Virus record (IMG/VR): IMGVR_UViG_3300021180_000006
Span: 1 to 64,000 of that record
Length of the DNA: 64,000 bases
Origin: a virus
Direction: 5' to 3' (one strand)
Under the pieces are notes generated by a model. It worked only from the letters and a program-made list of their open reading frames with translations, searched no databases and was not told where the DNA came from. Positions within the stretch are counted from its first letter, which is position 1. The number at the start of each line of letters is the position of its first letter. Below are positions 1-64,000 of the stretch, piece after piece. The translations under genes were made by a program, and so were the position numbers.

Positions 1-80
1 GGTGAGGGGGGGGGGGGGACGGCGGATCATGTTTAACTCCAAAGGAAAGAGGGGGAGAGGGGGCGAGGGGGAGACGGGGA
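1..80. repeat. G-rich low-complexity tract
   Basis: Contains a run of 13 G (6-18) and then short units of GGGGGAGA/GGGGGCGA type at 48-80. No gene is supported on either strand here. The same G/A-rich sequence type recurs at about 30700, 34370, 36650, 50400, 56785 and 59500, usually at gene ends, so it belongs to a dispersed repeat family of this genome. Confidence 0.6.
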
Positions 81-90
81 GAAATTCAGT

Positions 91-315
91 TCATCGCAGC
101 GGCGTCACGGCATCATCGATCAACTTGACGCGCTTCGAGTTCCCGTGTCCGTCGCCGATGAAGATGACTTGTTTGGACAGGGGGCGTCTCACCAGTGAGT
201 CGATCGTCGTCTGGAGCCAGCCATAGGAAAGCGCCAGGGCGGCGAACTGAGTCGGCGTCATTTCGGTTGCCCTGCCCTGAGCGGAGTCGATGGGGGTTTC
301 GGGGAAGGTGGCCAC
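91..315 (-). CDS. small hypothetical protein (74 aa)
   Basis: Leftward ORF and the last gene of the left block inside the window. It sits 2 bases after the stop of the upstream gene (318-575), as expected in a tightly packed phage operon. The product is mixed-charge, with no signal peptide, membrane segment or cysteine cluster. No family recognised. Confidence rests on position, spacing and strand. Confidence 0.55.
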   Translation of the reverse strand: MATFPETPIDSAQGRATEMTPTQFAALALSYGWLQTTIDSLVRRPLSKQVIFIGDGHGNSKRVKLIDDAVTPLR

Positions 316-317
316 GA

Positions 318-575
318 CTACTCGTGCTTCTTGACCCGCTCGCCGCGCTGCGCTTTCTTCGCGGTATCGATCATCCCGTCACAGCGCGGGCAGGCGCTGG
401 TCTGGCCGGCGATTTCCTCCAGCGCCTCCAGCGCCGCCAGGATCAATTCGGCGTTGACGCGCCCCTGTTGACCGAACCCGGTGACGCAGAAGGTGCTCTC
501 GTCGCGGGGATCGGCCGCACTGGTGAAGCGCACGATGAACTGGCGATCGGGAAGTTGGTCGAGTTGGAAGGGCAT
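318..575 (-). CDS. small hypothetical protein with one CxxC knuckle (85 aa)
   Basis: Leftward ORF in the packed small-gene block, 15 bases after the upstream hydrolase-like gene. A CPRC knuckle lies near residue 61 and the tail is lysine/arginine-rich. A single CxxC pair could bind metal only with another partner or as a dimer. Function unknown. Confidence 0.6.
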   Translation of the reverse strand: MPFQLDQLPDRQFIVRFTSAADPRDESTFCVTGFGQQGRVNAELILAALEALEEIAGQTSACPRCDGMIDTAKKAQRGERVKKHE

Positions 576-590
576 CGGTTCGCTGATTTG

Positions 591-1073
591 TTACGCCAGC
601 ATCTTCAACGAGTTGGGCGATTCCTTTTCCGGGATCGGACGCGGAGGCCCCAGCAGCAATCCCCCCGCCTCCAGTGCCGCGATGCAGATTTCACTGCAGA
701 ACCAGCGGCGGCCGGGATGATCGAAGTCGCGGACGGGAATGATAAAGCCAACGATTCCTAAATAATCGTAAGGCTTCCCTTGCTGGGCGGTGCAGAAATC
801 CCGGACGAGAATTTCCTGGGCGACCGAACCGCCGATATCGATCAGGCCCCAGCTCGCCGCGTCGTCGACGTCGATCGTTTTGAAGCGCGTCCCGCCGTCG
901 CGGGCGGAGCTGCTGAAAGACTCGAAGCCGCCGGCGTCACCGGCGCCGCCTGTTCGCGGGCCGCTGAAAACAAGCTCAACGTGTGCGTATCCGCCGCGCC
1001 CCGAAAAGAAGTTGACGGCGCGGTCAAGCGCGGTGGCTTTGGGCGCGGTGATCTTGTAGAAGGCGAGACGCAT
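591..1073 (-). CDS. permuted NlpC/P60-like (YiiX/YaeF-type) cysteine hydrolase
   Basis: 160 aa from the ATG at 1073; the frame is open further upstream, but homology-like sequence begins at MRLAFYKI. The order of catalytic motifs fits the circularly permuted NlpC/P60 (papain-like) family: GYAHVELVF with His31 near the N-terminus and WFCSEICIAALEAGG with Cys125 near the C-terminus; CSE is the usual context of the nucleophile. Family members cleave amide or thioester bonds, for example in peptidoglycan or lipids. In a phage it could be a lysis or host-wall enzyme, but no signal peptide is visible and it sits among early-type small genes. Family assignment is fairly sure, substrate unknown. Confidence 0.7.
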   Translation of the reverse strand: MRLAFYKITAPKATALDRAVNFFSGRGGYAHVELVFSGPRTGGAGDAGGFESFSSSARDGGTRFKTIDVDDAASWGLIDIGGSVAQEILVRDFCTAQQGKPYDYLGIVGFIIPVRDFDHPGRRWFCSEICIAALEAGGLLLGPPRPIPEKESPNSLKMLA

Positions 1074-1219
1074 GGGGGCGCGGGGAGGTTCTCGTGCGTC
1101 GGTTGAATCGACAGTGCCGCGTCCACCTGGTTGTCCGGCCGACGAAGCGGCCTTCCGCACAAGGGGCAGAACCACGCTCGCACGAAGGGGATCGGGCCAT
1201 GGATCGGGCAGAGGTTCAC
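842..1219 (-). CDS. possible small zinc-ribbon protein
   Basis: A GTG-initiated leftward frame begins with two Cys pairs, CPIHGP and FCPLCGRP, the pattern of a short zinc ribbon. Only the first 45 or so residues look like protein. The rest overlaps the hydrolase gene (591-1073) by over 200 bases and is Pro/Ser/Arg-rich like a shadow frame. Either the gene is real with an overlong tail or a frame break truncates the assembled version. Low confidence in the 3' end. Confidence 0.35.
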   Translation of the reverse strand: MNLCPIHGPIPFVRAWFCPLCGRPLRRPDNQVDAALSIQPTHENLPAPPCVSPSTRSPRPKPPRLTAPSTSFRGAADTHTLSLFSAAREQAAPVTPAASSLSAAPPATAGRASKRSTSTTRRAGA

Positions 1220-1231
1220 GGCATCACTGTT

Positions 1232-1447
1232 TCACGTCACGGGAATCTTCGGCCGCGGCGTCGGTGGTTCGCGCTCGATGGCGTTGTCGATCCATCCGCG
1301 CATCATCTCCAGCCGAAGCGCTTCGGTTTCCAGGGCCATCACCAGATCAGCGCCCAATAGCTCGTCGCGGATCGCATCGGCAGCTTGATGCACGCGCGCT
1401 TTGGCTTCGCGCAGATGACCGGCGGCGATGGCGTAATTGGCGGACAT
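1232..1447 (-). CDS. small helical hypothetical protein (71 aa)
   Basis: Leftward ORF with alternating Ala/Glu/Arg/Leu typical of a helical bundle or coiled coil, followed by a Pro-rich tail. No Cys cluster or signal. It lies in the packed left block upstream of the zinc-ribbon ORF. No family recognised. Confidence 0.6.
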   Translation of the reverse strand: MSANYAIAAGHLREAKARVHQAADAIRDELLGADLVMALETEALRLEMMRGWIDNAIEREPPTPRPKIPVT

Positions 1448-1524
1448 GAGAGCGTTTCAAAGGCCCGGCAGCCGCGGCGGAACCGGCGAACTACCGGGCT
1501 CGGGGAAGGGCGGTGGGAAAACGT

Positions 1525-1548
1525 GAATGACGAATGACGAATGACGAA
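1525..1548. repeat. heptamer tandem repeat (GAATGAC x3)
   Basis: Three perfect direct copies of GAATGAC followed by GAA. The same heptamer occurs at 55612-55629, and a related heptamer family lies at 48366-48455. The stretch 1448-1643 around it has no supportable gene. Short heptamer tandem repeats of this type are common in planctomycete and cyanobacterial genomes. Confidence 0.75.
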
Positions 1549-1643
1549 GTGGAAAAAAGCCCGGCGGCGCAACAACTCCCCTCACCGCCAGGCCCGCACC
1601 CAATCTTCCCTTCCCCATTCCAACCGTGGGCGCGGGCGGGATT

Positions 1644-1871
1644 CTAACCAACTCGCTCGTAAGACTTCAATCGGATCGACTCCGCGACCGGGTAAACGTT
1701 TCCGGAAGCGTCGATGGCAAGCCGCGATGGCTCGGCGCAGATGTATTCCCCTTCGAGCGTCTGAACCTTCGTGCCGGCGGCGAGAATTTCGTTGGACAGT
1801 TTCGTCGTCCCGAGCTTGCGGTATTCGGCGAAGGTGAATCGCCCAGCGTCCTCTTTCGTAATCGGCTTCAT
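1644..1871 (-). CDS. small hypothetical protein (75 aa)
   Basis: Leftward ORF whose ATG overlaps the stop of the upstream 54-aa gene, the arrangement expected for translational coupling. The sequence has a plausible globular alpha/beta composition with one Cys. No family recognised. Confidence 0.65.
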   Translation of the reverse strand: MKPITKEDAGRFTFAEYRKLGTTKLSNEILAAGTKVQTLEGEYICAEPSRLAIDASGNVYPVAESIRLKSYERVG

Positions 1872-2032
1872 TTCATCCGGCGCACCGGCGCGGTAAAGGT
1901 TTCGTCCGTGTAGACCGTCTTCCCCTTGACCTTCATCCGCCGGATGATCGTCTGTTTAACCGGGAGGTCGTTCTTGATGGCGTGATTCAGCCACTTCAAA
2001 CCGGCGATGATTTCCTTGCCGAACTTGCTCAT
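1868..2032 (-). CDS. very small basic protein (54 aa)
   Basis: The frame starts MSKFGKEIIAGLKWLN and ends VRRMK, with its stop overlapping the ATG of the next gene. The product is Lys/Arg-rich and could bind nucleic acid. Function unknown; the coupling to its neighbour is the main support. Confidence 0.6.
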   Translation of the reverse strand: MSKFGKEIIAGLKWLNHAIKNDLPVKQTIIRRMKVKGKTVYTDETFTAPVRRMK

Positions 2033-2047
2033 GGCGTGGCGGCATTC

Positions 2048-2254
2048 TCAGCGAAAACGGGGCCGGCGCCAGCGGAGCGGGCGAAATTCCTTAGCTGAAC
2101 GCGGGACAAAAATCCCGATCGTCGCCGGATCGTTGAGCCAGTCGTTCAATGGCAATCGCCGGCTGCCGACGCGGATGGTGACGATGCGATTCTCTGGCGG
2201 CAGGATCGGCCGCGGCTTGCAGGGAGCTTGTGTTCGTGTGGCCAGTTGCAGCAC
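2048..2254 (-). CDS. small Arg/Pro-rich hypothetical protein (68 aa)
   Basis: Leftward ORF between two better-supported genes, very rich in Arg and Pro. The high basic content means it might be a real small DNA-binding protein or chance reading of GC-rich DNA. Position and strand favour a gene. Confidence 0.45.
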   Translation of the reverse strand: MLQLATRTQAPCKPRPILPPENRIVTIRVGSRRLPLNDWLNDPATIGIFVPRSAKEFRPLRWRRPRFR

Positions 2255-2264
2255 GGACTATCGA

Positions 2265-2723
2265 TTATTCTACGGCGCGGGCGATCGCTTTGACCGCATC
2301 GACCAGGGTGAACTCCACGCCCTTGATCCGATTGACCGTCAACGAGGGCTGCACGATCCCGGCGCTTCGGCTGATGGCGTCGATTTGCTTCTGGGAGAGG
2401 AACTTGCCCAAGGGCTTGAGCGCGACCTTCAGCGCCGACAGGAATTCCTCGCGGCTGATCTTCTTGCCTTCGTAGAGCTTCAAGAACTTGGCGGGATCGA
2501 CTTCCTCGCGAGCGCCTCCGCCGGCCAGGATGCAGTCGAAGAATTCGCCGGCGCCGCGGCGGGCGCCCTTGTGCGTGAGGTTGCCTTTCACGAGCGGTTT
2601 GATCGTCTGATCGAAGTGGGTCCACAGCTCGTTGACGAAGCCCAGATCGTCCGTCCGCACGTCGCGGATGGTGACTTCCTCAACCTCGAGCGCGGGTTCG
2701 GAAACGGTCGCTGCTGACGCCAT
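2265..2723 (-). CDS. hypothetical protein (152 aa)
   Basis: Start chosen at ATG 2723, since the upstream 12 codons look non-coding and the divergent promoter region lies beyond. The product is soluble, acidic at the N-terminus and Lys-rich in the middle, with a predicted helical stretch (FLKLYEGKKISREEFLSALK). It is the first gene of a leftward group facing the rightward gene at 2967. No family recognised. Confidence 0.7.
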   Translation of the reverse strand: MASAATVSEPALEVEEVTIRDVRTDDLGFVNELWTHFDQTIKPLVKGNLTHKGARRGAGEFFDCILAGGGAREEVDPAKFLKLYEGKKISREEFLSALKVALKPLGKFLSQKQIDAISRSAGIVQPSLTVNRIKGVEFTLVDAVKAIARAVE

Positions 2724-2883
2724 GTCGTCACCTAACTTAATATTAACGCGGCTTGGCAAGGAATTTCAAATGCTGCCGAGGCTTTGAAAAAAACGGCTGG
2801 AAACTTTCAAAGCGTCAATCCCCCCGGACAACGGCGGCTTTTCGAGGGGATCGCGCGTTATAAAAATTTGCCGTGGATTTCAC

Positions 2884-2912
2884 TTGCAAACCCAAGCGGC
2901 TTAGCCTAAGAT
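2884..2912 (+). promoter_or_regulatory. sigma70-like promoter, TTGCAA-N17-TAAGAT
   Basis: TTGCAA at 2884-2889 and TAAGAT at 2907-2912 with a 17-base spacer, about 55 bases before the ATG at 2967. It lies in the divergent gap 2724-2966, which is clearly more AT-rich than its surroundings and holds no gene. A second TTGCAA promoter precedes the gene at 10228. Confidence 0.6.
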
Positions 2913-2966
2913 ACGCACGTCAGCGATAGGGCTGGCAGGACGCCCCGGAAGGGGCAGGAGATTCAG

Positions 2967-3245
2967 ATGTTACGTGGATATACAAGGCTGGATACTGGCT
3001 CTTTGGGTCGGGCAACTTTTGACGAAGCGGGATTTGGCGGCAAGTCCGGTTGGCTCACAAAGCTTTTCGGGTGGGGCCGGGCGGACGGACTAGCCGTCGA
3101 TTTCGGCCTCTGCGTGATTCCGGTTTCGGAGCTGCACCGGCACGGAATCCAAATCGAAATCAAAGGCCCGGATCAGCGATTTGCCATGACGGGCGTAACG
3201 ATCACGGGACACGATTCCAACGTTGATCCATCCAAATTATTTTGA
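2967..3245 (+). CDS. hypothetical protein (92 aa)
   Basis: ATG preceded by AGGAG at 7 bases spacing and by a good promoter at 2884-2912. The sequence is glycine-rich at the N-terminus (GFGGKSGWLTKLFGWG), with a C-terminal half that reads like a beta-rich domain. No family recognised; one of few rightward genes in the left block, so probably separately regulated. Confidence 0.65.
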   Translation: MLRGYTRLDTGSLGRATFDEAGFGGKSGWLTKLFGWGRADGLAVDFGLCVIPVSELHRHGIQIEIKGPDQRFAMTGVTITGHDSNVDPSKLF

Positions 3246-3318
3246 TGATTCTCCTGCCGCGCCGCCGCGAGTCGCCACGTACAGCGGCCCGGCGGCGCGG
3301 CTCCTTTTGGGAGCGACG

Positions 3319-3498
3319 ATGCCGAAGCCATCGGAAGCCGTCCGTGATTACCTCGCCAAGCTCGGAAGAAAAGGCGGCTCCGTCACCTCCGACGCCAAAG
3401 CCGCGGCGGCCCGCGCCAACGGCAAGAAGGGCGGCAGAAAACCCCGCGTCAATCGCGCCGACGTCAATCCCCCCGCACAACCTGCACAAACCCGGTGA
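3319..3498 (+). CDS. small basic Gly/Lys-rich protein (59 aa)
   Basis: ATG at 3319 has GGGAG about 8 bases upstream. It contains LAKLGRKGGS and GKKGGRKPR, a composition like the small AxxGGxKR proteins found in bacterial and phage genomes that are thought to bind DNA. It overlaps the convergent gene 3464-3829 by 35 bases. Function not known. Confidence 0.6.
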   Translation: MPKPSEAVRDYLAKLGRKGGSVTSDAKAAAARANGKKGGRKPRVNRADVNPPAQPAQTR

Positions 3499-3829
3499 GC
3501 CTCTGCGTCTCTTTCGACGGTGGATCGATCAAACGAATGACCCAGCCGCGGATGACCGATGCCGCGATCGCCAGGTTGACCGGCTCGCCGTTGAGCAGCA
3601 CGTGGAACCGGTCGCTGTTCCGGGAGACCCCGGCCTGCCAGTCGGCATCGGGGACGCGACGGGGTTGGTCCTCGTCCTTGTATTTGGCGAAGTTGCGGCG
3701 GCGGCGGTTGCCTTCCAGACGCTGAAGGTCGGTCTGCTCGCCCTGAGCGAAGCGGTCCTGAACGCGGACGCCGTTGGGAGAAAAACGCACCCGCCCGCAG
3801 CGGACGATGCTCGATGCGCTTTCGCTCAC
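3464..3829 (-). CDS. hypothetical protein (121 aa)
   Basis: Leftward ORF whose start overlaps the stop of the HTH gene at 3826 by 4 bases (ATGA coupling). Middle part is Arg/Asp-rich, and the C-terminus reads as a beta-strand-rich domain (FHVLLNGEPVNLAIAASVIRGW). No family recognised. Coupling to an HTH gene suggests a two-gene regulatory or accessory unit. Confidence 0.6.
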   Translation of the reverse strand: MSESASSIVRCGRVRFSPNGVRVQDRFAQGEQTDLQRLEGNRRRRNFAKYKDEDQPRRVPDADWQAGVSRNSDRFHVLLNGEPVNLAIAASVIRGWVIRLIDPPSKETQRLTGFVQVVRGD

Positions 3830-3999
3830 CGGGGTCTCAACATCTGCCGGGCGGCATTGAGAAGCGCGGCCTCATTCCGCAGTCCGCGGTTGATGAGCCG
3901 ATTGGCGTTTTCGCGGGTGATCCCCAGGCGCTCGGCAACCTCCCTGTCGTCGCACTGGGCGCGGCGAAGCAGGACGGCCAACTTTTGCTTGGGGGTCAT
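3826..3999 (-). CDS. small helix-turn-helix protein (57 aa)
   Basis: From ATG 3999 the product reads KLAVLLRRAQCDDREVAERLGITRENANRL..., with the pattern of a sigma-region-4/LuxR-like HTH (helix REVAERLG, turn IT, recognition helix RENANRLI), shown here in parts. Longer in-frame starts exist, but that part lies over a promoter-like box (TATAGAT, 4030-4036). Probably a transcriptional regulator of the small leftward genes. No sensor domain. Confidence 0.65.
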   Translation of the reverse strand: MTPKQKLAVLLRRAQCDDREVAERLGITRENANRLINRGLRNEAALLNAARQMLRPR

Positions 4000-4029
4000 T
4001 CGCGGCAGGGAAGGAACGGAAGTGCCTCT

Positions 4030-4036
4030 ATCTATA
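4030..4036 (-). promoter_or_regulatory. -10 box TATAGAT upstream of HTH gene
   Basis: On the minus strand TATAGATAG stands about 30 bases upstream of the ATG at 3999. Just upstream is the imperfect palindrome GTGACGATTCGATAGTCAC. A near copy (GTGTGAC next to TATAGATAG) precedes the leftward gene at 4829, so the two units may share a regulator. The -35 element is not clear. Confidence 0.45.
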
Positions 4037-4157
4037 CGCGCGCCTGTGACTATCGAATCGTCACACCCGGTCGCGAAATCCGGAACGGCATCGCGCGTAA
4101 ATAGTCGGCAGGACCGCAAGTAAGAAACGACGCGGGAAAAAATCTGAGCTGTGACCA

Positions 4158-4829
4158 TCAGGCCCCCGTTTGAACAGATTCGACACCTTCGGCAGGCTCA
4201 GGGCAGGCACGCTCACCGCAGGCAGATTCGCCCCCGGACTGGCCGCCCCAGACGCCCCACATATACCCGAGCCACGGATCGCGCATGACCCCGTCGGCAT
4301 CGATCGGGCCGCCGCAGACACGGGCATCGTTGGCAAGGTATTTCCGATGGCGCGGCGAATTGGATTTCCGGTCGGCCTCAGCCAGCATCCTCAAGCCGTA
4401 ATCGCGGTCCCCGAACCAGCAGACGCCTGGCCGCGGCTTGTGGAAATCGCTCTTGGCGCCGCGCGGCACCTGGAGAAACCCTTCCTCGAAAAGGCTCTTG
4501 AGCTGGGAGCGGTCGATCACCTCATTGAGCGGGTGGGATTCTTCCGTGCCTGACAGGAAATAGTGGTAGCAGTTGACGCAGATCTCTGAGGAGTCTTGGC
4601 GGTACAGCGGGTAGGCCGGCGCCAGGACTCGACAGACCGAGCAGTGGATCATCTTCGTGCTGCCGCCGCCCGGCGGGTAGAGCTTTTGCGAGTGCAGGGA
4701 GCGCTTCGTCGCCTGTCGACCGCCCGGCATCGTCAGCCGGTCATCCCCCTCATCGTCCGTGAAGCAATCGAACAAACCTTCGCGCCAGCTCCACGAGCAG
4801 ACCAGGGCCATGATCCATGTCTTGACCAT
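4158..4829 (-). CDS. hypothetical protein with zinc-finger-like centre and repeat-derived tail (223 aa)
   Basis: Start taken at ATG 4829 because a TATAGAT promoter box lies at 4932-4938; TTG and GTG starts further upstream would sit in the promoter. Central segment IHCSVCRVLAP...EICVNCYHYF has two CxxC pairs about 25 residues apart, a likely zinc site. The last 16 residues include ACPEPAEGVES, which is encoded by a REP-like repeat (4176-4213) and is probably a recent replacement of the original C-terminus. Function unknown. Confidence 0.55.
   Translation of the reverse strand: MVKTWIMALVCSWSWREGLFDCFTDDEGDDRLTMPGGRQATKRSLHSQKLYPPGGGSTKMIHCSVCRVLAPAYPLYRQDSSEICVNCYHYFLSGTEESHPLNEVIDRSQLKSLFEEGFLQVPRGAKSDFHKPRPGVCWFGDRDYGLRMLAEADRKSNSPRHRKYLANDARVCGGPIDADGVMRDPWLGYMWGVWGGQSGGESACGERACPEPAEGVESVQTGA
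4176..4213. repeat. REP-like element (CCTTCGGCAGGCTCAGGGCA type)
   Basis: The segment carries the core that translates as ACPEPAEG on the minus strand. Sequences of this type are widespread short palindromic, intergenic or gene-terminal repeats in environmental bacterial genomes, and some are linked to RAYT transposases. Only one copy is visible in this window. Confidence 0.5.
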
Positions 4830-4931
4830 GGCGCGGTGCCGGCGCTTCTCATCCTCGGTGGCGGTGAGAACGTCTGCCGCGTTTTTGGATTTGGCGCGAC
4901 TTGAAATAGGGGGTCCGTTGAACCCGCAACT

Positions 4932-4938
4932 ATCTATA
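4932..4938 (-). promoter_or_regulatory. -10 box TATAGAT in divergent region
   Basis: Minus-strand GTGTGACTATAGATAG lies about 100 bases upstream of ATG 4829. It resembles the box at 4030-4036. The gap 4830-5003 separates leftward and rightward genes and is the natural place for divergent promoters. Confidence 0.4.
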
Positions 4939-5003
4939 GTCACACGTCTTGGGCGCAATTACGGTGGAAAGTTTCCGCCCTTTTGGCATAAAGTATCCGT
5001 AAG

Positions 5004-5348
5004 GTGTGCGCCCTTTCTGCCTCATCCAAACCCTTAGACCCGGATGACCCGGACGCCGAAGAAACGCCGATCGCCCAACGAGTTTGGTTCTCGTTGTACC
5101 CGCAGCAAATCAAGTTCATCCGAGACCAGGCCCGCGAACATGGCATCAAAAAATCCGAGGCGCTCAGACACCTGTTGCGCGTCGCCAAGGCCAGCGTGAG
5201 GAAGGCAGACGTTCATGCAAACGCCGAGATCATCAGCAACGCGCTGATCCAAATGGGCCATCTGGTTCGGAGCGGAAGCGAACTCGGCGATTTGGTGGCG
5301 CGGATGAAGACGGCCAGCAATGGGATCGGGGACGCGACGGGGAAGTAA
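5004..5348 (+). CDS. ribbon-helix-helix-like / mobilisation-type hypothetical protein (114 aa)
   Basis: GTG start at 5004. Residues about 26-60 (RVWFSLYPQQIKFIRDQA..., KKSEALRHLLRVA) fit a beta-strand followed by two helices, as in RHH DNA-binding proteins and MobC-like proteins. The C-terminal half is helical and may dimerise. It is alone on its strand between leftward genes. The assignment is by pattern only. Confidence 0.55.
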   Translation: MCALSASSKPLDPDDPDAEETPIAQRVWFSLYPQQIKFIRDQAREHGIKKSEALRHLLRVAKASVRKADVHANAEIISNALIQMGHLVRSGSELGDLVARMKTASNGIGDATGK

Positions 5349-5424
5349 ACGATCGACTCAGATGGCGCACCGCCGGATCGGTGTAGTGCAGGGGCTGGCC
5401 GCAATGACAGAGCTGCTCTTTCAC
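5233..5424 (-). CDS. possible truncated zinc-knuckle protein
   Basis: GTG-started leftward frame beginning MKEQLCHCGQPLHYTDP, which looks like a real small metal-knuckle protein. The remaining part overlaps the convergent gene 5004-5348 by over 100 bases and looks non-coding. It may be a gene truncated by loss of its 3' end. Confidence 0.35.
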   Translation of the reverse strand: MKEQLCHCGQPLHYTDPAVRHLSRSFTSPSRPRSHCWPSSSAPPNRRVRFRSEPDGPFGSARC

Positions 5425-5493
5425 TCTTTCACGGCGTCTCTCCCGGCCGGCTGGTGCGCTCGTCGCGGCCGAGCTGCTCGATCTCCTGATCGC

Positions 5494-5781
5494 TCATGGC
5501 CGACATTTCCCGGTCGCATTGCGCTTGGTCGAGCCGCGCCTCGGCCTGCGGATCGAGCGTCTGCGGCTGGACCTGTCCGCGCGGGTCAGCCGGATGGCGC
5601 AGTGGGCGCAGAGGAGGATCGCCTCGCCGGCCGCGACTTTCGCCTTGGCCTTCGGACCGAGCCAGCAGCGGCGCCGGCAGCGCGGGCAGTTCACCCGCTC
5701 ATAGTCGCAACCCGGCGTGTAACCGGGCGCGCCGTCGGGGACGCAGGCGACGATGTTCTGGACGTTATCTAAGCTCGGCAT
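5494..5781 (-). CDS. small zinc-ribbon protein (95 aa)
   Basis: ATG at 5781 overlaps the end of the upstream gene by 17 bases. Motifs VNCPRCRRRCWLG and LLCAHCAIRL supply two CxxC knuckles about 30 residues apart, a classic zinc ribbon, followed by an Arg-rich tail that could contact nucleic acid. Probably a phage accessory protein; role unknown. Confidence 0.65.
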   Translation of the reverse strand: MPSLDNVQNIVACVPDGAPGYTPGCDYERVNCPRCRRRCWLGPKAKAKVAAGEAILLCAHCAIRLTRADRSSRRRSIRRPRRGSTKRNATGKCRP

Positions 5782-6034
5782 CTTCGGACTCCGCAACGGA
5801 ATGCGGTTCGGGGCGCGTGGCCTCTTGAAATCTGCGAAATACCGCCGCCACGGCTTCAACGTCTTTCGAGCCGATCGTGATGACAATGTGCCGCTTGTCC
5901 GGCGGCGTCTCGGCGACGAGCTGGACGAACCCCTTGGCGGGATAGCCGTTGATCCAGCATCGGCAGCCGCTGCCGACGTCGCGGAACTCGACCGGTGGGG
6001 GATGATGGCTCATGGTATCGTTGCTTTCGCTCAT
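5765..6034 (-). CDS. hypothetical protein (89 aa)
   Basis: Leftward ORF overlapping the zinc-ribbon gene by 17 bases. It has two Cys (GCRCW) and a His-rich start; the centre (RHIVITIGSKDVEAVAAVFRR) reads as strand-helix. An internal Met (MSHHPPP) could be the real start. No family recognised. The gap 6035-6145 upstream is AT-rich and probably contains the promoter. Confidence 0.6.
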   Translation of the reverse strand: MSESNDTMSHHPPPVEFRDVGSGCRCWINGYPAKGFVQLVAETPPDKRHIVITIGSKDVEAVAAVFRRFQEATRPEPHSVAESEDAELR

Positions 6035-6145
6035 TTAGTTGTATCTACTCCGAACTTAACATAACGCACATTATGGGCCGTGGTGGGGCGGTCGCGTTTT
6101 CAACTTTCATCGCTCTCTCCGAGCCGGCTTTTCAGTTCCGCCAGC

Positions 6146-6265
6146 TCACGCTCCATTTCGTTCAGATGGAAACACATGGCAGTGTCCGCAATATTTGTTC
6201 TGCACGTCATTGAGGTTCCAACTTGTCCGCCCGCAGCTCAGGCACTGAATGCCTTTCTCGCCCAT
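6146..6265 (-). CDS. 39-aa zinc-ribbon protein
   Basis: A short leftward gene from ATG 6265 with IQCLSCGRTSWNLNDV and YCGHCHVF, a compact four-cysteine ribbon seen as a small stand-alone or terminal domain in many phage proteins. It overlaps the upstream 120-aa gene by 59 bases. After the stop another frame continues as MERELAELKSRL, a helical tail often seen in such proteins, so a small frame break near 6160 is possible. Confidence 0.65.
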   Translation of the reverse strand: MGEKGIQCLSCGRTSWNLNDVQNKYCGHCHVFPSERNGA

Positions 6266-6569
6266 CGTCGTCGACGAGGAGCTGGGCGAGATCGAGTGCA
6301 AGCAACTGCGCCTTGCTGGCGAGCGCTTCGTGATTGTCCGCGGGGCGATCGAGGCCACACCTTCGTGTTGCATCGTGATAAGCAGCGAGAGCATGTTGGA
6401 TCTGGAAGGCGGGATTGTTGTCGTGGCCGAGGAGCCAGCAGAGCGGCCCGCACTGGAGTTCGAGCGCCTTGCGTTCGGAGTCGGGCATTTGCAGCGGCGT
6501 CCGGCCGGTGATGACGGCGTGAAGACGGTCGTGGATGGCGGCGATGGTGTCATGGGGGATTTCAGGCAT
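6207..6569 (-). CDS. hypothetical protein (120 aa)
   Basis: Leftward ORF, helical, with GPLCWLLGHDNNPAFQ in the middle. The C-terminus overlaps the zinc-ribbon gene. No family recognised, but composition and the 8-base overlap with the upstream gene support it. Confidence 0.6.
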   Translation of the reverse strand: MPEIPHDTIAAIHDRLHAVITGRTPLQMPDSERKALELQCGPLCWLLGHDNNPAFQIQHALAAYHDATRRCGLDRPADNHEALASKAQLLALDLAQLLVDDDGRERHSVPELRADKLEPQ

Positions 6570-6857
6570 TAACTTCTGCTCCTCTCGGGGCGGGCGTTTG
6601 CTCGCAATTGCATGGGGGTGCCTTGGTTTTCCAGTCGCCGTTACCGACGCGAAACTCCGCGACGTTCAGCGGACCGCGCCAGAACATCTTTCGCAGCGCC
6701 CCGCAGCGGCGGCAACGAAAGGTGCCCTCGACCAGATTGATCGAGCCGGGGTCCTGGCCGATCGCGCCCTGCAAAAACCCCTGGGGAACATCGTCGTACC
6801 CACGCCGCTGATGGCGACATTCAGCTTGGCGCAGAATTTTGCCGCGCGATCGGTCAT
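6562..6857 (-). CDS. zinc-knuckle hypothetical protein, frame broken near 6780
   Basis: The ATG at 6857 overlaps the stop of the upstream gene by 4 bases and starts MTDRAAKFCAKLNVAIS, a convincing N-terminus. About 27 codons later the protein-like sequence continues in the -1 frame (FLQGAIGQDPGSINLVEG, then FRCRRCGALRKMFW and PPCNCEQ, a zinc site) to a stop at 6562. The switch lies at minus-strand AGG GGT TTT TGC, where G GGT TTT is in phase. Either a one-base loss in the assembly, a real mutation, or -1 frameshifting. The complete product would be about 98 aa. Confidence 0.55.
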
Positions 6858-7054
6858 TTCGGCGTCTCCTCATCGGGCGCGATTCCCGGCGGCCACATCG
6901 GATCGCGCGTCTGTTCGGACGACCATTCGATCAGGTCAAGAACGCTCGTGTCGGAAAGACCCTTGTCCCGTTGATGGATGAGGTAGTCCGCCGCCAATTC
7001 ATCCAGCGCCTTGTGAAGGAACTTGTGACGGTCCTTGTGCTCTTGCAACGTCAT
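6854..7054 (-). CDS. small helical hypothetical protein (66 aa)
   Basis: ATG 7054 with AAAGG 4-5 bases upstream and 4-base overlaps with both neighbours. Starts MTLQEHKDRHKFLHKALDEL and is helical and acidic. Similar short proteins accompany many phage early operons. Function unknown. Confidence 0.7.
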   Translation of the reverse strand: MTLQEHKDRHKFLHKALDELAADYLIHQRDKGLSDTSVLDLIEWSSEQTRDPMWPPGIAPDEETPK

Positions 7055-7392
7055 GGGACCTTTCCGATTGGTGGCTTGGCGATGGCGACCGGCTCCTGTC
7101 CCCTCTCGATCCGCCTCCGGTTGCGATGCTCGCGGAAGTCGATGAGGATCGGCCAGCACTGCTCCATGGAAAGCCCGACCTTCTCGCGCAACAGCCACAC
7201 GACAAATTCATCGGAGTCGCTGGCCTCTGCGGCTTCCAGAATCTGGAAGGCAACCTGGCGGGCGGTTTCCGGATCGAGCTGGCAGGTCTTCTCGCCCCAC
7301 TGGAATTGGACGACGCCCTCTCCGCTCCGCGACGAGACCAGGCTGCCGACGTAGAGGGTTTCGCTGTCGGGCTGCTCCGATTGTTCGCTCAT
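7051..7392 (-). CDS. hypothetical protein (113 aa)
   Basis: ATG chosen at 7392 because it gives a 4-base overlap with the upstream gene. The N-terminal half is beta-rich (LYVGSLVSSRSGEGVVQF) and the C-terminal half helical. The GEGVVQFQWGEKTCQL part resembles a small SH3-like barrel. No certain family. Confidence 0.65.
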   Translation of the reverse strand: MSEQSEQPDSETLYVGSLVSSRSGEGVVQFQWGEKTCQLDPETARQVAFQILEAAEASDSDEFVVWLLREKVGLSMEQCWPILIDFREHRNRRRIERGQEPVAIAKPPIGKVP

Positions 7393-7547
7393 CTTTTGTC
7401 GCCCTTCCTCTTGCGCCGTTTCACTTGCACCCATACGCCATTGCGCAGTTCGCAATCCAGCGATCGCGGCGGCGTCCGCAGCGTCTTGCCCTTCACGGTG
7501 AAGGTCACGGCTCCGATCGACATTTTGATCCGCGCGCGGGTTTTCAT
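7389..7547 (-). CDS. very small basic protein (52 aa)
   Basis: ATG 7547; 4-base overlap with the downstream gene. Ends with KRRKRKGDKR, so likely nucleic-acid binding. No family recognised. Confidence 0.6.
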   Translation of the reverse strand: MKTRARIKMSIGAVTFTVKGKTLRTPPRSLDCELRNGVWVQVKRRKRKGDKR

Positions 7548-7551
7548 GTTT

Positions 7552-8091
7552 TTACGGGTATTGCGAAAAAAGACCGCTGTCGCCGATCGGGACGGATTCG
7601 ACCGGATGATCGGCCATCGCCTCTTTGATGAGCGTGTCGGGAACGTCGAACAATCCTTGACGCCCCCGGAACGGGATGGGCTGCTGAAGCGCTTCAATCT
7701 CCGTCAGCTTCCAGGCGAAACGTCCCGGCGCGTAGTCTCCAAAAAGCCGCTGCGGCGCAGAGACGTGAATGAAGTCGCGCCCATCGACCAGGATCGCGTT
7801 ACCCTGTCCCTCCGTCCAACCGTTCTTGGCGTGGGTCGGCAAACATCGCTCCAGACGGCAGACGCAGACAATCGCGCCGTGCGGAATCAAACGCAGGTGC
7901 AATGGCAACCCGGCTTTTTTGAAGGCGTCAGCGCAGGCGATCTCTCCAGCAGCACTCAACATTCCATTCGTCTTTGAAGCGTGAATCGCCAGACGGCCGC
8001 GGAATGAAGTGGACCAACTCCGAGTCTCATAGCACTTCGCGCCGATCGCGATGAGGCTCGCCCAAGGTTGCCAGAGACTGATTGCCTTCAT
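7552..8091 (-). CDS. ASCH-domain protein (179 aa)
   Basis: ATG 8091 is preceded by GGGAG. The N-terminus MKAISLWQPWASLIAIGAK followed by YETRSWST and FRGRLAIHAS is the hallmark start of ASCH-fold (PUA-like) proteins of phages and bacteria, which bind or modify RNA; some hydrolyse N4-acetylcytidine. The end (GDYAPGRFAWKLTEIEAL...IPFRGRQGLFDVPD) also fits the family. It is the first gene of the long leftward group. The substrate is unknown. A second ASCH-like protein is at 16862-17515. Confidence 0.85.
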   Translation of the reverse strand: MKAISLWQPWASLIAIGAKCYETRSWSTSFRGRLAIHASKTNGMLSAAGEIACADAFKKAGLPLHLRLIPHGAIVCVCRLERCLPTHAKNGWTEGQGNAILVDGRDFIHVSAPQRLFGDYAPGRFAWKLTEIEALQQPIPFRGRQGLFDVPDTLIKEAMADHPVESVPIGDSGLFSQYP

Positions 8092-8221
8092 CGTCGTCTC
8101 CCGAAAACCAAGACTCCCCGACTTCCAGCTTGCCAGACTCCCCCGGTTCCCCGATGACCGGATCGGTCTTGAGAGCACGAATAACTACTGTCCCAAGCCC
8201 ATTGTCTCCGATACAGCGGCT
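8092..8221. promoter_or_regulatory. divergent control region between ASCH and parA genes
   Basis: 130 bases with no gene, from which the leftward small-gene block and the rightward partition module are both transcribed. I see no convincing -35/-10 pair and no clear Shine-Dalgarno for parA. A partition centromere could also be here but no iterated repeat is visible. Confidence 0.35.
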
Positions 8222-8956
8222 ATGCAACTCCTCACCGTCCTCAATCAATCCGGCGGCTGCGGCAAGACGACGGCGGCGGTGCATTTGGCCTGCTGGCTGG
8301 CCGAGCGGAATGCCAATGTCGCCTTCATCGACGCCGATCCGCAAGCGCGGAGCACCCACTGGCTCAAACGCGCCGCCCCGGGAATCCTCTGCCTGCCGGC
8401 GATCGAAGCGGGCGAGGTGCACGACGCCGTCGAACGTCTCAAAGCGGGGGATGACCTCACCGTGATCGCCGATGCCAAGCCGGGACTGGACGGGGCGGCG
8501 CTCGAGCTTTTGAAACTGTCCGATCGCGTCTACATGCCCATCGTCCCCAGCGAGATCAATCTCGATTCGACCGCTCAGGCCCTGGCGACGATGAAGGCGC
8601 TGGAGGTGCGCAAGCCGGTGGTGCTGTATCTGTCGATCGTCGATCCCGGCGGGGAAGCCACGCGGGCGCGATTGAGACTGGCGGAATTGGCTCGCGAGTC
8701 GGGGGGGCCCGGCGTCACGGCTGCGGCGGCGTCGATCGGCAGACGGATGGTCTTTCGCGCCGCCTACTCGCACGGAACCGTCGCCTGGCGGATGAAGGCC
8801 GTGTCGTCGTCGTGGTCGAATCCGGCCAAGCTCGCCTGTGCCGAACTGGACGCCCTGTTTACGGAGATCCTGCCCCATGGAATCCTCGCAATCGATCGCC
8901 CCGCCGCCTCTGCCTCTGACCTCCAGGACGCTGACCGCTACCACGTCGCTGCCTGA
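8222..8956 (+). CDS. parA: ParA-type partition ATPase
   Basis: 244 aa from ATG 8222. The N-terminus holds the Walker A motif QSGGCGKTT (residues 9-17) and FIDADPQ a little later, as in ParA/MinD-family ATPases that position plasmid or phage DNA on the nucleoid. The usual signature lysine of the deviant Walker A motif (KGGxxKTT) is replaced by Ser10, so either this is a divergent ParA or ATP-dimer chemistry differs. Size matches small ParA proteins without an N-terminal HTH. The next gene, overlapping by 80 bases, encodes an RHH-like partner, as in ParA-ParG type systems. Confidence 0.85.
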   Translation: MQLLTVLNQSGGCGKTTAAVHLACWLAERNANVAFIDADPQARSTHWLKRAAPGILCLPAIEAGEVHDAVERLKAGDDLTVIADAKPGLDGAALELLKLSDRVYMPIVPSEINLDSTAQALATMKALEVRKPVVLYLSIVDPGGEATRARLRLAELARESGGPGVTAAAASIGRRMVFRAAYSHGTVAWRMKAVSSSWSNPAKLACAELDALFTEILPHGILAIDRPAASASDLQDADRYHVAA

Positions 8957-9326
8957 GAACGTGAGACGGGCGCTGACCCTGCCGCCGACGCCGCAGCTTT
9001 CACAGGCTGCGCAGACGGACACAGATGGGCACAGACAAGCCCGGACTACAGGCGTGTCGTCAACGCGAGCGGATGAACCACAGGCGGGTATTCCGCCGAA
9101 GCGCCGCAAAGACAAGGGCGTGCTGCTCACGCGGGATGAATCGGAAAGACTGCGCACGTTGTCAGTGGACATTCCTGAATCCTTGTACGACTCGCTCACC
9201 GTGGCGGTGGCGGCGGCGCGGTTGCAGAAGCGCAAAGAGCACAACTCCCTGCGCTCGATCGCGGCGGAGGCATTGGGCAAGTGGCTGGAGGAGAACGATC
9301 AGCATGTGTTCAACCGGGGGGATTGA
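8877..9326 (+). CDS. ParG/RHH-like partition partner or repressor (149 aa)
   Basis: ATG 8877 lies within the end of parA. The first 90 residues are Pro/Thr/Gln-rich and probably disordered, and residues about 100-147 (LRTLSVDIPESLYDSLTVAV..., LRSIAAEALGKWLEEN) fit a ribbon-helix-helix fold. A flexible arm plus an RHH domain next to a small ParA is the standard arrangement of centromere-binding ParG-like proteins that also repress the operon. Inference from pattern and context. Confidence 0.7.
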   Translation: MESSQSIAPPPLPLTSRTLTATTSLPENVRRALTLPPTPQLSQAAQTDTDGHRQARTTGVSSTRADEPQAGIPPKRRKDKGVLLTRDESERLRTLSVDIPESLYDSLTVAVAAARLQKRKEHNSLRSIAAEALGKWLEENDQHVFNRGD

Positions 9327-9613
9327 AAAGGCAATGACTTACTTGACTCACCATTGAAATCCACGCCATTCGGAATTTGATGAACAACGTCCTCTCGACG
9401 TGGCCTGGCGTTCGCGTATCGACGGCTTGAGCAGCAAGTCGCGGGGATCGCCGACCCGCCTTTAACCTGTCCGCCAACGTTCCGACTCTCGTAGGAGCTA
9501 CCCGCCGAGTCGCCATTGGTCGAAGGAATGCTGATGCACACTTCATTGCCAAGGTCGAGCGGGGCTAAAGCGTTGCTTCGTTGGTGAGTCAAGTAAGTCA
9601 TTACGATTGAAAA
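9321..9613. mobile_element. 270-bp segment bounded by 21-bp perfect inverted repeats
   Basis: Left end 9333-9353 (AATGACTTACTTGACTCACC and one more base) and right end 9582-9602 are exact reverse complements. The segment is flanked by a direct 9-bp repeat GATTGAAAA at 9321-9329 and 9605-9613, 2-3 bases outside the inverted repeats. No convincing gene is inside. The structure fits a MITE-like non-autonomous element, or an invertible switch, or a partition/replication site; which one cannot be decided here. Confidence 0.6.
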
Positions 9614-9615
9614 CA

Positions 9616-9876
9616 CTAAACCCCGATCTCCGCATCCCGCTTATCCTGTACCCTCCTACACGCCCGCGCCACTTCCAGCGTCTGCCGCGCAATCGGCCAG
9701 TCCTTATTGCCGGGGTGGCGAAGTCTCCTGACCACGCGCACCGCCTCCTCCCATGACGCCTGACAGGCGCTGCACAGATCGGCCGCCACCCAGGAGCACC
9801 CTCCCTCACAGGCGTCGTTCTGCGTACAGCCACAGACACAGCAGCTTGGCTCGTCGGGTTCGGTGCGGCGGGTCAT
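9616..9876 (-). CDS. Cys-rich zinc-binding protein (86 aa)
   Basis: ATG 9876 gives MTRRTEPDEPSCCVCGCTQN followed by DACEGGCSWVAADLCSAC, a dense cysteine motif that recurs in many phage proteins of unknown role. Helical, basic C-terminal half. It ends 3 bases from the flanking repeat of the inverted-repeat segment, so that element may have landed just at its 3' end. Confidence 0.75.
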   Translation of the reverse strand: MTRRTEPDEPSCCVCGCTQNDACEGGCSWVAADLCSACQASWEEAVRVVRRLRHPGNKDWPIARQTLEVARACRRVQDKRDAEIGV

Positions 9877-10227
9877 GGGGCTCCAATCCTTCGCGCATAA
9901 AAGCGCTCTCCTAGTGACGACATTCAATATGTATGGGAATCGAACTTAACCGGACCGCGAAACCGTCCGGCGGCTGAGGTGAGCTGCTGAAACCGATCGG
10001 CATCCTAGCGAGCGGCGGCGGGAGAGCAAACAAAAAATTCGCGAGAGATTTCTGTCCCCGTTTCGCGCCGGCGTCCAAGTTCATCATAGCCAGCGCCCGA
10101 TCCCCGCCTGCCAAGTGACGCGCCGGTCATTCAATGTGTGCAAAATGGACGGTCCTTCACAATTCGTTTGCAATCGCGAAAGCGCGGCGTGTAGCATCGC
10201 GAAGATTGCATTTCAGGGATGTTGCTT
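9877..10227. other. intergenic control region
   Basis: 350 bases without a supportable gene between divergent genes. It contains a hairpin at about 9952-9972 (CCGGAC/GTCCGG arms), a purine-rich stretch, and the promoter at 10168-10197. The minus-strand segment around 9968-9995 would encode QQLTSAAG, also found at the end of the small ORF at 11590-11742, suggesting a decayed copy of that gene. Confidence 0.45.
10168..10197 (+). promoter_or_regulatory. sigma70-like promoter, TTGCAA-N18-TAGCAT
   Basis: TTGCAA at 10168-10173 and TAGCAT at 10192-10197, 18-base spacer, about 30 bases before the preferred ATG at 10228. Shares its -35 with the promoter at 2884. Confidence 0.55.
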
Positions 10228-10485
10228 ATGTCGAGTTTCGCAGGGACGCGGGATGATGTTTTGAAATTGGGGGCTGGCGTTCAGTTGCAGGTGCGGTTCG
10301 TTCCACGGCGGGAGATTCCCAGGGGATGCAGCGGACTTGCGGATTTCAAACGGGGCGTGCTTCTTCTGCCGGACGGGGGCGATGAAACGGACCGGAGAAC
10401 GCGATTACTCAAGGCCATCAACCGGCTGATCGCACTGGAAGCAAACCGCGCCAACGAGCGCGGCGCTCTCATTTCTCGCGCTTGA
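10228..10485 (+). CDS. hypothetical protein (85 aa)
   Basis: ATG 10228 is preferred over ATG 10219 because CAGGGA then stands at correct Shine-Dalgarno distance. Alpha/beta composition, charged C-terminus. It overlaps the convergent gene 10469-10774 by 17 bases. No family recognised. Confidence 0.65.
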   Translation: MSSFAGTRDDVLKLGAGVQLQVRFVPRREIPRGCSGLADFKRGVLLLPDGGDETDRRTRLLKAINRLIALEANRANERGALISRA

Positions 10486-10774
10486 CCCTTAGCGGGTGGT
10501 CCGGCTCGGAACTCTTGCGGCCGGGCCGTCCCTTGGGCATGGGCTTGCGGACCTGAATTTCCCCTTCGATGACCGCCGTGAAAAACTTCGCGCTCGCCTC
10601 CAGGAACGGCGCTTTCATGTCCGGGGGAATCATCCCGATCATCGTCTGACGGACGGAGCCGGGGGCGGCCTCCAAGAAGAAGAGAAGCCGCTGGATCAAA
10701 TCCGTTTTGCTGATCCGATAGTCGCGCAGCACATCTTCGGCGATCTTGTCGGCCTCGTCGGTCAACGGGGTCAT
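10469..10774 (-). CDS. hypothetical protein (101 aa)
   Basis: Start at ATG 10774, as sequence further upstream lies in the AT-rich control region. Helical and acidic in the N-terminal half (MTPLTDEADKIAEDVLRDY), with a strongly basic tail (PMPKGRPGRKSSE). The layout of a helical domain plus basic tail suggests a DNA-binding accessory protein. No family recognised. Confidence 0.65.
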   Translation of the reverse strand: MTPLTDEADKIAEDVLRDYRISKTDLIQRLLFFLEAAPGSVRQTMIGMIPPDMKAPFLEASAKFFTAVIEGEIQVRKPMPKGRPGRKSSEPDHPLRVKREK

Positions 10775-10946
10775 GTTCCGCCGCGGCTTTGCCTGTTTTG
10801 TATTCACGGCGCGGAAGTTAGCACAAATCAGCATGATGTAAAATAAGTTTTTTTGCGCAAGTCGATGCGTCACACGCCATTGCGTTTACATAAATGCTAA
10901 TAGTGTAAAATAACAGTTGAATACTGTAAAACGCTTCGGTACATCT
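10775..10946. promoter_or_regulatory. AT-rich divergent promoter/operator region
   Basis: The most AT-rich stretch of this part. TTTACA (10885-10890) and TAAAAT (10906-10911) could form a short-spaced rightward promoter. CAGTTGAATACTG (10914-10926) is a near palindrome and a possible operator for one of the small DNA-binding proteins encoded next to it. Confidence 0.4.
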
Positions 10947-11141
10947 ATGGCCATGAAGATGGCCCGGACGTTCAGGCGAAACGCTTTTCTGGGAATCAGG
11001 ATGCCCGAGGACGACAAAAAGCGGTTGTTCGAGGTGTCACGCCGCAAGCGCCGTGATGCTTCGAGTCACGCCCTCGAATTCATCATGGATGGCGTTTCAC
11101 GTCTGGAGCGCGAATTCCGGTCCCAGCCGGCCGAGGAATAG
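10947..11141 (+). CDS. small Arc/RHH-like DNA-binding protein (64 aa)
   Basis: ATG 10947 (another in-frame ATG follows at 10953). The centre NAFLGIRMPEDDKKRLFEVS then ASSHALEFIMDGVSRLE fits strand-helix-helix of the RHH fold. Followed 16 bases later by a second RHH-like gene. Likely repressor or copy-control protein. Confidence 0.6.
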   Translation: MAMKMARTFRRNAFLGIRMPEDDKKRLFEVSRRKRRDASSHALEFIMDGVSRLEREFRSQPAEE

Positions 11142-11157
11142 GCACAGGAGAACGCAT

Positions 11158-11346
11158 ATGGCCAAAAAGCCAGTGGCAAAGAGCGACGAACTGGTTCCCG
11201 TCACCGCGTACCTCGAAAAGTCGATCTTGGCAGAACTCGACCAGGCCGCGAGAGAAACGCGCCGATCGCGCACGCAGATGATCGCCCGACTGATCGACGA
11301 GGGATTGAAATCGCGTGAAGGTAAAGAGCTTGTGAGGACCGGATGA
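11158..11346 (+). CDS. CopG-like ribbon-helix-helix protein (62 aa)
   Basis: ATG 11158 with AGGAG at 7 bases. LVPVTAYLEKSILAELDQAA and RRSRTQMIARLIDEGL match the CopG/RHH pattern of a short strand, helix 1 and helix 2. Such proteins repress their own operon or control plasmid copy number. Adjacent to another RHH gene and near the integrase, so a regulator of integration or replication is plausible. Confidence 0.75.
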   Translation: MAKKPVAKSDELVPVTAYLEKSILAELDQAARETRRSRTQMIARLIDEGLKSREGKELVRTG

Positions 11347-11347
11347 A

Positions 11348-11593
11348 TCACAATGGAAACGCCCTAAATAAAACGGCCCGTCGTCCTTGGAGCGGACGGC
11401 GGGCCAGATCACGAACGACATGAAAAGCGTAGACACGTCTATTGCGAATTTCAACGGCCTGAGCCGTCAGGAAAACCGGAAGTCTACCCGGCCCACGTGC
11501 CTTCCAAACCCGGTATTTGATCGGGCCTTTACGGTATCGCGTGAACCACGGCGAACCCGGCGCAGCGTCTGCGCCATCGCCATTCCCGCTCAC
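11348..11593 (-). CDS. possible small protein (81 aa)
   Basis: Leftward ORF whose ATG overlaps the stop of the ORF 11590-11742 (ATGA). Basic, Arg-rich, two parts readable as strands. Support is limited to the coupling and to absence of a better gene in 11347-11740. Confidence 0.4.
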   Translation of the reverse strand: MSGNGDGADAAPGSPWFTRYRKGPIKYRVWKARGPGRLPVFLTAQAVEIRNRRVYAFHVVRDLARRPLQGRRAVLFRAFPL

Positions 11594-11742
11594 CCCTCAG
11601 TCCAGAAAGGAGGCGGTGCGGATTCTTTCCCGGCGGCTGACGTGAGCTGCTGACTCTTGCGACAGGCGCCACAATAGAAGCACGCCCCGCCGGGCGGTCG
11701 AAAGATCGCAGCGGCGGGTTTGCGGGGGCTGAGGTGAACCAT
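11590..11742 (-). CDS. possible 50-aa zinc-knuckle protein
   Basis: ATG at 11742 faces the rightward gene start at 11741, so the start codons overlap on opposite strands. Contains GACFYCGACRKSQQLTSAAG: three cysteines within seven residues. The QQLTSAAG string is also encoded near 9980, hinting at a duplicated or decayed relative. Confidence 0.4.
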   Translation of the reverse strand: MVHLSPRKPAAAIFRPPGGACFYCGACRKSQQLTSAAGKESAPPPFWTEG

Positions 11743-12049
11743 GGCTGACAGGGACAAGGCTGACGGCGACAGGCCAACCGATCGCAAGCGTCTGCCGATC
11801 CGGGAAGCGGCGCGGCTCGTCGGCCGCGATTATCGCTACCTGCGCAAGCTGGCGCTGGAGCTACAGGTCCGGTCCTACCGCCGCGGCGGAACCGCCCGGC
11901 GTCCGTGGCTGGAATTCTACCTGGACGAATTGCGGGCCGATCTGGACAAGGCCGAGCAGTTCAAGCGCGTCGCCGCTTCCGTCCCCCCCCGGAAGCCGCG
12001 GGTTTCTTCGGTTTCTTCGGCTTTGCATCCCGCCGCGGCGGCGATGTGA
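11741..12049 (+). CDS. excisionase-like HTH protein (102 aa)
   Basis: ATG 11741 with GAGGTGA 4-5 bases upstream. Residues about 16-60 (KRLPIREAARLVGRDYRYLR, then WLEFYLDELRADLDK) fit the winged MerR/excisionase type HTH of recombination directionality factors. It is convergent with and overlaps the integrase gene by 89 bases; placement beside an integrase is the strongest argument for a directionality role. Could instead be a repressor. Confidence 0.6.
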   Translation: MADRDKADGDRPTDRKRLPIREAARLVGRDYRYLRKLALELQVRSYRRGGTARRPWLEFYLDELRADLDKAEQFKRVAASVPPRKPRVSSVSSALHPAAAAM

Positions 12050-13385
12050 AGGCCGCCGTCCAGACGGCATCGACCAATTCGCGGAGCCGGTCGAGCCCGA
12101 GGTGTTCGAGATAGTTTTCGACGAGAACGGAATCGTTTTGGTGCCCCATGACAATCTCAACTTCCTCCCGATAACCCGGCGGGGCCAGGTTGGGAAAGGT
12201 CGTGCGCAGCGAGCGGAACCCGCGGCCATCGGCATCGCCGCTGAATTTGATCCGCCGCCGTCTCGATCCCTGCCTCATCGTGTTTTCGATGACGATCGGC
12301 TTCTGTCGCAACCCGGCCCGCTCGCTCAAGCGCCGCCAGCGCTGCGAGAGGGCGTCGATGGCATTGGACAAACCCGGCCGCGCCAAACTTGCCTTGAGCC
12401 GGATCAGCGGCAGCCCGTTGCTGGTCAGAAAAAACAACTCGCCGTTGCTGTTGGTGCCGTCGCCGTTGTCTGCCGCTTGATTGGCATCCGCTCCATTGGC
12501 CCTTTGCGGCCGTTGGTATTTCTTGAGCAGCTTGAGCAGCTCGGGGCGCATGGGGATGACCCGGCGCACCTTCCCCTCTTTGCGGCGCCGGTAGTCGATG
12601 ACGCCGCGCTCCCAGTCGATCAGGTGCGACGAGAAGTTGGCGATGTCGCTGTTGTCCATGGCCCCGTTGATCCCCAGGGCGATCCACAGGCGCTCGGTAT
12701 CGTCCGCGTTTTTCCACAGGGCCTGGATCTCCGCCGGGGTGTAGCTCTTGATGATGCTCAGCCGGCGGTCGCGATGACGCTGCTGGCTGGGGCGCTTGAA
12801 GAACGTCCCGAACTTGGGCACGGTTTCCAGAAGATCGTCCTCGACGCACCAGCGGAAAAAGGCGCGGAGATAGGCGACGTGCCGGGCCAGAACGCAGGGG
12901 GCGCAGCCGATCAGCGTCTTGGCATATTGCGTGAAGTCGCCGGCGCCCATTTCCGCGATAGGTCGGTCGGCGCCGACGCACTTGCCGAAGCGGCTCAGGG
13001 TGCGGATGTAGTCGGCCCGCGTCACCGGGGCCAGCGACCGCGGCGTGCCGTGCTTGACGCGATGATCGAGGTAGTCAAAGAACCGGGCGGCGGCCTGGCG
13101 AAGCGTCGCCGTTCCCAGCGTGGCGATGGCGTCGGCCGAGCGCTCGAGGTTGGCGTCGATCTCTTTGCGGAGCGATTCCCACACGCCTTCGACCTCGTCC
13201 GGCGCCGTCTTGCGTCCACAGACGAAGCGCGTGCGGTCGAGATACCAGCGAACGTAACCGTCCCGCGTGAGAGAGAAGGTCGCGAGCAAACGCTGGCGAA
13301 GCCCGGCGTGCATCGGGGCCGCGTCAAACCAGTCGGGGACGTGCTTGTGGGGAACGGGCTGGTCGGGCCTGGGCATGCCGCCCAT
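11961..13385 (-). CDS. int: tyrosine recombinase / phage integrase (planctomycete-type)
   Basis: 474 aa. N-terminal SAM-like DNA-binding domain (RDGYVRWYLDRTRFVCGR about 40-60, core-binding about 90-190) and C-terminal catalytic domain. Identifiable motifs are GRGFRSLRTTF (box II Arg region), VMGHQND and NYLEH, with the nucleophile at about Tyr425. The first catalytic Arg is not at its usual place: GINGAMDNSDIANF stands where GLRxxEL is normal, and the H of HxLR is Arg. This departure is known from a large recombinase group in planctomycetes. It probably catalyses integration at the tRNA-Phe site whose 3' end lies just upstream (13467-13508). Very basic C-terminal tail. Confidence 0.88.
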   Translation of the reverse strand: MGGMPRPDQPVPHKHVPDWFDAAPMHAGLRQRLLATFSLTRDGYVRWYLDRTRFVCGRKTAPDEVEGVWESLRKEIDANLERSADAIATLGTATLRQAAARFFDYLDHRVKHGTPRSLAPVTRADYIRTLSRFGKCVGADRPIAEMGAGDFTQYAKTLIGCAPCVLARHVAYLRAFFRWCVEDDLLETVPKFGTFFKRPSQQRHRDRRLSIIKSYTPAEIQALWKNADDTERLWIALGINGAMDNSDIANFSSHLIDWERGVIDYRRRKEGKVRRVIPMRPELLKLLKKYQRPQRANGADANQAADNGDGTNSNGELFFLTSNGLPLIRLKASLARPGLSNAIDALSQRWRRLSERAGLRQKPIVIENTMRQGSRRRRIKFSGDADGRGFRSLRTTFPNLAPPGYREEVEIVMGHQNDSVLVENYLEHLGLDRLRELVDAVWTAAFTSPPRRDAKPKKPKKPAASGGGRKRRRA

Positions 13386-13651
13386 TATGGTTTTGCCTTA
13401 TGGTTACGGCAAGTTCTGCGGGATTCCCCTTGTTTTTCCGCTTCAATCGCACGGATGACCGGGGGGCTGAAAATCCATGTGTCGGCGGTTCAATTCCGCC
13501 CCTACCCAGTCCCCTGCGGACCGCACCATAACCGTGAATTTACCGCCTATTTCTTCACTTCGTCGCCATCGGGCGAGATGCGCAGAACTGCGCCAAAAAG
13601 TCCAAACCCTGCGCTAACAAAGGGCGGCTCACATTATGGTTTCCTTATGGG
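13385..13651. promoter_or_regulatory. attP arm region with repeated TTATGGT boxes
   Basis: TTATGGT occurs at 13385-13391, 13398-13404, inverted at 13525-13531, at 13634-13640, and as TTATGGG at 13645-13651, that is, on both sides of the tRNA fragment. Pairs of boxes spaced by 11-13 bases (one helical turn) are what arm-type integrase binding sites look like. The first pair overlaps the integrase start, so integrase binding could autoregulate. No gene is supported in 13386-13763. Confidence 0.6.
13467..13508 (+). other. tRNA-Phe 3'-end fragment (attP core)
   Basis: From the anticodon loop CTGAAAA (anticodon GAA) through half-stem TCCAT, variable loop GTGTC (identical to that of bacterial tRNA-Phe), a perfect T-arm GGCGG-TTCAATT-CCGCC, and acceptor strand CCTACCC plus discriminator A. 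The 5' half of the tRNA is absent: no GGGTAGG is found upstream and the bases before CTGAAAA do not pair with TCCAT. It is therefore not a functional tRNA but the part a phage carries to restore the host gene after insertion. Confidence 0.8.
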
Positions 13652-13946
13652 AAACCGTCCCCAAGCTGCTCATGCATTCCGGAAAGTAGGTGCTCGTCAG
13701 CGCCGGGAAATGCCCTCCCGGCGACGTTCTCCTGTCGGTGTGTCTGCCGATGGGAGCCTCACCATGGCGGAGATTCCCACCTCCGCCCGCAACGCTTCCG
13801 CTGGTCCGCGCCCTGATCCCTCCGACCTTCCCCTACCTGAATCGACGGGCAACTCGTGTCCCCCGAGACCCGTCATCCTACCCTGGTCGGAATTCAACGC
13901 CGGGCTGGCGGAAGCGCGTATTTTTACCCGCAAAGGAAGTCAAGTC

Positions 13947-14456
13947 ATGAAAGACCCACAGAATCTCCAGCGCATCACTCTCCAGCGTATCACCGTGGCC
14001 TACAACCGATCGGCCAATGGCCCTGGTCCCTTCGATGTTTCGGAAGTCAACTCGCGGCCGGGCATCGGTTATTTCGGACAGGTCGATCATCCCGAGCGCG
14101 CCGATCGCTTCAATTGGTTCTGCCATCACTTCACCGCGCCGATCATGCTCGTCGACGTCGTCTTTGAGACCTTCCCCGGCTTTCGTTACGGCTGTCTGGA
14201 AACCGGCGTTCTCGGCTTCGCCACCGGCGCCATGATCGACCCGCCTGATTTCGGCGGACAGCCGGCCATCGCCATCAAGTTCGACGGAGAACATTTCGTC
14301 CGAAGGGACGACGGTCACGTCCTCACCCGCTGCCGGCGCTTGCTGCTGACTCCCAAAGGCGCTTATGCCGATCTGGCGGAGCCTGCGCCACAGACCGAAC
14401 GCCATGTCGAACATCGCATCGAACGGGTCCATGCCGAGCTGGCGTCGGGGCGGTAA
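13947..14456 (+). CDS. hypothetical protein (169 aa)
   Basis: ATG 13947 with AAGGA 8 bases upstream; an in-frame ATG at 13764 would add 61 less protein-like residues. Starts MKDPQNLQRITLQRITVAYN; the LQRIT unit is repeated. The rest reads as a beta-rich globular domain. First gene of the long rightward early block. No family recognised. Confidence 0.65.
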   Translation: MKDPQNLQRITLQRITVAYNRSANGPGPFDVSEVNSRPGIGYFGQVDHPERADRFNWFCHHFTAPIMLVDVVFETFPGFRYGCLETGVLGFATGAMIDPPDFGGQPAIAIKFDGEHFVRRDDGHVLTRCRRLLLTPKGAYADLAEPAPQTERHVEHRIERVHAELASGR

Positions 14457-14477
14457 ACGATTCCGAAGGGAAGTCGG

Positions 14478-14738
14478 ATGGTCTCGCTCAGCCCCCTGGA
14501 ATTGAGCCGCCTGGAGATGGCCGTCACCCTGGCCGAGCGCGATCGCAAGCCGATGGTGGAAGTCCATACCGACACCGCCCGCGCCCTGCTCCAGTACCTC
14601 AACCGATTGGAGGACTTGGCCATCGAGCCCGGTCACGGCAGCGACTATCGGCGGCGGCAGATGCGGCACAACGCGGGGGGTTTGCTCGACGAGGTGCACG
14701 AGCACGTGAGCAACGAACGACTGTGGAGTCTGCAATGA
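14478..14738 (+). CDS. small helical hypothetical protein (86 aa)
   Basis: Charged, helical ORF. Its stop overlaps the ATG of the next gene (ATGA). No cysteine cluster and no recognised family. Confidence 0.65.
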   Translation: MVSLSPLELSRLEMAVTLAERDRKPMVEVHTDTARALLQYLNRLEDLAIEPGHGSDYRRRQMRHNAGGLLDEVHEHVSNERLWSLQ

Positions 14739-15484
14739 CCTGTGCGGCATTGGCATGGTCAACCAACGAGGGCGTCTTTGGCGGCGTGTCCGCGGGCCAG
14801 AAGCGCAAGCTGTCCCGTCGAAAAATCCGCTTCATCGACTTGATCCGTCCCGAGGCGATCGGCGAGAGCTTCTGCTACGTCGATGTTCAACTGGCGTTCG
14901 CGGTGGTGCAATGGATGCTGCGAACCGGTGAATCCTATCGCCGCGACGGCGAATGGGGCCGAATGGGCGTGACCGAATTGCTCTGCCGCCAGCCGACCTG
15001 TTGCGGGTTCTCCGAGCTTCATCCTTTCACCGATCGATGGCGGCTGGAGTTGTTCGACGTGTTTCACTACGCGCTGCTCTCCGCGTTTGCCCCGCCGGCT
15101 GCGCTACAGTGGCGCAGGGAACAGAGCGTGACGCTGGCGGGAGAGCGGATCATCACGTTCCCGCATTATGACCTCTACGGCGGGTACGGAAACTTCATGA
15201 GCAACGCGGAGGCGGGGGAGTTGATCGATTCGATATTCGCGCTGGCGGGGCGGCAGTTCAATTTCTCGCCGAACGAATGTCATCCCAAAGCGACGTGGAT
15301 ACACGAAGTCTGGCTGCACGTCCGGCCCGAGAATTACCAGATCAAGCTGAGTTACGCCTACAAACGCGATTGCTCGCGCTGGTATCGATCGCTTCCATCG
15401 GACCCGGACGAGCCGCTGATCGATTTCATTCAACGGGCAAAGGCGACATTCGAGGGCGAGCTTCTGGAGGTAACAACCAAATGA
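14735..15484 (+). CDS. hypothetical protein (249 aa)
   Basis: ATG 14735 coupled to the upstream stop. Several aromatic-rich segments and four cysteines in the N-terminal half (LLCRQPTCCGF); no signal or membrane part. The stop overlaps the next ATG. No family recognised. Confidence 0.7.
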   Translation: MTCAALAWSTNEGVFGGVSAGQKRKLSRRKIRFIDLIRPEAIGESFCYVDVQLAFAVVQWMLRTGESYRRDGEWGRMGVTELLCRQPTCCGFSELHPFTDRWRLELFDVFHYALLSAFAPPAALQWRREQSVTLAGERIITFPHYDLYGGYGNFMSNAEAGELIDSIFALAGRQFNFSPNECHPKATWIHEVWLHVRPENYQIKLSYAYKRDCSRWYRSLPSDPDEPLIDFIQRAKATFEGELLEVTTK

Positions 15485-15825
15485 AACCCGATACCACCGT
15501 CTACCGCGGCCGGCGCTCCAAAGGCTATGCCGCCGTGACTGTCGATGATCTCCCCCTGTCCGATGATCCCAGCCTGAAACTGGCCAACCATTCGCCCACC
15601 GGATTCGAGTGGTCCTATTACGGATCGGGACCGGCGCAACTGGCGCTGGCAATCCTCCTGGACTTCACCGGCGATCCCGATCTGGCTTTGGACTGCTACC
15701 AGCTATTCAAGGCCGCGTTCGTCGGCGGCTGGCCGCAGGCCGGCTGGGAAATCGACGGAGCGATGATCCGCGGCTGGCTGGAACAAAACGCGGCGCTGGC
15801 CGAGGTGAAAGAGGAAACGACTTGA
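15481..15825 (+). CDS. DUF6166-like phage protein (114 aa)
   Basis: ATG 15481 overlaps the preceding stop. The sequence YRGRRSKGYAAVTVDDLPL, then LANHSPTGFEWSYYGSGPAQ and LALAILLDFTGDPDLAL matches the conserved order of DUF6166 proteins, small phage and plasmid proteins of unknown function in which NHSPTGFEWGYGGSGPAQLA is diagnostic. Confidence 0.8.
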   Translation: MKPDTTVYRGRRSKGYAAVTVDDLPLSDDPSLKLANHSPTGFEWSYYGSGPAQLALAILLDFTGDPDLALDCYQLFKAAFVGGWPQAGWEIDGAMIRGWLEQNAALAEVKEETT

Positions 15826-16049
15826 GCGCTGCCCTGGATATGTTCGTCGTCTACGACCATCCGACCGATCACCCGGATCAGATCATCGTGCGCCGCTGGG
15901 AAATCCTGCCGGGAATCGCCCGCGCCACCGCGGAGTTCACCGCACACGATTCGCTGGAGGAGGCGCGTCATGGGCTGATGCAGCGCGGCCTGACCTGGCT
16001 GCCCCGGCACCCGACCGACGAGCCGCAGATTTTGGAGTCGTGGATTTGA
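15822..16049 (+). CDS. small conserved phage protein (75 aa)
   Basis: TTG start at 15822, because GAGGA stands 7 bases upstream and the start overlaps the previous stop; ATG 15839 is the alternative. MFVVYDHPTDHPDQIIVRRW is a conserved opening of small phage proteins often placed near recombination genes. Function unknown. Confidence 0.7.
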   Translation: MSAALDMFVVYDHPTDHPDQIIVRRWEILPGIARATAEFTAHDSLEEARHGLMQRGLTWLPRHPTDEPQILESWI

Positions 16050-16060
16050 ATGGAGCGAAT

Positions 16061-16348
16061 ATGGTCACGACCTCTTTGAAGCAGCTTACCGACGCCGATC
16101 TGGTCACCAGCCTCGCCAGCGAGGTCTGTCCCGCCTGCGGCTCTCCGAAGTTCAGCCGCAAGACCTTCTGCCTATCGGATTACCGCCGCCTGCCCAAGGC
16201 GATGCGGAATGCGGTCTATCAGAAGCTGGGCCACGGGTATTTCGAGGCGGTGATGGAAGCGATGCAGTATCTGGGCCGGGAGGAGTTCGTCCTGCCCGAT
16301 CCGCGGCGGCCGATGCAACCGCAGGACAAGGAAGTCCATCATGCCTGA
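16061..16348 (+). CDS. zinc-binding phage protein (95 aa)
   Basis: ATG 16061 with GGAG 6 bases upstream. CPACGSPKFSRKTFCLSDYRRLP carries the CxxC...C pattern common to short phage proteins; helical C-terminal half. Overlaps the HNH gene by 8 bases. Confidence 0.7.
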   Translation: MVTTSLKQLTDADLVTSLASEVCPACGSPKFSRKTFCLSDYRRLPKAMRNAVYQKLGHGYFEAVMEAMQYLGREEFVLPDPRRPMQPQDKEVHHA

Positions 16349-16595
16349 TTACAAGGAATATTTGAGCAGCGAAGACTGGGCGGAACTCCGGGCAGAAGCT
16401 ATCGAACGCGCTGGAGGTGAATGCGAGCGATGCGGCTCAACGGAGAATCTTCAAGTTCACCACCGGACCTATCGGCGCTTGGGCCAGGAACGTCTCAGCG
16501 ACCTCGAATGTGTATGCGACGAGTGCCATCGCGAAATTCACGGGGTCGATGACTGCGAAACTGATGACGACGAAACTGATGACGATGACGAATAA
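16341..16595 (+). CDS. HNH endonuclease (84 aa)
   Basis: Compact HNH nuclease: CERCGST (first zinc pair), LQVHHRTYRRLG (catalytic His region), LSDLECVCDECHREIH (second zinc pair and last His). The tail is a run of Asp/Thr/Glu repeats. Small HNH proteins in phages act in DNA packaging, nicking or homing; placement in the early block does not favour packaging. Confidence 0.85.
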   Translation: MPDYKEYLSSEDWAELRAEAIERAGGECERCGSTENLQVHHRTYRRLGQERLSDLECVCDECHREIHGVDDCETDDDETDDDDE

Positions 16596-16607
16596 GGGAA
16601 ATCCATC

Positions 16608-16865
16608 ATGCCCACTGAATCCGAAATCGACGCCGCCGTCCTCACCCTGGCCCGCGCTGCGCAGGGGCGTCTGTACGTCTTCCGCGACGGCACCTTCAGC
16701 GCCGAAGGCAAAGGCCCCAGCCGCTATTGCGTCATCGTGGGCATCGACGACTGCGCCCAGGCCATGATCGAGGCGTCCGACAGGGCCTCCAACGGTCACA
16801 GGGCCTCCAACGCTCACTCGGGCCGGAATGGCAACGGAGCGGTCGTCACTGCGGAGGGAACATGA
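16608..16865 (+). CDS. hypothetical protein (85 aa)
   Basis: Alpha/beta N-terminal part ending ...YCVIVGIDDCAQAMIEAS, then a low-complexity tail with RASNGH and RASNAH, arising from a short tandem DNA duplication. Stop overlaps the next start. Confidence 0.6.
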   Translation: MPTESEIDAAVLTLARAAQGRLYVFRDGTFSAEGKGPSRYCVIVGIDDCAQAMIEASDRASNGHRASNAHSGRNGNGAVVTAEGT

Positions 16866-17515
16866 TCGCGACCGACACGAAAGCGCCGCCGAAGTCGCGT
16901 GGGGTCATCTTCAGCGCGCCAATGGTGAGGGCGATCCTCGATGGGAAGAAAACGCAGACGCGGCGGCTGGTGAAGCCGCAGCCCCCACCAAAAGACGCCA
17001 CCGTTGCCGCGACGGGAAGCACCTACGGATGGATGTCATGCAAGGATTCGGGAGACAGCGGCCTCTTTCGTCCCGTCGGCCCCGTCTGGAAGGTGCGAGA
17101 ACTGATGGGTAGCGATTCTGATCCGCGCCTGCGCTGTCCCTACGGCAAGATCGGCGACCGCCTGTGGGTCCGCGAGACGTTCTACCTCGACCACCTTGAC
17201 GCGATCGACGCGATTCCAAAACAAAAGCCCGACGACGCTGACGACTGGATCTACTACCGCGCGGATGGAACGTGCTGCGACCAAATCCCGGAGTGTTCAT
17301 GCGCGGAGGTAGGCAAACCGAAATGGCGCTCTCCGATCCACATGCCCCGCTGGGCCAGCCGCATCACCCTCCGCATCACGAAAATTCGCGTCCAGAGGGT
17401 GACGGACATCAGTGAGCAGGATGCAAGGGCGGAAGGCGTTAATCCCGTTCACGAGGATGGCGCCTGGGTCTGGGCCATCTCATTCCAGCGCGTCCAGAAG
17501 GAAGATGCCTCATGA
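16862..17515 (+). CDS. ASCH/PUA-like phage protein (217 aa)
   Basis: ATG 16862 coupled to upstream stop. FSAPMVRAILDGKKTQTRRL, RCPYGKIGDRLWVRETFY, HMPRWASRITLRITKIRVQR and ISEQDARAEGV are the four hallmark blocks of a family of ASCH-fold proteins spread through phages and prophages. The fold binds RNA or nucleotides; a role in nucleic acid modification or in countering host modification is possible. Very sure of family, not of function. Confidence 0.88.
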   Translation: MIATDTKAPPKSRGVIFSAPMVRAILDGKKTQTRRLVKPQPPPKDATVAATGSTYGWMSCKDSGDSGLFRPVGPVWKVRELMGSDSDPRLRCPYGKIGDRLWVRETFYLDHLDAIDAIPKQKPDDADDWIYYRADGTCCDQIPECSCAEVGKPKWRSPIHMPRWASRITLRITKIRVQRVTDISEQDARAEGVNPVHEDGAWVWAISFQRVQKEDAS

Positions 17516-17775
17516 TCCACAAGCCCGACGATCAAACCTTCTGCTACATCGGGCGCCGGTCCTGCGGCTGCATCTGTTGCGTCACGATCGACGACACCGA
17601 GCACCGGAAGGAAACTGCCAAGGACATCGCCGAATGGATTCGCTCCGGGCTGTCGATCGAGAGAATGACGGTCGCCCAGGCCAAGGCCGATCCGCACTTC
17701 TTCAAACACTGCCCGCTGTGTGAACGCCGTAAGCCCGATGTCCAAGTGCCGCTTTTCGAGGGAGCGAGCAAATGA
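17512..17775 (+). CDS. Cys-rich hypothetical protein (87 aa)
   Basis: Contains SCGCICCVTID near the N-terminus and HCPLCERRKPD near the C-terminus: two cysteine clusters able to form one zinc site. 4-base overlaps with both neighbours show it belongs to the operon. Function unknown. Confidence 0.7.
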   Translation: MIHKPDDQTFCYIGRRSCGCICCVTIDDTEHRKETAKDIAEWIRSGLSIERMTVAQAKADPHFFKHCPLCERRKPDVQVPLFEGASK

Positions 17776-18065
17776 TCCACCCCGACTCCCCAGCCCTGCA
17801 CTACCGCTCCCCGCACTACCCGGCTGTCTTCAACGGCATGGTCCCCTCGAAGATCAGGATGAGACAGACGGTGAGGGTCGATCCCGGATTGCTGCTGGCG
17901 CGGCCGGAGTTGAAGGACACGATCGCCTACTGCGGCGAATTGTACGACGTGTGGGTCAACAGCCATGGGGCGGTTGCGGCGGTGTTGCCCGATGGAGGGC
18001 AGCTTGGGGTGAAGCCGGGGGAATTTGAAGTGGTGGAGTTCTATCGAGGGGAGGCGATCGCTTGA
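17772..18065 (+). CDS. hypothetical protein (97 aa)
   Basis: Coupled by ATGA to both neighbours. N-terminus contains HYRSPHYPAVFNG; the rest is beta-rich and ends GVKPGEFEVVEFYRGEAIA. Placed directly before the DNA methyltransferase. No family recognised. Confidence 0.65.
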   Translation: MIHPDSPALHYRSPHYPAVFNGMVPSKIRMRQTVRVDPGLLLARPELKDTIAYCGELYDVWVNSHGAVAAVLPDGGQLGVKPGEFEVVEFYRGEAIA

Positions 18066-19705
18066 AAAACCTTGAATCCGCGATTCTGACGACGCGCCAC
18101 GGAGCGCAGCTCAACGCCGGCATGTTCGATGAGATGATCGTCGATAATTTCGCGGGCGCGGGCGGGGCTTCCATGGGCATCGAGGCTGCGGTCGGGCGCG
18201 CCGTCGACGTCGCCATCAATCACGACCAGCACTCGATCGCGATGCACCAGATCAACCATCCGAACACGCTGCACCTGTGCGAGGATGTTTGGAACGTCGA
18301 TCCGGTTCAGGCGACGGCCGGCCGGCAAGTCGGACTCGCCTGGTTCAGCCCCGATTGCCGGCATTTTTCCCGGGCCAAGGGAGGCAAGCCGGTCGAGAAA
18401 AAGATTCGCGGATTGGCGTGGGTCGTCATCCGCTGGGCAAGATTGGTGTCGCCCCGGTTGATCGTTCTGGAGAACGTCCGCGAGTTTCAGGAATGGGGTC
18501 CCTTGCGGTCGGACAATACTCCGTGCCCGAAACGCAAGGGCAGCACGTTCAAGAGTTTCGTCACCCGCCTGCGCAATCTCGGATACGTCGTCGAGCACCG
18601 CATTCTGAACGCCGCGGACTTCGGCGCGCCGACGCACCGCCGCCGGCTGTTCCTGATCGCGCGACGCGACGGGGTTCAAATCCAATGGCCCGAGCCGACG
18701 TACGGCCCCGGTCGTAAACATCGCTACCGAACCGCAGCGAGCTGCATCGACTGGTCGCTTCCCTGCCCGAGTATTTTCCTGACTCGCGCCGAAGCCAGAA
18801 TCCTGCGCATCATCCGGCCCCTGGCCGACAAGACCATGCGGCGCATCGCGATGGGCATCAAGCGCTACGTTCTGGATAATCCCAAGCCGTTCATCGTCAC
18901 TTGCAATCACGGCGGCCCGGAATTTCGCGGCCAGTCAGTCGATGATCCGTTCAAGACGGTGACGGGATCGCGGGATGCGCATGGACTTGTGCTGCCCTTC
19001 CTCGCCGCCAATTACGGCGAAGCGCCTCACCAGGAGACCCGTGGCCAGAAGGTTGACGAGCCGCTGCGAACCGTCACGCCATCGAACAACGCGGGTGTCC
19101 TGATCGCGCCCACCGTCATCCAATACGCTGCGAAACCCCGACCGATTGACGAGCCGGCCGGCGTCGTGATGACGGAGAATCACCAGGCGCTCGCTACGGC
19201 GTTTATCGCCAAGCATTACGGCGGAGTCGTCGGCCATGCCCCGGATCGCCCCATCGGCACTATCACGGCCGTCGATCATCACAGCGTCGTCGCTTCGCAT
19301 TTGACAAAGTTCTACGGGACCAACGTCGGCGCGGATGTGCGCGAGCCAATGCCTACGGTGACGGCGGACGGAAACCACGTTGGCGAGGTCCGTGCGTTCC
19401 TTATCAAATACTTCGGCTGCGGTTGTGGGCAACAATGCGTTGAACCACTTCACACGGTCACGGGGCGCGACCGCTTCGGGCTGGTGACGATCGACGGCCA
19501 GGATTTCCAGATCATCGACATCGGCTTGCGCATGCTCAATCCCCACGAGTTGCTCCGCGCCCAGTTTGGAAAATATGCCGAAGGCTACATCCTTCTCGGC
19601 ACCAAAGCGCAACAGGTCGCGCGAATCGGCAACAGCGTGCCACCTGAACTGGCCGAGGCCGTCGTTCGCGCCAACTACTGCGCCGAAATCGAGGTCGCAG
19701 CATGA
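18062..19705 (+). CDS. DNA (cytosine-5) methyltransferase with repeat-containing recognition region
   Basis: 547 aa. Motif I DNFAGAGGASMGIE (about 28-41, SAM site), motif IV SPDCRHFS with catalytic Cys99 (SPDC instead of the usual PPCQ), motif VI ENVREF, motif VIII GAPTHRRRLFLIA and motif X ARIGNSVPPELAEA at the C-terminus. Between motifs VIII and X, residues about 285-480 consist of five divergent copies of a ~40-residue unit containing PxxTVT or PxxTIT plus DxHGLV-like text, where the target recognition domain belongs. SPDC(K/R)HFS enzymes form a phage subgroup. Probably protects phage DNA from host restriction; no cognate endonuclease is adjacent. Confidence 0.92.
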   Translation: MKNLESAILTTRHGAQLNAGMFDEMIVDNFAGAGGASMGIEAAVGRAVDVAINHDQHSIAMHQINHPNTLHLCEDVWNVDPVQATAGRQVGLAWFSPDCRHFSRAKGGKPVEKKIRGLAWVVIRWARLVSPRLIVLENVREFQEWGPLRSDNTPCPKRKGSTFKSFVTRLRNLGYVVEHRILNAADFGAPTHRRRLFLIARRDGVQIQWPEPTYGPGRKHRYRTAASCIDWSLPCPSIFLTRAEARILRIIRPLADKTMRRIAMGIKRYVLDNPKPFIVTCNHGGPEFRGQSVDDPFKTVTGSRDAHGLVLPFLAANYGEAPHQETRGQKVDEPLRTVTPSNNAGVLIAPTVIQYAAKPRPIDEPAGVVMTENHQALATAFIAKHYGGVVGHAPDRPIGTITAVDHHSVVASHLTKFYGTNVGADVREPMPTVTADGNHVGEVRAFLIKYFGCGCGQQCVEPLHTVTGRDRFGLVTIDGQDFQIIDIGLRMLNPHELLRAQFGKYAEGYILLGTKAQQVARIGNSVPPELAEAVVRANYCAEIEVAA

Positions 19706-19732
19706 ACGCTAGACCCCACACGGAGGAACCCC

Positions 19733-19927
19733 ATGCACAGTAAACCCATGGAAGAATCACAAGGCACCTTCACCACGACAGAGACGTCCCCCCACGAATG
19801 TCGCCGTTGCGGAAGGGGCCCGGTGAAGTGTCAGACTTGGGAGAGCCAATGTGGAGGCTATGAGGATTACCAATACACATGCCCGGCCTGCGGGTACGTG
19901 TGGTGGGTGGACGGGATCGACTCATGA
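19733..19927 (+). CDS. zinc-ribbon phage protein (64 aa)
   Basis: ATG 19733 with GGAGGA 5 bases upstream. HECRRCGRGPVKCQTWES, then YTCPACGYVWWVDGIDS: a conserved two-knuckle ribbon frequent in phage early operons. Probably nucleic-acid or protein binding. Confidence 0.75.
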   Translation: MHSKPMEESQGTFTTTETSPHECRRCGRGPVKCQTWESQCGGYEDYQYTCPACGYVWWVDGIDS

Positions 19928-20157
19928 AAATCACCCTCGAAAGCACCGACAAGATCGTCACCCTCAACGGCGTACCGGCCCGGCTCTGGGAAGGCATCAG
20001 CGAGAGGGGAATCCCGGTCGTCGCCTTCATCACCCGACTGGCCGTCCCCGAGGGCCAGCCCGCCGAAGCCTACGAACAGTTTGAACGGGAATTGCAGGAG
20101 CACAGAGCGCCAAAGCCGGAGCTGGCCGGCGCGTTCGATCCGCGATTGATCCTTTAA
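19924..20157 (+). CDS. small conserved phage protein (77 aa)
   Basis: ATG 19924 coupled to upstream stop. MKITLESTDKIVTLNGVPAR followed by LWEGISERGIPVVAFITRLA is a recognisable conserved start of a short phage protein of unknown function; charged helical tail. Confidence 0.7.
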   Translation: MKITLESTDKIVTLNGVPARLWEGISERGIPVVAFITRLAVPEGQPAEAYEQFERELQEHRAPKPELAGAFDPRLIL

Positions 20158-20177
20158 CGGAGTTTGATGATGCCGCC

Positions 20178-20420
20178 GTGAATGAGGCCGAACGCCATTA
20201 TCTGCCGCGCTTCTGCGCCCTGGAGATGCAACTGTATCGCGAACTATTCGGACGCGATGCCGTTCCCGAGCGTCTCAAGCCGGCCCTGACCGAATGGATG
20301 CCCGACTGGCGGGCGGTGGCCAAACAGATGCCCCCGGTCCTGCCGCAGCGGGGAAAAGTGAAGCATCGACGCCGGCCGCAAGCCCCGCCACGGCCCGTGC
20401 GAGCTATAGAGGCAGCATGA
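20178..20420 (+). CDS. small basic hypothetical protein (80 aa)
   Basis: GTG start at 20178 with only a distant Shine-Dalgarno; stop overlaps next ATG. Helical first half, then a Lys/Arg/Pro-rich tail (RGKVKHRRRPQAPPRP). Function unknown. Confidence 0.55.
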   Translation: MNEAERHYLPRFCALEMQLYRELFGRDAVPERLKPALTEWMPDWRAVAKQMPPVLPQRGKVKHRRRPQAPPRPVRAIEAA

Positions 20421-21118
20421 TCGACGAAACCTGCGGTGCCGCGGCGATCGAGGAACGCGAGCGTATCCGAAAACGCGGCGTGCGCAGCGCGGTCATGATG
20501 GCCCTGAACATCGGCAACTTCTGGCTGCCCAAGAACCCGGTCGAGCGGATCAGCGAACTGGGATGGATTTTGCGCTACACGCTGGATGGCGGTTTTAGCA
20601 CCAAAGCGAGGACACCCATGGACGTGAACAAGCTGGCCGACCAATGGATCGACGCCGTGGTGAAAATGTGTCTGTCCCACGACAAGGCCGACTACGACGC
20701 CGCCGACGCGCAGGCCGACACCTTGCTCAGGCCCATCCTGGCAGCGCCGATCAAACAGGTGCGCGAGTTCTATCACCTGCTGCTGCAAAAGATGCGCGAT
20801 GAAAAGCGCGTGCCGTTTCTGGTCTGGGTCAGCTTCGAGGCATGGGGCGAGTTCGCCGTGAAAGACGCCCCCGATCAGGGCGTGAAGCGCTTGAAAGCCA
20901 AGCTGGCGGCGGACCTTGCCGAGCTGGTGAAGGAGCCGGTGGCCGAGCAGCTGCCCAAGGCGATCGCCCGCGCCCTCAAGTGGCGCGATCCCGAGCAGCT
21001 CAAGGAAGTCAAAGCCGCGGTCGAGGCCGGGGCCAAACCCAAGCTGGTCGGCCGTCAGTCCTGTCTCTATCTGGAATGTCCCGTACCGGGCAAGGAACCG
21101 GTGAGTGTGATGATTTAA
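20417..21118 (+). CDS. hypothetical protein (233 aa)
   Basis: ATG 20417; an internal ATG at 20618 also has a fair Shine-Dalgarno (GAGG), so a shorter product may be made. N-terminal helical part, then LADQWIDAVVKMCLSHDKAD and a long helical, Lys-rich domain. No family recognised. Confidence 0.65.
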   Translation: MIDETCGAAAIEERERIRKRGVRSAVMMALNIGNFWLPKNPVERISELGWILRYTLDGGFSTKARTPMDVNKLADQWIDAVVKMCLSHDKADYDAADAQADTLLRPILAAPIKQVREFYHLLLQKMRDEKRVPFLVWVSFEAWGEFAVKDAPDQGVKRLKAKLAADLAELVKEPVAEQLPKAIARALKWRDPEQLKEVKAAVEAGAKPKLVGRQSCLYLECPVPGKEPVSVMI

Positions 21119-21130
21119 CAGGAGCGTGTC

Positions 21131-21520
21131 ATGAACGATGCGAGATTCCAGGCGTTGATCGAAGCCCTGGAGGCGATGCCGGAAGCGGATTTCGATATGG
21201 AGCGCTGGGATGGCTGCGCCGTGAGCCACTACATCCGGCACAACGCCCACTGCGGACTGACCGTGCAATGGATGCGGGTCGATTTCGGAGACGGCGAGAA
21301 GCGAATGGCCTTGATGTTGTTCGATCCTCTCACCAAGGCGATCGGCTACACCGCCGCGGCCGGGCATTTCGGCCTGAGGCTGGATGAAGCCTTCCGCCTG
21401 CTCAGCCCCACGGAATATCCATCACCGAACAAGTGCGTGGTGATCGGCCGCCTGGTCGCCTTCTACGAAGGACACCGCCGCAAAACCTTCGGCGAGAAGA
21501 TCATGGGCGCCGGACGGTGA
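21131..21520 (+). CDS. hypothetical protein (129 aa)
   Basis: ATG with AGGAG upstream. Acidic N-terminus, aromatic-rich mid part; composition of a globular alpha/beta protein. It precedes the DnaA-domain gene by 7 bases. No family recognised. Confidence 0.65.
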   Translation: MNDARFQALIEALEAMPEADFDMERWDGCAVSHYIRHNAHCGLTVQWMRVDFGDGEKRMALMLFDPLTKAIGYTAAAGHFGLRLDEAFRLLSPTEYPSPNKCVVIGRLVAFYEGHRRKTFGEKIMGAGR

Positions 21521-21527
21521 TGTTCAA

Positions 21528-21899
21528 ATGATCCCCACCCTCGACAACATCTGCGCCAAGACCGCGGCGTTCTTCAACGTCGAGGCGGCCGACCTGCGCG
21601 GGCGGCGTAAATTGCAGCACTTCACCGAGCCGCGCGAAGTGGCCTACCTCCTGATGCACCGCTTCGGCCGGCGGACCTGGGGGCAGATCGGGCTGTATAT
21701 GAATCGCGATCATGCAACCTGTCTGCACGGGGCGCGGCGGATGGAGCAATTGATGCAGACCGATCCGACCCTGCGGCAACAGGTGGAAATCCTCGATCGG
21801 GAATTGCGTTTGGAAGCGGAACGACAGGCGGCCCAACCGCGGGCGGTTGGACGCCGACCTGTGTGCGGCCCGGCGCCGGGCGGTCCGGTGCCGGCCTAA
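21528..21899 (+). CDS. DnaA domain IV-like DNA-binding protein (123 aa)
   Basis: Residues 1-85 follow the C-terminal DNA-binding domain of DnaA: AAFFNVEAADLRGRRKLQ (first helices), REVAYLLMHRFGRRTW, GQIGLYMNRDHATCLHGARR (the signature GxxxGxRDHATVxHA loop and helix). The AAA+ part of DnaA is absent. Stand-alone DnaA-domain-IV proteins occur in phages and are thought to bind DnaA boxes, competing with or recruiting the host initiator. Tail is low complexity. Followed by a terminator. Confidence 0.85.
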   Translation: MIPTLDNICAKTAAFFNVEAADLRGRRKLQHFTEPREVAYLLMHRFGRRTWGQIGLYMNRDHATCLHGARRMEQLMQTDPTLRQQVEILDRELRLEAERQAAQPRAVGRRPVCGPAPGGPVPA

Positions 21900-21907
21900 A
21901 AAGGCGG

Positions 21908-21957
21908 GTCCCCATCCGCCGATGGAGCCCTTAAAGGCGGATGGGGACTTTTGTTTC
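21908..21957 (+). terminator. Rho-independent terminator
   Basis: Perfect 13-bp stem GTCCCCATCCGCC / GGCGGATGGGGAC (21908-21920 and 21936-21948), 15-base loop, then TTTTGTTT. It closes the transcription unit that ends with the DnaA-like gene. Confidence 0.9.
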
Positions 21958-21963
21958 GGAGCG

Positions 21964-23069
21964 ATGCAAATGCCCACCGCCTGCACTGAGCAACGTCGAA
22001 GTGTGGTTCAACTGGCGGCGCGGTATCTCCGCTGGGCGGGGAAGACCTACCGCAAGGGGGGCAAGCCCACCAGCCACGTCGGCAACATCCGCTATGCCCT
22101 GCGCGATCTGGACGAGCAGGCCGGCGGGCGGGCGGCCGATGATTACGCGGCGCCGGACCTGGCGTCCCTGCGCGATCGATTGGCGCTTGAGCGTCTGGCC
22201 GTGGCCACCATCAACAAGCGCCTGTCGATCATCCAAACCGCGTTCGCCTGGGGCCGGCAGTATGGCCTGTGCGCTGCGGCGACGGTGGCGGATCTGGCGG
22301 TGGTGACGCCCCTGCGCCCGGGCCGCTCGCCAGCCAAAGACCCGGTGCCGGTCCTCCCGGTCGATCGCCAGGTGGTTGAGGCGACGCAACGTCATCTTCC
22401 GCCGGTGCTGGTCGACCTGATCGAGCTGCTGTGGATTCAGGGCTGCCGGCCGCAGGAAATCTGCAACCTCTGCCCGGCCGAGCTGGAAATCCCCGGCGCC
22501 GAAGCGGGAGCAGGGGGAGCGGGGGAGGTCTGGCTGTATCGGCCCACGCGCTACAAGACCGAGCACCATCAGAAGTCGGGAGGGTCGGCGGGGGGGCGGG
22601 CGGTGCGCTGTCTGGGACCCAAGGCGCAGGCGATCCTGCGGCGCTATCTCAAACCCGATCTGCGGGCAAGTTCGCTGGCCGCCCCTTTTTTTCCCCGCGC
22701 CAGGCGCAAACGCAACGCCTGGCCGAACGCTGGGGCCGGGGCGAGGACGGAGGGAATGGAGCGGCAGCGGCGCAGAGTTGGTTGTCGGAGGAGTTTTACC
22801 AGCGGGCGATCGACGACGCGGTGGCGGATTGGCCGCAGCGTTTCACGACCGCCAGCCTGCGCCAGGCGATTCACCGGGCAGCCGACAAGGCCGGCGTGCC
22901 GCGCTGGAATCCCAACCAGCTCCGCCATGCCAGGGCAACACTATTGCGCAAGCTCAAAGGGATCGAGGCGGCCCGGGTGCAGCTTGGCCACGCCGCGGTC
23001 AAGACCACGGAAATCTACGCCGAGCGCGATCTGGAGGCGGCGATGCGCTTGGCACTGGAGTTTGGATGA
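21964..23069 (+). CDS. second tyrosine recombinase (XerC/integrase-like), frame broken at 22685-22692
   Basis: ATG 21964 with GGAG upstream. First frame supplies the SAM-like core-binding domain (RYLRWAGKTYRKGGKPTSHV) and catalytic box I (IQGCRPQEICNL, Arg present). At CCT TTT TTT CCC (T7, in-phase T TTT TTT heptamer) the protein continues in the -1 frame as FSPRQAQTQRL..., NPNQLRHARATLLRKL (box II), LGHAAVKTTEIYAERDL (Tyr nucleophile) up to the stop at 23069. This is a canonical active site apart from Asn for the first His. The break may be a lost T in the assembly, a real mutation or programmed -1 frameshift. Role could be dimer resolution or a second integration system. Confidence 0.75.
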
Positions 23070-23335
23070 ACGAGCCAGATGACATGAGCGACACTGAGAA
23101 GAAGGCAATCACGCGAGAATTCATCGATCGGGCGATCCGCGCCATCCGCAGCAGCCCGGATGATCTCCGCGCCAAGGGCTTAGCCGTGGCCGTGCACAAC
23201 GATTACCGCGTCGATAACAGGCCGCACACCTTCTGGTTGATGACGGACGATAGTGATGGCGCATTCTTCAAAGGCGAGGGCGAAACCGACGCCGAGGCGC
23301 TGGACCAGATTCGGAAACAGGTTGGGGCGTTGTAA
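23066..23335 (+). CDS. hypothetical protein (89 aa)
   Basis: ATG 23066 overlaps the recombinase stop. Acidic N-terminus, then VAVHNDYRVDNRPHTFWLMT and an acidic helical tail; the pattern suggests a small alpha/beta protein. No family recognised. The 71 bases after it contain only a possible 23-codon reading frame. Confidence 0.65.
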   Translation: MNEPDDMSDTEKKAITREFIDRAIRAIRSSPDDLRAKGLAVAVHNDYRVDNRPHTFWLMTDDSDGAFFKGEGETDAEALDQIRKQVGAL

Positions 23336-23406
23336 GCCATGGGTTCGTTCCGGGCGGGAGAGAAAAGCAATTTTGCTTACGTTGTTGTGAAGATGGAGAA
23401 GTTCCA

Positions 23407-23700
23407 ATGAGCATCAAAACCGCCCCGACAACCTCCGCCGGATTCGCCATCCAGTCGCGTCAGTGCGCCACCTGCATCTACCGCAAGGATTTGCCCTGGG
23501 ACATCAAACGCTTGGAAGGGCAGATCGCCGACCCGAAGATGGCGGGTTTCTTCAAAAGCTATCGCGTCTGTCATCACGCCCGACGACTGACCTGCTGCGC
23601 GGGATTCTGGGCGCGGCACAAAAACGATTTCACTTTGGGACAGCTCGCCCAGCGGCTGGGGCTCGTTCGTTTTGTGAAGGACGAAAGCAGGAGCGCATGA
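23407..23700 (+). CDS. Cys-rich phage protein (97 aa)
   Basis: SRQCATCIYRKDLPWDIKRL, YRVCHHARRLTCCAGFWARH: cysteines and histidines positioned for one or two metal sites, followed by a short HTH-like helix (FTLGQLAQRLGLVRFV). Such proteins often accompany the Gp37/Gp68 gene that follows, here with a 4-base overlap. Confidence 0.7.
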   Translation: MSIKTAPTTSAGFAIQSRQCATCIYRKDLPWDIKRLEGQIADPKMAGFFKSYRVCHHARRLTCCAGFWARHKNDFTLGQLAQRLGLVRFVKDESRSA

Positions 23701-24725
23701 GCACGAATTCATCCATCGAATGGACGCGGGGCGACGACGGGACGCCCGGCTGCACCTGGAACCCGGTGGCGGGCTGCACTCTGAAAAGCCCCGGCTGCAA
23801 GAACTGCTACGCCATGCGGATGGCGGCGCGGCTGGAAGCGATGGGGCAGGAGAAATATGCCGGGCTGACGAAGAAGGTCAACGGGCGTTACGTCTGGACG
23901 GGGAAGATCCACCTCGATGAAGAATCGCTCTCGGCCCCGCTGGGCTGGAAGAAACCCCGCCGCGTGTTCGTCAACTCGATGAGCGATTTGTTTCACCCGG
24001 ACGTGTCGTTCGAGTTCATCGACAAAGTGTTCGCGGTGATGGCGCTTTGCCCACAGCACGCCTTCCAGGTTCTGACGAAACGGCCGGAGCGGATGGCGCA
24101 ATACCTCTCAAACGACAATGTGGGGGCGGCGCGTGATGGCGCGACACGGCGGCGAATCGTCTTGGAGATGCACAGATACAACGCTCCGCCAGCCCCTCAA
24201 GAATGGCGAGAGTGCAGCGCCCGAGTGCATTACGGCCACGGTTGGCCCCTCCCCAACATCTGGCTGGGTTGCTCGACCGAGGACCAAACCCGCGCCGACG
24301 AGCGAATCCCGCACCTGCTCAAATGCCCGGCGGCTGTGCGCTTCCTCTCATGCGAGCCGCTGCTGGGGACGATTGATTTATCGCGATGGTTCTTCACTTC
24401 CAAACCAGCGCCTCCAAGAGAAGCGATTTACGACGACAGGCAGACTTGGGACGAGAGCGGAATTCATTGGGTGATCGTCGGCGGTGAAAGCGGACCCAAC
24501 GCCCGCCCCATGGTCCTGGGCTGGGCCAAAGACATCGTCCGCCAGTGCCAGTCTGCCGGCGTCCCCGTGTTCGTGAAGCAACTCGGCGCCCATCCCGTCA
24601 ATCGCGAGGGCCAGCGCTGCCCGAAGATCAAAGACCGCAAAGGGGCCGATCCCGCAGAATGGCCGGCCGAACTTCGCGTGCGAGAATTTCCCCAGGCCCG
24701 AGCCATGCACGAAGGAGCGCCATGA
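23697..24725 (+). CDS. phage Gp37/Gp68 family protein (DUF5131), radical-SAM-like
   Basis: 342 aa from ATG 23697. Signature start: IEWTRGDDGTPGCTWNPVAG, then CTLKSPGCKNCYAMRMAARL, with the cysteine cluster CxxxSPGCxNCYA resembling the radical SAM iron-sulfur motif. Later blocks RRVFVNSMSDLFHPDV, QVLTKRPERMAQYL, LPNIWLGCSTEDQ, RFLSCEPLLG and VIVGGESGPNARPM are all diagnostic. Widespread in phages, biochemical role unproven; probably modifies nucleic acid or a metabolite. Confidence 0.92.
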   Translation: MSTNSSIEWTRGDDGTPGCTWNPVAGCTLKSPGCKNCYAMRMAARLEAMGQEKYAGLTKKVNGRYVWTGKIHLDEESLSAPLGWKKPRRVFVNSMSDLFHPDVSFEFIDKVFAVMALCPQHAFQVLTKRPERMAQYLSNDNVGAARDGATRRRIVLEMHRYNAPPAPQEWRECSARVHYGHGWPLPNIWLGCSTEDQTRADERIPHLLKCPAAVRFLSCEPLLGTIDLSRWFFTSKPAPPREAIYDDRQTWDESGIHWVIVGGESGPNARPMVLGWAKDIVRQCQSAGVPVFVKQLGAHPVNREGQRCPKIKDRKGADPAEWPAELRVREFPQARAMHEGAP

Positions 24726-25147
24726 GCGAAGATCGATCGACTTCAGATCAACCGACGCCGGCGCAGGAGACCCCGGCGCTAGAAGCTCCGCCGCCGCCGC
24801 GCGCCATGAAGACCGACGACGAACTCAAAGCGCTGGCCCGCGACATCTATCAGGGCAGAGTCTTCACCAGCAGCCATATCGCCGACCCGCGCGACGTGGG
24901 GTTGGTGTTCATGGTGCTTTCGCTCGGTGCGAAAATCCCGCCCGACACCGCGTTCGTCTACGAATATCTGGACAAGGCCGGCGAGCGCAGCATCAACGGA
25001 TACCCAACGTTCTTTAGCTGCAAGCTGCTGAACCAGGCCGAAACCGAAAAGCTGATCGGCTATTTCAACGCCATCAAAAACGCGGTCGAACAGGCGATAT
25101 CACCTGCGCTGTCGCCTGCGCCATCAGCGCCGATCGAGGGCACATGA
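24722..25147 (+). CDS. hypothetical protein (141 aa)
   Basis: Coupled to the Gp37-like gene. Disordered Pro/Thr/Ala-rich first 35 residues, then a globular helical domain (KALARDIYQGRVFTSSHIAD, VFMVLSLGAKIP, GYPTFFSCKLLNQAETEKLI) and a Pro/Ser tail. Possibly a small phage regulator. No family recognised. Confidence 0.65.
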   Translation: MSEDRSTSDQPTPAQETPALEAPPPPRAMKTDDELKALARDIYQGRVFTSSHIADPRDVGLVFMVLSLGAKIPPDTAFVYEYLDKAGERSINGYPTFFSCKLLNQAETEKLIGYFNAIKNAVEQAISPALSPAPSAPIEGT

Positions 25148-25160
25148 AAGGAGAGCAACC

Positions 25161-25493
25161 ATGGGCGGTCAATACCAAGACACGTTGAGCAAAGCGGAGG
25201 CGGCGGGAGACGTTGCCGTCAACGACATCCGGATTCACAAGAGCGGCGATGAGGTCCATCTGCACGATGACCAGGCGGGTTTGAAAGTCGCGGTCCCGGC
25301 GCCGGCGTTCAAAGACCAGCTTGCCAATCTGGACGATCCCGACACGCCCTTCGTCACCTTCAGCGATCCCAAGCTGCACACGACGGCGAAGATCGCCAAG
25401 GACGCCAGCGGCGGCGACGTGACGGTCACGATCGAGAAGACCCGGCCATCGGGCCTGTGGGGCAAGCTGAAAGACTTCGCGGGCAAACTGTGA
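25161..25493 (+). CDS. hypothetical protein (110 aa)
   Basis: AGGAG 9 bases before ATG 25161. Reads as a beta-sandwich-like protein (VNDIRIHKSGDEVHLHDDQA, LKVAVPAPAFKDQL) with a short helical end. No cysteine. Function unknown. Confidence 0.65.
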   Translation: MGGQYQDTLSKAEAAGDVAVNDIRIHKSGDEVHLHDDQAGLKVAVPAPAFKDQLANLDDPDTPFVTFSDPKLHTTAKIAKDASGGDVTVTIEKTRPSGLWGKLKDFAGKL

Positions 25494-25504
25494 GGAGGTC
25501 GCCC

Positions 25505-25879
25505 ATGGACCAGCGCTATCAGGAGTTCTATTGCCGGCAAGCCGGCGGCGGCTGTGGGGGATACATCCTGCTGCCGGTGACCAACGCGGGCACATACAAA
25601 TTGAAGTTCATCTGCCCCAAGTGCAAACACGTTCACGACCGGGCGGTGTTTAACGGCGAGATCGTCAATCGCACCGTGGCGGACAGCCACACCATCGAGC
25701 TGTTGCCCACGCTCTCCGCCTGGTCGCCCGAGCCGCGGACGCGGAGCATGCGGGCGATGCACCTGCGACGGCTGCGCGCCCACAAACGGGACTGGCTTCA
25801 ACAGGGAGCGACCCTCGCCAGCAAACCGCGGCATTTCCTCGACGAATCGTGGTTCAATACCCAGGGAGTTCAAGCATGA
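25505..25879 (+). CDS. zinc-ribbon hypothetical protein (124 aa)
   Basis: ATG 25505. Cys pairs CRQAGGGCGGYILL and KFICPKCKHVHDRAVF form a zinc ribbon in the first 50 residues; the second half is basic (MRAMHLRRLRAHKRDW). The stop overlaps the next ATG. Possibly nucleic-acid binding. Confidence 0.7.
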   Translation: MDQRYQEFYCRQAGGGCGGYILLPVTNAGTYKLKFICPKCKHVHDRAVFNGEIVNRTVADSHTIELLPTLSAWSPEPRTRSMRAMHLRRLRAHKRDWLQQGATLASKPRHFLDESWFNTQGVQA

Positions 25880-26313
25880 GCGCCGCCGTCCCGCGAACCA
25901 GCAGGGGTGTCACCTGTTTCGGCAACGTCGATGTCCCGGTCCCCGAATCGCTCCGCCTGATCGAAGATGGCCAGAAGCGCCAGCGGAAAAAGGGAGACGT
26001 GATCTTCTGCATCCTCACGCCGCACGATGGGGACAAGCGGATCGTCTGGAACCGTTTCCGGCTCGATGAGGTCAACGACGCCCGCCAGATGTTCGACGAT
26101 CTTCTGGCCCAGGGGATGATCGCCCACCGCGTCAAGCGCAACGGCGAACCCAGCGCCGAGGTGCTGTCCAGCTTCGATCCGCTCCTGGAGGAGGTGAGTT
26201 TCCTGGACACGGCCGAGGAGCAGCAAACCTTCCCCGGCAGCCGGCTGGCACGCCGAATCGCCGCCGGTGAGGAAGTGGTTTTCCTGCCCCGCAAACAGAT
26301 TGTGGGAGGATGA
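25876..26313 (+). CDS. hypothetical protein (145 aa)
   Basis: Starts ATG 25876. Beta-rich, with KKGDVIFCILTPHDGDKRIV and VWNRFRLDEVNDARQMFDDL. Ends with a basic segment before the next overlapping gene. No family recognised. Confidence 0.65.
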   Translation: MSAAVPRTSRGVTCFGNVDVPVPESLRLIEDGQKRQRKKGDVIFCILTPHDGDKRIVWNRFRLDEVNDARQMFDDLLAQGMIAHRVKRNGEPSAEVLSSFDPLLEEVSFLDTAEEQQTFPGSRLARRIAAGEEVVFLPRKQIVGG

Positions 26314-26315
26314 CC

Positions 26316-27101
26316 ATGGCAATCACCATCGATTACGGCGGGATGAGTTGCGGGCAGACGGGTTATGCCGGAGTGTGGGTCGATCTCTGCGATGGGACGA
26401 CCGCCGCTTCCTGTCCGAGCTGGCAGCCGATCGGCACACAGACGCAGATCCTCTACGACAAATACAAGCCGCAGTTCATCAACCCCTACGCCACCAGCAA
26501 CGCGATGACCGTCACGATCGGCGGCAATGAGTGTGAACAATGGCTGCGGCAGAACATGCACCTCTGGTATCGCAACTTTTACACGGGAAACTGGACGCAA
26601 ACATGGACGCAAATCACCGCTCCGCAGAAAACGCCCGGTGAGCGTCTCCGCGAGATCATCCGCGCCCGCCAGGCCCCGCTGCATCTACCCTCGCACCGCA
26701 AGCTGCTTTTGCCCACCGATGACGCCCGCGAACTCCGCGCCCGCGCCAGCTTCCGCAGAATTGTCGGAGAGCACAACTGGCGCAGCTACTGCGCCCGAGG
26801 TTATGTCTCCGTCCGGGGCAAGAGCGGAAGGGTCTATCAGATTTTCGCCGGCCACGATGTCACCCGCGTCTATGAAGGCGGCCGATTGATCGAGCGCTTG
26901 TGCATCGTGCTTTCGGGGCACTACCCGCCGACCGATTCCATCCTCATGCGCTACGTGATGGTGCTGAGCGACGAGGCGGGATTCTGTAAACAGGCCAACC
27001 GCACGGTCTGCCACGGTGAAAATCCCGCCGTCGTCAGCGAACGCGAAGTCAAAAACGATCTCCTCACCGAATGGCAGCGGATCAAAGGACGGGCAGCATG
27101 A
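26316..27101 (+). CDS. hypothetical protein with conserved C-terminal domain (261 aa)
   Basis: ATG 26316 is favoured by GGGAGGA 5 bases upstream. N-terminal 85 residues hold several Cys and aromatic residues; the C-terminal domain (RRIVGEHNWRSYCARGYVSV, SGRVYQIFAGHDVTRVYEGG, LIERLCIVLSGHYPPTDSIL, MRYVMVLSDEAGFCKQAN) is a module I have seen as a recurring stand-alone or terminal domain in phage and bacterial proteins, function unassigned. So this may be a two-domain fusion. Confidence 0.65.
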   Translation: MAITIDYGGMSCGQTGYAGVWVDLCDGTTAASCPSWQPIGTQTQILYDKYKPQFINPYATSNAMTVTIGGNECEQWLRQNMHLWYRNFYTGNWTQTWTQITAPQKTPGERLREIIRARQAPLHLPSHRKLLLPTDDARELRARASFRRIVGEHNWRSYCARGYVSVRGKSGRVYQIFAGHDVTRVYEGGRLIERLCIVLSGHYPPTDSILMRYVMVLSDEAGFCKQANRTVCHGENPAVVSEREVKNDLLTEWQRIKGRAA

Positions 27102-27763
27102 TCGAATTCACAGACGGCGAAACCCAAGAACTGAAAAACGCCCAGGAAGGCGCCGATCCCGAGGCCAGGGAACTATTCAGACGGCATTTCGACCGGAGTA
27201 ATTATCTTCAAAAGTTGCGCGATCAAAGGGGGATCAGGATCGCGTGGGATATGTGGTCGGTATTGCGTTGGTGGTCGGTTGGCGTCTATTTGGGACGCCG
27301 GGATTTTGCGGCATGGAGGATTGGCGCAGCCGCCATCGAGGCGAGTTGCAGACGGGCCGGCGTCATCCGGTCCGCCGAAGTCGAAGCCGGAAGATTTGGA
27401 GCGGCCGTGGAATCCGCGGTCGGAGAATGCGGAGAATCAGACATGAAGAAGATGAAAACGACAACGGTGCGCGGACAGCGAATCGAAGCTGATGACCTGG
27501 TGGTGGGGCTGATCGACCTGCTGCTTAAAACCGAACGGTCGCTGGAATCGGTGAAGAAGGAACTCGACGCGCATCTGGAAATGATCGCGGAACTCCAGCC
27601 GAAACTGAATCCAGACGGCACGATTACGGTCCTCGCCATGCGGGTCGATGGAGATTCCGCAGACGAGCACCGGGTTACATTGATGCCCATTAAACCCCTA
27701 CCTGAAAAGGACAAGAGGCATGAAGAAGATGATGCCCAAGGTGATTTACGCGATGTGGGATAA
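27098..27763 (+). CDS. hypothetical protein, possibly a repeat-mediated fusion (221 aa)
   Basis: ATG 27098 coupled upstream. Residues 1-70 are charged and helical. Residues about 72-93 (WRIGAAAIEASCRRAGVIRS) come from the 64-bp sequence that also occurs in another frame at 28317-28380. At 27443 an in-frame ATG with GGAG upstream begins a second protein-like part (MKKMKTTTVRGQRIEADDLV, with a coiled-coil LLKTERSLESVKKELDAHLE). Two originally separate genes may have been joined by the duplication. The end overlaps the next gene by 44 bases. Confidence 0.55.
   Translation: MIEFTDGETQELKNAQEGADPEARELFRRHFDRSNYLQKLRDQRGIRIAWDMWSVLRWWSVGVYLGRRDFAAWRIGAAAIEASCRRAGVIRSAEVEAGRFGAAVESAVGECGESDMKKMKTTTVRGQRIEADDLVVGLIDLLLKTERSLESVKKELDAHLEMIAELQPKLNPDGTITVLAMRVDGDSADEHRVTLMPIKPLPEKDKRHEEDDAQGDLRDVG
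27312..27375 (+). repeat. 64-bp perfect direct repeat, copy 1
   Basis: Identical to 28317-28380, 1005 bases away. It begins CATGGAGGATTGGCGCAGCC. Here it is read in the frame giving WRIGAAAIEASCRR. Confidence 0.9.
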
Positions 27764-27926
27764 TGAAGGAACGCGCGACGAGTTTTTGCATACCTCGGAG
27801 GACGCCTCGGAACTAAACGGAATGGACCAATCCTCGAAGGTCGGCGTGTATGAATTCGTCGGCTTCGCTCAGGTGCAGAACGCGACAACGGTGATTCCGC
27901 CGAAATCCAAGCGGGGAAAGCGCTGA
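27720..27926 (+). CDS. hypothetical protein (68 aa)
   Basis: ATG with AAGGACAAGAG upstream. YAMWDNEGTRDEFLHTSED and VGVYEFVGFAQVQN read as a small strand-rich domain, followed by a Lys/Arg tail. No family recognised. Confidence 0.6.
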   Translation: MKKMMPKVIYAMWDNEGTRDEFLHTSEDASELNGMDQSSKVGVYEFVGFAQVQNATTVIPPKSKRGKR

Positions 27927-28013
27927 ACTTCAATGACCCCCTCCCTCCGCCAAAACCCCGCCCGCCGCAGTGTGGTGTTTTAACGGAGCCAAGCCACCAA
28001 CGGAGCACGAGGC

Positions 28014-28217
28014 ATGACCGACCTGCCAACTCCCATTTCCGAGCGCGGTCCGCCGGGACGCTTCCTCTTTTCTCCGTGGCAGATGGGCCAAACGAGATGG
28101 GCACACTCTTTAATGGCGGCACCGGAGGCCGCGGACCAGGACAATGCAGATCACCAACGACGACAAGCGCGCAGCCTGCGCGTTACCGGACGAACCGACA
28201 AGTCTTTTACCCGATGA
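28014..28217 (+). CDS. doubtful small ORF (67 aa)
   Basis: ATG with CACGAGG 4 bases upstream, but sequence composition is poor and it overlaps the better-supported ORF at 28144 by 74 bases. The 87 bases before it (27927-28013) hold no gene. Confidence 0.3.
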   Translation: MTDLPTPISERGPPGRFLFSPWQMGQTRWAHSLMAAPEAADQDNADHQRRQARSLRVTGRTDKSFTR

Positions 28218-28419
28218 CTACCTGATCGAACGCGAGCAGTGGATCGCCCGATTGGAGTCCATCCACCGGCTCAAGAGAGGAATCTGGCGACGACTTCGCG
28301 ACCAGCATGTTCCGCTCATGGAGGATTGGCGCAGCCGCCATCGAGGCGAGTTGCAGACGGGCCGGCGTCATCCGGTCCGCAACGCCGCTTTTAACGTCGA
28401 ACCGACCGAAAGGACTTGA
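28144..28419 (+). CDS. hypothetical protein with repeat-derived C-terminus (91 aa)
   Basis: The first 58 residues (MQITNDDKRAACALPDEP..., DYLIEREQWIARLESIHRLK) look like a helical protein. The next 21 residues (MEDWRSRHRGELQTGRRHPV) are encoded by the 64-bp repeat copy 2. The frame used is different from that in the 27098 gene. No family recognised. Confidence 0.5.
   Translation: MQITNDDKRAACALPDEPTSLLPDDYLIEREQWIARLESIHRLKRGIWRRLRDQHVPLMEDWRSRHRGELQTGRRHPVRNAAFNVEPTERT
28317..28380 (+). repeat. 64-bp perfect direct repeat, copy 2
   Basis: Exact copy of 27312-27375, here read as MEDWRSRHRGELQTGRR. A perfect match across 64 bases implies recent duplication or gene conversion. Confidence 0.9.
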
Positions 28420-28422
28420 TCG

Positions 28423-29484
28423 GTGCCACGACGCGCTTCGCCGCAGATCGATTTTCATGCGCTCGATTGGGTCGATGACTCGTTCGAGCTTTGCGGGTTT
28501 CAGTTGCAGATGCGCCTTTTAATGCTCAACCCGGACCGTCCCGGCTACCTGCCGACCCACCGTTGCGCTGACAACGACGAATTCGTGGCCCGAAAATTCG
28601 GGACCGACGTCGCCACGGTCGCAGCCCAGGTTCGCGCACTAAGTCAACGGGGCCTACTGGCGTTCAGCGACACTGGCCTTCTGCACGATCCGCAGATCCT
28701 CGCCCAGTTCATCGGGCAACAGAGGATTGATCGGGATCGAGACGCCGTCGCCGCCCGCGTCCGCCGCCATCGCGAAAACAAAGCGTTACGTAACGCGTTA
28801 CATCCACCGTTACGTAACGCGTTACATGCGGCGCAACGTCCCCCGCCCCCTGGCCCTTTCCCCCCCCCCACTCCCCCCTTACCCCAAACCCCTTCCCCCG
28901 AGGTTGCTGCGCAACCTTGCGTCGGCGTTCCGCCGATCGCGGGAAACGCGCAAACGCCAGCCGCGGAAGGGCAAAAGCCGCAAACCAGATCGCGAGCGGC
29001 GATCGGGGCGATGCACCGCAAACTCGATGGCGAGGTGAGCGAATACCGCACGTTGACCGACCACTGGTGTCTGCGCAAGCGCGAGCGGATTCCCGGTTAT
29101 GTCTTCACCAAACGCGACGGCGCAATTTTTGCGCAGATCTGGGAGCGGATCGGCGGCAAGACGGCGGCGCGGCCGGCGGAAAACCAGATGGCGTTGCCGG
29201 TGGGCAAGCTGCTGATCGACCTGTTCTTCGGCGATTCCATGCTCCGCGGCCACGACATCCGCACTCTCGCGCACGATCTGGATCATTATCTCGAACGGGC
29301 CTCGCGCCCGGATGGAGCGAAGCATGTCCTCAATGCCCGAGCAAAACCGACCGCCGCCCAGCGCGGAGAATACGCCAGCGATGTCCCCATCATCGTCCAC
29401 GGCTATGGAGGTCAACGTGCAGCGTCCGAGCCTCAAGGAAAGACTGCGGCGGCTGATCGCGCAAAAGACCGAGCGACCGCCTGA
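28423..29484 (+). CDS. phage replication initiator / replisome organiser (353 aa)
   Basis: GTG start at 28423 close to the previous stop. The N-terminal domain (ALDWVDDSFELCGFQLQMRL, FVARKFGTDVATVAAQVRAL, RGLLAFSDTGLLHD) has the winged-helix pattern of phage replisome organisers. It is followed by a basic helix RVRRHRENKALRNALH, a Pro-rich linker (about 137-180) and a C-terminal domain. It is directly followed by a DnaC-like loader, as lambda O by P. The linker DNA carries two 20-bp palindromic repeats (28784-28827), so the replication origin probably lies inside the gene. Assignment is by architecture and context. Confidence 0.7.
   Translation: MPRRASPQIDFHALDWVDDSFELCGFQLQMRLLMLNPDRPGYLPTHRCADNDEFVARKFGTDVATVAAQVRALSQRGLLAFSDTGLLHDPQILAQFIGQQRIDRDRDAVAARVRRHRENKALRNALHPPLRNALHAAQRPPPPGPFPPPTPPLPQTPSPEVAAQPCVGVPPIAGNAQTPAAEGQKPQTRSRAAIGAMHRKLDGEVSEYRTLTDHWCLRKRERIPGYVFTKRDGAIFAQIWERIGGKTAARPAENQMALPVGKLLIDLFFGDSMLRGHDIRTLAHDLDHYLERASRPDGAKHVLNARAKPTAAQRGEYASDVPIIVHGYGGQRAASEPQGKTAAADRAKDRATA
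28784..28827 (+). repeat. iteron-like palindromic repeats, candidate replication origin
   Basis: Two identical copies of CGTTACGTAACGCGTTACAT at 28784-28803 and 28808-28827 (24-base period). Each holds the palindrome CGTTACGTAACG. They lie in the centre of the initiator gene, with an A-rich stretch (AAAACAAAG) before and a long C-rich tract after. Placement matches the iterons in lambda-type O genes. Confidence 0.7.
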
Positions 29485-30088
29485 ATCGGATGATCTCCGT
29501 CGCGAGCGCGAAGCCCGGCGGCGCATTGATGCACTGGCCCTGCGGCGCGCCAGCGGTATCGAACAGGAGAAAATGTTTCGCGAGGCCGAACTGCGACACC
29601 TCGATATCCGGTTGCCGGCGGAATTCCGGGCGCTGGCGGCGCGGCTTCATTCGCTGCTGGACCAGCCGGAATTGATCGCCATTGCCGGCGATCGCGGACG
29701 CGGCAAGACGTGGCTGGGCTGCGGATTGATAAACGCCTTCTGCGATGCCCTGCGCCCGGCCATCTATCGGCGGACAGCGCGATTCTTCGAGGAGCTTTCG
29801 ACCGCAGACTGGTCGGATAAGGAATGGGTCAGACGGAATTACGTGACGCCTGAATTACTGGTGCTGGACGAGGTTCAGGTGCGCGATGCCGATCGGGTTT
29901 GGCAGGACAACGAATTGACGACGTTGATCGACCGCCGCTATGCCCGCTGCTCCGCGACGCTTCTGCTGAGCAACTTCACCCCGGAAATGCTGGCCAACAA
30001 TCTTGGTGAGAGCATTCAGCGCCGGTTGAGCGAATCGGGCGGCACCTGGCCGACGCCGTGGCCCAGGATCAAGGAGATTCTGACGTGA
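29324..30088 (+). CDS. DnaC-like AAA+ helicase loader (254 aa)
   Basis: ATG 29324 has GGAG 6 bases upstream but overlaps the initiator gene by 161 bases; ATG 29405 is an alternative without a ribosome site. After a disordered N-terminus and a charged helical stretch come Walker [12 protein letters not shown] (Lys128), Walker [11 protein letters not shown], sensor I TLLLSNFT and Arg-finger region [13 protein letters not shown]. This order is characteristic of the DnaC/IstB branch that loads DnaB-type helicase at an origin. Context beside the initiator supports it. Confidence 0.85.
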
Positions 30089-30116
30089 TCAACCTTCGGC
30101 GTCGGTTGCGCCGGAC

Positions 30117-30182
30117 CCGCCGGTGCGTGGGAGGCACTCCCGGTCCCAACCGGTGCTCTCCCGCGTACCCGGCGGCGTTTTT
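30117..30182 (+). terminator. long hairpin with T-tract before csrA
   Basis: Stem arms 30117-30133 and 30158-30175 pair over 17 base pairs with one bulged C and G-U pairs; the apical part (GCAC...GTGC, CCGGT...ACCGG) extends it. TTTTT follows at 30178-30182. It can end transcription of the replication genes; because it lies directly upstream of the csrA ribosome site it might also act as an attenuator. Confidence 0.75.
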
Positions 30183-30197
30183 GAAAGGAGTCGCCTC

Positions 30198-30455
30198 ATG
30201 CTAGTCCTTTCCCGACAGCGCGACGAGAAGATCATGATCGGCGACGACATCACCATCACGATCGTCGATATCCGTGGCGACAAGGTGCGCCTGGGCATCG
30301 AGGCCCCCAAGCACCTGCCGGTCCATCGCCTGGAGGTGTACCTTGAGATTCAGAGAGAAGAACGTCAACGCCAACGCGATGAACGCCAACAACAATCGTC
30401 CGCGCCTCCGACACCGGCGGATGCGCCGCGCGATCCTCCGTCGGGGAGTCCCTGA
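30198..30455 (+). CDS. csrA: CsrA-family RNA-binding translational regulator
   Basis: ATG 30198 with AAAGGAG 7 bases upstream. Residues 1-53 follow CsrA throughout: [52 protein letters not shown]. Leu4 and Arg44, the key RNA-contact residues, are both present. The 30-residue C-terminal extension is Gln/Arg then Pro-rich, longer than most CsrA. The homodimer binds GGA motifs at ribosome sites. The gene's own AAGGAG may be an autoregulation target. Its place in a phage operon suggests it retunes host or phage translation. Confidence 0.93.
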
Positions 30456-30456
30456 G

Positions 30457-30852
30457 ATGGGCCGGCGCCGCACGCCACACCGTTTCGATCCCGATCTGTT
30501 CAACCGATCCGGTGAACGACTTCCCCGTCCGCTCGATCTGGAGGGCGCGTTCATCTGCCCGCTTCCCAAGAACCCGGCGGAGCAGAAGCAAATCCCGGCG
30601 GTAAAGGCGATCAGGCTGGAGGACAAGCTCTGGGTGGTCGAGAGCGCCGCCTGGCGCAAGGATGGCAGCGTGAAGGCGATCCTGCGAAAGCTCCAGGAGA
30701 GGGGGAGATCAGGGGAGGGGGCGAAAGGGAGAGAAGACGAACCTTGGACCGGGTGCCGGGTGAAGGTCGGGAAGAAGGTGATGGTGATCGGGCCGGTGGG
30801 GGAGAGCAGAAGTGTGGTGTTTTCAAATGCAAAGGAGTCCATCCATGAGTGA
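30457..30852 (+). CDS. hypothetical protein (131 aa)
   Basis: ATG 30457, 1 base after csrA, with GGGGAG 10 bases upstream. Starts MGRRRTPHRFDPDLFNRSGE; beta-rich central part. A G-rich repeat (about 30703-30740) is inserted in frame and adds a Gly/Glu/Arg linker (ERGRSGEGAKGRED). The rest of the fold continues after it, so the insertion is tolerated. No family recognised. Confidence 0.6.
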   Translation: MGRRRTPHRFDPDLFNRSGERLPRPLDLEGAFICPLPKNPAEQKQIPAVKAIRLEDKLWVVESAAWRKDGSVKAILRKLQERGRSGEGAKGREDEPWTGCRVKVGKKVMVIGPVGESRSVVFSNAKESIHE

Positions 30853-31060
30853 ATCCGGATTTGGCCGTCGCCCCAGCAGCGTTGCATCGGGCAATTCCCG
30901 CGCCCGCGCCCTCACCTCGCGGGCCGCGGCGCAGCTCGGCGCGGAGCAGTTCAGCGACCAGAAAACCGACCATGAAGCCCATCCCCGGCGCAAGCCCTAC
31001 GCCCCCGAGGACGTGTTCCGCGTCGAGGGAACGGGAATCCGATTCGTGGTGCCATCATGA
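30845..31060 (+). CDS. small basic hypothetical protein (71 aa)
   Basis: ATG 30845 with AAAGGAG 7 bases upstream. Ser/Arg/Ala-rich, no cysteine; ends YAPEDVFRVEGTGIRFVVPS. Coupled by overlap with neighbours. Confidence 0.6.
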   Translation: MSESGFGRRPSSVASGNSRARALTSRAAAQLGAEQFSDQKTDHEAHPRRKPYAPEDVFRVEGTGIRFVVPS

Positions 31061-31293
31061 CGAATTCAGGGATCGCCCCGGCCCACGTGAAACGCGAACG
31101 CGATGCGCGCGGGCTGGAGAATGACACGATCTACCTCACGGAATTCTGGGCAGGCGTCAACCACGACGGGTCGGTCACGATTTGCCGCCAGCGCGAAGGG
31201 GAATCGCACACGGAGCTCATCCACATTCCCCGCCGGGCCTTCGCCAGGATCGTCGAGTGGTATCACAAGCCGCAATCTCGCGCGGAGGACTGA
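31057..31293 (+). CDS. hypothetical protein (78 aa)
   Basis: 4-base overlap upstream. Short alpha/beta protein (NDTIYLTEFWAGVNHDGSVT...). No family recognised. Confidence 0.65.
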   Translation: MTNSGIAPAHVKRERDARGLENDTIYLTEFWAGVNHDGSVTICRQREGESHTELIHIPRRAFARIVEWYHKPQSRAED

Positions 31294-31647
31294 ATGCTCT
31301 ACCGCGAACAGCTCGACTCCCTGCCCTGCGCCCACTGCGGCGAGGTCCATCCCGGTCCGCGCTATCTCCATGCCCAGTGCCATCCCCAAGCCGGCGTCCG
31401 CGTCGTCCTGGTCATGCACAATCAGCGCGCCCGAATCGAGTGCGCCCAGTGCGGACGGGGCGTGGCCGAGATCGGCGTGTCTTTTGCAGGCGCGACGGTG
31501 GCCGTGCTGCCGCAATGTCATCGGCGCTCGCCCCATGAAGCGCGCTACGAGGACGGGACACTGCACGTCGTCTGCCACGTCTGCAAAAGCGAACTGGCCA
31601 AGTTGCCGGTAAGGTCGATTCGGACGCGGGCGCTGGAGGAAACGTGA
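31294..31647 (+). CDS. multi-zinc-knuckle hypothetical protein (117 aa)
   Basis: Starts on the base following the previous stop. CAHCGEVHPG, IECAQCGRGVAE and VVCHVCKSELAKL give three CxxC knuckles; with other Cys/His residues two zinc sites are possible. May bind nucleic acid. Confidence 0.7.
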   Translation: MLYREQLDSLPCAHCGEVHPGPRYLHAQCHPQAGVRVVLVMHNQRARIECAQCGRGVAEIGVSFAGATVAVLPQCHRRSPHEARYEDGTLHVVCHVCKSELAKLPVRSIRTRALEET

Positions 31648-31871
31648 ACGAGAAGAAATACATCGCGATCGTCATCGGCCTGCGCGTGGAGATCACCAAG
31701 GCGCTGCCGCGCAGGACGAAGAAGCGGTTGACGCGATCGCAGAAGTTCCTGTTGTCGGCCGCCGGGCGGGGCGCGGGCTGCGAGCTGGACGTTTCCCACA
31801 TGGCGGACCTGGCGACGTGTCTGGAGCAGATCGAATCCATCATCCGCCGGGCGCGGGCGACCGTTCGATGA
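31644..31871 (+). CDS. small basic hypothetical protein (75 aa)
   Basis: Overlaps upstream by 4 bases and downstream by 4. IVIGLRVEITKALPRRTKKR followed by a helical second half ending IESIIRRARATVR. No family recognised. Confidence 0.6.
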   Translation: MNEKKYIAIVIGLRVEITKALPRRTKKRLTRSQKFLLSAAGRGAGCELDVSHMADLATCLEQIESIIRRARATVR

Positions 31872-32188
31872 CGCCGAAGTATCCCATCCCGCTCGATGAA
31901 GCGCTGCGCCGGCTGGCCGATGGCGATCCCGTGGAATGCATGTTTCAGCCCCATGTCGGCAACGTCAACGAGATTCGGCGCTGCACCCGCCAATTGGCGA
32001 TCCGCACGCTCTCCCGCTGGCGATGGATCGAGGAATCCGGGCCGGAGGCGCAGGCGATGGACTTCGGGATTCACGTCACCGGTTACTTTGAAGTGTTCGG
32101 AGCCGGATTGCTCTTTTTCAAAACGAAACCGGAACGCCGCGTGAGCGAAGCGCGATTACGGGCGCGGGAAGCGGCGGAGGAATCCTGA
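31868..32188 (+). CDS. hypothetical protein (106 aa)
   Basis: Last gene of the rightward block; ATG 31868 coupled upstream. LDEALRRLADGDPVECMFQP, WRWIEESGPEAQAMDFGIHV suggest a small alpha/beta fold. Followed by the convergent terminator region. Confidence 0.65.
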   Translation: MTPKYPIPLDEALRRLADGDPVECMFQPHVGNVNEIRRCTRQLAIRTLSRWRWIEESGPEAQAMDFGIHVTGYFEVFGAGLLFFKTKPERRVSEARLRAREAAEES

Positions 32189-32195
32189 ATGCATG

Positions 32196-32225
32196 AAAAA
32201 ACCGGAGCGCCACAAAGCGCCCCGG
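32196..32225 (-). terminator. terminator between convergent blocks (leftward reading)
   Basis: Minus strand: CCGGGGCGC, loop TTTGTG, GCGCTCCGG (one mismatch) followed by TTTTTT: a typical Rho-independent terminator for the leftward late operon. A second hairpin (CCCCGA/TCGGGG core at about 32245-32260) lies between it and the last leftward gene. Read rightward the stem is followed by a weaker CGTCTTT, so it may work in both directions. Confidence 0.85.
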
Positions 32226-32280
32226 CGTCTTTCAGGAAACCCCCAACCCCGAATCGGGGGCTGGGAGATGGGATTGTATC

Positions 32281-33549
32281 TCAGGCTGTGGGCTCGGCCA
32301 CCAGAAACGTCCCCCGCTCGATCCACGAATAACCCTCCCCCAGGGCCGTCTGGAGTTGTTCCAGGGTCGGCCAGTCGCCGGCATCGTGATGCACGTGGAA
32401 CTTGCGTCCCTCCCAGCGCTCAGGGAAGTAAATATCGGAGTTGGTCACGATCACCCGCGCCCCCGTTTCGCGCAGGGCGGCCAGCTCCTCCAGCACCGGA
32501 CAGGCCGGCAAGCCGTTCTGAGCCCGGTCGAAATTGGCGTCCAGCAGCACCGTCAGCGCCGTCGGACCCATCGGCGACCCCTCCGGCCCCCGCGGAAAGA
32601 GAAACTTGCGGCTGTCTTGAGACAGGATCACCGCCGCGACGCCAAAAATATTCGCGGCCTCTTGGGCGAGCTTGCCGTCCTGCTCGATCCCTATGACCTC
32701 TTTGAATCCCGCCAGCAATGCCGTCTTGAGGTTGCGCCCTTTGCCGCAGCCGGTTTCGATGAAGGTGTCGGCCAGGAGGGATGAAAGCTCGCGGTCGAAG
32801 CGCAGGCGCGCATCTACACTGCGCCATTTGCCCCCTTTGGACCAGTCGATTTCCGCCCAGCCGTCCTCGCCCTCGAACAGCGGGATGCCTACATCGCGGG
32901 CGAACTGCGCCGCCGATTTGCGGTTGTGCAGCGAGATGGGATGCTTGCGGTGCGTCTCCCACCAGGCCGGGCCGTGATCCTCGTGGTAGACCAGGCGGCG
33001 TGAGATGCCGCCGCGATCGGGGGCGTGACTGTCGCGCTCGATCAGCTTGGTCAGACAGGCGTCGAAGGCTTCGGCGGCGATCAGGAAATCCGGCACCTCG
33101 CGATGGACTCTGCGCCACCAGTGCGGCCGGAAGGCGATCAAGTCCGTGCCTGCGGTCGGATCGTCGAAAGCGAACACATAGGACGGGGGGACGTTGCTGG
33201 CGTCGACGACGTTGATCCGCCCGGAATAACAGGCGTCGTTCTTGCCCTCCGCCATCGTCTGGCGCACCGCTTCGTAGGCGTCGGGAACCAGGCAGGCGTC
33301 GCAGTTGGTCCAGACAACGATCGTTTCCTCGGGTTCGCCCCAGCAGCCATAATCGAAGATGTCTTTCAGGTAGGGAACGCGGCGGGCATCGTCGCCGAAG
33401 GCGCGCCGTGGCGCGATCGGCTTGAGCGTCACCCGTTCTTCGTTGCCCCAGGTCTTGACCGCGTTGTCGTTGCGGCGCCGCTCATCGTCGCTCTTGGGGG
33501 AGTGCTCATGGAAGATGTGAACGATTCGTTCCACGGCTATTCGTTCCAT
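32281..33549 (-). CDS. glycosyltransferase-like + SAM methyltransferase fusion (422 aa)
   Basis: ATG 33549. The first half (RIVHIFHEHSPKSDDERRRN, ETIVVWTNCDACLVPDAYEA, TDLIAFRPHWWRRVHREVPD, RRLVYHEDHGPAWW) looks like a GT-A type sugar transferase with an acidic TNCDACL motif at the nucleotide-sugar position. The second half (about 270-422: FIETGCGKGRNLKTALLAGF, VIGIEQDGKLAQEA, LTVLLDAN, RVIVTNSDIYFP) has the glycine-rich SAM site and downstream strands of a class I methyltransferase. A two-activity enzyme that adds and caps a sugar is a reasonable inference. Last gene of the late block. Confidence 0.65.
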   Translation of the reverse strand: MERIAVERIVHIFHEHSPKSDDERRRNDNAVKTWGNEERVTLKPIAPRRAFGDDARRVPYLKDIFDYGCWGEPEETIVVWTNCDACLVPDAYEAVRQTMAEGKNDACYSGRINVVDASNVPPSYVFAFDDPTAGTDLIAFRPHWWRRVHREVPDFLIAAEAFDACLTKLIERDSHAPDRGGISRRLVYHEDHGPAWWETHRKHPISLHNRKSAAQFARDVGIPLFEGEDGWAEIDWSKGGKWRSVDARLRFDRELSSLLADTFIETGCGKGRNLKTALLAGFKEVIGIEQDGKLAQEAANIFGVAAVILSQDSRKFLFPRGPEGSPMGPTALTVLLDANFDRAQNGLPACPVLEELAALRETGARVIVTNSDIYFPERWEGRKFHVHHDAGDWPTLEQLQTALGEGYSWIERGTFLVAEPTA

Positions 33550-34820
33550 ACATCGACCCCGTACTGCTGGCGCAACAACTCGATCGCCCGCTCGCCGTGG
33601 AAGCCGAAGGTCAGCCGGCGATCCTCCGGCCAGGGGTGCGGCGGCGGCTGATGACACTCGAAGCTGAACCGCGCCGCCACCGTCACCGGGGCAAAGCGAA
33701 TTCCCGCCGCCTCCATCGTGGTACGGCAGAACACGCAACTGAACCAGTCCTCGCAGTGCTCAGCCGGCGGGACCGGCGTGTCGGGATGCTCCATGCGCCC
33801 GTAGCCGAGTTTCGCTGTCTCCTGAAGGAACCTGCGGCTGCGCAGGGAGAAGCCGCCGTTACCGACGATCCATTGATCCTGCCAGTGCCACGGACTGCCG
33901 ACGTAATCGTAGTCGAGGAACGCCCGGCTCCAGGTCGAGGGATTCCGCGCGAAGCCGTCGCTCTGCACGATCAGGCAGTGCGGCGCGTCGATGAAGCGGT
34001 GCAGCTCCTCGAGAACGAAGCGGGAATAGTCGTAGACGCTGGCGAACGGCTCGATCTTCACATAGGCGGCATCGACGGGCAGCGCCTTCGGGCGCCGCGG
34101 GGCAAGGAACATCACCTTATCGACCTGGCAGTGCCGCAGGGTGCGATTGACCGCGGCGCAGCCCTGCTCGGGATGATTGGTGTCGATGCAAACCAGCGTG
34201 ACCCCGCTCAGGTCGGCCTTGGGGCTGTCCCATCCGCCGGGCCGCAGTTCATCGGGATCGCGCAGGATTCCCGCCGGCCGCTCGCCCAAATCGACCCCCA
34301 GCGTCAAGAGGGCGCGGCGCAGGCTGGAATAGTCGTAGATGATCTGCTCGTAGGTGAGCAGGAGCCAGGGTAGGGGAGGAGGGGGAGAAGGGGAGAGGGG
34401 ACGAGGGGAGGATGGGGACTCGACAAATTCGCTGATTCGGCGCAGGGCCGAGGCGAGGTTGGCCAGTCCCTCCGATTTGTCCTGAACGTACTGGCGGCGC
34501 AACTGCGACTGCACCGTCGATTCGCCTGACCGCAGAAGCACCAATAGCGCGACGGCGTATCCCGCCGCTTCCAGCTCGCCACGCAGCACGGGTAAATCCG
34601 GCCAGCCGCGCTGGTCGCCCACGCCGTAGGGCAGGCTGCGCTTAACGACGATCTGCCGGCCCATCTCCGAGAGCGGAACATCATGGCGCGGGTCGCCGGT
34701 GTTCCACGACTGCCAGCCAGCCGCTTCCAGGAGACGGTTCAAGAGCGTCGAGCCGCTGCCCTCGGGACAGACGATCAGCAGTGCCCGTTTAGTTGCGCCC
34801 GCAAAATGTTCTGTATCCAT
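33537..34820 (-). CDS. sulfotransferase-like + DUF5672 (sugar-transferase-like) fusion (427 aa)
   Basis: N-terminal part LLIVCPEGSGSTLLNRLLEA resembles the PAPS-binding P-loop of sulfotransferases, with RSGESTVQSQLRRQYV after it. Middle: an in-frame G-rich repeat gives SPSSPRPLSPSPPPPLP, a Pro/Ser linker. The C-terminal part (LVCIDTNHPEQGCAAVNRTL, DAPHCLIVQSDGFARNPSTW, YDYVGSPWHWQDQWIVGNGG, FSLRSRRFLQETAK) matches DUF5672, a glycosyltransferase-like domain common in capsule and phage loci. It overlaps both neighbours slightly. Probably forms or modifies surface glycans. Confidence 0.7.
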   Translation of the reverse strand: MDTEHFAGATKRALLIVCPEGSGSTLLNRLLEAAGWQSWNTGDPRHDVPLSEMGRQIVVKRSLPYGVGDQRGWPDLPVLRGELEAAGYAVALLVLLRSGESTVQSQLRRQYVQDKSEGLANLASALRRISEFVESPSSPRPLSPSPPPPLPWLLLTYEQIIYDYSSLRRALLTLGVDLGERPAGILRDPDELRPGGWDSPKADLSGVTLVCIDTNHPEQGCAAVNRTLRHCQVDKVMFLAPRRPKALPVDAAYVKIEPFASVYDYSRFVLEELHRFIDAPHCLIVQSDGFARNPSTWSRAFLDYDYVGSPWHWQDQWIVGNGGFSLRSRRFLQETAKLGYGRMEHPDTPVPPAEHCEDWFSCVFCRTTMEAAGIRFAPVTVAARFSFECHQPPPHPWPEDRRLTFGFHGERAIELLRQQYGVDVWNE

Positions 34821-35848
34821 GCGAATCCGCCGGGTTGGGCGGCTTCCTCGTAGGTCAGTCTCTCGATCCAGTGCGGGTATCTTCGCGAGGCGCGGAGCGG
34901 GTCATCCAGCACCAGCGCGATGGTGGGGACCTGCGTCACCCGGCCCAGGTGCAGGATGCCGTTGTCGCTGGCGACCAGAACCCCCCCAGACTCCGTCGCG
35001 CGCTCGAACAAACCCAGCAGATCATACATCCGCGGGGCCCGGAACGAGCCCAGGTCGAGCCACAGCAGCGCGGGGAACTGTTTCTGGAGAAAGGCAAATA
35101 GGGCCTCACCGCGGGCGAATCCGGCGGGCCGGCCGGCGCTGCGGAAGTGGGTGCAATTGAACAGGGCCAGGGGAAGGGGAGACGCGGGGGCGTATTTTTC
35201 CACGATCTGCCGCTCCTCGGGATCGCGGCATTCGTGTACGTCCAGCGGCAAGGTGTCGATGAACGACAGCGGGCAGCCGGTCCGGTCCCATTGCACGGTG
35301 ATGAAATCGCGCAGGTCGCGGCGGTCCCAGGCGTTGGTGGTGATCCGCACCTCGTCGAAGCGGCCGAACTCGCCCTCGACGGCGCGGTGGAAAAGCGGCA
35401 TCGGGCCGCCGGTCCAGTCGCAGACGACTTGCTTCATCCACGCGAAGCGCTCGCACATCTGCACATAAGGCTCATCCACCAGCAGCGTGATGCGGCGGTG
35501 GGCCTGTTCGGTGAGCCAGCGAAATGCGGGGATCAGCGTCAGCAGGTCGCCGGCCCGCCCGGGCTGGAGAATCGCAGTCTTGACCGTGGCAACCTCTTCG
35601 CCGCAGCAGCCTTTGCTCCCCGGTGGAGATGGGGCAGGCGGCGCCGGCCAGCTCCAGGAATCTTCGCCGGTGTCCTCGAGCGCTCGGGCGGCCGCGTCGT
35701 ATTTGCCCTTGGGGCATTGGCCGCTTTGGGCGTGGATCGTCAGATCGATGCCATCGACCGTGCAGGCGCAGGCTCCGAAGCAGGGGCGCTGGGCGAATGG
35801 GCAGGTGTGGCAGAGGGACAGGCGATCGTCTTCGGTCTGGGACTTCAT
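34775..35848 (-). CDS. glycosyltransferase family 9-like protein with N-terminal Cys cluster (357 aa)
   Basis: N-terminal 50 residues carry CHTCPFAQRPCFGACACTVD and GQCPKGKYD: seven cysteines, probably a metal site, a module seen beside phage sugar-transferase genes. After a Pro-rich linker the GT9 (heptosyltransferase) pattern follows: VKTAILQPGRAGDLLTLIPA, FRWLTEQAHRRITLLVDEPY, and near the end GGVLVASDNGILHLGRVTQV, PTIALVLDDPLRASR. GT9 enzymes transfer heptose or similar to lipopolysaccharide. Overlap with the following gene is 46 bases. Confidence 0.75.
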   Translation of the reverse strand: MKSQTEDDRLSLCHTCPFAQRPCFGACACTVDGIDLTIHAQSGQCPKGKYDAAARALEDTGEDSWSWPAPPAPSPPGSKGCCGEEVATVKTAILQPGRAGDLLTLIPAFRWLTEQAHRRITLLVDEPYVQMCERFAWMKQVVCDWTGGPMPLFHRAVEGEFGRFDEVRITTNAWDRRDLRDFITVQWDRTGCPLSFIDTLPLDVHECRDPEERQIVEKYAPASPLPLALFNCTHFRSAGRPAGFARGEALFAFLQKQFPALLWLDLGSFRAPRMYDLLGLFERATESGGVLVASDNGILHLGRVTQVPTIALVLDDPLRASRRYPHWIERLTYEEAAQPGGFAWIQNILRAQLNGHC

Positions 35849-35854
35849 CGCGTA

Positions 35855-36646
35855 CTAGGCGTCCGTCACCACGAATTTACCGCCGAAGAAGCCGCCGGGC
35901 GGAATCGAGAAGCCGCCAAAACCGCCGAAGTTGTCGTTGGGTCCGGTCGGCGGATTATTGGAGACAGCGACGATCGAACCGCCGCAGGGCAGGGGAGGCC
36001 CCAAGGTCATGTAAGGAATGAACGGGGCACCGCTGCCGCCGTAATCTTCGCCAGCGACGATCGCGCCCTGACCGTTGCCGTTGAGCACAGGAGGAATCCC
36101 AATGAGCGGCGCGGCCGGGTTGGTCAGATAGACGATCAGACCGGTGAATCCATCAAAGTCGGGCGATGGCGGAACGATCACCAGCTCAAAGTGGAGCACT
36201 GAGCAGTGGAACTGGAGCACGCCGGAGCATCCGAGCCCGACCCATTGGTCCGATGAAGCCGGGATGTCCAAACCGTAGTAACAAGCGACGGTGGTGCCGA
36301 AGCTGCGATATTGTGCCCGCAGGGTGAGCGTGAAGGTGCCGTTGACGGGTACGGAATTGAAGCGGTAGGAGAAAAGACCGCCGAAGACCGTCCAGCAGGT
36401 TCCCAAGGCTGCGGCAATGTTGACATTGCTGATGGTCAGCGTCTTGGTTGTCTTGTAGCTCCCGGTGCTGCCCGAGCCGCCGATCGAGGGACAGTTGCAA
36501 CAGCAGGGGCACGGTGAGTTGGACGGCGGCAGCGGGCCGGGCGTGAAGGGATAATCGCCCAGCCCCGGATTGCCAGGCACCGTCGCGCCCAGATAGAGCG
36601 CGCCTTTGCTGCCGAACAACCAGCCATCTGCGCCGAACAGGGCCAT
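35855..36646 (-). CDS. virion structural protein candidate (263 aa)
   Basis: Starts MALFGADGWLFGSKGALYLG. Rich in Gly, Pro, Ser, Thr and short hydrophobic strands with few charges, and a Cys cluster PCPCCCNCPS near residue 50: typical of tail fibre or decoration proteins. Ends FGGKFVVTDA. Located between tail genes and the sugar-modifying genes. No specific family recognised. Confidence 0.65.
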   Translation of the reverse strand: MALFGADGWLFGSKGALYLGATVPGNPGLGDYPFTPGPLPPSNSPCPCCCNCPSIGGSGSTGSYKTTKTLTISNVNIAAALGTCWTVFGGLFSYRFNSVPVNGTFTLTLRAQYRSFGTTVACYYGLDIPASSDQWVGLGCSGVLQFHCSVLHFELVIVPPSPDFDGFTGLIVYLTNPAAPLIGIPPVLNGNGQGAIVAGEDYGGSGAPFIPYMTLGPPLPCGGSIVAVSNNPPTGPNDNFGGFGGFSIPPGGFFGGKFVVTDA

Positions 36647-36697
36647 GGGAGAGAAGAAGACACGGGGACGGGGAGACGCGGGGACGCGGAGAAGGGA
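36647..36697. repeat. G-rich dispersed repeat
   Basis: Units of ACGGGGACGGGGAGACGC type between two late genes. Same family as 1-80, 50401-50515, 56782-56822 and 59490-59592. Confidence 0.6.
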
Positions 36698-37450
36698 TCA
36701 TGAGGATGGCGGGACGCAGGATCCGACATCAATGACCTCGTTCGTAATCAGCAGGTGGGGTTTGAACATATTGGCTTGGGAATCCGGGTAATACAGCCCG
36801 CGCGTCCCCAGGCCGGCGTCGCTGACATGGCCGGGAAAGCGCCAATCGACCGGCACGTTGTCGGCGATTTTCACCCCGTCAAGCGCCGTGATGGTGTAGG
36901 TGAGGGTGGCCGCCACCGGCGGAAGGCTGGTTCCGCGCGAGCCCATGGGATTGCTCAAGGTCACTGGCACGCCCAGCCAGAGCTGCTGGCTTTCGCAGAT
37001 CACCAGCGGGCGGACGGCGAGCGAGGAGCTGGAGCTGGTCTGCCCCGCCAGGTATCCCCAGACGAAGCGGGTGCCGTTGACGTTGAGATCATGGCCCATG
37101 GGGGCGAAATCGTTCTCGTTGATGTTGGCGATCCAGCAGTCGTCGCTGGTGTTGACGTCCTGAAACAGGTTCTCCAGCTTCATGTCCTGCGCCGGATCGA
37201 TGCCGTTGCCGTTGTTGAGCGTTTGCTGTCGGCCCCCGTAAAATCCCCGTCCGCAGCCGGCGCTGGAGGTGATGCGGGCGACGGTCGGATTGAAGACATC
37301 CGATGAGACCGAGCGCGCTTGCCGCTGTTGCATGATGCGGATGCGCTGTCCGTCGTTGACCACGCCGTCGCCGGAGATGGTCGAGACGGTCTGGCGCAGA
37401 TCGCGCAACCACTGGATATCCGCGGCGGTGAGATAGTAGCGGTCGGGCAT
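36698..37450 (-). CDS. phage tail/virion-associated protein candidate (250 aa)
   Basis: Starts MPDRYYLTAADIQWLRDLRQ. The rest is beta-rich with Asn/Gly/Thr (GCGRGFYGGRQQTLNNGNGI, WIANINENDFAPMGHDLNVN). Fits a minor virion protein. Located between tail genes 38401-39456 and 35855-36646. Confidence 0.65.
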   Translation of the reverse strand: MPDRYYLTAADIQWLRDLRQTVSTISGDGVVNDGQRIRIMQQRQARSVSSDVFNPTVARITSSAGCGRGFYGGRQQTLNNGNGIDPAQDMKLENLFQDVNTSDDCWIANINENDFAPMGHDLNVNGTRFVWGYLAGQTSSSSSLAVRPLVICESQQLWLGVPVTLSNPMGSRGTSLPPVAATLTYTITALDGVKIADNVPVDWRFPGHVSDAGLGTRGLYYPDSQANMFKPHLLITNEVIDVGSCVPPSS

Positions 37451-37483
37451 GGGGCGTTAGAATGTGGCCGTTCGGAGTTTGGA

Positions 37484-37693
37484 ATGAAGAAATGCTCGTT
37501 GCCGGCTTTGGAAACTCCATGCGCGCATTGCGGAGGTAAGGGATGGTATTGGCCGGAGGACCGCGATAAGGCGCTGCGTTGCGAGGCTTGCGGGGGCGCG
37601 GGGTATATTCCTACCGGCGATGGCGAGCGAATCCTTGACTTAATGCGCCATTCAGTCCGGGCATGGGTTGAGGATATCCCCCCGGCCGGTTGA
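37484..37693 (+). CDS. DnaJ-type zinc-finger mini-protein (69 aa), cargo
   Basis: ATG 37484 with GGAG 6 bases upstream, on the strand opposite the late operon. PCAHCGGKGWYWPEDRD and RCEACGGAGYIPTG form the CxxCxGxG pair of a DnaJ-like zinc domain. A lone rightward gene amid leftward tail genes is typical of a moron. Confidence 0.65.
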   Translation: MKKCSLPALETPCAHCGGKGWYWPEDRDKALRCEACGGAGYIPTGDGERILDLMRHSVRAWVEDIPPAG

Positions 37694-37872
37694 CATACTT
37701 CAAGCGATGCGCAGCTTTACGGCGCTGTCTGCCCCGTCGCACGCTCACTTCCGAATACGCGCGATTCCCAAAGGCGCTACTGTGTTTGAAGTATGGGAAC
37801 CATCACACCGGCAGCTTTAACGACCAACGACCCGAGTTTCGCCAAGCGTCGTTGATCGAGCAAAATGGCAAA

Positions 37873-38121
37873 ATGGATCGCCAAAATAAAACTCGTGCCC
37901 TCCCGGCATATACAGAACTTGACGTACTCAGGCGACACGCCGCAAGGGCGGCCGTTGCCGCGGCCGAACTGCTGAAAGATACGGATGGCGAACCGAATCC
38001 GGTGGTTCTTGAGATTGGATCGGAGAGGCTCAAGAGAATCGAAGCGGCGGCGGAAAAACTCCGCGACGAGAGCGTACTTTCCTGGCTTGCCGCAATGAAA
38101 GTGTCCCGTGACGCGGATTGA
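37873..38121 (+). CDS. hypothetical helical protein (82 aa), cargo
   Basis: ATG 37873. YTELDVLRRHAARAAVAAAE and LKRIEAAAEKLRDESVLSWL indicate two long helices. It runs against the late operon and is separated from the upstream mini-protein by about 180 AT-richer bases without a clear gene (37694-37872). Function unknown. Confidence 0.6.
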   Translation: MDRQNKTRALPAYTELDVLRRHAARAAVAAAELLKDTDGEPNPVVLEIGSERLKRIEAAAEKLRDESVLSWLAAMKVSRDAD

Positions 38122-38124
38122 ATC

Positions 38125-38397
38125 TCATTGCTTTTCGTGGGGCGTGAGATGCTCGGTCAACATCGCGTAGTATCCGATCCAAGTCGCGAATAGGTCCAAC
38201 GTCGCGATTGGGTTCCCACGCATGTCCGCCTTCCGCTCTGCCTCAATTTGCTTCGCGCACCGCGCGAGCCTTCGGGCCTCCAAAAGTTCCGTAGCGAGAT
38301 CCCTTACCGCATTATCAACGCCATCGCCGCAGTCTCCCGAAAATCCGACCTTGGCGTATCGTTCCAGGTCTTCGTTATTTATCACGTCGCACATCAC
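38125..38397 (-). CDS. hypothetical protein (90 aa)
   Basis: Two adjacent ATGs. ELLEARRLARCAKQIEAERK is a long helix; similar helical proteins (Ea22/Ead-like) occur in phages. Lies 3 bases after the stop of the tail gene upstream. More AT-rich than the tail genes. Confidence 0.6.
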   Translation of the reverse strand: MMCDVINNEDLERYAKVGFSGDCGDGVDNAVRDLATELLEARRLARCAKQIEAERKADMRGNPIATLDLFATWIGYYAMLTEHLTPHEKQ

Positions 38398-38400
38398 ACA

Positions 38401-39456
38401 TCATAACAGATTCGCATACGGGATCGGCTTCAAGCGCCGCCAGTGTCCGACATAAATCTGGCCGGTAGGGACCGATGGAGCCTGGAGCGTTTCCCAGAAG
38501 AAGTCCGGCCCTTCCACCATCGGCGTCGGATTGGCGACGGGAGTAGCGAGCTGGTGCCCGACCTTGAAGCTGGCGGTATCCAACGGGAGTCCCGTCTTGT
38601 CGAGATAAACGATCGCTTCCGTGACTCTGGTCGGCGGCTGCTCGCCCACGTAATAAAACGGGGCCATCTGCGGGGTGGGGGCCTCTGTGTCGGGCGTCAT
38701 CGATTGTGCGGGCGTCGATGGTTGGAACCAACCGACCGAGCCCTTGTTGATTTCCCGAACGTCCCAGGCATCGCTCAATCCATCCGGTCCGGTAGCGCTG
38801 AACGTGGGTCGGATTTCAAAGGTCCATCTGACTTTCACGAAATACGCCTGTAGCGAGTATTCGCCGATCGGCACGATGTTTTTAACCCGCGCCTGTCCGG
38901 GCTGCACCGCCGCGTTCATCACCTTGCCCTTGATCACGAAGTTGTCTTTATTCATCGTCCCCATCAGCCGGGTTGCCGCCGCCGGATCGTAAAACGGCTG
39001 GTAGCGCGTGTAGACGAGGTTCATCGTCGGCAGATCGGTCTGCGCCGGCGGATCGTAAGGTTGTCCTGCCGCGGTCTGCACCGGCGTACCCTGGATGGTG
39101 TGGCTGAAATCGACGCTCTGAAGCGCCGGCTCCCAAGCCATCATGGGCGGCTGACTCAGAGGATCGGCGCTGGCTGGCGCTTCGCCGCCATCAGGGACGC
39201 CGTATTCAGCGTGAACCCGGTAGACGGAGTAGAGGGATTTGTCGGCGCTGATGCTCAGACAGCGCAGGGTCGAGGAGAGATTGTGGGGTGCGTTGTAATC
39301 CACCGCGAACTGCGCCGAGCAGGCCGCGATCGCGTCCACCTCGTCGACGGCGTAGGCCACGTCGAACTCGCGGTGGGCGGTCCACTTGAGCAGGTCGACG
39401 TTGAAGTTGAGCCGCTGGTTTTCCCAGCGCTCGCTGGCTTGGGCGATGGTGGACAT
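38401..39456 (-). CDS. tail-associated structural protein candidate (351 aa)
   Basis: Directly downstream of the tape measure, the place of distal-tail or baseplate hub genes. N-terminal WENQRLNFNVDLLKWTAHRE, then beta-rich sequence with long Pro/Thr loops. Ends VGHWRRLKPIPYANLL. No specific domain recognised, so the structural role is from position and composition. Confidence 0.6.
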   Translation of the reverse strand: MSTIAQASERWENQRLNFNVDLLKWTAHREFDVAYAVDEVDAIAACSAQFAVDYNAPHNLSSTLRCLSISADKSLYSVYRVHAEYGVPDGGEAPASADPLSQPPMMAWEPALQSVDFSHTIQGTPVQTAAGQPYDPPAQTDLPTMNLVYTRYQPFYDPAAATRLMGTMNKDNFVIKGKVMNAAVQPGQARVKNIVPIGEYSLQAYFVKVRWTFEIRPTFSATGPDGLSDAWDVREINKGSVGWFQPSTPAQSMTPDTEAPTPQMAPFYYVGEQPPTRVTEAIVYLDKTGLPLDTASFKVGHQLATPVANPTPMVEGPDFFWETLQAPSVPTGQIYVGHWRRLKPIPYANLL

Positions 39457-39466
39457 GGGAGTTGAG

Positions 39467-41083
39467 TCAAAGACCGGCTGGAGCCATTGCGTCTTTGAGG
39501 AATTGACGGGCCATTTCGATCAGATGCTGGAGGTGGGTATTGGAGGCGTTCTGGGCGTCGAGCTGCTTTTGCCAGATGGCGCGTGCCGTCTGTTCCGCCT
39601 GCCGGGCATTGGCGGCAAACGCTTCCCGCCCTGCATCCTGGCCGAATTTCAATTCCGGCGACTGGGCAAATGGTGAGCTGAACGGCCCGAATTCCGGCAT
39701 GCCGGCCCGCGCGATCGCGGCCTTTTCGACGCCGACCGTCGCATCCCGCGCCGCCTCGATTTGCTTGCGTTCATCAGCGGTGAGGTCCTGGCCCTCGCGG
39801 AGCAGCTTGTTGAACTCCTCGCGTTTTTCGTTGAACTTCTCGTGAATCTCCAGGATCGTCGCCGCCTTCTTGGCCTGATTGCTGCCCAACTCCGCTTCCT
39901 CGTGCAACATTTCCAGGCCGGCTGACATCACGGCTCGTCGGCGCTCCTCGCGCTCATCCTGAATCTGGTTCTGGTGTTCGATCGTGGCTCGGTGATCGGC
40001 TTCTGTTTTCTGCGCATCAATGGCCTTCTGGGTTTGATCGTGCTGCCGATAAGCGCGCTCCCTTTCGGCGGCATCGTTGAGGGGAGGCTGGCCCGCGTCC
40101 TTTCGCTTCTGGGCCTCGTCGCGGATGCGATTCAGATCGTCATTGAGCTTCAAGTCGGCGCGGCGTTTTTCTTCCTCGTATTGATTATCGCGCAGCACCT
40201 GCTCGGCCTCGAAACTTTCGTTCAACCCGTGCAGTTCTTCGGCGTCAGCTTCGGCGGCAAGACGCCTCAGCTTTATTTCATGCTCGGCGTCGTCGGACTC
40301 CAATCGCTCGTTGTGCGCGGCGTTGCGGTCGCGCTCCTCACGGCGAAATTTATCGTGGATGTTCTCTATCTCAATCTGCGCAGCCTTGGTGGTATCCTCG
40401 ATCGCGGAATCCTTCTGGGCGATGACCCCTTTCTCCAACTCGGTCGGATTGAAGTGGTGTTTCTTGTATTCTTCAAGTTCCTTCCGCAGGTCCGCGATGC
40501 GATCGGCTGCCGCCCGCGCCGCGTTTCCGACCGCCGCCCCCTCCGCGCTCATACCCGGTCGTTGCTGAGCCCGCGCCTCCGCCAGTTCATTCAGGGCCGA
40601 TCGCTGCTCGTGATAGGCGCGGGTGGTTTCTTCCAGCTTCTCGTGCAGATATTTCAGGGTGCCGGCGTCCGAGCGGGCGCGGTCGATCACCTTGTCTGAA
40701 GCGCCGGCCTCTTTGAGTTGTTCTGCGTGCAAGTCTTTGTAAGCATCGACGACCCGATCGAGGGCACCGACCAGCGGGTCGATTGACGACACCACATCAA
40801 GCATGCCTTGAACCTTGGCCTTGTGCAGGTCTTCGGCATCCGTCGCCTCCGAGACTCTTTCCGTGTAGGCCCGCATCCCCTCTGCCGCTCGATTCAACCC
40901 TTCGGCCAAAAGGGCGACCACAATCCCGGCACCGCCGAGCTTCAAGCCATGCTCCAGCAGGCGCGCTCCTCCACGGCTTTCGTGGATAAAGTTTTCCAGC
41001 TTTTCCTTTGCCGACTTATAAGCCTCGGCAGTCATGTCCTTTGCGCGGAGCCAGAAAGTGATTTGTTCGGTGCGCTCGGCCAT
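39467..41083 (-). CDS. tail tape measure protein (538 aa)
   Basis: Starts MAERTEQITFWLRAKDMTAE, a common tape-measure opening (phage_min/TMP-like). A hydrophobic segment GGAGIVVALLAEGL lies at about 50-64, and the rest is almost entirely charged coiled coil (LEKGVIAQKDSAIEDTTKAA, RREERDRNAAHNERLESD, ...). At the rule of about 1.5 angstrom per residue the tail would be near 80 nm, if most of the length is used. It is preceded by G/G-T and a GPZ-like gene, as in siphophages. A decayed copy of its first 25 codons lies at 42079-42213. Confidence 0.85.
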   Translation of the reverse strand: MAERTEQITFWLRAKDMTAEAYKSAKEKLENFIHESRGGARLLEHGLKLGGAGIVVALLAEGLNRAAEGMRAYTERVSEATDAEDLHKAKVQGMLDVVSSIDPLVGALDRVVDAYKDLHAEQLKEAGASDKVIDRARSDAGTLKYLHEKLEETTRAYHEQRSALNELAEARAQQRPGMSAEGAAVGNAARAAADRIADLRKELEEYKKHHFNPTELEKGVIAQKDSAIEDTTKAAQIEIENIHDKFRREERDRNAAHNERLESDDAEHEIKLRRLAAEADAEELHGLNESFEAEQVLRDNQYEEEKRRADLKLNDDLNRIRDEAQKRKDAGQPPLNDAAERERAYRQHDQTQKAIDAQKTEADHRATIEHQNQIQDEREERRRAVMSAGLEMLHEEAELGSNQAKKAATILEIHEKFNEKREEFNKLLREGQDLTADERKQIEAARDATVGVEKAAIARAGMPEFGPFSSPFAQSPELKFGQDAGREAFAANARQAEQTARAIWQKQLDAQNASNTHLQHLIEMARQFLKDAMAPAGL

Positions 41084-41156
41084 GGGGAGATTCGTAAAGG
41101 GGTTGCGTGGTCGCTAGGGTATCGCGGTACGGGGGAACATTTCGGGAGTCCCGCCC

Positions 41157-42086
41157 ATGAAAACGTCAATCGCGGTTCTGCTGGTCCTGTTGTGTGCCGC
41201 CGGTCCACAGCCGACGCGCCCGGCCTGGGACGGGAAAACCTGGCAGCTTGGCTGGGCCCACGGCACGGCGCAGCAGGTGGCGGATCAGATCAACGGCGAC
41301 GTTCTGCGTCTGGGTCGCCGCTGCGCCGAAGCGCGCTCGAGCATCGCCGATGAACGGGTGCGCTTGGGCAAACTGCACGATGCCCGGTTGGCCACGCTGC
41401 ACGCCACAGACGCGGCGGGCAAGATCGCCCAGATCGCCGACCTCACACAGCGCCTCAACCAGGCGCGGGCCGATCACGATTCAGCCGCGGCCATCGCCCT
41501 CAGCTCGCAACTGAATCACGACCGCCAGGACCTGGCCGGGATGGAGACGGCGGCCATCGCCGGCGACGATTCCCTCAACCGTTCGCAGGCGCTCTTGCGC
41601 GATCAGGAGGTCCAGCTTGCGGCGCTGGCGAATTCATTGTCCGATGCCCGAGCGTGGCGCGGGCAGATGCTCGATGCCATGCGGAACTCATTTCAACTCG
41701 CCTGGCCGCTGCACAAGGGCGACGTCGGACTTCTGGGGCCGACCAAAAGCACCGATCCGCTGCGCGATCTGGTCCGAAAGACGCACGGGGCGCGGGTGTC
41801 CGCGATGATCTTCGACAACACCCGCCTGGCCTACGCCACCGAATGGCGCGAACAGACCGAGGAGCACGAATCGATCACCACCAACAAGGTGGTGCAGCAT
41901 CCCTTCCTGGTCCAGCCCGACGGCGCGATGCCCGAGGCGGATACCGTCGTGGAGATTGCCGTGCTCGATGAAGACCCGCCCGCCGCCACGGCGATCGGCC
42001 AGGCGGTCGAATTGGCGGTGATCGCGCCGCGGCCGGATCACCCGTTCAGCCAGTTGATGAAGGCGATCGACGACGGGATCAAGTAG
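41157..42086 (+). CDS. secreted coiled-coil hypothetical protein (309 aa), cargo
   Basis: ATG 41157 with GGGAG 7 bases upstream. N-terminus MKTSIAVLLVLLCAAGPQPT is a Sec signal peptide. Residues about 45-190 are a long coiled coil (HATDAAGKIAQIADLTQRLN), and a C-terminal domain follows. Opposite to the late operon and followed by two further membrane/secreted genes. A periplasmic partner of the pseudopilin downstream is conceivable. Confidence 0.65.
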   Translation: MKTSIAVLLVLLCAAGPQPTRPAWDGKTWQLGWAHGTAQQVADQINGDVLRLGRRCAEARSSIADERVRLGKLHDARLATLHATDAAGKIAQIADLTQRLNQARADHDSAAAIALSSQLNHDRQDLAGMETAAIAGDDSLNRSQALLRDQEVQLAALANSLSDARAWRGQMLDAMRNSFQLAWPLHKGDVGLLGPTKSTDPLRDLVRKTHGARVSAMIFDNTRLAYATEWREQTEEHESITTNKVVQHPFLVQPDGAMPEADTVVEIAVLDEDPPAATAIGQAVELAVIAPRPDHPFSQLMKAIDDGIK

Positions 42087-42213
42087 GAGACGCGAAGTCC
42101 CCGAGCCGCCGAGCGCCAGTTCTTCCCTGCCTTTTGTTGGCCGAGTCGTAAGCCTCGCCGGTTTCGTCCTTTGCGCGGAGCTTAAACGTGATCTGTTCGG
42201 TGCGGTCGGCCAT
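42079..42213 (-). pseudogene. relic of the tape measure 5' end
   Basis: The 44-codon frame begins MADRTEQITFKLRAKDETGE, matching the tape measure start MAERTEQITFWLRAKDMTAE at 15 of 20 positions, then runs into unrelated sequence overlapping the end of the 309-aa cargo gene. It shows that a second tape measure gene, or a duplicated 5' end, once lay here and was cut off when the cargo was inserted. Confidence 0.85.
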
Positions 42214-42404
42214 GGTCTTTACTATTTGCTGTTTGACTTGCCCGGCTCACCAAGGGCATGATGGCTTCCGCTGTCCAAAAAACGTGATTCCCCCCGCGTC
42301 ACAAACGGAATCACCACGAAACGCATCCGCCTCAGCGCCAAACTCGCCTCGCGCGTTATTTGGACAGCCGCTGTGTGCGGATGCTTGCGCTACGGAGAGC
42401 AAAC
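42214..42404. other. non-coding region with inverted repeats in cargo island
   Basis: GCTGTCCAAA at 42270-42279 and TTTGGACAGC at 42359-42368 are perfect inverted repeats; between them GTGATTCC/GGAATCAC form a hairpin (about 42284-42314). No gene is supported. It may mark an insertion junction or carry the promoter for the pseudopilin genes. Confidence 0.45.
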
Positions 42405-42608
42405 ATGAAACGCCTTTTTGAATTGATCGTCTGCCTGGCGATCGTCGCAGTGATGGTCGTCATCGCCGAGCGCCGCTACGCGAGGCCGACGATTCCCGAG
42501 GTCCCCGACAACCTCGCCCGCTCAATGGACTCGCTCCGGGCCGAAGTCGGACCGCATACTTACCGCGGGCAGGTTTTGCCACAGCAGTCGCCCCAGCCCC
42601 AGCACTAG
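42405..42608 (+). CDS. small membrane protein (67 aa), cargo
   Basis: ATG 42405 with GGAG 9 bases upstream. KRLFELIVCLAIVAVMVVIA is an N-terminal membrane anchor; the rest is soluble and Pro/Gln-rich at the end. It is 9 bases before the pseudopilin gene and so probably co-expressed. Confidence 0.65.
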   Translation: MKRLFELIVCLAIVAVMVVIAERRYARPTIPEVPDNLARSMDSLRAEVGPHTYRGQVLPQQSPQPQH

Positions 42609-42617
42609 GAGATCACC

Positions 42618-43844
42618 ATGAACGCAGGACGCACATCGAACTCACTCGCACGACGCGGTTTTTCCTTCACCGAGATTCTGTTCGCCATCATGATCCTGGG
42701 CATCGGCTTCATTCTGGTGGCTTCCATGTTCCCGGTGGCCATCAAACAGGCAGATACCAGCAAGTCAGAGACGGTCGGCGCTCAACTCGCCCGCACCGGC
42801 GTCTCGTTCGTTCAGCAGATGGGGAGCACGAGCTTCTACCAGATTTCGCCCACGGCCGTTCCTGCTGGCGACAAGCTCTGCGTTCTGCGGCCGACCGTGC
42901 AATTTCCCGGCACTCATCTTTTCACGGATCAGGACTTGTATAACGCCATCAAGCCCGGCAGCGCTGTTGATCCAACGAACGCATTGCCGCCCTACACGGT
43001 GCCGGGAACTTACATCGTGCCTGGTGAGGTGTGGGACTTCATGCCGATCAGCCCAACCGGATTCGGCGCTGAGCCGGTCGCGGCGGTGGCTTCCGGCAGT
43101 GGTTCCGTGCCCACCAGCACGAATCTGAGTGCGCTGCTATGCTCGATGATTTCTGAGAACATGGTGCAGACCGCCGACCCGAAATACGGGTGGGTGGCAT
43201 TCTACAAGCGCGACATGATCGAAACGGTGATTGCCCCGCCCGGCGGCGCCATCACGCGATCGCTGGCTTACGCGCCGTCTGCTCAGATCATCGTTGTTGC
43301 CGTTGCCGACCGCAACGCCACGTCCTACACCACTTCCATCAACCCCAGCGGAACGCCGGCCCTTGATGTGCCCGCCGTTCCCTCATCGCCCACGCCGCCT
43401 GCGGTTGTCACTCAGCCGCCATCCCTGCAAGCGTCCCGATCCGCACCCGGTTCCCCGGCCACGATCATCCCGCCCGATGCGAATAGCCTGGACGCCACCA
43501 TTAGCTTCTCCGATCCAATTCAGAACCAGCGGGCCGACGAAGGCGCGTTTGTCATTGTCGCGGCCGACGCCCAGGGGACGATGCCGCTGAGCAGCCCGTT
43601 TCATGGATTGCTGAATGGGCGAATCTACCGGCTTGGGGCATTCGACGCAGGATCGTCGCAGTGGAAGTTCGCGCCGGGGTACGGGCCATCAACCTCCGAC
43701 ATCACGGCGATGGCCGGCCACAACAGATTTTCCGTCTACCTGATCGGCCGAGGGCTCAACCCGGACGGCTCAACGCCGGTCTATTCGGGGCTGGCGCAGG
43801 ACGTGGCCGCCTACAGCACGTTCGTTTCCTGTCCGATCAATTGA
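42618..43844 (+). CDS. type IV pseudopilin-like protein (408 aa), cargo
   Basis: RRGFSFTEILFAIMILGIGF carries the prepilin cleavage/methylation site (cleavage after Gly14, Phe15 as new N-terminus, Glu at +5) and hydrophobic helix. AGGAG 8 bases before the ATG. The C-terminal domain is large (about 340 aa), beta-rich, with a Pro/Ser/Thr linker near 245-285. The LGIGFILVASMFPVAIKQ text resembles planctomycete pseudopilins. It requires a host prepilin peptidase. Unexpected within a phage tail operon; probably captured host DNA. Confidence 0.8.
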   Translation: MNAGRTSNSLARRGFSFTEILFAIMILGIGFILVASMFPVAIKQADTSKSETVGAQLARTGVSFVQQMGSTSFYQISPTAVPAGDKLCVLRPTVQFPGTHLFTDQDLYNAIKPGSAVDPTNALPPYTVPGTYIVPGEVWDFMPISPTGFGAEPVAAVASGSGSVPTSTNLSALLCSMISENMVQTADPKYGWVAFYKRDMIETVIAPPGGAITRSLAYAPSAQIIVVAVADRNATSYTTSINPSGTPALDVPAVPSSPTPPAVVTQPPSLQASRSAPGSPATIIPPDANSLDATISFSDPIQNQRADEGAFVIVAADAQGTMPLSSPFHGLLNGRIYRLGAFDAGSSQWKFAPGYGPSTSDITAMAGHNRFSVYLIGRGLNPDGSTPVYSGLAQDVAAYSTFVSCPIN

Positions 43845-43849
43845 AGCGG

Positions 43850-44482
43850 TCATCGTCCCGCTTTGAGCCGGTCGATCTGCGATTCGATGTTCTTGGACAA
43901 ACTCCCCTGCAACTCGGTCTGAATGGACTCGATGCGCGAGGGATTGTTGGCCAATACGCCGATCGCCGTCGGGCCGTACAACTCGCGGATGGGCAGGGCG
44001 GGGCGCTTCTGCACCAGCGCCTTGCGCTTGCCCTTGACCATTTGCAATCCGGCGCCCGGTTTGCGCTTGAAGACGCCCTGATGTCCTTCGCGCTGCTGAC
44101 TGCCGCGCAGGGGCATGGTGGCGATGAAGGCCCCGCGGATCAACTGACTTCCCCCGCCCTTGCGCACCGACACCCTCACGCCCTGCCGCGTCTGCACGGG
44201 ATGGTATTCCCCCATGGGCACTTCGTCGTGCGAGACGTTGATGCTGCCGGCGAGCACTTGCGGCGTCGAACGGTGCAGTCTCAGCGCCCGCAATGCCGCC
44301 TTCTGGCTGATGTTCAATTCCTCGGTGATGGTTTTCTTCAAGAGGGTGCGGCCGTGCTCCAGCGTCTTGTTGATCGCCCCCGACAGAGCGCGGCGGGCGC
44401 CGTTGGGGATCGAGGAGAGCATCTTCTTGACGCGGGCCTCCTCAACCGGATCGATCACCAGCTCGAAATGGATATCGGGCAT
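43850..44482 (-). CDS. GPZ-like minor tail protein (210 aa)
   Basis: PNGARRALSGAINKTLEHGR, TLLKKTITEELNISQKAALR, and GGSQLIRGAFIATMPLRGSQ, GVFKRK follow the pattern of prophage minor tail protein Z (PF06763-like): an N-terminal helical part and central strand region RGAFIA...VFKR. It lies between tail chaperone and tape measure once the cargo genes are ignored. Fits minor tail function. Confidence 0.75.
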   Translation of the reverse strand: MPDIHFELVIDPVEEARVKKMLSSIPNGARRALSGAINKTLEHGRTLLKKTITEELNISQKAALRALRLHRSTPQVLAGSINVSHDEVPMGEYHPVQTRQGVRVSVRKGGGSQLIRGAFIATMPLRGSQQREGHQGVFKRKPGAGLQMVKGKRKALVQKRPALPIRELYGPTAIGVLANNPSRIESIQTELQGSLSKNIESQIDRLKAGR

Positions 44483-44485
44483 AAT

Positions 44486-45289
44486 ATGCGTCCGATGAGT
44501 TCAACCCTCGCCAAGTCGCGCTACCGCGAAGCCCGCCAAGTGTGGACGATGGCGCAAGCGGTTGCAGCCTGGCAAGCGCATTTCCCGGCGATCCGCCAGC
44601 GCGCGGCCGTGATGGGCCAAATTTCGCGCAATATCGATCAGTCGCTCGGATCGCAATGGCGCGAAGTGGATGTGGAAGCGTTCTTGGCCGAATTTGATCC
44701 CTCACGCTCTTATTCGCGAAAGTGGTGGGAACAGAAACTCGGCAGCGCGGGATTCGCACGCGAGATCGAGATCGACCACTACATGATCGTGCGCGAGGCC
44801 TTCGCCCACACGTTTTCCTTTACCATCCCCTCGACCGAAGCATTAAACGCGATCCGGTCATTCATCGGCGATGCGCCGGTCATCGAATATTTCGCCGGTC
44901 GAGGCTATTGGGCTTATCTGCTCAACCGGGAGTTTGGCGTGCAGATCACCGCCACCGACCGCAATCAGGTCCAGGGTGAACACAGCTTTGACTGCTCGGG
45001 TGGCGGAAGCTTCATGCCCGTCGATCCCCTGGACATCGGCGGAGCGCGCCTTCCCAATGGGTTTGTCGCCATGATCGCGTGGATTCCTTATCTGAGCACG
45101 GCCGCCGATCGATTCCTCAAGCGCATGCAGCCGGGTGAAAAACTGATCCTGATCGGCGAATGGGGCGGTTGCTGCGCCGCCGATTCGACCTTCGACATTC
45201 TGGAAAAGCATTTCGAGCAGGTCAGTGAGTTCGCCGTCCCGCAGTTCTACGGCCTGCACGATCGCGGCTGTTTTCTGGAGCGGCGCTAG
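44486..45289 (+). CDS. class I SAM methyltransferase-like protein (267 aa), cargo
   Basis: ATG 44486 (or 44495), 3 bases from the divergent GPZ-like gene. DAPVIEYFAGRGYWAYLLNR and VQITATDRNQVQG give a SAM-binding Rossmann start with an acidic residue after strand 2; FVAMIAWIPYLSTAADRFLK and KLILIGEWGG continue the fold. N-terminal helical domain (REARQVWTMAQAVAAWQAHF). The target is unknown; runs against the late operon and fills exactly the gap between G-T and GPZ genes. Confidence 0.65.
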   Translation: MRPMSSTLAKSRYREARQVWTMAQAVAAWQAHFPAIRQRAAVMGQISRNIDQSLGSQWREVDVEAFLAEFDPSRSYSRKWWEQKLGSAGFAREIEIDHYMIVREAFAHTFSFTIPSTEALNAIRSFIGDAPVIEYFAGRGYWAYLLNREFGVQITATDRNQVQGEHSFDCSGGGSFMPVDPLDIGGARLPNGFVAMIAWIPYLSTAADRFLKRMQPGEKLILIGEWGGCCAADSTFDILEKHFEQVSEFAVPQFYGLHDRGCFLERR

Positions 45290-46100
45290 AACTCCTCCTC
45301 CTCCCCATCGATCTTCACCGGCGCGCCGCGGGCGAGCTTGTGCATCTGCTCCTGCTGTCTGACAAACTCGATCGCCTCAAGAAAAATAGCGGCCTGGTCG
45401 TACAGGCCGCCGGCCGCCGGATAGCGTCCGGCTTTGAAATCGGGCAGGAGGTTGAGGATCTCCCATACGTCCGGGGTGACGAAATCCAGCGGGCAAGCCG
45501 TCAATCGCTCGGCCTCGAAGCGCCGGCCTCCGCAGCGCGGGCAGACGCGCTCGCCGTTCTGATCGAAGCCGCTGGTGCCCTGGCCGCCGCACTCCAGGCA
45601 GGGGATGTTCAAGCCGTCGGCGTCGCAGGTGGGTTTGAAGCACTTTCGCTTGGTGCGGCAGGGGGGATCGGTGAGGCAGAGTTTGCCCCAGCGGATTGCC
45701 GCTCCAATAGCAAGGCTTTTTTTTTGTCTACGTGCATCCTGATGGCGTTCTCCGTGCCCAGATCGAGCAGCTCGTACTTGTCCACCAGATCGATGATGTC
45801 GTCGAAGTTCGGGATGCCGTTCTCGTCGCGCTTGAACTCGACCGGCTTGCCTTCGCGGTCGGTGAGGTTCTTCCAGCCCATGTAGATGATGCCCAGGGCC
45901 TCGTCGAGCTTGGCCTCGGATTCTTCATTGCTCAGGCGCGCACTCTGGGAGCGCAGTTCTTCTTCCAGCTTCTGAATCCGCTTGGCCTCGCGGCGGGTGA
46001 CGAAGCGGGCGAGAAACGTCGGGCGCGTTTCCTCGGGCTTGGCCTGGTCGGTAATCAGAACCACGGGGAAGGTTTCGGTGGGATCGCAGCTCAAAGGCAT
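45286..46100 (-). CDS. tail assembly chaperone G-T fusion by -1 frameshift (271 aa)
   Basis: The G frame (from 46100) contains GAC AAA AAA AAA GCC at 45728-45715. A -1 slip on the A9 run (A AAA AAA in phase) leads to ...DKKKSLAIGAAIRWGKLCLT and an open frame to 45286. The T part is cysteine-rich: CLTDPPCRTKRKCFKPTCDA, NIPCLECGGQGTSG, RVCPRCGGRRF, and ends acidic. Arrangement (tail tube, G, G-T by -1 slip, tape measure) is the conserved one of siphophages. Without frameshift the T part has no good start. The fusion product would be about 128 + 143 residues. Confidence 0.75.
45609..46100 (-). CDS. tail assembly chaperone G (163 aa)
   Basis: Unshifted product. TRREAKRIQKLEEELRSQSA, EALGIIYMGWKNLTDREGKP, NFDDIIDLVDKYELLDLGTE: helical, acidic, as in gpG-like chaperones that keep the tape measure soluble. 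After the slippery site the frame continues only with a low-complexity Ser/Pro/Ala tail, consistent with a by-product frame. Starts 3 bases after the HNH gene. Confidence 0.75.
   Translation of the reverse strand: MPLSCDPTETFPVVLITDQAKPEETRPTFLARFVTRREAKRIQKLEEELRSQSARLSNEESEAKLDEALGIIYMGWKNLTDREGKPVEFKRDENGIPNFDDIIDLVDKYELLDLGTENAIRMHVDKKKALLLERQSAGANSASPIPPAAPSESASNPPATPTA
45717..45725 (-). other. -1 programmed frameshift site (A9)
   Basis: Nine A on the coding (minus) strand, codons AAA AAA AAA in the G frame, so A AAA AAA is in phase for tandem slippage. A stable downstream stem is not obvious by eye. Confidence 0.7.
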
Positions 46101-46103
46101 AGG

Positions 46104-46793
46104 TCATTTTTCCTTACGGGGAATCCGACGCACGGGACCGTCTTCAATCTTGTGGCATCCGTTGCAAAGCCATCGCACGTCCAGGCGATGCTTGCGCGCG
46201 TAACCCTTGTGGTGATGGGCGGTGAGCCGTCGTCGTTTCCCGCAGCGTTGACAACGTTCCGGTTTTTGCAATCGTCCATCGCGCAGCGCATTTGCGACGT
46301 GGTAACGGGCGGCGATTTTTCCCGCGTGGTGTTGTTTCTCGCGGGCATGGGCGGCTGCGAAAACCCGTTTGCCGCGGGCGGTTTCCCGGTACTGCTTTTG
46401 GTACTCGATCAGCTCGTCGCGGTGCTGGCGATAATATCGATGCGCACGTTTTTTTATTCGCGACTTCACCTCCGGTCGCGATCGATATTCCGCACTTTCT
46501 GCTAAATAGCGCTCGCGGTAGCGCAGGTAACGGGCACGCTGTTGCGCAGCCACTTTCTCAGGATTTTCCAAACGGTAGCGCCGCACTGCCGCCAGTCGTT
46601 CCTTGCGATGACGCCGATAGTGTTCGCGGGACCGCTTTCGCAGTTCATCTCCCTTGGCGATCGTCCGAGCCTTCATGTAGGCGGATACGCACTTCTTACA
46701 CTTGGCTTGGCGACCATCTTTAGACCGCGCATTTTTGCTGAATGATGAAAGAAAAAGGTAACGGCGACATTTCTGACAGCGCTTTTTTGCCAT
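46104..46793 (-). CDS. HNH endonuclease with basic repeat region (229 aa)
   Basis: ATG 46793. N-terminal zinc site KKRCQKCRRYLFLSSF and AKCKKCVSAY; then about 110 residues of Arg/Tyr/Glu-rich helix with repeats like HYRRHRKERLAA, YLRYRERYLAE, YYRQHRDELIE (DNA-binding). The C-terminal HNH core is CQRCGKRRRLTAHHHKGYAR, then LDVRWLCNGCHKIEDG. Homing-type endonucleases of this form insert between phage late genes; this one splits tail tube and chaperone genes. Confidence 0.85.
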   Translation of the reverse strand: MAKKRCQKCRRYLFLSSFSKNARSKDGRQAKCKKCVSAYMKARTIAKGDELRKRSREHYRRHRKERLAAVRRYRLENPEKVAAQQRARYLRYRERYLAESAEYRSRPEVKSRIKKRAHRYYRQHRDELIEYQKQYRETARGKRVFAAAHAREKQHHAGKIAARYHVANALRDGRLQKPERCQRCGKRRRLTAHHHKGYARKHRLDVRWLCNGCHKIEDGPVRRIPRKEK

Positions 46794-46838
46794 CCCCGGA
46801 CAATACCCGAATGGCATCGCGTTTACTATTACATTCTG

Positions 46839-47801
46839 CTAATTAAAAGTTAATGAATAGTCATCGTCTCCAGAAGTCCGGGTCGCAATAAACTCCAACG
46901 TGTCCGCCATCACGCCCTCGCGGTCCTCATCCTGCGGCGGGTTATTCAACTGCGCCTTGGGGGCGGAGAACTGGAGTTGGTTGCCCGCCGGGCCAGCGGT
47001 GAAGGCGAAGTTGTAGGTGGTCTGCGCGGTATGGGCCGCGAAAAAGTCCAGCGTCGAGAGCAGGTAGCTTTCCGGGGCAATACGGATTAGAGGCTCGCGA
47101 TCGGTGACGATGCCGCCGCGGAATCCGGTGCCGACCGGGGTGGAAGCGCTATCGACGGCGGATTGGTCCTGTCTCAGATAGAGCTTATTTCCCGAATGAA
47201 ACTCGAAATTGGGGAAGCGCATCGACTGGCCGCCCACCGTGACCGTCACTCCCGCGAAGCGCGGCGGAATCGTCGTCGGATAGGTAATGCCGCCGGGGAT
47301 GGCCGTCGTCGAAGGGCTCTGCCAGACGCCGTCGAAAGTCCACTCGAAATAGATTGGGTTCCCCGCCTGCGCCCGGATGACGAAGTCGCCAGCGCAACCG
47401 GCCAGGAGCTTCAAGCGCCCGGCCTGGAACAAACCGATCGAGATGGTGTTGATCGGGCTGGCCGGGGTGGGGGTGAAGGGAGAGAAGGGGCTGCTGGTGC
47501 CGGGACCCAAACCGCAAGCCGGCAGAAGCAAGCTGGCCCAGGCCGGGGCGCCGGCAGTGGAGAAGAACTCGGTGCGGAACGTCGCCTTGCCGGCGCGGGC
47601 GCCGGGGATGGTGAGCAGCTTGGAAAGATACTGCTGTCCCTGGCGGACATTGGGCTTGATGTCCGGGGTGATCTTGGGATCGAAGACGGCGCTGAACAGT
47701 TGGCAGTCGGAGCTGCCGGGCGTGACGACGACGCCGGTCGTAGCCTCGAGTTTTGCGCCGAAAACTCGGTTGCGTACTAACAAGTTTGGGTCGAACGCCA
47801 T
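46839..47801 (-). CDS. major tail (tube) protein candidate (320 aa)
   Basis: MAFDPNLLVRNRVFGAKLEA, followed by TPDIKPNVRQGQQYLSKLLT, GKATFRTEFFSTAGAPAWAS and NPIYFEWTFDGVWQSPSTTA: the layout of phage tail tube proteins, which begin with a strand-rich domain containing GxKxE and keep a conserved FxGxW-like strand. A Pro/Ser/Thr loop lies near residue 105-115. Position immediately before the G/G-T genes (with an HNH insertion) strongly supports it. Confidence 0.75.
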   Translation of the reverse strand: MAFDPNLLVRNRVFGAKLEATTGVVVTPGSSDCQLFSAVFDPKITPDIKPNVRQGQQYLSKLLTIPGARAGKATFRTEFFSTAGAPAWASLLLPACGLGPGTSSPFSPFTPTPASPINTISIGLFQAGRLKLLAGCAGDFVIRAQAGNPIYFEWTFDGVWQSPSTTAIPGGITYPTTIPPRFAGVTVTVGGQSMRFPNFEFHSGNKLYLRQDQSAVDSASTPVGTGFRGGIVTDREPLIRIAPESYLLSTLDFFAAHTAQTTYNFAFTAGPAGNQLQFSAPKAQLNNPPQDEDREGVMADTLEFIATRTSGDDDYSLTFN

Positions 47802-47859
47802 TTGGGTTTACCTCGGGTGAATTGTCGGGGGAGAGTCGAAGGGATTAGGATCGTTGCCC

Positions 47860-48135
47860 ATGCAGTGGCCGATGCAGCCGTTTCAGATGCCGAGCTTTTT
47901 CGCGCCAGTGGGTGGCCCGCCAACTCCACCGACAGAAGAAGAAAAACTCGCGCGGCAAATCCGCATATGGCTCAAGTTCGAGCCGGGGATGAAACTGCGA
48001 CGCATCGCGCGGAACTCTTGGATTTACGGGCGCGCCGCTAAACCGCTGGAAATCGAGGAGGTCTTAGTGCAGTTGATCCGGGAGGGCGTCGTGGTCATGT
48101 CCAATGGCGGGTTCCGTCTGGTCGATGCGCGCTAA
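47860..48135 (+). CDS. hypothetical protein (91 aa), cargo
   Basis: ATG 47860; another ATG lies at 47854. Pro/Phe-rich start, then a winged-helix-like segment (EKLARQIRIWLKFEPGMKLR, YGRAAKPLEIEEVLVQLIRE, GVVVMSNGGFRLVD). Runs opposite to the tail genes and overlaps the end of the leftward ORF by 72 bases. Confidence 0.5.
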   Translation: MQWPMQPFQMPSFFAPVGGPPTPPTEEEKLARQIRIWLKFEPGMKLRRIARNSWIYGRAAKPLEIEEVLVQLIREGVVVMSNGGFRLVDAR

Positions 48136-48366
48136 CGGAGCGGAGACGTTGACGGTCGGCGCTTCCATGGTACGGCCGTGGTCGATCGCCTTCTGTGGCG
48201 TCTCGAACTCGATCCGATGGCCATCCTCGGTGATCAGGTAATACAGCGGCGGGCGCGAAGGCGAGAAGCTGACCCACACGTCAAAGTGCAGATCGCTATG
48301 CACCGGCTGGCCCGGATGTTCACCACCTCGAGCGCCCGCGAAATCATGGAATTGTTTGAATGGCAT
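48064..48366 (-). CDS. hypothetical protein (100 aa)
   Basis: Leftward ORF in the late block. Core LHFDVWVSFSPSRPPLYYLI and TEDGHRIEFETPQKAIDHGR reads as a short beta-rich domain; the tail overlaps a convergent gene. It may be a tail-joining factor by position, but no motif says so. Confidence 0.5.
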   Translation of the reverse strand: MPFKQFHDFAGARGGEHPGQPVHSDLHFDVWVSFSPSRPPLYYLITEDGHRIEFETPQKAIDHGRTMEAPTVNVSAPLARIDQTEPAIGHDHDALPDQLH

Positions 48367-48455
48367 GATGTTTGGTCATTTGTCACTGGTCACTGGTCAT
48401 TGGTCACTTGCCCGAGCCGCGCGGCAAAACAAATGACCAGTGGCAAATGACCAGT
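48366..48455. repeat. heptamer repeats TGGTCAC/CACTGGT with inverted copies
   Basis: GGTCATTTGTCACTGGTCAC, then more TGGTCA units, and on the far side AATGACCAGTGGCAAATGAC, i.e. the reverse complement of the first part. The two halves can pair into a long hairpin. Non-coding spacer between two late genes, typical of dispersed short tandem repeats. Confidence 0.7.
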
Positions 48456-48468
48456 GACGCCGGGCGCT

Positions 48469-50394
48469 TCACGCCCGGAAGCTGTACGGATCGTTCCAGT
48501 TGGTTCGGTATTCGACGTAGACGCGCGTGATGACCCCTTCGTGCTCGCCCGCCTCGCGCTCGAACCACGACGGCGGCGCCGGCAGCGTATTGGCCGCCAG
48601 ACCGCCGCGGTGGGGATCGAGCTGGAGCGCCTTCTCGATGTCGGCGCGGACGATCAGGACCAGTTGATCGGCGGGGATGGGCGGTGAACCGCTCGGTCCT
48701 GGCTCGGGCTGGGCGCAGGTGGCGATGATCTCGAATTCCTGAATCCAGCATTGGATGTTGTTGCACTGGAGTTCGCGGTTCCACTGCGCTCCGCCGAGTT
48801 GCACGTCGGCGACGACGGTGATGCCGTCCGTCCCCACTTCACCCAAGCGATCGGGCTCGGTCGAATAGCAGTTGCACTGGTAGCCTTGCTCGACCGAGAT
48901 GTCTCCGACGACCTGGAGGATGTTCTGGCGGATGCGCTCGATCAGGGGGAGATTGCCGCCCAGGAGTGTGGCGCCGGCGGTGACGATGCTGAACGAGTGC
49001 TGATGGAAGAACGAGCCGGTGGCGAATACGTCGTTGGCCTGGACCGTGAAGGTGCTGCTGCCGGCGGTGGTGGGCGTGCCGGAAATCGTCCCCGTCGAAG
49101 CATTCAGAGTGAGGCCGGCCGGAAGGCTCCCGGATGCGATGCTGAAATTCTGGCTGGTTCCCTGCGTCTTGGCGATCTGGAGGGCCTGAGAATAAACCTG
49201 GCCCACGACCGCACTGGCGACTGAGGCGGTGGTGATGTTGATCAGGTCAAACTCGACGACGCGGTATTTGAAACTTTCGTAACCATAGAGGACGTTGTTG
49301 ACGGGATCGAAGGCGTGACCCGGCTCCAGTCCGGTGAAGGCGCTTTGCGAAGTTCCCGCATTGCTGCTGACCCAATCGGCGGCGTTGAGGTTCTGGCTGG
49401 CGTTGGCGCCGTTGAAACTGGAGGTCGCGCTGTTGGGAACGATAAACTCGACGATGCGGACGTTACTGGAGTCGCAAGCCCAGAGCCGGTTCGCCGTCGA
49501 ATCGTAATTCAGATCGTCGGGACCGTTCAATCCGTTCTGCGTATAGGTGCTGCCGGCGTAGTGGGTGAAGTCGGCTTGCCCGAGCACGAAGGTCGCGTTC
49601 TCACCGTTGATGCCGCTGCCTGATCCGGGGGGCGCGCTAAAGCACAAGATACGGTTGTTGGCCGAATCGGAGACGAACACGCGGGCATTGACCGGATCGT
49701 ATGCGATCCCAAAGGGGCTGGTCATCCCCGCTTGTCCGTTGCCTGCGACCTTGGCGGTGAAACTCGATTGACCCAGGACGAACGAGGCGGCCGGGTTGCT
49801 GGCGCTGGAATCGTAGACGCCGTTGGCGACCGGGAAGCACATGACCCGGTTGTTGCCCGAGTCGCTCACAAACAATCTTCCGTTGACCGCGTCATAATCG
49901 ATGTCGTCCGGTCCGGCCAGTCCGGTTTGGGTTGTGGCCGATCCGTTGTGAGTAAAGTCGGTCTGCCCGATGACAAAAACCGCTGCGGCAAAATCGGTCA
50001 GATTCCCCGGCCGGCAATCGAAACAGAGGACGCGACGGAGGCCGCTATCGCTGAGGAACAAGCGGGCGTTGGCGTTGTCATAGCAGAGATTGCAAAAACG
50101 AAAAGTCTGTGACGTGGTCGCCCCGCTGCCGACGACGTTGAAATTGGCGGCGCCCAGCACGTGAATGGGAAGGATGGGCATCGTTCCCGGCACGCGATTG
50201 TTGTTGTCCAGTTGGAAAACCAGGACGCGGTTGTTTACGTCGTCCGCCACAAACAGGCGGTGCTGAACGGTATCGAGCGCGATGCTGGTGGTCTGATTGA
50301 CTCCCTGCGAAGTGGTACTGCCGCTGGGCGAGTTCACGACGTTGGCCGTGAAGCTGGTCTGACCCAGGACGATGGAACAGTTCAGGATGGCCAT
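48469..50394 (-). CDS. NHL beta-propeller + Ig-like + tail-terminator-like C-terminus (641 aa)
   Basis: Residues about 20-390 hold roughly six NHL-type repeats (RLFVADDVNNRVLVFQLD, RLFVSDSGNNRVMCFPVA, RVFVSDSANNRILCFSAP, RLWACDSSNVRIVEF), a beta-propeller. About 395-475 is a putative Ig domain of He_PIG type (SGSLPAGLTLNASTGTISGT). About 490-641 (LPLIERIRQNILQVVGDISV, VLIVRADIEKALQLDPHRGG, VYVEYRTNWNDPYSF) resembles small phage tail-terminator/completion proteins. The gene stands where a terminator is expected, before the tail tube. A host-binding head fused to a tail-end protein is inferred. Confidence 0.65.
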   Translation of the reverse strand: MAILNCSIVLGQTSFTANVVNSPSGSTTSQGVNQTTSIALDTVQHRLFVADDVNNRVLVFQLDNNNRVPGTMPILPIHVLGAANFNVVGSGATTSQTFRFCNLCYDNANARLFLSDSGLRRVLCFDCRPGNLTDFAAAVFVIGQTDFTHNGSATTQTGLAGPDDIDYDAVNGRLFVSDSGNNRVMCFPVANGVYDSSASNPAASFVLGQSSFTAKVAGNGQAGMTSPFGIAYDPVNARVFVSDSANNRILCFSAPPGSGSGINGENATFVLGQADFTHYAGSTYTQNGLNGPDDLNYDSTANRLWACDSSNVRIVEFIVPNSATSSFNGANASQNLNAADWVSSNAGTSQSAFTGLEPGHAFDPVNNVLYGYESFKYRVVEFDLINITTASVASAVVGQVYSQALQIAKTQGTSQNFSIASGSLPAGLTLNASTGTISGTPTTAGSSTFTVQANDVFATGSFFHQHSFSIVTAGATLLGGNLPLIERIRQNILQVVGDISVEQGYQCNCYSTEPDRLGEVGTDGITVVADVQLGGAQWNRELQCNNIQCWIQEFEIIATCAQPEPGPSGSPPIPADQLVLIVRADIEKALQLDPHRGGLAANTLPAPPSWFEREAGEHEGVITRVYVEYRTNWNDPYSFRA

Positions 50395-50400
50395 GGTTCG

Positions 50401-50515
50401 AGGAGGAGGGGGTGAGGGGGGAGGAGGAGGGGGTGAGGGGGAGAAGGGGCGAGGGGGTGAAGGACAGAAGCTCTCCCCCTCGCCCCCTCACCCACTCTCC
50501 CCCTCTCTTCACGAA
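50401..50515. repeat. G-rich dispersed repeat with C-rich mirror half
   Basis: Left half GGAGGAGGGGGTGAGGGGGG-type, right half CCCCCTCGCCCCCTCACCCA-type, so the segment can form a hairpin. Lies between two virion genes and runs into the end of the upstream one. Confidence 0.65.
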
Positions 50516-51435
50516 TTTTGCCCGCTCCAGGCGTTGGCGGCGTTGAAGTCGGGGCTGATCCCGTTGGTGAAGACGATCTGCGTATCGCTGACCGTCTTGA
50601 ATCGTCCGTTGCGCAGGCTGGTCGAGGTGATGGTGAAGCTCTCCCCGCTCTGGCTCAGATCGAGCAGTCCGCCGTTGCGCAGGTTCAGTTGCGTGATGCA
50701 GGCCGCGCCGGCGTTGCGGTGCAGGCAGTGGATGGTGCCGCCGTCACAGGTTGCCGTGGGGACGAGGTAGGTGCCGCGGGTGAACAGGTCTCCAGCGAAA
50801 CAGATCAGGGCCGTGACCGGGGTCGAGTTGACCAGAACCTGGCCGCCGTCGTTGACCACGTTGCTGTAGGTGACGCCCGAGCCCAGATTGCAGACGCCGC
50901 CGGTGACGTTGACGTTTCCGACCGTGGTGGTGTCGGTGTAGTTGTCGGTGGCGATGCCGATGCCGCCTGATCCGCCCAGGACGTTGATATCGCAGGCGGC
51001 GTTGTTGGCGCGGATGCGGACGGTTTCCTTGCCGGTGTCGATGGCGCGGGGATTGGCCTGGAAGACGTTGACGATCGGCGACGTCGTCCCCAGATCGAGG
51101 TTGATGCGCTGGCAGCCGACTTGGGTAGAGCTACTGGCGGCGGCGGCGGGGAGGTTGATGCCGACTTGGTTGCCGTTGGTGACGTTGAGCTTGAGGGGCG
51201 TGCCGTTGCTTCCGAACAGGATGGTCCCCGGTGAGGAGGAGCCGAAGGTGCCGTAGATGGTCAAGGTGTTGAAGACGACCCCGCCACCGGTTTGATCGGA
51301 GCCGTTGATGGCGCTGACGGCGGTGGCATCGAAGATCAGATCGTCACCGTTGCCGGGCACGCCGGAGGGGGACCAGTTGCCCGAGGTGGCGAAGTTGAAA
51401 TCGCCGATGGTGCCGGACCATGTTTTCTTAGCCAT
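50509..51435 (-). CDS. beta-helix/autotransporter-like virion protein (308 aa)
   Basis: Begins MAKKTWSGTIGDFNFATSGN with WSPSGVPGNGDDLIFDATAV: the NWxxGxxPxxGDxxxF opening of repeat-rich secreted proteins. The rest is a series of Gly/Asn/Thr-rich strands (LNLRNGGLLDLSQSGESFTI), consistent with a parallel beta-helix. In a tail cluster it probably is a fibre or decoration protein. The gap 51436-51506 to the next gene includes another short G-rich repeat. Confidence 0.7.
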   Translation of the reverse strand: MAKKTWSGTIGDFNFATSGNWSPSGVPGNGDDLIFDATAVSAINGSDQTGGGVVFNTLTIYGTFGSSSPGTILFGSNGTPLKLNVTNGNQVGINLPAAAASSSTQVGCQRINLDLGTTSPIVNVFQANPRAIDTGKETVRIRANNAACDINVLGGSGGIGIATDNYTDTTTVGNVNVTGGVCNLGSGVTYSNVVNDGGQVLVNSTPVTALICFAGDLFTRGTYLVPTATCDGGTIHCLHRNAGAACITQLNLRNGGLLDLSQSGESFTITSTSLRNGRFKTVSDTQIVFTNGISPDFNAANAWSGQNS

Positions 51436-51506
51436 GATGGTTCAGGGGGGTGAGGGAGAGGGAGAGGGTGAGGCAGAGCAGCGGCCCCGATAGCGCCCGG
51501 ATCGCT

Positions 51507-51725
51507 TCAACGGTCGTTTGCTGATGGCGCTGAAATCAGGGCAAATCGTTCGCTGAACAGGGTTTGCCCGTCGCCCCGGTACAGATGAACCGCGACCGGC
51601 TTTCCCGTCTCCCTGTCCACTTCGAGGCCGTTGAGGACGCGGTTTCCGGCGTAGCTCAGGATGCGATCATCGAATCGCCAGATGGGCGTGGGCAATCTGT
51701 CGGCAGGGATTTTTTTGTTTGACAC
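51507..51725 (-). CDS. hypothetical protein (72 aa)
   Basis: GTG start at 51725. Strand-rich: PIWRFDDRILSYAGNRVLNG, GKPVAVHLYRGDGQ. Small late-block gene just downstream of a divergent region. No family recognised. Confidence 0.6.
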   Translation of the reverse strand: MSNKKIPADRLPTPIWRFDDRILSYAGNRVLNGLEVDRETGKPVAVHLYRGDGQTLFSERFALISAPSANDR

Positions 51726-51865
51726 GGGCCGGGAGTTGTTAGAGTCGCGGGCGTTGATCGCTGGTTTCTAATCGCACAAGTACGATTCTCACGCCGCTCC
51801 CGCGAGACGCCTTTCCGGCGATCAACACTCGCGCCGGGGCGGCATGCGCTTCGGAACTTCGGAAG

Positions 51866-52894
51866 ATGAAGAAGAAATGCTGCGTTTGCGGTGATTTTTT
51901 CACGGCATCGAAATTCACGCCGAACGTTCAAATTCTCTGCGCATCTCCGGAATGCAAATCCAAACATAAGCGGAAGCTTGCCGGCTCGGAGTCGAGGGGG
52001 AGCAAAAAGGCATGCGTGATATGCGGGCTGCAATTCAGTTGTTGGACCCGTCTTCAACTGGCATGCTCTTCAAAAAAATGCCAACGAAGTCTACAGGATT
52101 CTCGCCGAAGAAGCAGAACAGGGCTCATATTAGCGAACAGTAAATGCTCGATTTGCGGTCGGGACTTCAAGACGGCGTCCAAAAATCGCGTGACCTGCGG
52201 CGCCCTGCGGTGCCGGCGTCAATCCGCAATCCGAAGAAGCCGCCTTCTTTCCGGTTGGATTGCCAAAGAACGGCGCTGCGAATCTTGCGGACGCAGTTTC
52301 CATCCTCGCCACCGCGCACATATTTGCTGTAGCAAAGTCTGCATGAATAAATGCCAAGCCCTTCGCGGTTATCTCTCCCGCGGGTGGCATCCGATGATGA
52401 TGCGGTGTCCGTTTTGCGCTAAAGAATTTATGCCGGACACCCGTCGCCGAGTGACGTGCGGCGCACTCGAATGCAAATCTGCTCTTTCACGCCAGAGGGC
52501 AGGCGTTGAGAAACGAGGGAAAAAAGGAATCTGTCGTTTTTGTGGAAAGGATTTTCTCGCTAGAAATCGTCGGCAGATAACATGCGGTAATACCCCCTGC
52601 CGGCGCAAACTTGACGCCAAGGCGCAGCTTTTCAATTGTTCGATCTGTGGAAGGGCGTTCTGGACATCGCGACATGACCGCATTACATGCGGCGACCCGA
52701 AATGTCAGAAAGAACACTGCCTAGCCCGGCATCGAAATAGAGACCCAATCATCCGGATGAAATTGACGCCGCAGGACTTGGAACGCCGGCGTCAAAAAGC
52801 GTATGACAAATATCACGCGAAACATGATAGAGCGAAGATGGACGAACTCCGACGAATGAAACTCATTTTGAAAGGAGCACTGACCAATGCCTGA
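51866..52894 (+). CDS. tandem zinc-finger array protein, seven modules (342 aa), cargo
   Basis: Seven repeats of about 36-40 residues, each CxxCxxxF, then RxxxCGxxxC: for example SICGRDFKTASKNRVTCGAL, RFCGKDFLARNRRQITCGNT, SICGRAFWTSRHDRITCGDP. Modules begin near residues 6, 49, 93, 137, 180, 222, 261. Each has four cysteines, so seven zinc sites are possible. The C-terminal 55 residues are a charged helix. Runs against the late operon, is visibly more AT-rich, and overlaps the start of a 208-aa gene by 8 bases. No known full-length family; role unknown, DNA or RNA binding likely. Confidence 0.75.
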   Translation: MKKKCCVCGDFFTASKFTPNVQILCASPECKSKHKRKLAGSESRGSKKACVICGLQFSCWTRLQLACSSKKCQRSLQDSRRRSRTGLILANSKCSICGRDFKTASKNRVTCGALRCRRQSAIRRSRLLSGWIAKERRCESCGRSFHPRHRAHICCSKVCMNKCQALRGYLSRGWHPMMMRCPFCAKEFMPDTRRRVTCGALECKSALSRQRAGVEKRGKKGICRFCGKDFLARNRRQITCGNTPCRRKLDAKAQLFNCSICGRAFWTSRHDRITCGDPKCQKEHCLARHRNRDPIIRMKLTPQDLERRRQKAYDKYHAKHDRAKMDELRRMKLILKGALTNA

Positions 52895-53513
52895 GACAAA
52901 ACTGACGACGCGATCGGCTGGACTTCCGAGCTTGGATGATTTCCTCACCAAGTTCGACCGAATGACAAACGAGCAGATCGCCGGTCGAATCACCGAGCTG
53001 CTCGGCATCGACCGCAATGTCGTTCTCGAAATCGCGGCCGGCATCAAAACGATCGAGCTACGCGACCCTAACTCCGAGGAACTTCAACGAGTGAAGGAGA
53101 TGACGGGCCTCTTTGAATACTGCCGCCGCGTTGCATTCGACAATCTGTATCCGGACATCATCGTCCGCTTTCATGGTGAGATGCTCCGCTACGTCGCCGC
53201 GCTCACTCGACCAGATCAGGAAAAGGTCTGCGCCAGCGAACGGATGCTCTACGTCGTCATCGAGAACGGCGAGACCAAGAAGACATGGGTTCCCACGATG
53301 AAGATGCGGACCCGCCACATCCGCCAGATTTTCAATGATCGCAAGATCAACGACGAAGGCGATCAAATCGCCTACGCCCGCGCGAAAATCCCCAACACCG
53401 GCAAGACAACCAAACCCTACGAAATCCTCAAAGGCGGGACGATCTGCCGGGTTGCAGCCCAAACGGACTGGAACAAATCCGATCTACTGATGATTCTCGG
53501 GCGGATGAAATAG
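52887..53513 (+). CDS. hypothetical protein paired with zinc-array gene (208 aa), cargo
   Basis: ATG 52887 with AAAGGAG 9 bases upstream, inside the zinc-array gene end, so the two form an operon. Helical N-terminus (LDDFLTKFDRMTNEQIAGRI), central strand segment (ASERMLYVVIENGETKKTWV) and basic end (TDWNKSDLLMILGRMK). More AT-rich than neighbours. No family recognised. Confidence 0.7.
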   Translation: MPETKLTTRSAGLPSLDDFLTKFDRMTNEQIAGRITELLGIDRNVVLEIAAGIKTIELRDPNSEELQRVKEMTGLFEYCRRVAFDNLYPDIIVRFHGEMLRYVAALTRPDQEKVCASERMLYVVIENGETKKTWVPTMKMRTRHIRQIFNDRKINDEGDQIAYARAKIPNTGKTTKPYEILKGGTICRVAAQTDWNKSDLLMILGRMK

Positions 53514-53852
53514 AAGCACGTCTTCGACCGCCATTTCGGCGTCCCTGTGAAGCAGCGAAAAGTGCTGCCGGAGGAATTCGTTTATTTCCTGAACGGCGAG
53601 CATCATCTTCAATGCCTGAAACGCCAACCGCGCAATCACCCACGCTTGCCTTTCGTCATTGGCACTTCGTGGCGCGGCTGGCAAAAATGCGCCAGCGCAA
53701 GCCGCAGTTTTCACCCTCTCAAAAAGCCAAGAGAATGCACGCCGTTCGCAGAATTGTTGTATCTCGCTTTCGGCTGCGATTCGGCATCCCACGTTGAATG
53801 GTTGTTCGCAAACCCTTCGACGGTCATGGTCATTCGGGTGATACATCATTTT
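53484..53852 (-). CDS. hypothetical protein (122 aa)
   Basis: Adjacent ATGs at 53852/53849 overlap the stop of the excisionase-like gene (AAATGATGT), indicating coupling. Cys/His-containing N-terminus, then helices (ARLAFQALKMMLAVQEINEF). Overlaps the convergent cargo gene by 30 bases. Function unknown. Confidence 0.5.
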   Translation of the reverse strand, partial: KMMYHPNDHDRRRVCEQPFNVGCRIAAESEIQQFCERRAFSWLFERVKTAACAGAFLPAAPRSANDERQAWVIARLAFQALKMMLAVQEINEFLRQHFSLLHRDAEMAVEDVLLFHPPENHQ

Positions 53853-54043
53853 CCAGATCGCTTGCCCTTCGGCCCGCGCGGGAGCCTCTTGAACTTGGCA
53901 AGCGACGAAGGATAGATCAGCCAGTCCCGCCCCACCTTCTGGGCCTTCAATCGCTTCTCGTCGATGAACTGGCGGACGCGATGCACCCCCACGCCCAAGA
54001 GCTTCCCCGCCTCCGCCGTCGTCAATGAGGGTTTTTCGCCCAT
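53846..54043 (-). CDS. excisionase-type HTH DNA-binding protein (65 aa)
   Basis: SLTTAEAGKLLGVGVHRVRQ, FIDEKRLKAQKVGRDWLI, YPSSLAKFKR: the small winged HTH of HTH_17/excisionase family, complete in 65 residues. Faces a divergent gene across a region with several CCCGTGAGTAAG-like motifs, its probable operators. Could act as regulator of the adjacent cargo genes or as directionality factor. Confidence 0.75.
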   Translation of the reverse strand: MGEKPSLTTAEAGKLLGVGVHRVRQFIDEKRLKAQKVGRDWLIYPSSLAKFKRLPRGPKGKRSGK

Positions 54044-54151
54044 CGAGGCCCATTCTGACCCATGGGTGAGGAAATTGCCAGCCGTTTATAGTCGAAAGTA
54101 TCCTTACCCGTGAGTAAGATACGGGCGTAAGCGAACAAAAGGAGCTTTCAA
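54044..54151. promoter_or_regulatory. divergent operator/promoter region
   Basis: ACCCATGGGTGAGG (about 54058), CTTACCCGTGAGTAAG (54103-54118, a palindrome of CTTAC/GTAAG arms) and ACGGGCGTAAG (about 54121) are related motifs. TTGCCA (54075-54080) is a possible rightward -35. AAAGGAG precedes ATG 54152. The stretch is AT-richer than surroundings. Confidence 0.5.
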
Positions 54152-54337
54152 ATGACTGAAACCAATCGAATCACTGAACTGGATAACGCCCGCAAGCAAG
54201 CCGACGAAGCCAAAAGCCGCGTGGAAAACGCCCGCTACAGCCAGAGCCGCCGCGATGCCTGGGCGGATTACGAATTCTGGACGAGCAAGACCGCGTTCCT
54301 CACCGCGATCGGCGTTCAGGGACAGACGCGAGCGTGA
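54152..54337 (+). CDS. small charged helical protein (61 aa), cargo
   Basis: ATG 54152 with AAAGGAG 7 bases upstream. ITELDNARKQADEAKSRVEN is a long amphipathic helix. It faces the HTH gene across the operator region, so is probably its target. No family recognised. Confidence 0.65.
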   Translation: MTETNRITELDNARKQADEAKSRVENARYSQSRRDAWADYEFWTSKTAFLTAIGVQGQTRA

Positions 54338-54339
54338 GC

Positions 54340-55158
54340 CTATGCCAGTTCATACGTCTTCACCGCCCCCGGCGCAATTCCCTCCTCCATCAACGTCGGC
54401 ACGTCCAAGCTGAAATCCGCGGGCTGGCCCTTCTTCGTCCAGGCGTCCAGCGCCACGTCGTTACGGTGATGGGCCACGATGCACAGGGTCTTGCCGGGAT
54501 AGTTCGCGTGGATGTTCGTCATCTCGTCCAGAAACCGGCTCTTGAAATCGTTGAACGATTCGCCGCCGGGAATCTTCTCGTCCGGGTGCTCGATGAAATA
54601 GCGCAGCTTGGGCAAGACGCTCTTGGATTCCACCCCCTGGAAAATCCCCGCATTCAACGGCCGCAGCGCCTGCGTCGAATAGAGGATCGGCGCCCCGGTC
54701 GCTTGGGCGATTTCCCCTGCCGTTTCGCGGGCTCGCCCCAGATCGGAGCTGATGATCCCGTCCAGAGGCGTATCCGCAAGCTGCTGACCCACGGCGATGG
54801 CCGCGGCTTTGCCCTTGGGCGAAAGCGGAACGTCCACCCAGCCGCGAATCTTGTCCCCGTCCTCGTTCAGTTGAGTATCGCCATGACGGACGAAGACCAG
54901 CTTGGTGGGTTGCGAGGCAGGGGGGGTCACGGATTCCTCGTTGTGGAGAAGGGCCAATCCCCGCGAGGCTTCGACGGCACGCAGAGTCACCGCCGGATCG
55001 CTGCGATCGACTAAAGTCCGGTCGCGCTCGAAGTCCGCGCGCCAGATGGAGACGGGGATCATCTCCTGCCTCTGCCGGGCATTCTCAGCCAGGACAGCGG
55101 AGACGGCCGCGGAAACGGCGATGGCGACCACATCGGGATCGAATGGGTTGGGCATCAT
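54340..55158 (-). CDS. histidine phosphatase (phosphoglycerate mutase-like) protein (272 aa)
   Basis: After an N-terminal helical segment of about 80 residues, the histidine phosphatase core follows: LVFVRHGDTQLNED (RHG motif), IISSDLGRARETAGEIAQAT, ALRPLNAGIFQG, GGESFNDFKSRFLDEM and CIVAHHRNDVAL (second His). All catalytic positions are present, so it should be an active phosphatase. It lies in the late cluster, so it may be virion-associated or act on host sugar phosphates or nucleotides. Confidence 0.8.
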   Translation of the reverse strand: MMPNPFDPDVVAIAVSAAVSAVLAENARQRQEMIPVSIWRADFERDRTLVDRSDPAVTLRAVEASRGLALLHNEESVTPPASQPTKLVFVRHGDTQLNEDGDKIRGWVDVPLSPKGKAAAIAVGQQLADTPLDGIISSDLGRARETAGEIAQATGAPILYSTQALRPLNAGIFQGVESKSVLPKLRYFIEHPDEKIPGGESFNDFKSRFLDEMTNIHANYPGKTLCIVAHHRNDVALDAWTKKGQPADFSLDVPTLMEEGIAPGAVKTYELA

Positions 55159-55167
55159 TGATTTCCA

Positions 55168-55228
55168 AAGGTGGCGGGAAGGTGGCGGGGAAGGTGGCGG
55201 AAGGTGGCGGAAGGTGGCGGAAGGTAGC
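55168..55228. repeat. decamer minisatellite (AAGGTGGCGG)n
   Basis: Six copies of AAGGTGGCGG with small length variation, ending AAGGTAGCC. It fills the gap between two late genes and has no coding role. Confidence 0.85.
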
Positions 55229-55230
55229 CT

Positions 55231-55593
55231 TTATCCCATCGCTGCTTCGGCGTGAATCGTCCAGCCCCCCAGGTCCTGACTGATGATGGCGGTGATGCGG
55301 AAAGTCGTCGGGGTATCTTGAATCTGCCAGGGACCGACCAGCTTGTCGCCACGCTCCGGCCGGGTGGTCAATCCTCCGGCGGGACTTGCGGCGATGAACA
55401 TGGAGACCATCTTCACCCGGTACTTCTGCCCCTCTTTGATGACCTCGGGCTGATGGCGATCGACGACCGGAGTGATGTTGATCGAAGGCTGTACGACTCC
55501 CCCGACCGGCTTGGGCGTGTAGACCCAGGGCTCGCCGAAATCCAGGAGCATGGCCGCAGCGTCGGCGCCGAGTGCTGTATCGAGGGAGCCCAT
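55231..55593 (-). CDS. head-tail joining-like protein candidate (120 aa)
   Basis: Strand-rich protein with DFGEPWVYTPKPVGGVVQPS at the start and FRITAIISQDLGGWTIHAEA at the end, the form seen in small head-closure/ATP-binding-sugar-transporter-like joiner proteins (lambda FII class), which begin with a Y-x-P strand and end with a strand after RIT. Position upstream of tail genes fits. Not certain. Confidence 0.55.
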   Translation of the reverse strand: MGSLDTALGADAAAMLLDFGEPWVYTPKPVGGVVQPSINITPVVDRHQPEVIKEGQKYRVKMVSMFIAASPAGGLTTRPERGDKLVGPWQIQDTPTTFRITAIISQDLGGWTIHAEAAMG

Positions 55594-55607
55594 CAGTTAA
55601 AACTCGA

Positions 55608-55660
55608 AACTCGAATGACGAATGACGAAACCGGAGCGCTACACGTAGCGCTACACGACG
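55608..55660. repeat. heptamer repeat (GAATGAC) and perfect hairpin
   Basis: GAATGACGAATGACGAA at 55613-55629 repeats the heptamer of 1525-1548. AGCGCTAC-AC-GTAGCGCT (55635-55652) is a perfect 8-bp palindromic hairpin. Non-coding gap between two late genes. Confidence 0.65.
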
Positions 55661-55663
55661 CAT

Positions 55664-56206
55664 CTAACCGTGGTGCCGGAAAAGACTTACGCCGCGGGCA
55701 TTTAGCCAGGGGGTGAGCAGGTTCTCGAAGATGTTCCGCTCCAGCCGCCAGCGTTCCGGGCTGCGATTGCCGCCGGCCTTCACCCCGTCAAAGTCCGCCT
55801 CACCCTGCCAGTCGGCACCGAAGACCTCGATGCGCTTGCACCCGATGAACTCGGCATAGACACAGGCGGCGATGGCGGTGAAGACGCGCCACTGCGGAAC
55901 CCCGCCTGCCCCTTGGCAATGAGGATCGAGGCTCTCGAAGCTGGGGAGTACCCGCCAGGGCCAGGGCTTGTCGGTCTGTCTCAGATGCTCGATCGCGCCT
56001 TCGGTGGTCAACAGCTCGGGCATGCCGCGGACGTGGGCGCGTTCGGCTTCGATCAGCGGATAGTCTCCGGCGGCCCAGACATCGGCCGGGAAGAACGCGC
56101 TCGCGCGGTTGACGGCGATCACGATGACATCGGCGCCGAAGCCAATCGGGGACGTGGCAGATAGTGACGTACCGGGGCAGAGGATGGCGGCGGTGGGGGG
56201 GTTCAT
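55664..56206 (-). CDS. conserved phage hypothetical protein (180 aa)
   Basis: AAILCPGTSLSATSPIGFGA, VIAVNRASAFFPADVWAAGD, TAIAACVYAEFIGCKRIEVF, GADWQGEADFDG, RWRLERNIFENLL: the order of a conserved phage protein found beside sugar-transferase genes, probably a Rossmann-like fold related to DUF115/MptE-type proteins. Coupled to the following glycosyltransferase gene upstream by a 4-base overlap. Function not proven. Confidence 0.65.
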   Translation of the reverse strand: MNPPTAAILCPGTSLSATSPIGFGADVIVIAVNRASAFFPADVWAAGDYPLIEAERAHVRGMPELLTTEGAIEHLRQTDKPWPWRVLPSFESLDPHCQGAGGVPQWRVFTAIAACVYAEFIGCKRIEVFGADWQGEADFDGVKAGGNRSPERWRLERNIFENLLTPWLNARGVSLFRHHG

Positions 56207-56763
56207 GGTGCGAAGTAGTGGTAAACCGGCCCCTCCAGAAACACCTCGCTCTTGAGCAGCGGGCGCAATCGGTGCGAGTAATCCCGGTCCTCCCCGTGCG
56301 TCAAAGGCTTGAATCCCGTTGCGATGGCCAGCTCGGTCTTCACCGGGTTCAGATGATTCGGTGGCCGGAAGTAGGTCTTGCTCCCCGGAGGCCCGGTTTC
56401 AAACCAGCGCGAATACTGCATCGAATGAATGAATGTTTCGGGCTTGGCCGGCGCCGGTCGCACGAGAAGACCTTCCAGCCCCACCACATCGGGATTCTCC
56501 TGGAGCGCAGTCAGAATCCGCGGGCAATAGTCGTCGGTCACCAGGTCGTCGTCGTCGATGAACGAGCAGTAGGGGATCGACCATTCTTGCGGACCGCGGA
56601 GCAATTCGTTGCGCTTCTGGCCCACCGGTTTTTCCCCGGCGTCGGTGTGGATGAAGATCGATATCTCGGTGATCGAGCACTGCGCTGAGAGGCGGTCCAT
56701 CAGGCGCTGGAGCTGCCCGACGCGATGGTTCAGATGGCAGATCAGGATCGCCAGGCGGGGCAT
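56203..56763 (-). CDS. glycosyltransferase family 2-like protein (186 aa)
   Basis: ATG 56763. PRLAILICHLNHRVGQLQRL, ISIFIHTDAGEKPVGQKRNE, YCSFIDDDDLVTDDYCPRIL: GT-A fold with a DDDD (DxD) metal/nucleotide-sugar site; later HGEDRDYSHRLRPLL supplies the ED acceptor-side motif. A short but complete GT2-type catalytic core. Confidence 0.75.
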   Translation of the reverse strand: MPRLAILICHLNHRVGQLQRLMDRLSAQCSITEISIFIHTDAGEKPVGQKRNELLRGPQEWSIPYCSFIDDDDLVTDDYCPRILTALQENPDVVGLEGLLVRPAPAKPETFIHSMQYSRWFETGPPGSKTYFRPPNHLNPVKTELAIATGFKPLTHGEDRDYSHRLRPLLKSEVFLEGPVYHYFAP

Positions 56764-56781
56764 GCGGGCATGCGCCAAAAG

Positions 56782-57360
56782 TCAGAGGGGGAGACGGGGA
56801 GACACGGGGACACGGAGACAGCGTTTGTGTAGCGCCCGGCGCACCATGTCTTTGACGACCGAGGGGTGGACGCAGCCCGGCGGGGAAGGCAGGTGCAGCT
56901 TGCCGTAATCCGCCGCAACTTCGTCCGCGATTTCTTCGATCTGTTCGGCGATTTCAGCCTTTTCTTTTTCGGTCAAGGCCGCGCGTCCGAACTGTTCCCC
57001 CCCGCGGTTGATCGCCTCGCGAATGCCCCGCGTGAAGGCGTCCAGCTCCTCGTAAGGACCGCCGCCGCGTGGGCCTGCGTTGCGGATTTCGGGTTCCAGC
57101 CCGGCGAAATAGTCGAGCGTCTGGCCGTTCCGGCACTGGCAGTCCTTGACGACGATCGTCCCCTGCGGCGGCGTTTGGAGCGTCATGTCGCGGGTGCATA
57201 ACGGCTCGTCCCCATCGCGGAGTGAGTCGTCGATTTCCGGCGGCGATGGGACAACGCCCGGCGCCAGATCGCGCACCTCTCCCGTCCCCGCGCAGCGCTC
57301 GCACTTGCGCGTATGCAACAGCGTGATGGCGCCTTTACCTTGGCAGTCGGGACAGATCAT
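56782..57360 (-). CDS. DnaJ-type zinc-finger protein (192 aa)
   Basis: ATG 57360 with AAAGGA 6 bases upstream. MICPDCQGKGAITLLHTRKC followed by ERCAGTGEV has the CxxCxGxG pair of DnaJ central domains. Then a Pro-rich linker, a Cys pair CQCRNGQ, and a helical domain. Its last residues (CLRVPVSPRLPL) are encoded by the G-rich repeat, which also spans 56782-56822. Perhaps a chaperone-like assembly factor. Confidence 0.65.
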   Translation of the reverse strand: MICPDCQGKGAITLLHTRKCERCAGTGEVRDLAPGVVPSPPEIDDSLRDGDEPLCTRDMTLQTPPQGTIVVKDCQCRNGQTLDYFAGLEPEIRNAGPRGGGPYEELDAFTRGIREAINRGGEQFGRAALTEKEKAEIAEQIEEIADEVAADYGKLHLPSPPGCVHPSVVKDMVRRALHKRCLRVPVSPRLPL

Positions 57361-57625
57361 GACTGATCCTTTCTCGCACACGTTTCATTGTCCACGGCGC
57401 GATCCCCCGTTCGCCCCCGTTGTGTTCGGCCGTCATCAGAATCCAGTGAATCCGCAGCGCCCCGATGGTCATCAAGAGGGAGGCGCGGAGCGCTTGCCGT
57501 CGTGAAATCGTTGACGGTCCCCAAGGCGTTGCGGCGCGAAGAAAACGGTAATGGCTGATCGCGAGTGCCGGCATCCGCAGGATGAAATCGGGCCAGCGCC
57601 GCGGCGTGAGTTTGAACGGCTTCAT
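57335..57625 (-). CDS. hypothetical protein (96 aa)
   Basis: ATG 57625 overlaps the upstream stop (ATGA). Basic; one moderately hydrophobic segment (LRASLLMTIGALRIHWILMT) that might be membrane associated. No family recognised. Confidence 0.55.
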   Translation of the reverse strand: MKPFKLTPRRWPDFILRMPALAISHYRFLRAATPWGPSTISRRQALRASLLMTIGALRIHWILMTAEHNGGERGIAPWTMKRVRERISHDLSRLPR

Positions 57626-57855
57626 GCGTTCAGTATCTCCAGACAGGTGCGTACCGACACGTGCTCCTCGATCTGGCGCGGTTCGGTCACGGCAAAGCCG
57701 GCCAGGCGGTAATCGTGCAGGCGGCTCGTCAGCGTGCGGAGGGAAATATCCAGGCTCCGCGCCGTCATCGTGCGATGGCCCTCCAGCGCCGCCAGACGAT
57801 CGAGGATCGCCGCCCGTTCGATCTCGGCTAACGTGGGCTCGATCACGGCTGACAT
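57622..57855 (-). CDS. Fis-type HTH protein (77 aa)
   Basis: ERAAILDRLAALEGHRTMTA followed by RSLDISLRTLTSRLHDYRLA matches the C-terminal Fis/NtrC HTH_8 pattern (alpha-turn-alpha with ARxLDISxRTLxxRLxxY). No receiver or AAA+ domain. A small DNA-binding regulator of late or sugar genes is plausible. Confidence 0.75.
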   Translation of the reverse strand: MSAVIEPTLAEIERAAILDRLAALEGHRTMTARSLDISLRTLTSRLHDYRLAGFAVTEPRQIEEHVSVRTCLEILNA

Positions 57856-58613
57856 AGTGCCGCCTCGACGCAGCTCCTGAAAGTCAATTCGCTCGTGAGT
57901 CGCCGGTAGTTCGTCTCCCCATCCCCGTTCTGCATCGCCTCTTTCAACCGCTCCAGGGGATAAACATCGTAGGGATAAAAGTCGTGACAGAACTCCGACA
58001 CCAGCGGCAGTTTCCAGCAGGAGAACAGCGTAAATCTCAGAGGTTCCAGCAGAAACAAATTATCTTGATGGAGGCACAATCCCACCCGTGAAGTCGCAAG
58101 CTGCTCGTCGCGTTCTTTGCCCCAGCAGGCGTTGCCGATGACGATCCCGGCGCGCTGGAGTTCCTGCACGATATGGTCGCGGCGGCCGTAGATGTAGGCT
58201 TGATGGGTGGCGTCGTATTGGAACGTGCTCGAGCGCTCGCCGCCCAGCCCCGCATGACCGCCCATGGGGACGTAGCGGACTCTGGGATTGTCCTTGAACT
58301 GTCCCGCCAGCCAGCGGTCGCTGATCCATACCTCGTCGAATTTCTCGGGGATGAAACCCGCCAGTCCGTTGATGGGCCGCTCCAGCATCCAGGCGATCAT
58401 GCGGCAGCGCTTGACGCGCCGGGCCGCCGCCACTGCCAGCGCGTTTCCATTCGTCGGAGCCAGGACATAAACCGTCGGGTCCGGAGGGAAGTGATTGATC
58501 TCCGACATTTCGCAGCGGGGAAAGCCCGACAGGTCGATCAGCTTGTGGTAATCCGAATAGCTGTCATACGTCTTACCCTCGTCGTTGCGGAGTGTGACAA
58601 AGCGGATGTTCAT
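57843..58613 (-). CDS. glycosyltransferase-like protein (256 aa)
   Basis: ATG 58613 with GGGGAG upstream. MNIRFVTLRNDEGKTYDSYS, MIAWMLERPINGLAG, EVWISDRWLAGQFKDNPRVR, YVPMGGHAGLG, SRVGLCLHQDNLFLLEPLRF: the text of GT-B type (group 1/CgeB-like) transferases, with the conserved xExLRF donor-side segment. Probably a decoration enzyme. Confidence 0.65.
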   Translation of the reverse strand: MNIRFVTLRNDEGKTYDSYSDYHKLIDLSGFPRCEMSEINHFPPDPTVYVLAPTNGNALAVAAARRVKRCRMIAWMLERPINGLAGFIPEKFDEVWISDRWLAGQFKDNPRVRYVPMGGHAGLGGERSSTFQYDATHQAYIYGRRDHIVQELQRAGIVIGNACWGKERDEQLATSRVGLCLHQDNLFLLEPLRFTLFSCWKLPLVSEFCHDFYPYDVYPLERLKEAMQNGDGETNYRRLTSELTFRSCVEAALCQP

Positions 58614-58627
58614 CGGAGTCACTCCCC

Positions 58628-58957
58628 TCATTTGCAGTGTGACAGCACGGACGCCGCTTGTTTCTGAGTCAGGACTTTGCGCTTGAACGCCTTGAGGGCT
58701 TCTTCATTCGTGTCGTAGAAGGACCGGGCCAGGAGCAGATTGTAAGCCTCTTTCTTGTGCTCCAGGGACAGCGGGCGACCGGCCATGTACTCGGTATAAG
58801 CCTTGGCGATCAACTCCCACACATAGATTTCCCCATCGACGCCAAACAGGTCTTTTTTGAAATTGGCGATCACCTGCTCATCGGTGAATCCGTCCACTTC
58901 CGCGAGCTTGGCGTGGAATTGTTTGATGCGGTCTATTTGCGAAACGGTGAGGCTCAT
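58628..58957 (-). CDS. helical hypothetical protein (109 aa)
   Basis: ATG 58957 overlaps the upstream methyltransferase stop. Helical throughout (LTVSQIDRIKQFHAKLAEVD, KKEAYNLLLARSFYDTNEEA). Sits between methyl- and glycosyltransferase genes. No family recognised. Confidence 0.65.
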   Translation of the reverse strand: MSLTVSQIDRIKQFHAKLAEVDGFTDEQVIANFKKDLFGVDGEIYVWELIAKAYTEYMAGRPLSLEHKKEAYNLLLARSFYDTNEEALKAFKRKVLTQKQAASVLSHCK

Positions 58958-59487
58958 TGCTTCTCCGGCCAGCGCATCCACGGATGAAGATAAGTCACGA
59001 TCCCCTCTTTCACCATCTCGTCGATCGCCTTGTGGCAGCCGGCGCAGTAACGGTAGTCATCCACCAGCGCCATGGCGCCCGGGAGCATGCGCTTGGCCAG
59101 CCATTCACAGACGAAGCGGTAGGAGGAATACCAGTCGCAATCGAGATACACGAACGCGAACTTCACCTCAGGGTCGAACTCCGGCAGCGTCTTCTGGAAC
59201 GTCCCTTTGACGCAGATGACGTTGTGATACTCGGCCAGGTGCTCGATCACATGATCGCTCCTGAACTGGCCCGGTGGATTGTCCTGATCCAGCCAGGGAT
59301 CATAAGGGGCGTCATACGGCATGCCCTCGAAGGTGTCGAAGGCGTAGACCGTCCGTCCATAGCCAGCGAGCTGCACCGTCGAGCCGCCTTCAAACACGCC
59401 GAATTCCGCGATCGGTCCCGGCGGCACCTTGGGGATCATCTGCGAGAAATCCGCTGAGTGGGAAATGATCGGCGCGGGGGTGTACAT
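58954..59487 (-). CDS. TylF/macrocin-O-methyltransferase-like protein (177 aa)
   Basis: GPIAEFGVFEGGSTVQLAGY, VYAFDTFEGMPYDAPYDPWL, FAFVYLDCDWYSSYRFVCEW, GAMALVDDYRYCAGCHKAID: the full set of TylF/MycF motifs including EFGVxxGxS, DTFEGxP, hDxDxYxS and DDY (metal-binding acids). These enzymes O-methylate sugars. Next to glycosyltransferases, so it probably caps glycan residues. Confidence 0.85.
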   Translation of the reverse strand: MYTPAPIISHSADFSQMIPKVPPGPIAEFGVFEGGSTVQLAGYGRTVYAFDTFEGMPYDAPYDPWLDQDNPPGQFRSDHVIEHLAEYHNVICVKGTFQKTLPEFDPEVKFAFVYLDCDWYSSYRFVCEWLAKRMLPGAMALVDDYRYCAGCHKAIDEMVKEGIVTYLHPWMRWPEKQ

Positions 59488-59489
59488 GG

Positions 59490-59592
59490 AGGAAAGAGAG
59501 AGGGGGAGTGGGTGAGGGGGAGAGGGGGGTGACGGGGGAAAGCCTAGCTTTGCTTTTCTCCCACTCGCCCACTCGCCCCCTCTCCCCCTCCT
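59490..59592. repeat. G-rich dispersed repeat with C-rich mirror half
   Basis: GAGGGGGAGTGGGTGAGGGG-type left half and CTCCCACTCGCCCACTCGCC-type right half; can form a long hairpin. The right half encodes the C-terminal residues of the following glycosyltransferase. Confidence 0.65.
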
Positions 59593-60281
59593 CCCGCCTC
59601 CGGCCGCAACGGCTCAAACCCCTCGGGCAGCGCGACATCCGGCGGCGGGGGCAATTCCCGCTCGACTTTCCTGCCCAGGTTCTCCCACTGCCGCTGGAAG
59701 TGATAGGCGTAGGAGCCGATCCGCGCGAAGCGGCAGCCCTCGTTGAAGACCTTCACCTTGAAATCGGCGTCGTTGTCGTGCGGGAACGGGATCTTGTCGG
59801 GCAGCCCGCCCTTCTCGAGAAACCAGCTTTTGCGGAAGGCCGAGGGGCTGTACCAGCCGAAAATGTCCAGCTCGATCGAGGACCGGCCGGCGTTGTCGAC
59901 GGCGCAGAAGTGCTCGAAGCCGGGGCGATCGAAACTCGTGGCGGTGCGGCCGAAGTTGGCCCCGATGTTCGAGCCCGCCACCCCGATGGCGCCGCACTCG
60001 ACCAGTCGCAGACAGAGCCAGTCGGCATCGTTGATGTGCCGGCGGATATTCTCGTCCCAGCCGGGGGCATAGACGATATCGGAGTTGTCCCAGAGGAGAA
60101 TGTCGTACTTAGCGCGTTTGGCCAGCCAGTTCCATGCCGGATAAACATCATCGGGCGTGGTGCCCACGACGTAGAGCAACTGGTAGGGACAGCAGGTATT
60201 GTCCGCCAGCATCTGGCGTTTGAGTTCCAGGCAGGCGTTGTTCTCCGGGCTGTCGTGATGGGGGAAGATCAGGGAGATCAT
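59544..60281 (-). CDS. glycosyltransferase family 2-like protein with repeat-derived tail (245 aa)
   Basis: MISLIFPHHDSPENNACLEL, LLWDNSDIVYAPGWDENIRR, FGWYSPSAFRKSWFLEKGGL, FPHDNDADFKVKVFNEGCRF: GT-A layout with DNSD as donor-metal site and HDNDADF as ED-like acceptor motif. The last 20 residues (RPEAGGGGEGASGRVGEKQ) are encoded by the G-rich repeat and replace the original end. Starts at the divergent promoter region at 60282-60307. Confidence 0.75.
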   Translation of the reverse strand: MISLIFPHHDSPENNACLELKRQMLADNTCCPYQLLYVVGTTPDDVYPAWNWLAKRAKYDILLWDNSDIVYAPGWDENIRRHINDADWLCLRLVECGAIGVAGSNIGANFGRTATSFDRPGFEHFCAVDNAGRSSIELDIFGWYSPSAFRKSWFLEKGGLPDKIPFPHDNDADFKVKVFNEGCRFARIGSYAYHFQRQWENLGRKVERELPPPPDVALPEGFEPLRPEAGGGGEGASGRVGEKQS

Positions 60282-60307
60282 TGTAATAATGGCGATAGGA
60301 GATCGGC
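60282..60307. promoter_or_regulatory. short divergent start region
   Basis: Only 26 bases separate the start codons of a leftward and a rightward gene. TAATAA and AGGAG (rightward Shine-Dalgarno, 6 bases before ATG 60308) lie here. Promoters of one or both genes must therefore overlap coding sequence. Confidence 0.4.
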
Positions 60308-60784
60308 ATGGTCACAACAGTTACAACGCGAAATCACATCCCGGGCGATTTGGTGGAAGACAAAACCGTGGAAGATCAAGAAGTACTGTTGGATGTCGAT
60401 GACATCACGAACGTCCACTTCATCGCAAGCATGAGCGGTGCCTACTGGCTTTCGGAGATGCGCAACGGGCAGAAATATCTAATCGTGCCCGATGCCGACA
60501 ATCACATTCTCCGGAAAGCGGTGCGAAAATTCATGTCCGATCTGATGATTATGGAGGCCGTCGCGCAAAAAGTTGGCTTCTACCACGTTCGCCAGGATGG
60601 CATACGATTCACCGGTTGCTTCTGGAGAAAAGACATTGAGCGCCATGACCAACCAAAGGAACTGCCAGCACTTCCGCAATCTGCCTTCGATAAAATCAGA
60701 GACGTTGGGCTCGATGAGGCGTGGCCTGAAATCGAGCCACTCGTTGTCGGCTGGAGGGCCAAGCAACTTCCCGAACGCCCATGA
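60308..60784 (+). CDS. hypothetical protein (158 aa), cargo
   Basis: ATG 60308 with AGGAG. Starts MVTTVTTRNHIPGDLVEDKT; alpha/beta protein with HFIASMSGAYWLSEMRNGQK, YHVRQDGIRFTGCFWRKDIE. The only rightward gene in a 15-kb leftward stretch, and visibly more AT-rich: a moron. Convergent with the methyltransferase gene, 2 bases between stops. No family recognised. Confidence 0.65.
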   Translation: MVTTVTTRNHIPGDLVEDKTVEDQEVLLDVDDITNVHFIASMSGAYWLSEMRNGQKYLIVPDADNHILRKAVRKFMSDLMIMEAVAQKVGFYHVRQDGIRFTGCFWRKDIERHDQPKELPALPQSAFDKIRDVGLDEAWPEIEPLVVGWRAKQLPERP

Positions 60785-60786
60785 AC

Positions 60787-61395
60787 CTACAGAATCAGCA
60801 CTCCGATTCCGCAGCCCGTGTTCGGATCGTCGTGAATGAACTCGATCGTCTTGCCGGGATTCTCCTGTTTCAACTCGTTCCAGTGCTCCGCCGCGCCGTC
60901 GCACATGCGCAGGCCGCAGATGTCATGGAAGGCGATCAGCTTCGGGAGGAGCATCAGGGCGTTGCGGTAATCGCTTTCGATCGAGCGGTAGGAATGATCG
61001 GCGTCGATCCATACCAGATCGGCCTGGCTCACGGTCGAGTTCATGAACAGCCGGAAATTCACCGACTGGCTGTCGCCGATGAACAGGCGGATGCCCTCAC
61101 CTTTGCCGAAGCCTGGTGCGATTCCGGTAGGAGCGCGGAGGTCGGCGCCGAAGCATTCCCAGGCGAAGGTGTCGTGGAAGAACTGGATCAATCCCCCGGT
61201 GGAGACGCCGATTTCCAGGTAGCGCTTGATCCCGCGGCCTTCCACCCATTGGCAGAAGTTGGCCAGTTCAAGGGGATTCTGCTCGATGGTGTACGGTCCG
61301 GGGAAGGCCGGGTCGATCGCCGGGAGGATTCCGCGGGCGGTGATTTCGGAGAAGTAGTCCAGGATCGGCTCGACTATGAAAGCCGGTTTCGTTCC
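60787..61395 (-). CDS. class I SAM methyltransferase (no normal start; joined by -1 frame break)
   Basis: KRYLEIGVSTGGLIQFFHDT (SAM site), ADLVWIDADHSYRSIESDYR, LIAFHDICGLRMCDGAAEHW: methyltransferase motifs of the Methyltransf_24/cephalosporin-hydroxylase type. Protein-like sequence extends upstream of GTG 61245 through IVEPILDYFSEITARGILPA to GTKPAF, but that frame has no ATG, GTG or TTG. It is the -1 frame of the upstream membrane-protein gene, whose end GTT TTT TTG GAA is an in-phase T TTT TTG slippery heptamer. So either the two are expressed as a fusion by frameshift, or one T is missing in the assembly. Confidence 0.6.
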   Translation of the reverse strand, partial: GTKPAFIVEPILDYFSEITARGILPAIDPAFPGPYTIEQNPLELANFCQWVEGRGIKRYLEIGVSTGGLIQFFHDTFAWECFGADLRAPTGIAPGFGKGEGIRLFIGDSQSVNFRLFMNSTVSQADLVWIDADHSYRSIESDYRNALMLLPKLIAFHDICGLRMCDGAAEHWNELKQENPGKTIEFIHDDPNTGCGIGVLIL

Positions 61396-61973
61396 AAAAA
61401 AACCCCGTAGGGACTGCGAAGTATCCTTCGTCGGGCGGTCTCCATCATCTTTGGGTCGCTATTGAACATCTCGTTGAAGTTGTCGCCTTCAACAGCTTCG
61501 GCAGCGTGCACGCAGACGACGAATCTTTCCCCTCCAGCAGCGGTTCCCCAGATGCTGTCGTAGTTCGCGCCATCGGCCAGGATGGATGTCGCCAGATCGC
61601 AGGCCAACTCGTCTCGGGCCAACTCCGACGCCGATGGGACATACATGCCGTTGCCGTTTTCGTAGAACGCCTGATCTGGAGCACCGGCGGCGCGGTGTTT
61701 GGCGATGCGATCCTTCAAGGTTTGGTCGCCCCATGCGCCCAGCCGCATGGTGCGCTCGGCCTGCTCATTAAGCCATATTCCACGGCGATTAAGCCATGTT
61801 GCACGGCGGACCAATTGAATCTGGAACAGAATGATGCCGAGGTATAAGAAATCACGCCAAGGCCACCATCCCTGCGGCCAAACGACGAGATACACGGCGC
61901 ACAGAAGCAATCCAGGCCATAGTGCGGGCTTTGGTTTCAGCGTGTAATGCAGTTTGGCAAGCGGTTCGCTCAT
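61374..61973 (-). CDS. membrane protein (199 aa)
   Basis: Two hydrophobic segments near the N-terminus: WPGLLLCAVYLVVWPQGW and FLYLGIILFQIQLVRRATWL. Then a short tandem repeat (WLNRRGIWLNEQ from a DNA duplication) and a soluble charged domain that ends YGVFLERNRLS at the slippery T7. Stop overlaps region of the following methyltransferase frame. Function unknown; could anchor the enzyme. Confidence 0.65.
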   Translation of the reverse strand: MSEPLAKLHYTLKPKPALWPGLLLCAVYLVVWPQGWWPWRDFLYLGIILFQIQLVRRATWLNRRGIWLNEQAERTMRLGAWGDQTLKDRIAKHRAAGAPDQAFYENGNGMYVPSASELARDELACDLATSILADGANYDSIWGTAAGGERFVVCVHAAEAVEGDNFNEMFNSDPKMMETARRRILRSPYGVFLERNRLS

Positions 61974-62575
61974 CGCCGATAAACAGCATATCCGCAGTCG
62001 CTGGGCGGCTCGAAGAAGATTTCATCCGGCTCGCCCAGCACCTTCTGACATTCGGCGGCCACGGTTTCCTGGCAGGTGCGATGGCAGTAATCGTGCACGA
62101 TGACGGTGCCCCCCTTGGCCACCGGGAAATTCCGCAGCACGTGCTCGGTCGAGCCCCAGGTGTGCGGTCCGTCCTCCAGGAGCAGATCGATCGGGCCGCC
62201 GGCGAAGCGCTCGATCGACGGGCCATCGAGGCTGAACAGATCGACGTTGATGAAGTCGATGAACTGGCGCAGCTCCGGCGGGATCATCTGGCCGGTATCG
62301 GCGTTGTTGTCGATGGAGAAGACTCGACCGAATTGGTTGTGCTGACAGCCCAGGGCCAGGTGCGAGGTCGAGCAGCCGAACAGACGGCCCACTTCCACGA
62401 TCACCTTGGGGCGCTTCTGCCGCACGGTGTTGTAGAGATAGACGCCCTCGTTCTCGAAACAGGAGCCGCAGGGCCAGTAGGACGGCACCGGGGAACCATC
62501 GCCCAGGTAGCCGCCAAGTCGATCGACCAGGCCGTCGAGCTTGAGTAATTCGCTGCGCGCTTCATCGGGCGTCAT
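61970..62575 (-). CDS. class I SAM methyltransferase (201 aa)
   Basis: VIVEVGRLFGCSTSHLALGC (SAM motif I), GRVFSIDNNADTGQ, IDLLLEDGPHTWGSTEHVLR (Asp metal motif), GGTVIVHDYCHRTCQE: motifs of Methyltransf_24-type O-methyltransferases. 4-base overlaps with both neighbours. Probably acts on glycans or another small substrate. Confidence 0.75.
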   Translation of the reverse strand: MTPDEARSELLKLDGLVDRLGGYLGDGSPVPSYWPCGSCFENEGVYLYNTVRQKRPKVIVEVGRLFGCSTSHLALGCQHNQFGRVFSIDNNADTGQMIPPELRQFIDFINVDLFSLDGPSIERFAGGPIDLLLEDGPHTWGSTEHVLRNFPVAKGGTVIVHDYCHRTCQETVAAECQKVLGEPDEIFFEPPSDCGYAVYRR

Positions 62576-63657
62576 GATCGATCCCGGTAGCTTTCCATGA
62601 ACGAGAGAATCTGTTTCATCCGCGCGTCCCAGGAATGATTGTGGTGCACGTGCCGGCAGCCGGCTTCGGCGATCTTCCGCCGCTCGTCATCATGCTCCAG
62701 ATAGTAGTCGATCTGCTGGCAGAGGTGATCGAAGTCATGCGGCTTCCACGTCGCCAGGTGCTCGCCGTCCGTGTATTCATCCTCCATCTTGGGCCAGACG
62801 TTGGAGATCATAAACGCGCCCGAGCCCATGCCGCGGAGAATGCGGTCGCTGCTGAAACCGGGCACGTCGTCAAAATGATTGTGATTCAATGCAATTTTGC
62901 AGCTTCGATAGGCGGCCGCTTCTTCCTCTTCCAGGAGAAACGGATTGTCCGGACCCCACCCGGTGCCAAAGACAGCGAAGCGCTCGCCATAGCGCTGCCT
63001 CAGATGGGCGACCATCATCTGCCGCTCGTGCGAGCGCGGGAAAACCGAGCCGTAATTTGTGCCGGCAAAGATCACCGGCGGAATCTCCGCCAGCGTCGGC
63101 ATCACGTCTGGCACGCGCACGTGGTTCTGGTACGCCTGCTCGATCGCGGTCTTGCGCAGCCGGCGGTTGACCCGATCGCGCAGTTCGCCCTCCAGCCGCG
63201 GTCCATCAGGGCAGAAGGTGTCGGTCGAGAACCCGATATTCAAAAACTCGGCCGGATGGCCTTTGGCCCGAAGGTTCTCCACGTCGCGAAGGTTGGAGAA
63301 ACAGTTCAGATCGACGTGACCGGCGACTTCCCATACCCACGTCCGCGTGTCGTTGCGCAGATCGCCGCACCACTGCATCACCCAGGCACCGGTCGAGCGT
63401 GCTTCATCCAAGAGCCGGCCGGGGAGAATCCCTTCGTCCTGTATCTGGCAGAAGACCAGATCGGGCTTGAAGGATCGCACCAGGCCGATAAACCCCTCGC
63501 GGATGGCCGGCCGATCGTTGTCGCGCAGGGGGAACCAGTTGAGTTCCTGGTAGTTCTCCCGCCCCCCCTGCCCGCCGCCCGACAGCTTCTCCAGGGCACG
63601 GCGCAGTCCCCACTGTGGGCTGGTGGGGGTGATGAGGGCGAAGTGGAGGACTTTCAT
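62572..63657 (-). CDS. CgeB-like glycosyltransferase (361 aa)
   Basis: ATG 63657. MKVLHFALITPTSPQWGLRR, DLVFCQIQDEGILPGRLLDE, VMQWCGDLRNDT, VDLNCFSNLRDVENLRAKGH, SDRILRGMGSGAFMISNVWP, LCQQIDYYLEHDDERRKIAE: the GT-B order of DUF3880/CgeB proteins with the C-terminal Glyco_trans_1_2 domain (NDRxFExxASG, here SDRILRGMGSG). Transfers sugars onto phage, spore or surface structures. Well supported. Confidence 0.85.
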   Translation of the reverse strand: MKVLHFALITPTSPQWGLRRALEKLSGGGQGGRENYQELNWFPLRDNDRPAIREGFIGLVRSFKPDLVFCQIQDEGILPGRLLDEARSTGAWVMQWCGDLRNDTRTWVWEVAGHVDLNCFSNLRDVENLRAKGHPAEFLNIGFSTDTFCPDGPRLEGELRDRVNRRLRKTAIEQAYQNHVRVPDVMPTLAEIPPVIFAGTNYGSVFPRSHERQMMVAHLRQRYGERFAVFGTGWGPDNPFLLEEEEAAAYRSCKIALNHNHFDDVPGFSSDRILRGMGSGAFMISNVWPKMEDEYTDGEHLATWKPHDFDHLCQQIDYYLEHDDERRKIAEAGCRHVHHNHSWDARMKQILSFMESYRDRS

Positions 63658-63668
63658 TGGAAGCAAGA

Positions 63669-64000
63669 TCAGTGCGCGAAACGTTCAAAAGTAATCGCGC
63701 CAGTCGTATGAAAACGCAGGATGATGTAGATGATCGGGGCGAGTTTGGCCGGATCATCGAGCTGGCAATAGTCGGGCAGTCCGGCGCCGGAAAGTTCCAG
63801 GATCGCCAGGTCGCCGTCGCAGACGCACAATCGCGCCTTCACGCCAGCGGGCAAACAAAGCAATTCGGCCCAGCGCTCGGCCGTCATCTCTTTAACCAGA
63901 TGAGGCGACAGGTTCATCATTTGCAGACTGACGCGGGTGATCGCTCGCTTGTTTACCCTCGGACCAAGGTCGTTCAGGAAATCCGTTCGGGCCGAAGAAG
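63669..64000 (-). CDS. partial hypothetical protein at window end
   Basis: The frame is open from 64000; ATG 63920 is internal. Readable text TDFLNDLGPRVNKRAITRVS, EMTAERWAELLCLPAGVKAR, LCVCDGDLAILELSGAGLPD. No motif recognised; the gene starts outside the window. Confidence 0.6.
   Translation of the reverse strand, partial: SSARTDFLNDLGPRVNKRAITRVSLQMMNLSPHLVKEMTAERWAELLCLPAGVKARLCVCDGDLAILELSGAGLPDYCQLDDPAKLAPIIYIILRFHTTGAITFERFAH

Follow-up and report, generated by a model that had tools for sequence, protein, structure and literature searches.

A short segment bounded by inverted repeats follows a predicted partition operon in the 64,000-nt stretch of virus DNA analysed here (the window), raising the question of whether it is a transposon remnant or a functional site of the virus. 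The earlier note had described it as a 270-bp segment with 21-bp perfect inverted repeats and 9-bp flanking direct repeats, which could be a MITE, an invertible control segment or the centromere/replication site. Our analysis leaves little doubt that the segment is a transposase-less MITE of the IS1595 type inserted between two virus genes.

The boundaries of the element differ slightly from those first proposed. It measures 276 bp (9330-9605), with the ends GGCAATGACTTACTTGACTCACC...GGTGAGTCAAGTAAGTCATTACG: the left inverted repeat lies at 9330-9352 on the plus strand and the right one at 9583-9605 on the minus strand, where the plus strand reads GGTGAGTCAAGTAAGTCATTACG. The perfect 21-bp complementarity is confirmed (arms 9333-9353 and 9582-9602), and no other inverted pair of at least 18 bp with arms within 600 bp occurs in the window. 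Allowing up to three mismatches, the end motif is found in only two places in the window, namely at both ends of the element, and its mean count in 100 dinucleotide shuffles was 0.00; the inverted repeats are thus far beyond chance. The right end has the outer tip ACG, as opposed to the GCC usual in the family. Each 23-bp end is directly abutted by a copy of ATTGAAAA on the plus strand (9322-9329 and 9606-9613; an exact 8/8 match), and the target-site duplication is therefore 8 bp long. The 9-bp repeat GATTGAAAA is indeed present, but its ninth base is a chance match, because the right-hand G, G9605, closes the element and the left G belongs to the flank. The frame MTYLTH, noted as starting in each inverted repeat, is a mere translation of the conserved end.

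The length of the duplication recurs among elements with similar ends in other genomes. A perfect 8-bp duplication flanks 9 of 16 inward-facing end pairs (the window element, L067, L053, L054, L072, L073, L061 and two in L071, one nested in the other), and perfect duplications of 4-7 or 9-12 bp flank none of the 16. Matches were seen in 2 of 8699 trials with displaced flanks, and 51 of the 72 bases in the nine perfect duplications are A or T. The remaining seven pairs are imperfect, matching at seven of eight positions in L026, five in L052, four in L065, three each in L020 and L069, two in L071 (8979-10588) and none in L053 (482-2204). Some of these may represent decayed or recombined ends, and others may be wrongly paired. 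Up to seven end mismatches were accepted in the first pairing and up to six in the second, for which a second consensus was added. We excluded nested or overlapping pairs (L071 5419-8463, 6936-8947 and 6936-10588; L053/L068 2247-6627; L061 1156-5861; L069 473-3254) as well as duplicate views (L068 of L053, and L061 1156-3557 of L020). No pair could be formed for ends that lack a partner in reach (L055, L056 at a contig end, L057, L058, L059, L062, L063, L064, which is another view of the L054 left end, L066 and L070). Passages of the IS1595 literature describe 8-bp target-site duplications and a single transposase gene for this family, with an N-terminal zinc finger in transposases outside the IS1016 group (PMC8101967), and the excerpted reports on ISApl4 (PMC12561309) and ISEc69/Tn7052 (PMC7835479) likewise give AT-rich duplications of 8 bp.

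An exact 20-mer of the end occurs in one other IMG/VR stretch and in four stretches among 84,980 bacterial and archaeal species genomes. Three of the four genome stretches carry a left end identical to that of the window element at 23 of 23 positions: L025 and L027 (the latter also seen as L056), which are separate contigs in a single Actinomycetota MAG, and L028 from a Nocardioidaceae MAG. In the fourth, L026 from an Anaerolineales MAG, both ends are present and bound a 130-bp element, whose right end agrees with that of the window element over 26 nt, including the odd ACG tip; its flanks are ATGCAATG and ATGGAATG. The window element and L026 are separate insertions with the same asymmetric ends, which would point to one MITE lineage. 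The exact 23-mer of the right end was absent from viral_contigs. Scanning with a 17-mer of the end core returned 21 stretches, among which only L004, L006, L020 and L024 have ends of the element type, and broader scans for ends added further virus contigs. In 16 virus contigs (L005, L007-L016, L018, L019 and L021-L023), the 17-mer lies within one conserved gene-like stretch with a shared long flank; this stretch has nothing to do with the element and is probably a widespread gene that matches the 17-mer by chance. The match in L017 is likewise unrelated.

The earlier note had suggested searching for an autonomous transposase with the same ends, and such partners do exist. In L020, a gene at 4580-5527 between two such ends matches PF12762 (1.7e-41), PF12760 (2.3e-9) and the IS1595 model NF033547 (4.7e-57); its own end pair has no duplication. 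Transposases between ends with perfect duplications are found in L061 (3818-5861) and L072 (2408-4138), which share 80 and 73% identity, respectively, with the L020 protein in tblastn and represent complete partners, and L056 combines a left end with a transposase. L073 contains a partial transposase match inside a cleanly flanked element. An alignment of the L020, L053, L072 and L061 transposases (73-80% identity to L020) revealed that all four keep DET, YTD or YSD, and NGMENFW, together with the zinc-ribbon cysteines; the presumed DDE residues were assigned on the basis of the ISApl4 catalytic motif in the excerpted report (PMC12561309). In the Actinomycetota MAG G005, a left end identical at 23 of 23 positions (C443:33057-33079) is followed by a PF12762 match at 33503-33931, with no right end found before the contig end. 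Overall, an IS1595 transposase is present in four of the eight records searched, and none was found in the 86.8-kb record to which the window belongs.

Taken with the 8-bp duplication of the family, the match of the ends to those of elements with IS1595 transposases strongly supports the MITE interpretation. The window element has 21-bp inverted repeats within 23-bp ends, an abutting 8/8 duplication, and neither a transposase nor a recognisable ORF, and an autonomous partner exists in other records. It resembles IS1595 elements in its ends starting with GG, its AT-rich 8-bp duplication and the near identity of its ends to those of elements encoding PF12760 and PF12762. In contrast to the family, it lacks the ISXO2-like, zinc-ribbon DDE_Tnp_IS1595 transposase of its relatives, has the ACG right tip and encloses a 228-bp interior with no relatives in the collections searched. 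MITEs are a well-known kind of DNA parasite, to which the window element adds another member. Passages of one account of prokaryotic MITEs trace them to IS families, with the borders alone in common with the autonomous partner (PMC3852290). The window element agrees with that account in its size below 500 bp, the absence of a recognisable gene, IS-like inverted repeats, target duplication and conservation limited to the borders; MITEs are often multi-copy there, whereas the window element occurs once in its record.

We propose that the transposase of an IS1595 element, resident in the host bacterium or on a co-infecting element, would have recognised both ends of a transposase-less copy. This copy would have inserted into the AT-rich octamer, with gap repair leaving the 8-bp repeats, and would have parted a 149-aa gene from a convergent 103-aa ORF without breaking either; without a matching transposase, the element would be inert.

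Upstream of the element lies a gene for a ParA-like partition ATPase (8222-8956, plus strand; NCBIfam ParA_partition, E 3e-28, below its cut-off; phrog_164), followed by the 149-aa gene (8877-9326, plus strand). The RHH label of the second gene is the earlier note's own, and the 149-aa protein had no match in Pfam, NCBIfam or PHROGs. Its stop codon (TGA, 9324-9326) lies within the target octamer, so that the duplication recreated the stop and left the gene intact. The convergent ORF (9616-9927, minus strand) has its stop end at 9616 and is untouched. With the octamer restored and this ORF unharmed, the insertion was probably neutral, with a transcriptional effect being possible. Relatives did not yield an empty site: in viral_contigs, neither the 103-aa ORF nor ParA has relatives, and among phages the 149-aa protein has none and the 103-aa ORF only weak partial hits in three records. 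Elsewhere in the window are genes for a DNA methyltransferase (18062-19702; phrog_116), an integrase (11964-13385; phrog_1) and an HNH endonuclease (16344-16592; phrog_119), which together with parA would suggest a temperate or plasmid-like phage.

The integrase, encoded on the minus strand, and the perfect inverted repeats flanking the segment are what an invertible control segment would call for, in which a site-specific recombinase acts at the 21-bp repeats. However, the same repeats border many unrelated interiors and have 8-bp duplications outside them, inversion does not come with target duplications, and we detected neither a promoter-like site within the element nor a recognisable gene whose orientation would matter. 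We therefore regard inversion as very improbable. A role as centromere (parS) or replication site for the adjoining operon, suggested by the position directly after parA and the RHH-like gene, is equally improbable: the segment is a discrete insert bracketed by a target duplication, elements of unrelated interior have the same ends, and centromere-type direct repeats were looked for in 8900-10100 and not found. The element instead inserted secondarily, at the point where the second gene has its stop codon, although the partition protein may have come to use it later. Least credible of all is a structured non-coding RNA gene closed by the 21-bp helix, which we dropped since the whole segment is more stably folded than its shuffles (z -4.63 and -6.15) but the interior alone is not (0.76 and -0.55), tracing the excess to the terminal helix, and since Rfam gave no match in 9000-10000 up to E 5 and a promoter-like site is lacking. 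What appeared to be a regulatory or centromere feature is thereby settled as an ordinary transposon remnant.

The MITE's interior (9354-9581, 228 bp) is non-coding by the tests made, in keeping with the description of the segment as gene-free. Its longest frame, on the minus strand with 90 codons inside the element, has a GC3 of 0.58, below the 0.81 and 0.75 of the neighbouring genes. Profile searches of the 105-aa frame against Pfam, NCBIfam and PHROGs gave no match, and a coding reading was dropped on these grounds. Neither promoter-like nor terminator-like sites were found inside the element. A blastn search with 9300-9640 against phages and plasmids returned no match, and the interior is single-copy in the 86.8-kb record, with no second copy in anything searched. 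The earlier note had held that a unique, never inverted segment conserved as part of a longer gene in relatives would speak against its proposals; this applies only in part, since the interior is unique in everything searched but the ends recur elsewhere, and our searches yielded no relative in which the gene is uninterrupted. Because the interior is known in a single copy only, we infer the mobility of the element from its ends and duplication alone. The interior may be a decayed passenger or captured DNA.

Several relatives with the same type of ends carry recognisable cargo, and they are of more interest than the window element itself. Three have perfect 8-bp duplications and no full transposase: a 425-bp element with a 117-aa ORF without family; a 508-bp element with IS1595-type ends (L053 6120-6627, G004:C1), nearly filled by a 156-aa Dam-like methyltransferase ORF (PF05869, 2.8e-6, just under the cut-off; phrog_111, 2e-16); and a 1063-bp element in which a transposase is reduced to its last 24 codons. 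In L071 (5419-8947), a 1528-bp element with the perfect duplication ATCGGCTC, likewise lacking a full transposase, interrupts the transposase gene of a 3529-bp element with the duplication CAAATGAA; the transposase match of the latter is accordingly split in two by the nested element, and the larger element also holds a PAPS-reductase-like gene (phrog_424). A 1427-bp element in L052 (1084-2510, G001:C1), the pair with the 5/8 duplication, has IS1595-type ends around a gene for a TnpB-family RNA-guided nuclease (401 aa; NF040570, 3.4e-75), with no IS1595 transposase in its record. A cytosine methyltransferase gene lies in a 1610-bp element without a duplication.

These relatives tentatively raise the idea, which we consider possible but rather doubtful, that the window element is a near-empty member of a pool of transposase-less, IS1595-ended cassettes that circulate in phages, pick up phage genes and are mobilised in trans. 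Mobile insertion cassettes appear to follow the same logic as the cargo-carrying relatives, whereas the window element differs from them in having no recognisable cargo gene. If the cassette idea were true, IS1595 transposases would move methyltransferase and nuclease genes between phages. In any case, the end motif and the partner transposases provide a means of finding such elements in uncultivated viruses.

Two minor observations, both made by eye, concern the ends of related elements. At the right ends of L072 and L073, TATATT or TATGAT comes 17 bp after the TTGACT in the end motif, which may thus contribute the -35 box to a promoter that faces inward; the window element shows no such pattern. 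In two virus contigs, small ORFs adjoin the IS1595-type ends (L006 near 2105; L020 6215-6625) and have in common a stretch like KFDxLMxKLVxVPP, possibly reflecting a recurrent passenger gene.

Follow-up and report, generated by a model that had tools for sequence, protein, structure and literature searches.

A putative attP carrying a tRNA-Phe 3' half in a temperate phage, and its Arg I-less integrase subfamily, whose planctomycete members mostly use tRNA 5' halves

The tRNA gene is a familiar target of integrating elements, and the part of it that an element carries is strongly skewed: of the 3919 islands catalogued by Islander, where integrases are detected with the Pfam model PF00589, 3760 hold 3' tDNA fragments and 159 hold 5' fragments (PMC4383910). 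With very few bacterial exceptions, elements that integrate into tRNA genes are thought to leave control of the tRNA with its native promoter, and the use of a tRNA 5' half as attachment site, as practised by the archaeal pTN3-like integrases, is seldom seen in bacteria (PMC8371274). Integrases with unorthodox active sites have also been described. The first catalytic arginine (Arg I) is shifted or missing in IntDes and IntCTnDOT; in the CTnDOT Int another arginine, located downstream, takes over, and in IntDes, described from Desulfovibrio only, the box-II histidine is replaced by tyrosine (PMC8138268). Here we report on a locus that touches on both themes, found in a 64,000-nt stretch of viral DNA (the window) belonging to a linear record of 86,798 bp with no end repeats. 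The region very probably constitutes the attP of a temperate phage that would insert in the anticodon loop of a host tRNA-Phe gene.

The core of this site, CTGAAAATCCATGTGTCGGCGGTTCAATTCCGCCCCTACCCA, is 42 nt long and equates to positions 32-73 (C32 to A73) of tRNA-Phe(GAA), running from the anticodon loop to the discriminator. It comprises the anticodon loop CTGAAAA, the 3' strand of the anticodon stem, the variable loop GTGTC, a completely paired T arm (GGCGG-TTCAATT-CCGCC), the acceptor strand CCTACCC and the discriminator A. ARAGORN called no tRNA in the window, and Rfam returned no tRNA-family match at 13000-14000, just a weak tmRNA match beneath the T arm. A 5' half concealed before the core was considered and rejected: the preceding 31 nt agree with the tRNA-Phe 5' half at 10 of 31 positions, which is no better than shuffles (mean 8.1, maximum 15), and the 3' half is therefore present alone. 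Four copies of TTATGGT, at 13385 (+), 13398 (+), 13525 (-) and 13634 (+), fall on both sides of the core within 256 bp (13385-13640), where 1.42 would be expected in the entire 64 kb; the same four are the only copies in the 86,798-bp record, and the probability that four should occur by chance within that span is approximately 1e-7. A fifth, imperfect box (TTATGGG) lies at 13645. Their placement suggests that the boxes are putative arm sites of the integrase.

Phage-type genes with PHROG matches flank the core to left and right (Table 1), and a capsid-protease fusion is also encoded on the right. As host DNA on either flank is consequently unlikely, the site reads as an attP. The initial annotation had drawn the same picture, of an unintegrated attP rather than a prophage end, with a 42-nt tRNA-Phe fragment reaching from anticodon loop to discriminator just upstream of a tyrosine integrase, and with TTATGGT boxes and phage-type genes to either side. 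Each of these elements withstood scrutiny, the integrase start being 81 bp from the core, as did the expectation that the 3' half alone would be found. Separately, the presence of a ParA-like ATPase gene in an integrase-bearing phage may point to a plasmid-like maintenance stage.

Table 1. Coordinates of the attachment region and of selected phage-type genes in the window
Feature	Position	Strand	Evidence
ParA-like ATPase, integrase side of core	8222-8956	+	PHROG_164 4e-23; Pfam AAA_31/CbiA
Tyrosine integrase, 474 aa	11961-13385	-	PHROG_1, subfamily alignment, Foldseek
Arm-like direct repeat pair TTATGGT, 13-bp period, at integrase start codon	13385-13404	+	Motif positions
attP core (putative), 3' part of tRNA-Phe(GAA)	13467-13508	+	Sequence; comparison with planctomycete tRNA-Phe genes
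Predicted 7-bp overlap, anticodon loop CTGAAAA	13467-13473	+	3' block start; 5' block ends in relatives
Arm-like box TTATGGT, inverted, right of core	13525-13531	-	Motif position
Arm-like pair TTATGGT + TTATGGG, 11-bp period	13634-13651	+	Motif positions
Cytosine-C5 DNA methyltransferase, phage-type, opposite side of core	18062-19705	+	PHROG_116 4.8e-90; PF00145
DnaC-like helicase loader	29417-30088	+	PHROG_50 1.1e-19
Minor tail protein	46839-47801	-	PHROG_290 3.4e-10

The initial annotation further proposed that the element inserts into a host tRNA-Phe and rebuilds its 3' end, and suggested comparing the core with the tRNA-Phe genes of planctomycetes. The proposal is supported, with reservations. 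The closest planctomycete tRNA-Phe genes, drawn from 392 phylum-wide, 170 order and 398 class genomes, differ from the core at 2-3 of 42 positions, but the exact 42-mer was absent from the 392 phylum-wide and 398 class genomes, as well as from the genome_contigs collection (one genome for each of 84,980 species); nor did the search yield an integrated copy of the phage. The 25-nt T-arm/acceptor segment had no match in viral_contigs, and a relaxed pattern search matched in one Brocadiia MAG. Among individual genomes, the tRNA-Phe of G102 has its anticodon stem (TCCAT) in common with the core, that of G001 its acceptor (CCTACCCA), and that of G686 both, with a different T arm, such that every feature of the core is present among planctomycete tRNA-Phe genes. 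The phage host is probably a planctomycete. In G140, an intact tRNA-Phe adjoins a canonical tyrosine integrase (P0002), and a 3' fragment lies 58.8 kb away at the far end of the element (L050-L053; G140:C1:2284001-2349000). Since this element, which is unrelated to the window phage, occupies tRNA-Phe and has the same 3' block, the tRNA-Phe site is evidently usable in planctomycetes. A second planctomycete has a solitary 3' fragment of tRNA-Phe (L037; G154:C29, near 48530), which likely marks a further integration event.

The integrase matches the PHROG_1 integrase profile (3.2e-20), and its own profile also matches Xer and Int chains in the PDB; the structure model (pLDDT 70) finds lambda Int, Tn1549 Int and Xer structures at 1e-6 in Foldseek. 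Both the fold and the profile of a tyrosine recombinase are matched. Against Pfam, the protein gave at best a sub-threshold match, and the Phage_integrase model was not matched. Its catalytic R-K-H-R-H/W-Y set is incomplete: K269, R394, H415 and Y425 are kept, while Arg I is replaced by D244 and the box-II histidine by R391, and a further arginine, R267, stands two residues before the lysine (R267-x-K269). The loss of Arg I and of the box-II histidine means that activity is not assured; the loss or displacement of Arg I in IntDes and IntCTnDOT nevertheless indicates that a missing Arg I does not preclude it.

The missing Arg I is a property of the whole subfamily to which the protein belongs. 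A first phylum-wide search for relatives recovered chiefly ordinary Xer-like proteins, and direct integrase searches of phages, plasmids and viral_contigs produced no relatives; in viral contigs carrying relatives of the phage's capsid, many of which are fragments, no integrase relative was detectable. A motif served purely as a probe for the subfamily, sampled from planctomycete genomes and viral contigs, and the family was confirmed by independent matches of the window protein itself. Within one planctomycete order, 83 of 150 genomes have matches (E down to 1e-21), and 13 viral contigs encode members. Canonical Arg I is missing in all 74 aligned sequences, with glycine in 66 and aspartate in the window integrase, and an aspartate holds the next acidic position in 74/74. 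The box-II histidine is tyrosine in 63; the lysine is invariant, and the second arginine, the histidine and the tyrosine are almost invariant. An arginine two residues before the lysine (Lys-2) is likewise invariant (74/74), making it a candidate replacement for Arg I. By its alignment, the window integrase belongs to this planctomycete subfamily but is divergent, forming a long branch with at most 31% identity to its relatives, and its exact place within the subfamily is uncertain.

The relatives share a characteristic attachment layout. In 46 of 70, ARAGORN placed an intact tRNA approximately 30-450 bp upstream of the integrase gene, on the opposite strand and with its 5' end toward the integrase; an intact tRNA was downstream in 2 of 71. 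Ten chromosomal elements on complete or long contigs were tested for the displaced counterpart; in eight of them the tRNA's 5' half, 39-44 nt in length, recurred at the far end of the element, 10-69 kb away and oriented as in the intact gene. Six of these halves are 100% identical to the tRNA (G301 and G411, 42 kb each; G163, 11 kb; G420, 25 kb; G407, 10 kb; and G317b, 69 kb), and those of G417 (11 kb) and G119 (16 kb) are 97.4 and 97.5% identical, respectively. In the remaining two (G428 and G317a) no displaced 5' half was found in the stretch fetched. Given a displaced 5' half at the far end, these eight elements carry the tRNA 5' half. Among viral members, L065, L066 and L068 have a 5' half alone next to the integrase gene. 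A 3' half alone, placed and oriented likewise, is found in the window phage, L067 and L069, and a 3' half facing in reverse in L071. No 3' half was seen in that place among the chromosomal relatives, and polarity does not clearly track the integrase tree. G433 encodes two related integrases (L116 and L119), one beside an intact tRNA-Met(CAT) and the other beside a tRNA-Met 5' half alone, whose 39 nt match a tRNA-Met in the set at 100%. Repeats recur as well: pairs at 8-13-bp spacing occupy both sides of the core in L065 and L069, as in the window, and L066 has a repeated motif on both sides. Family-wide, repeats were found upstream of the integrase in 29/63 cases and downstream in 20/63, a modest enrichment over the 9.9 expected from shuffles. 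GGTGTCA repeats upstream of the integrase in L066, L088, L132, L133, L135, L143, L144 and L149 are likely arm-type sites of many subfamily members.

Other origins for the window fragment deserve consideration. In a 3'-half mode of integration, a displaced 3' half beside the integrase is precisely what would be expected at attR, and the record is linear, so that the fragment might be conceived as the attR end of a prophage, host DNA then lying on the right; yet that side encodes a methyltransferase, a helicase loader, and tail and capsid proteins, and the same boxes occur on both sides of the core, rendering this origin highly improbable. The contig could instead be chromosomal and the site, although formally attP-like, a junction of two tandemly integrated related elements. 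Among the genes scanned, none was identified as a host gene, and we give this arrangement very little credence, notwithstanding that tRNA genes are known to harbour tandem arrays (PMC4383910) and that the linear contig is bigger than many temperate phages. It also seems quite unlikely that the fragment is a relic beside a degenerate or repurposed integrase, with the phage persisting as a plasmid via ParA. The ParA gene and the missing Arg I and box-II histidine would suit such a history; however, the whole subfamily is without Arg I, and its members are still found exactly at the ends of elements, where the tRNA halves match, and in the window the T-arm pairing of the core is full and the boxes are intact.

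On the reading we favour, in which the site serves a temperate phage as its attP, the integrase would bind core sites around the anticodon-loop sequence, together with the TTATGGT arm sites on either side, and would exchange strands within the part of the host tRNA-Phe gene that encodes the anticodon loop. With the window's 3' block beginning at nt 32 and the relatives' 5' blocks extending to nt 39-44, the interval they share covers the anticodon loop; from this we infer that strands are exchanged within the loop or at its border, and the exact points are predicted on the same basis. As the phage would provide nt 32-73, the host 5' half and phage 3' half would be joined at the integrase-distal end, yielding an intact tRNA-Phe that keeps its own promoter, and the displaced host 3' half would end up beside the integrase gene. 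Most integrated relatives employ the same layout with the 5' half, the rebuilt tRNA then adjoining the integrase gene with element DNA upstream. We consider it likely that this large planctomycete subfamily, with its rearranged active site, routinely replaces the tRNA 5' half and promoter region, through a layout that can switch polarity.

The window attP is a further case of the common 3' class, and its integrase subfamily is mostly of the opposite kind. The Arg I-less subfamily, and the tRNA-5'-half polarity in most of its members, are new here; the initial annotation had missed both the absence of the first catalytic arginine and the fact that chromosomal relatives mostly rebuild the tRNA 5' half. 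If the proposed exchange is correct, then tRNA expression is put under element DNA, and a common planctomycete subfamily mostly doing the reverse of the usual would provide a natural system in which to ask what drives a tRNA gene. As either tRNA half can occupy one layout, polarity becomes comparable within a single subfamily. Further, the window integrase is unmatched by PF00589, and elements of this type may be under-counted if its relatives behave alike.

Set against the described systems, the window attP resembles Islander class A, the anticodon-loop class (PMC4383910), in its tDNA fragment and adjacent tyrosine integrase, and most Islander islands (3760/3919) in that its block is the 3' half, from anticodon loop to tRNA end. 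It departs from class A in an integrase without Arg I that the Pfam Phage_integrase model does not match, and from the Islander majority in that the chromosomal relatives of this integrase mostly use the 5' half, as do 159/3919 islands. In that habit, and in the rebuilt tRNA beside the integrase, most of the subfamily is like the archaeal pTN3-like integrases, whereas the window phage is of the 3'-half kind. The window integrase shares with lambda Int and Tn1549 Int the overall fold, the CAT domain and the K, second R, H and Y, but has no arginine at box I and 13-17% sequence identity to them. Compared by description rather than sequence, the subfamily resembles IntDes and IntCTnDOT in lacking the canonical Arg I, and IntDes in the change from box-II histidine to tyrosine in most relatives; unlike IntDes of Desulfovibrio, it is planctomycete and viral.
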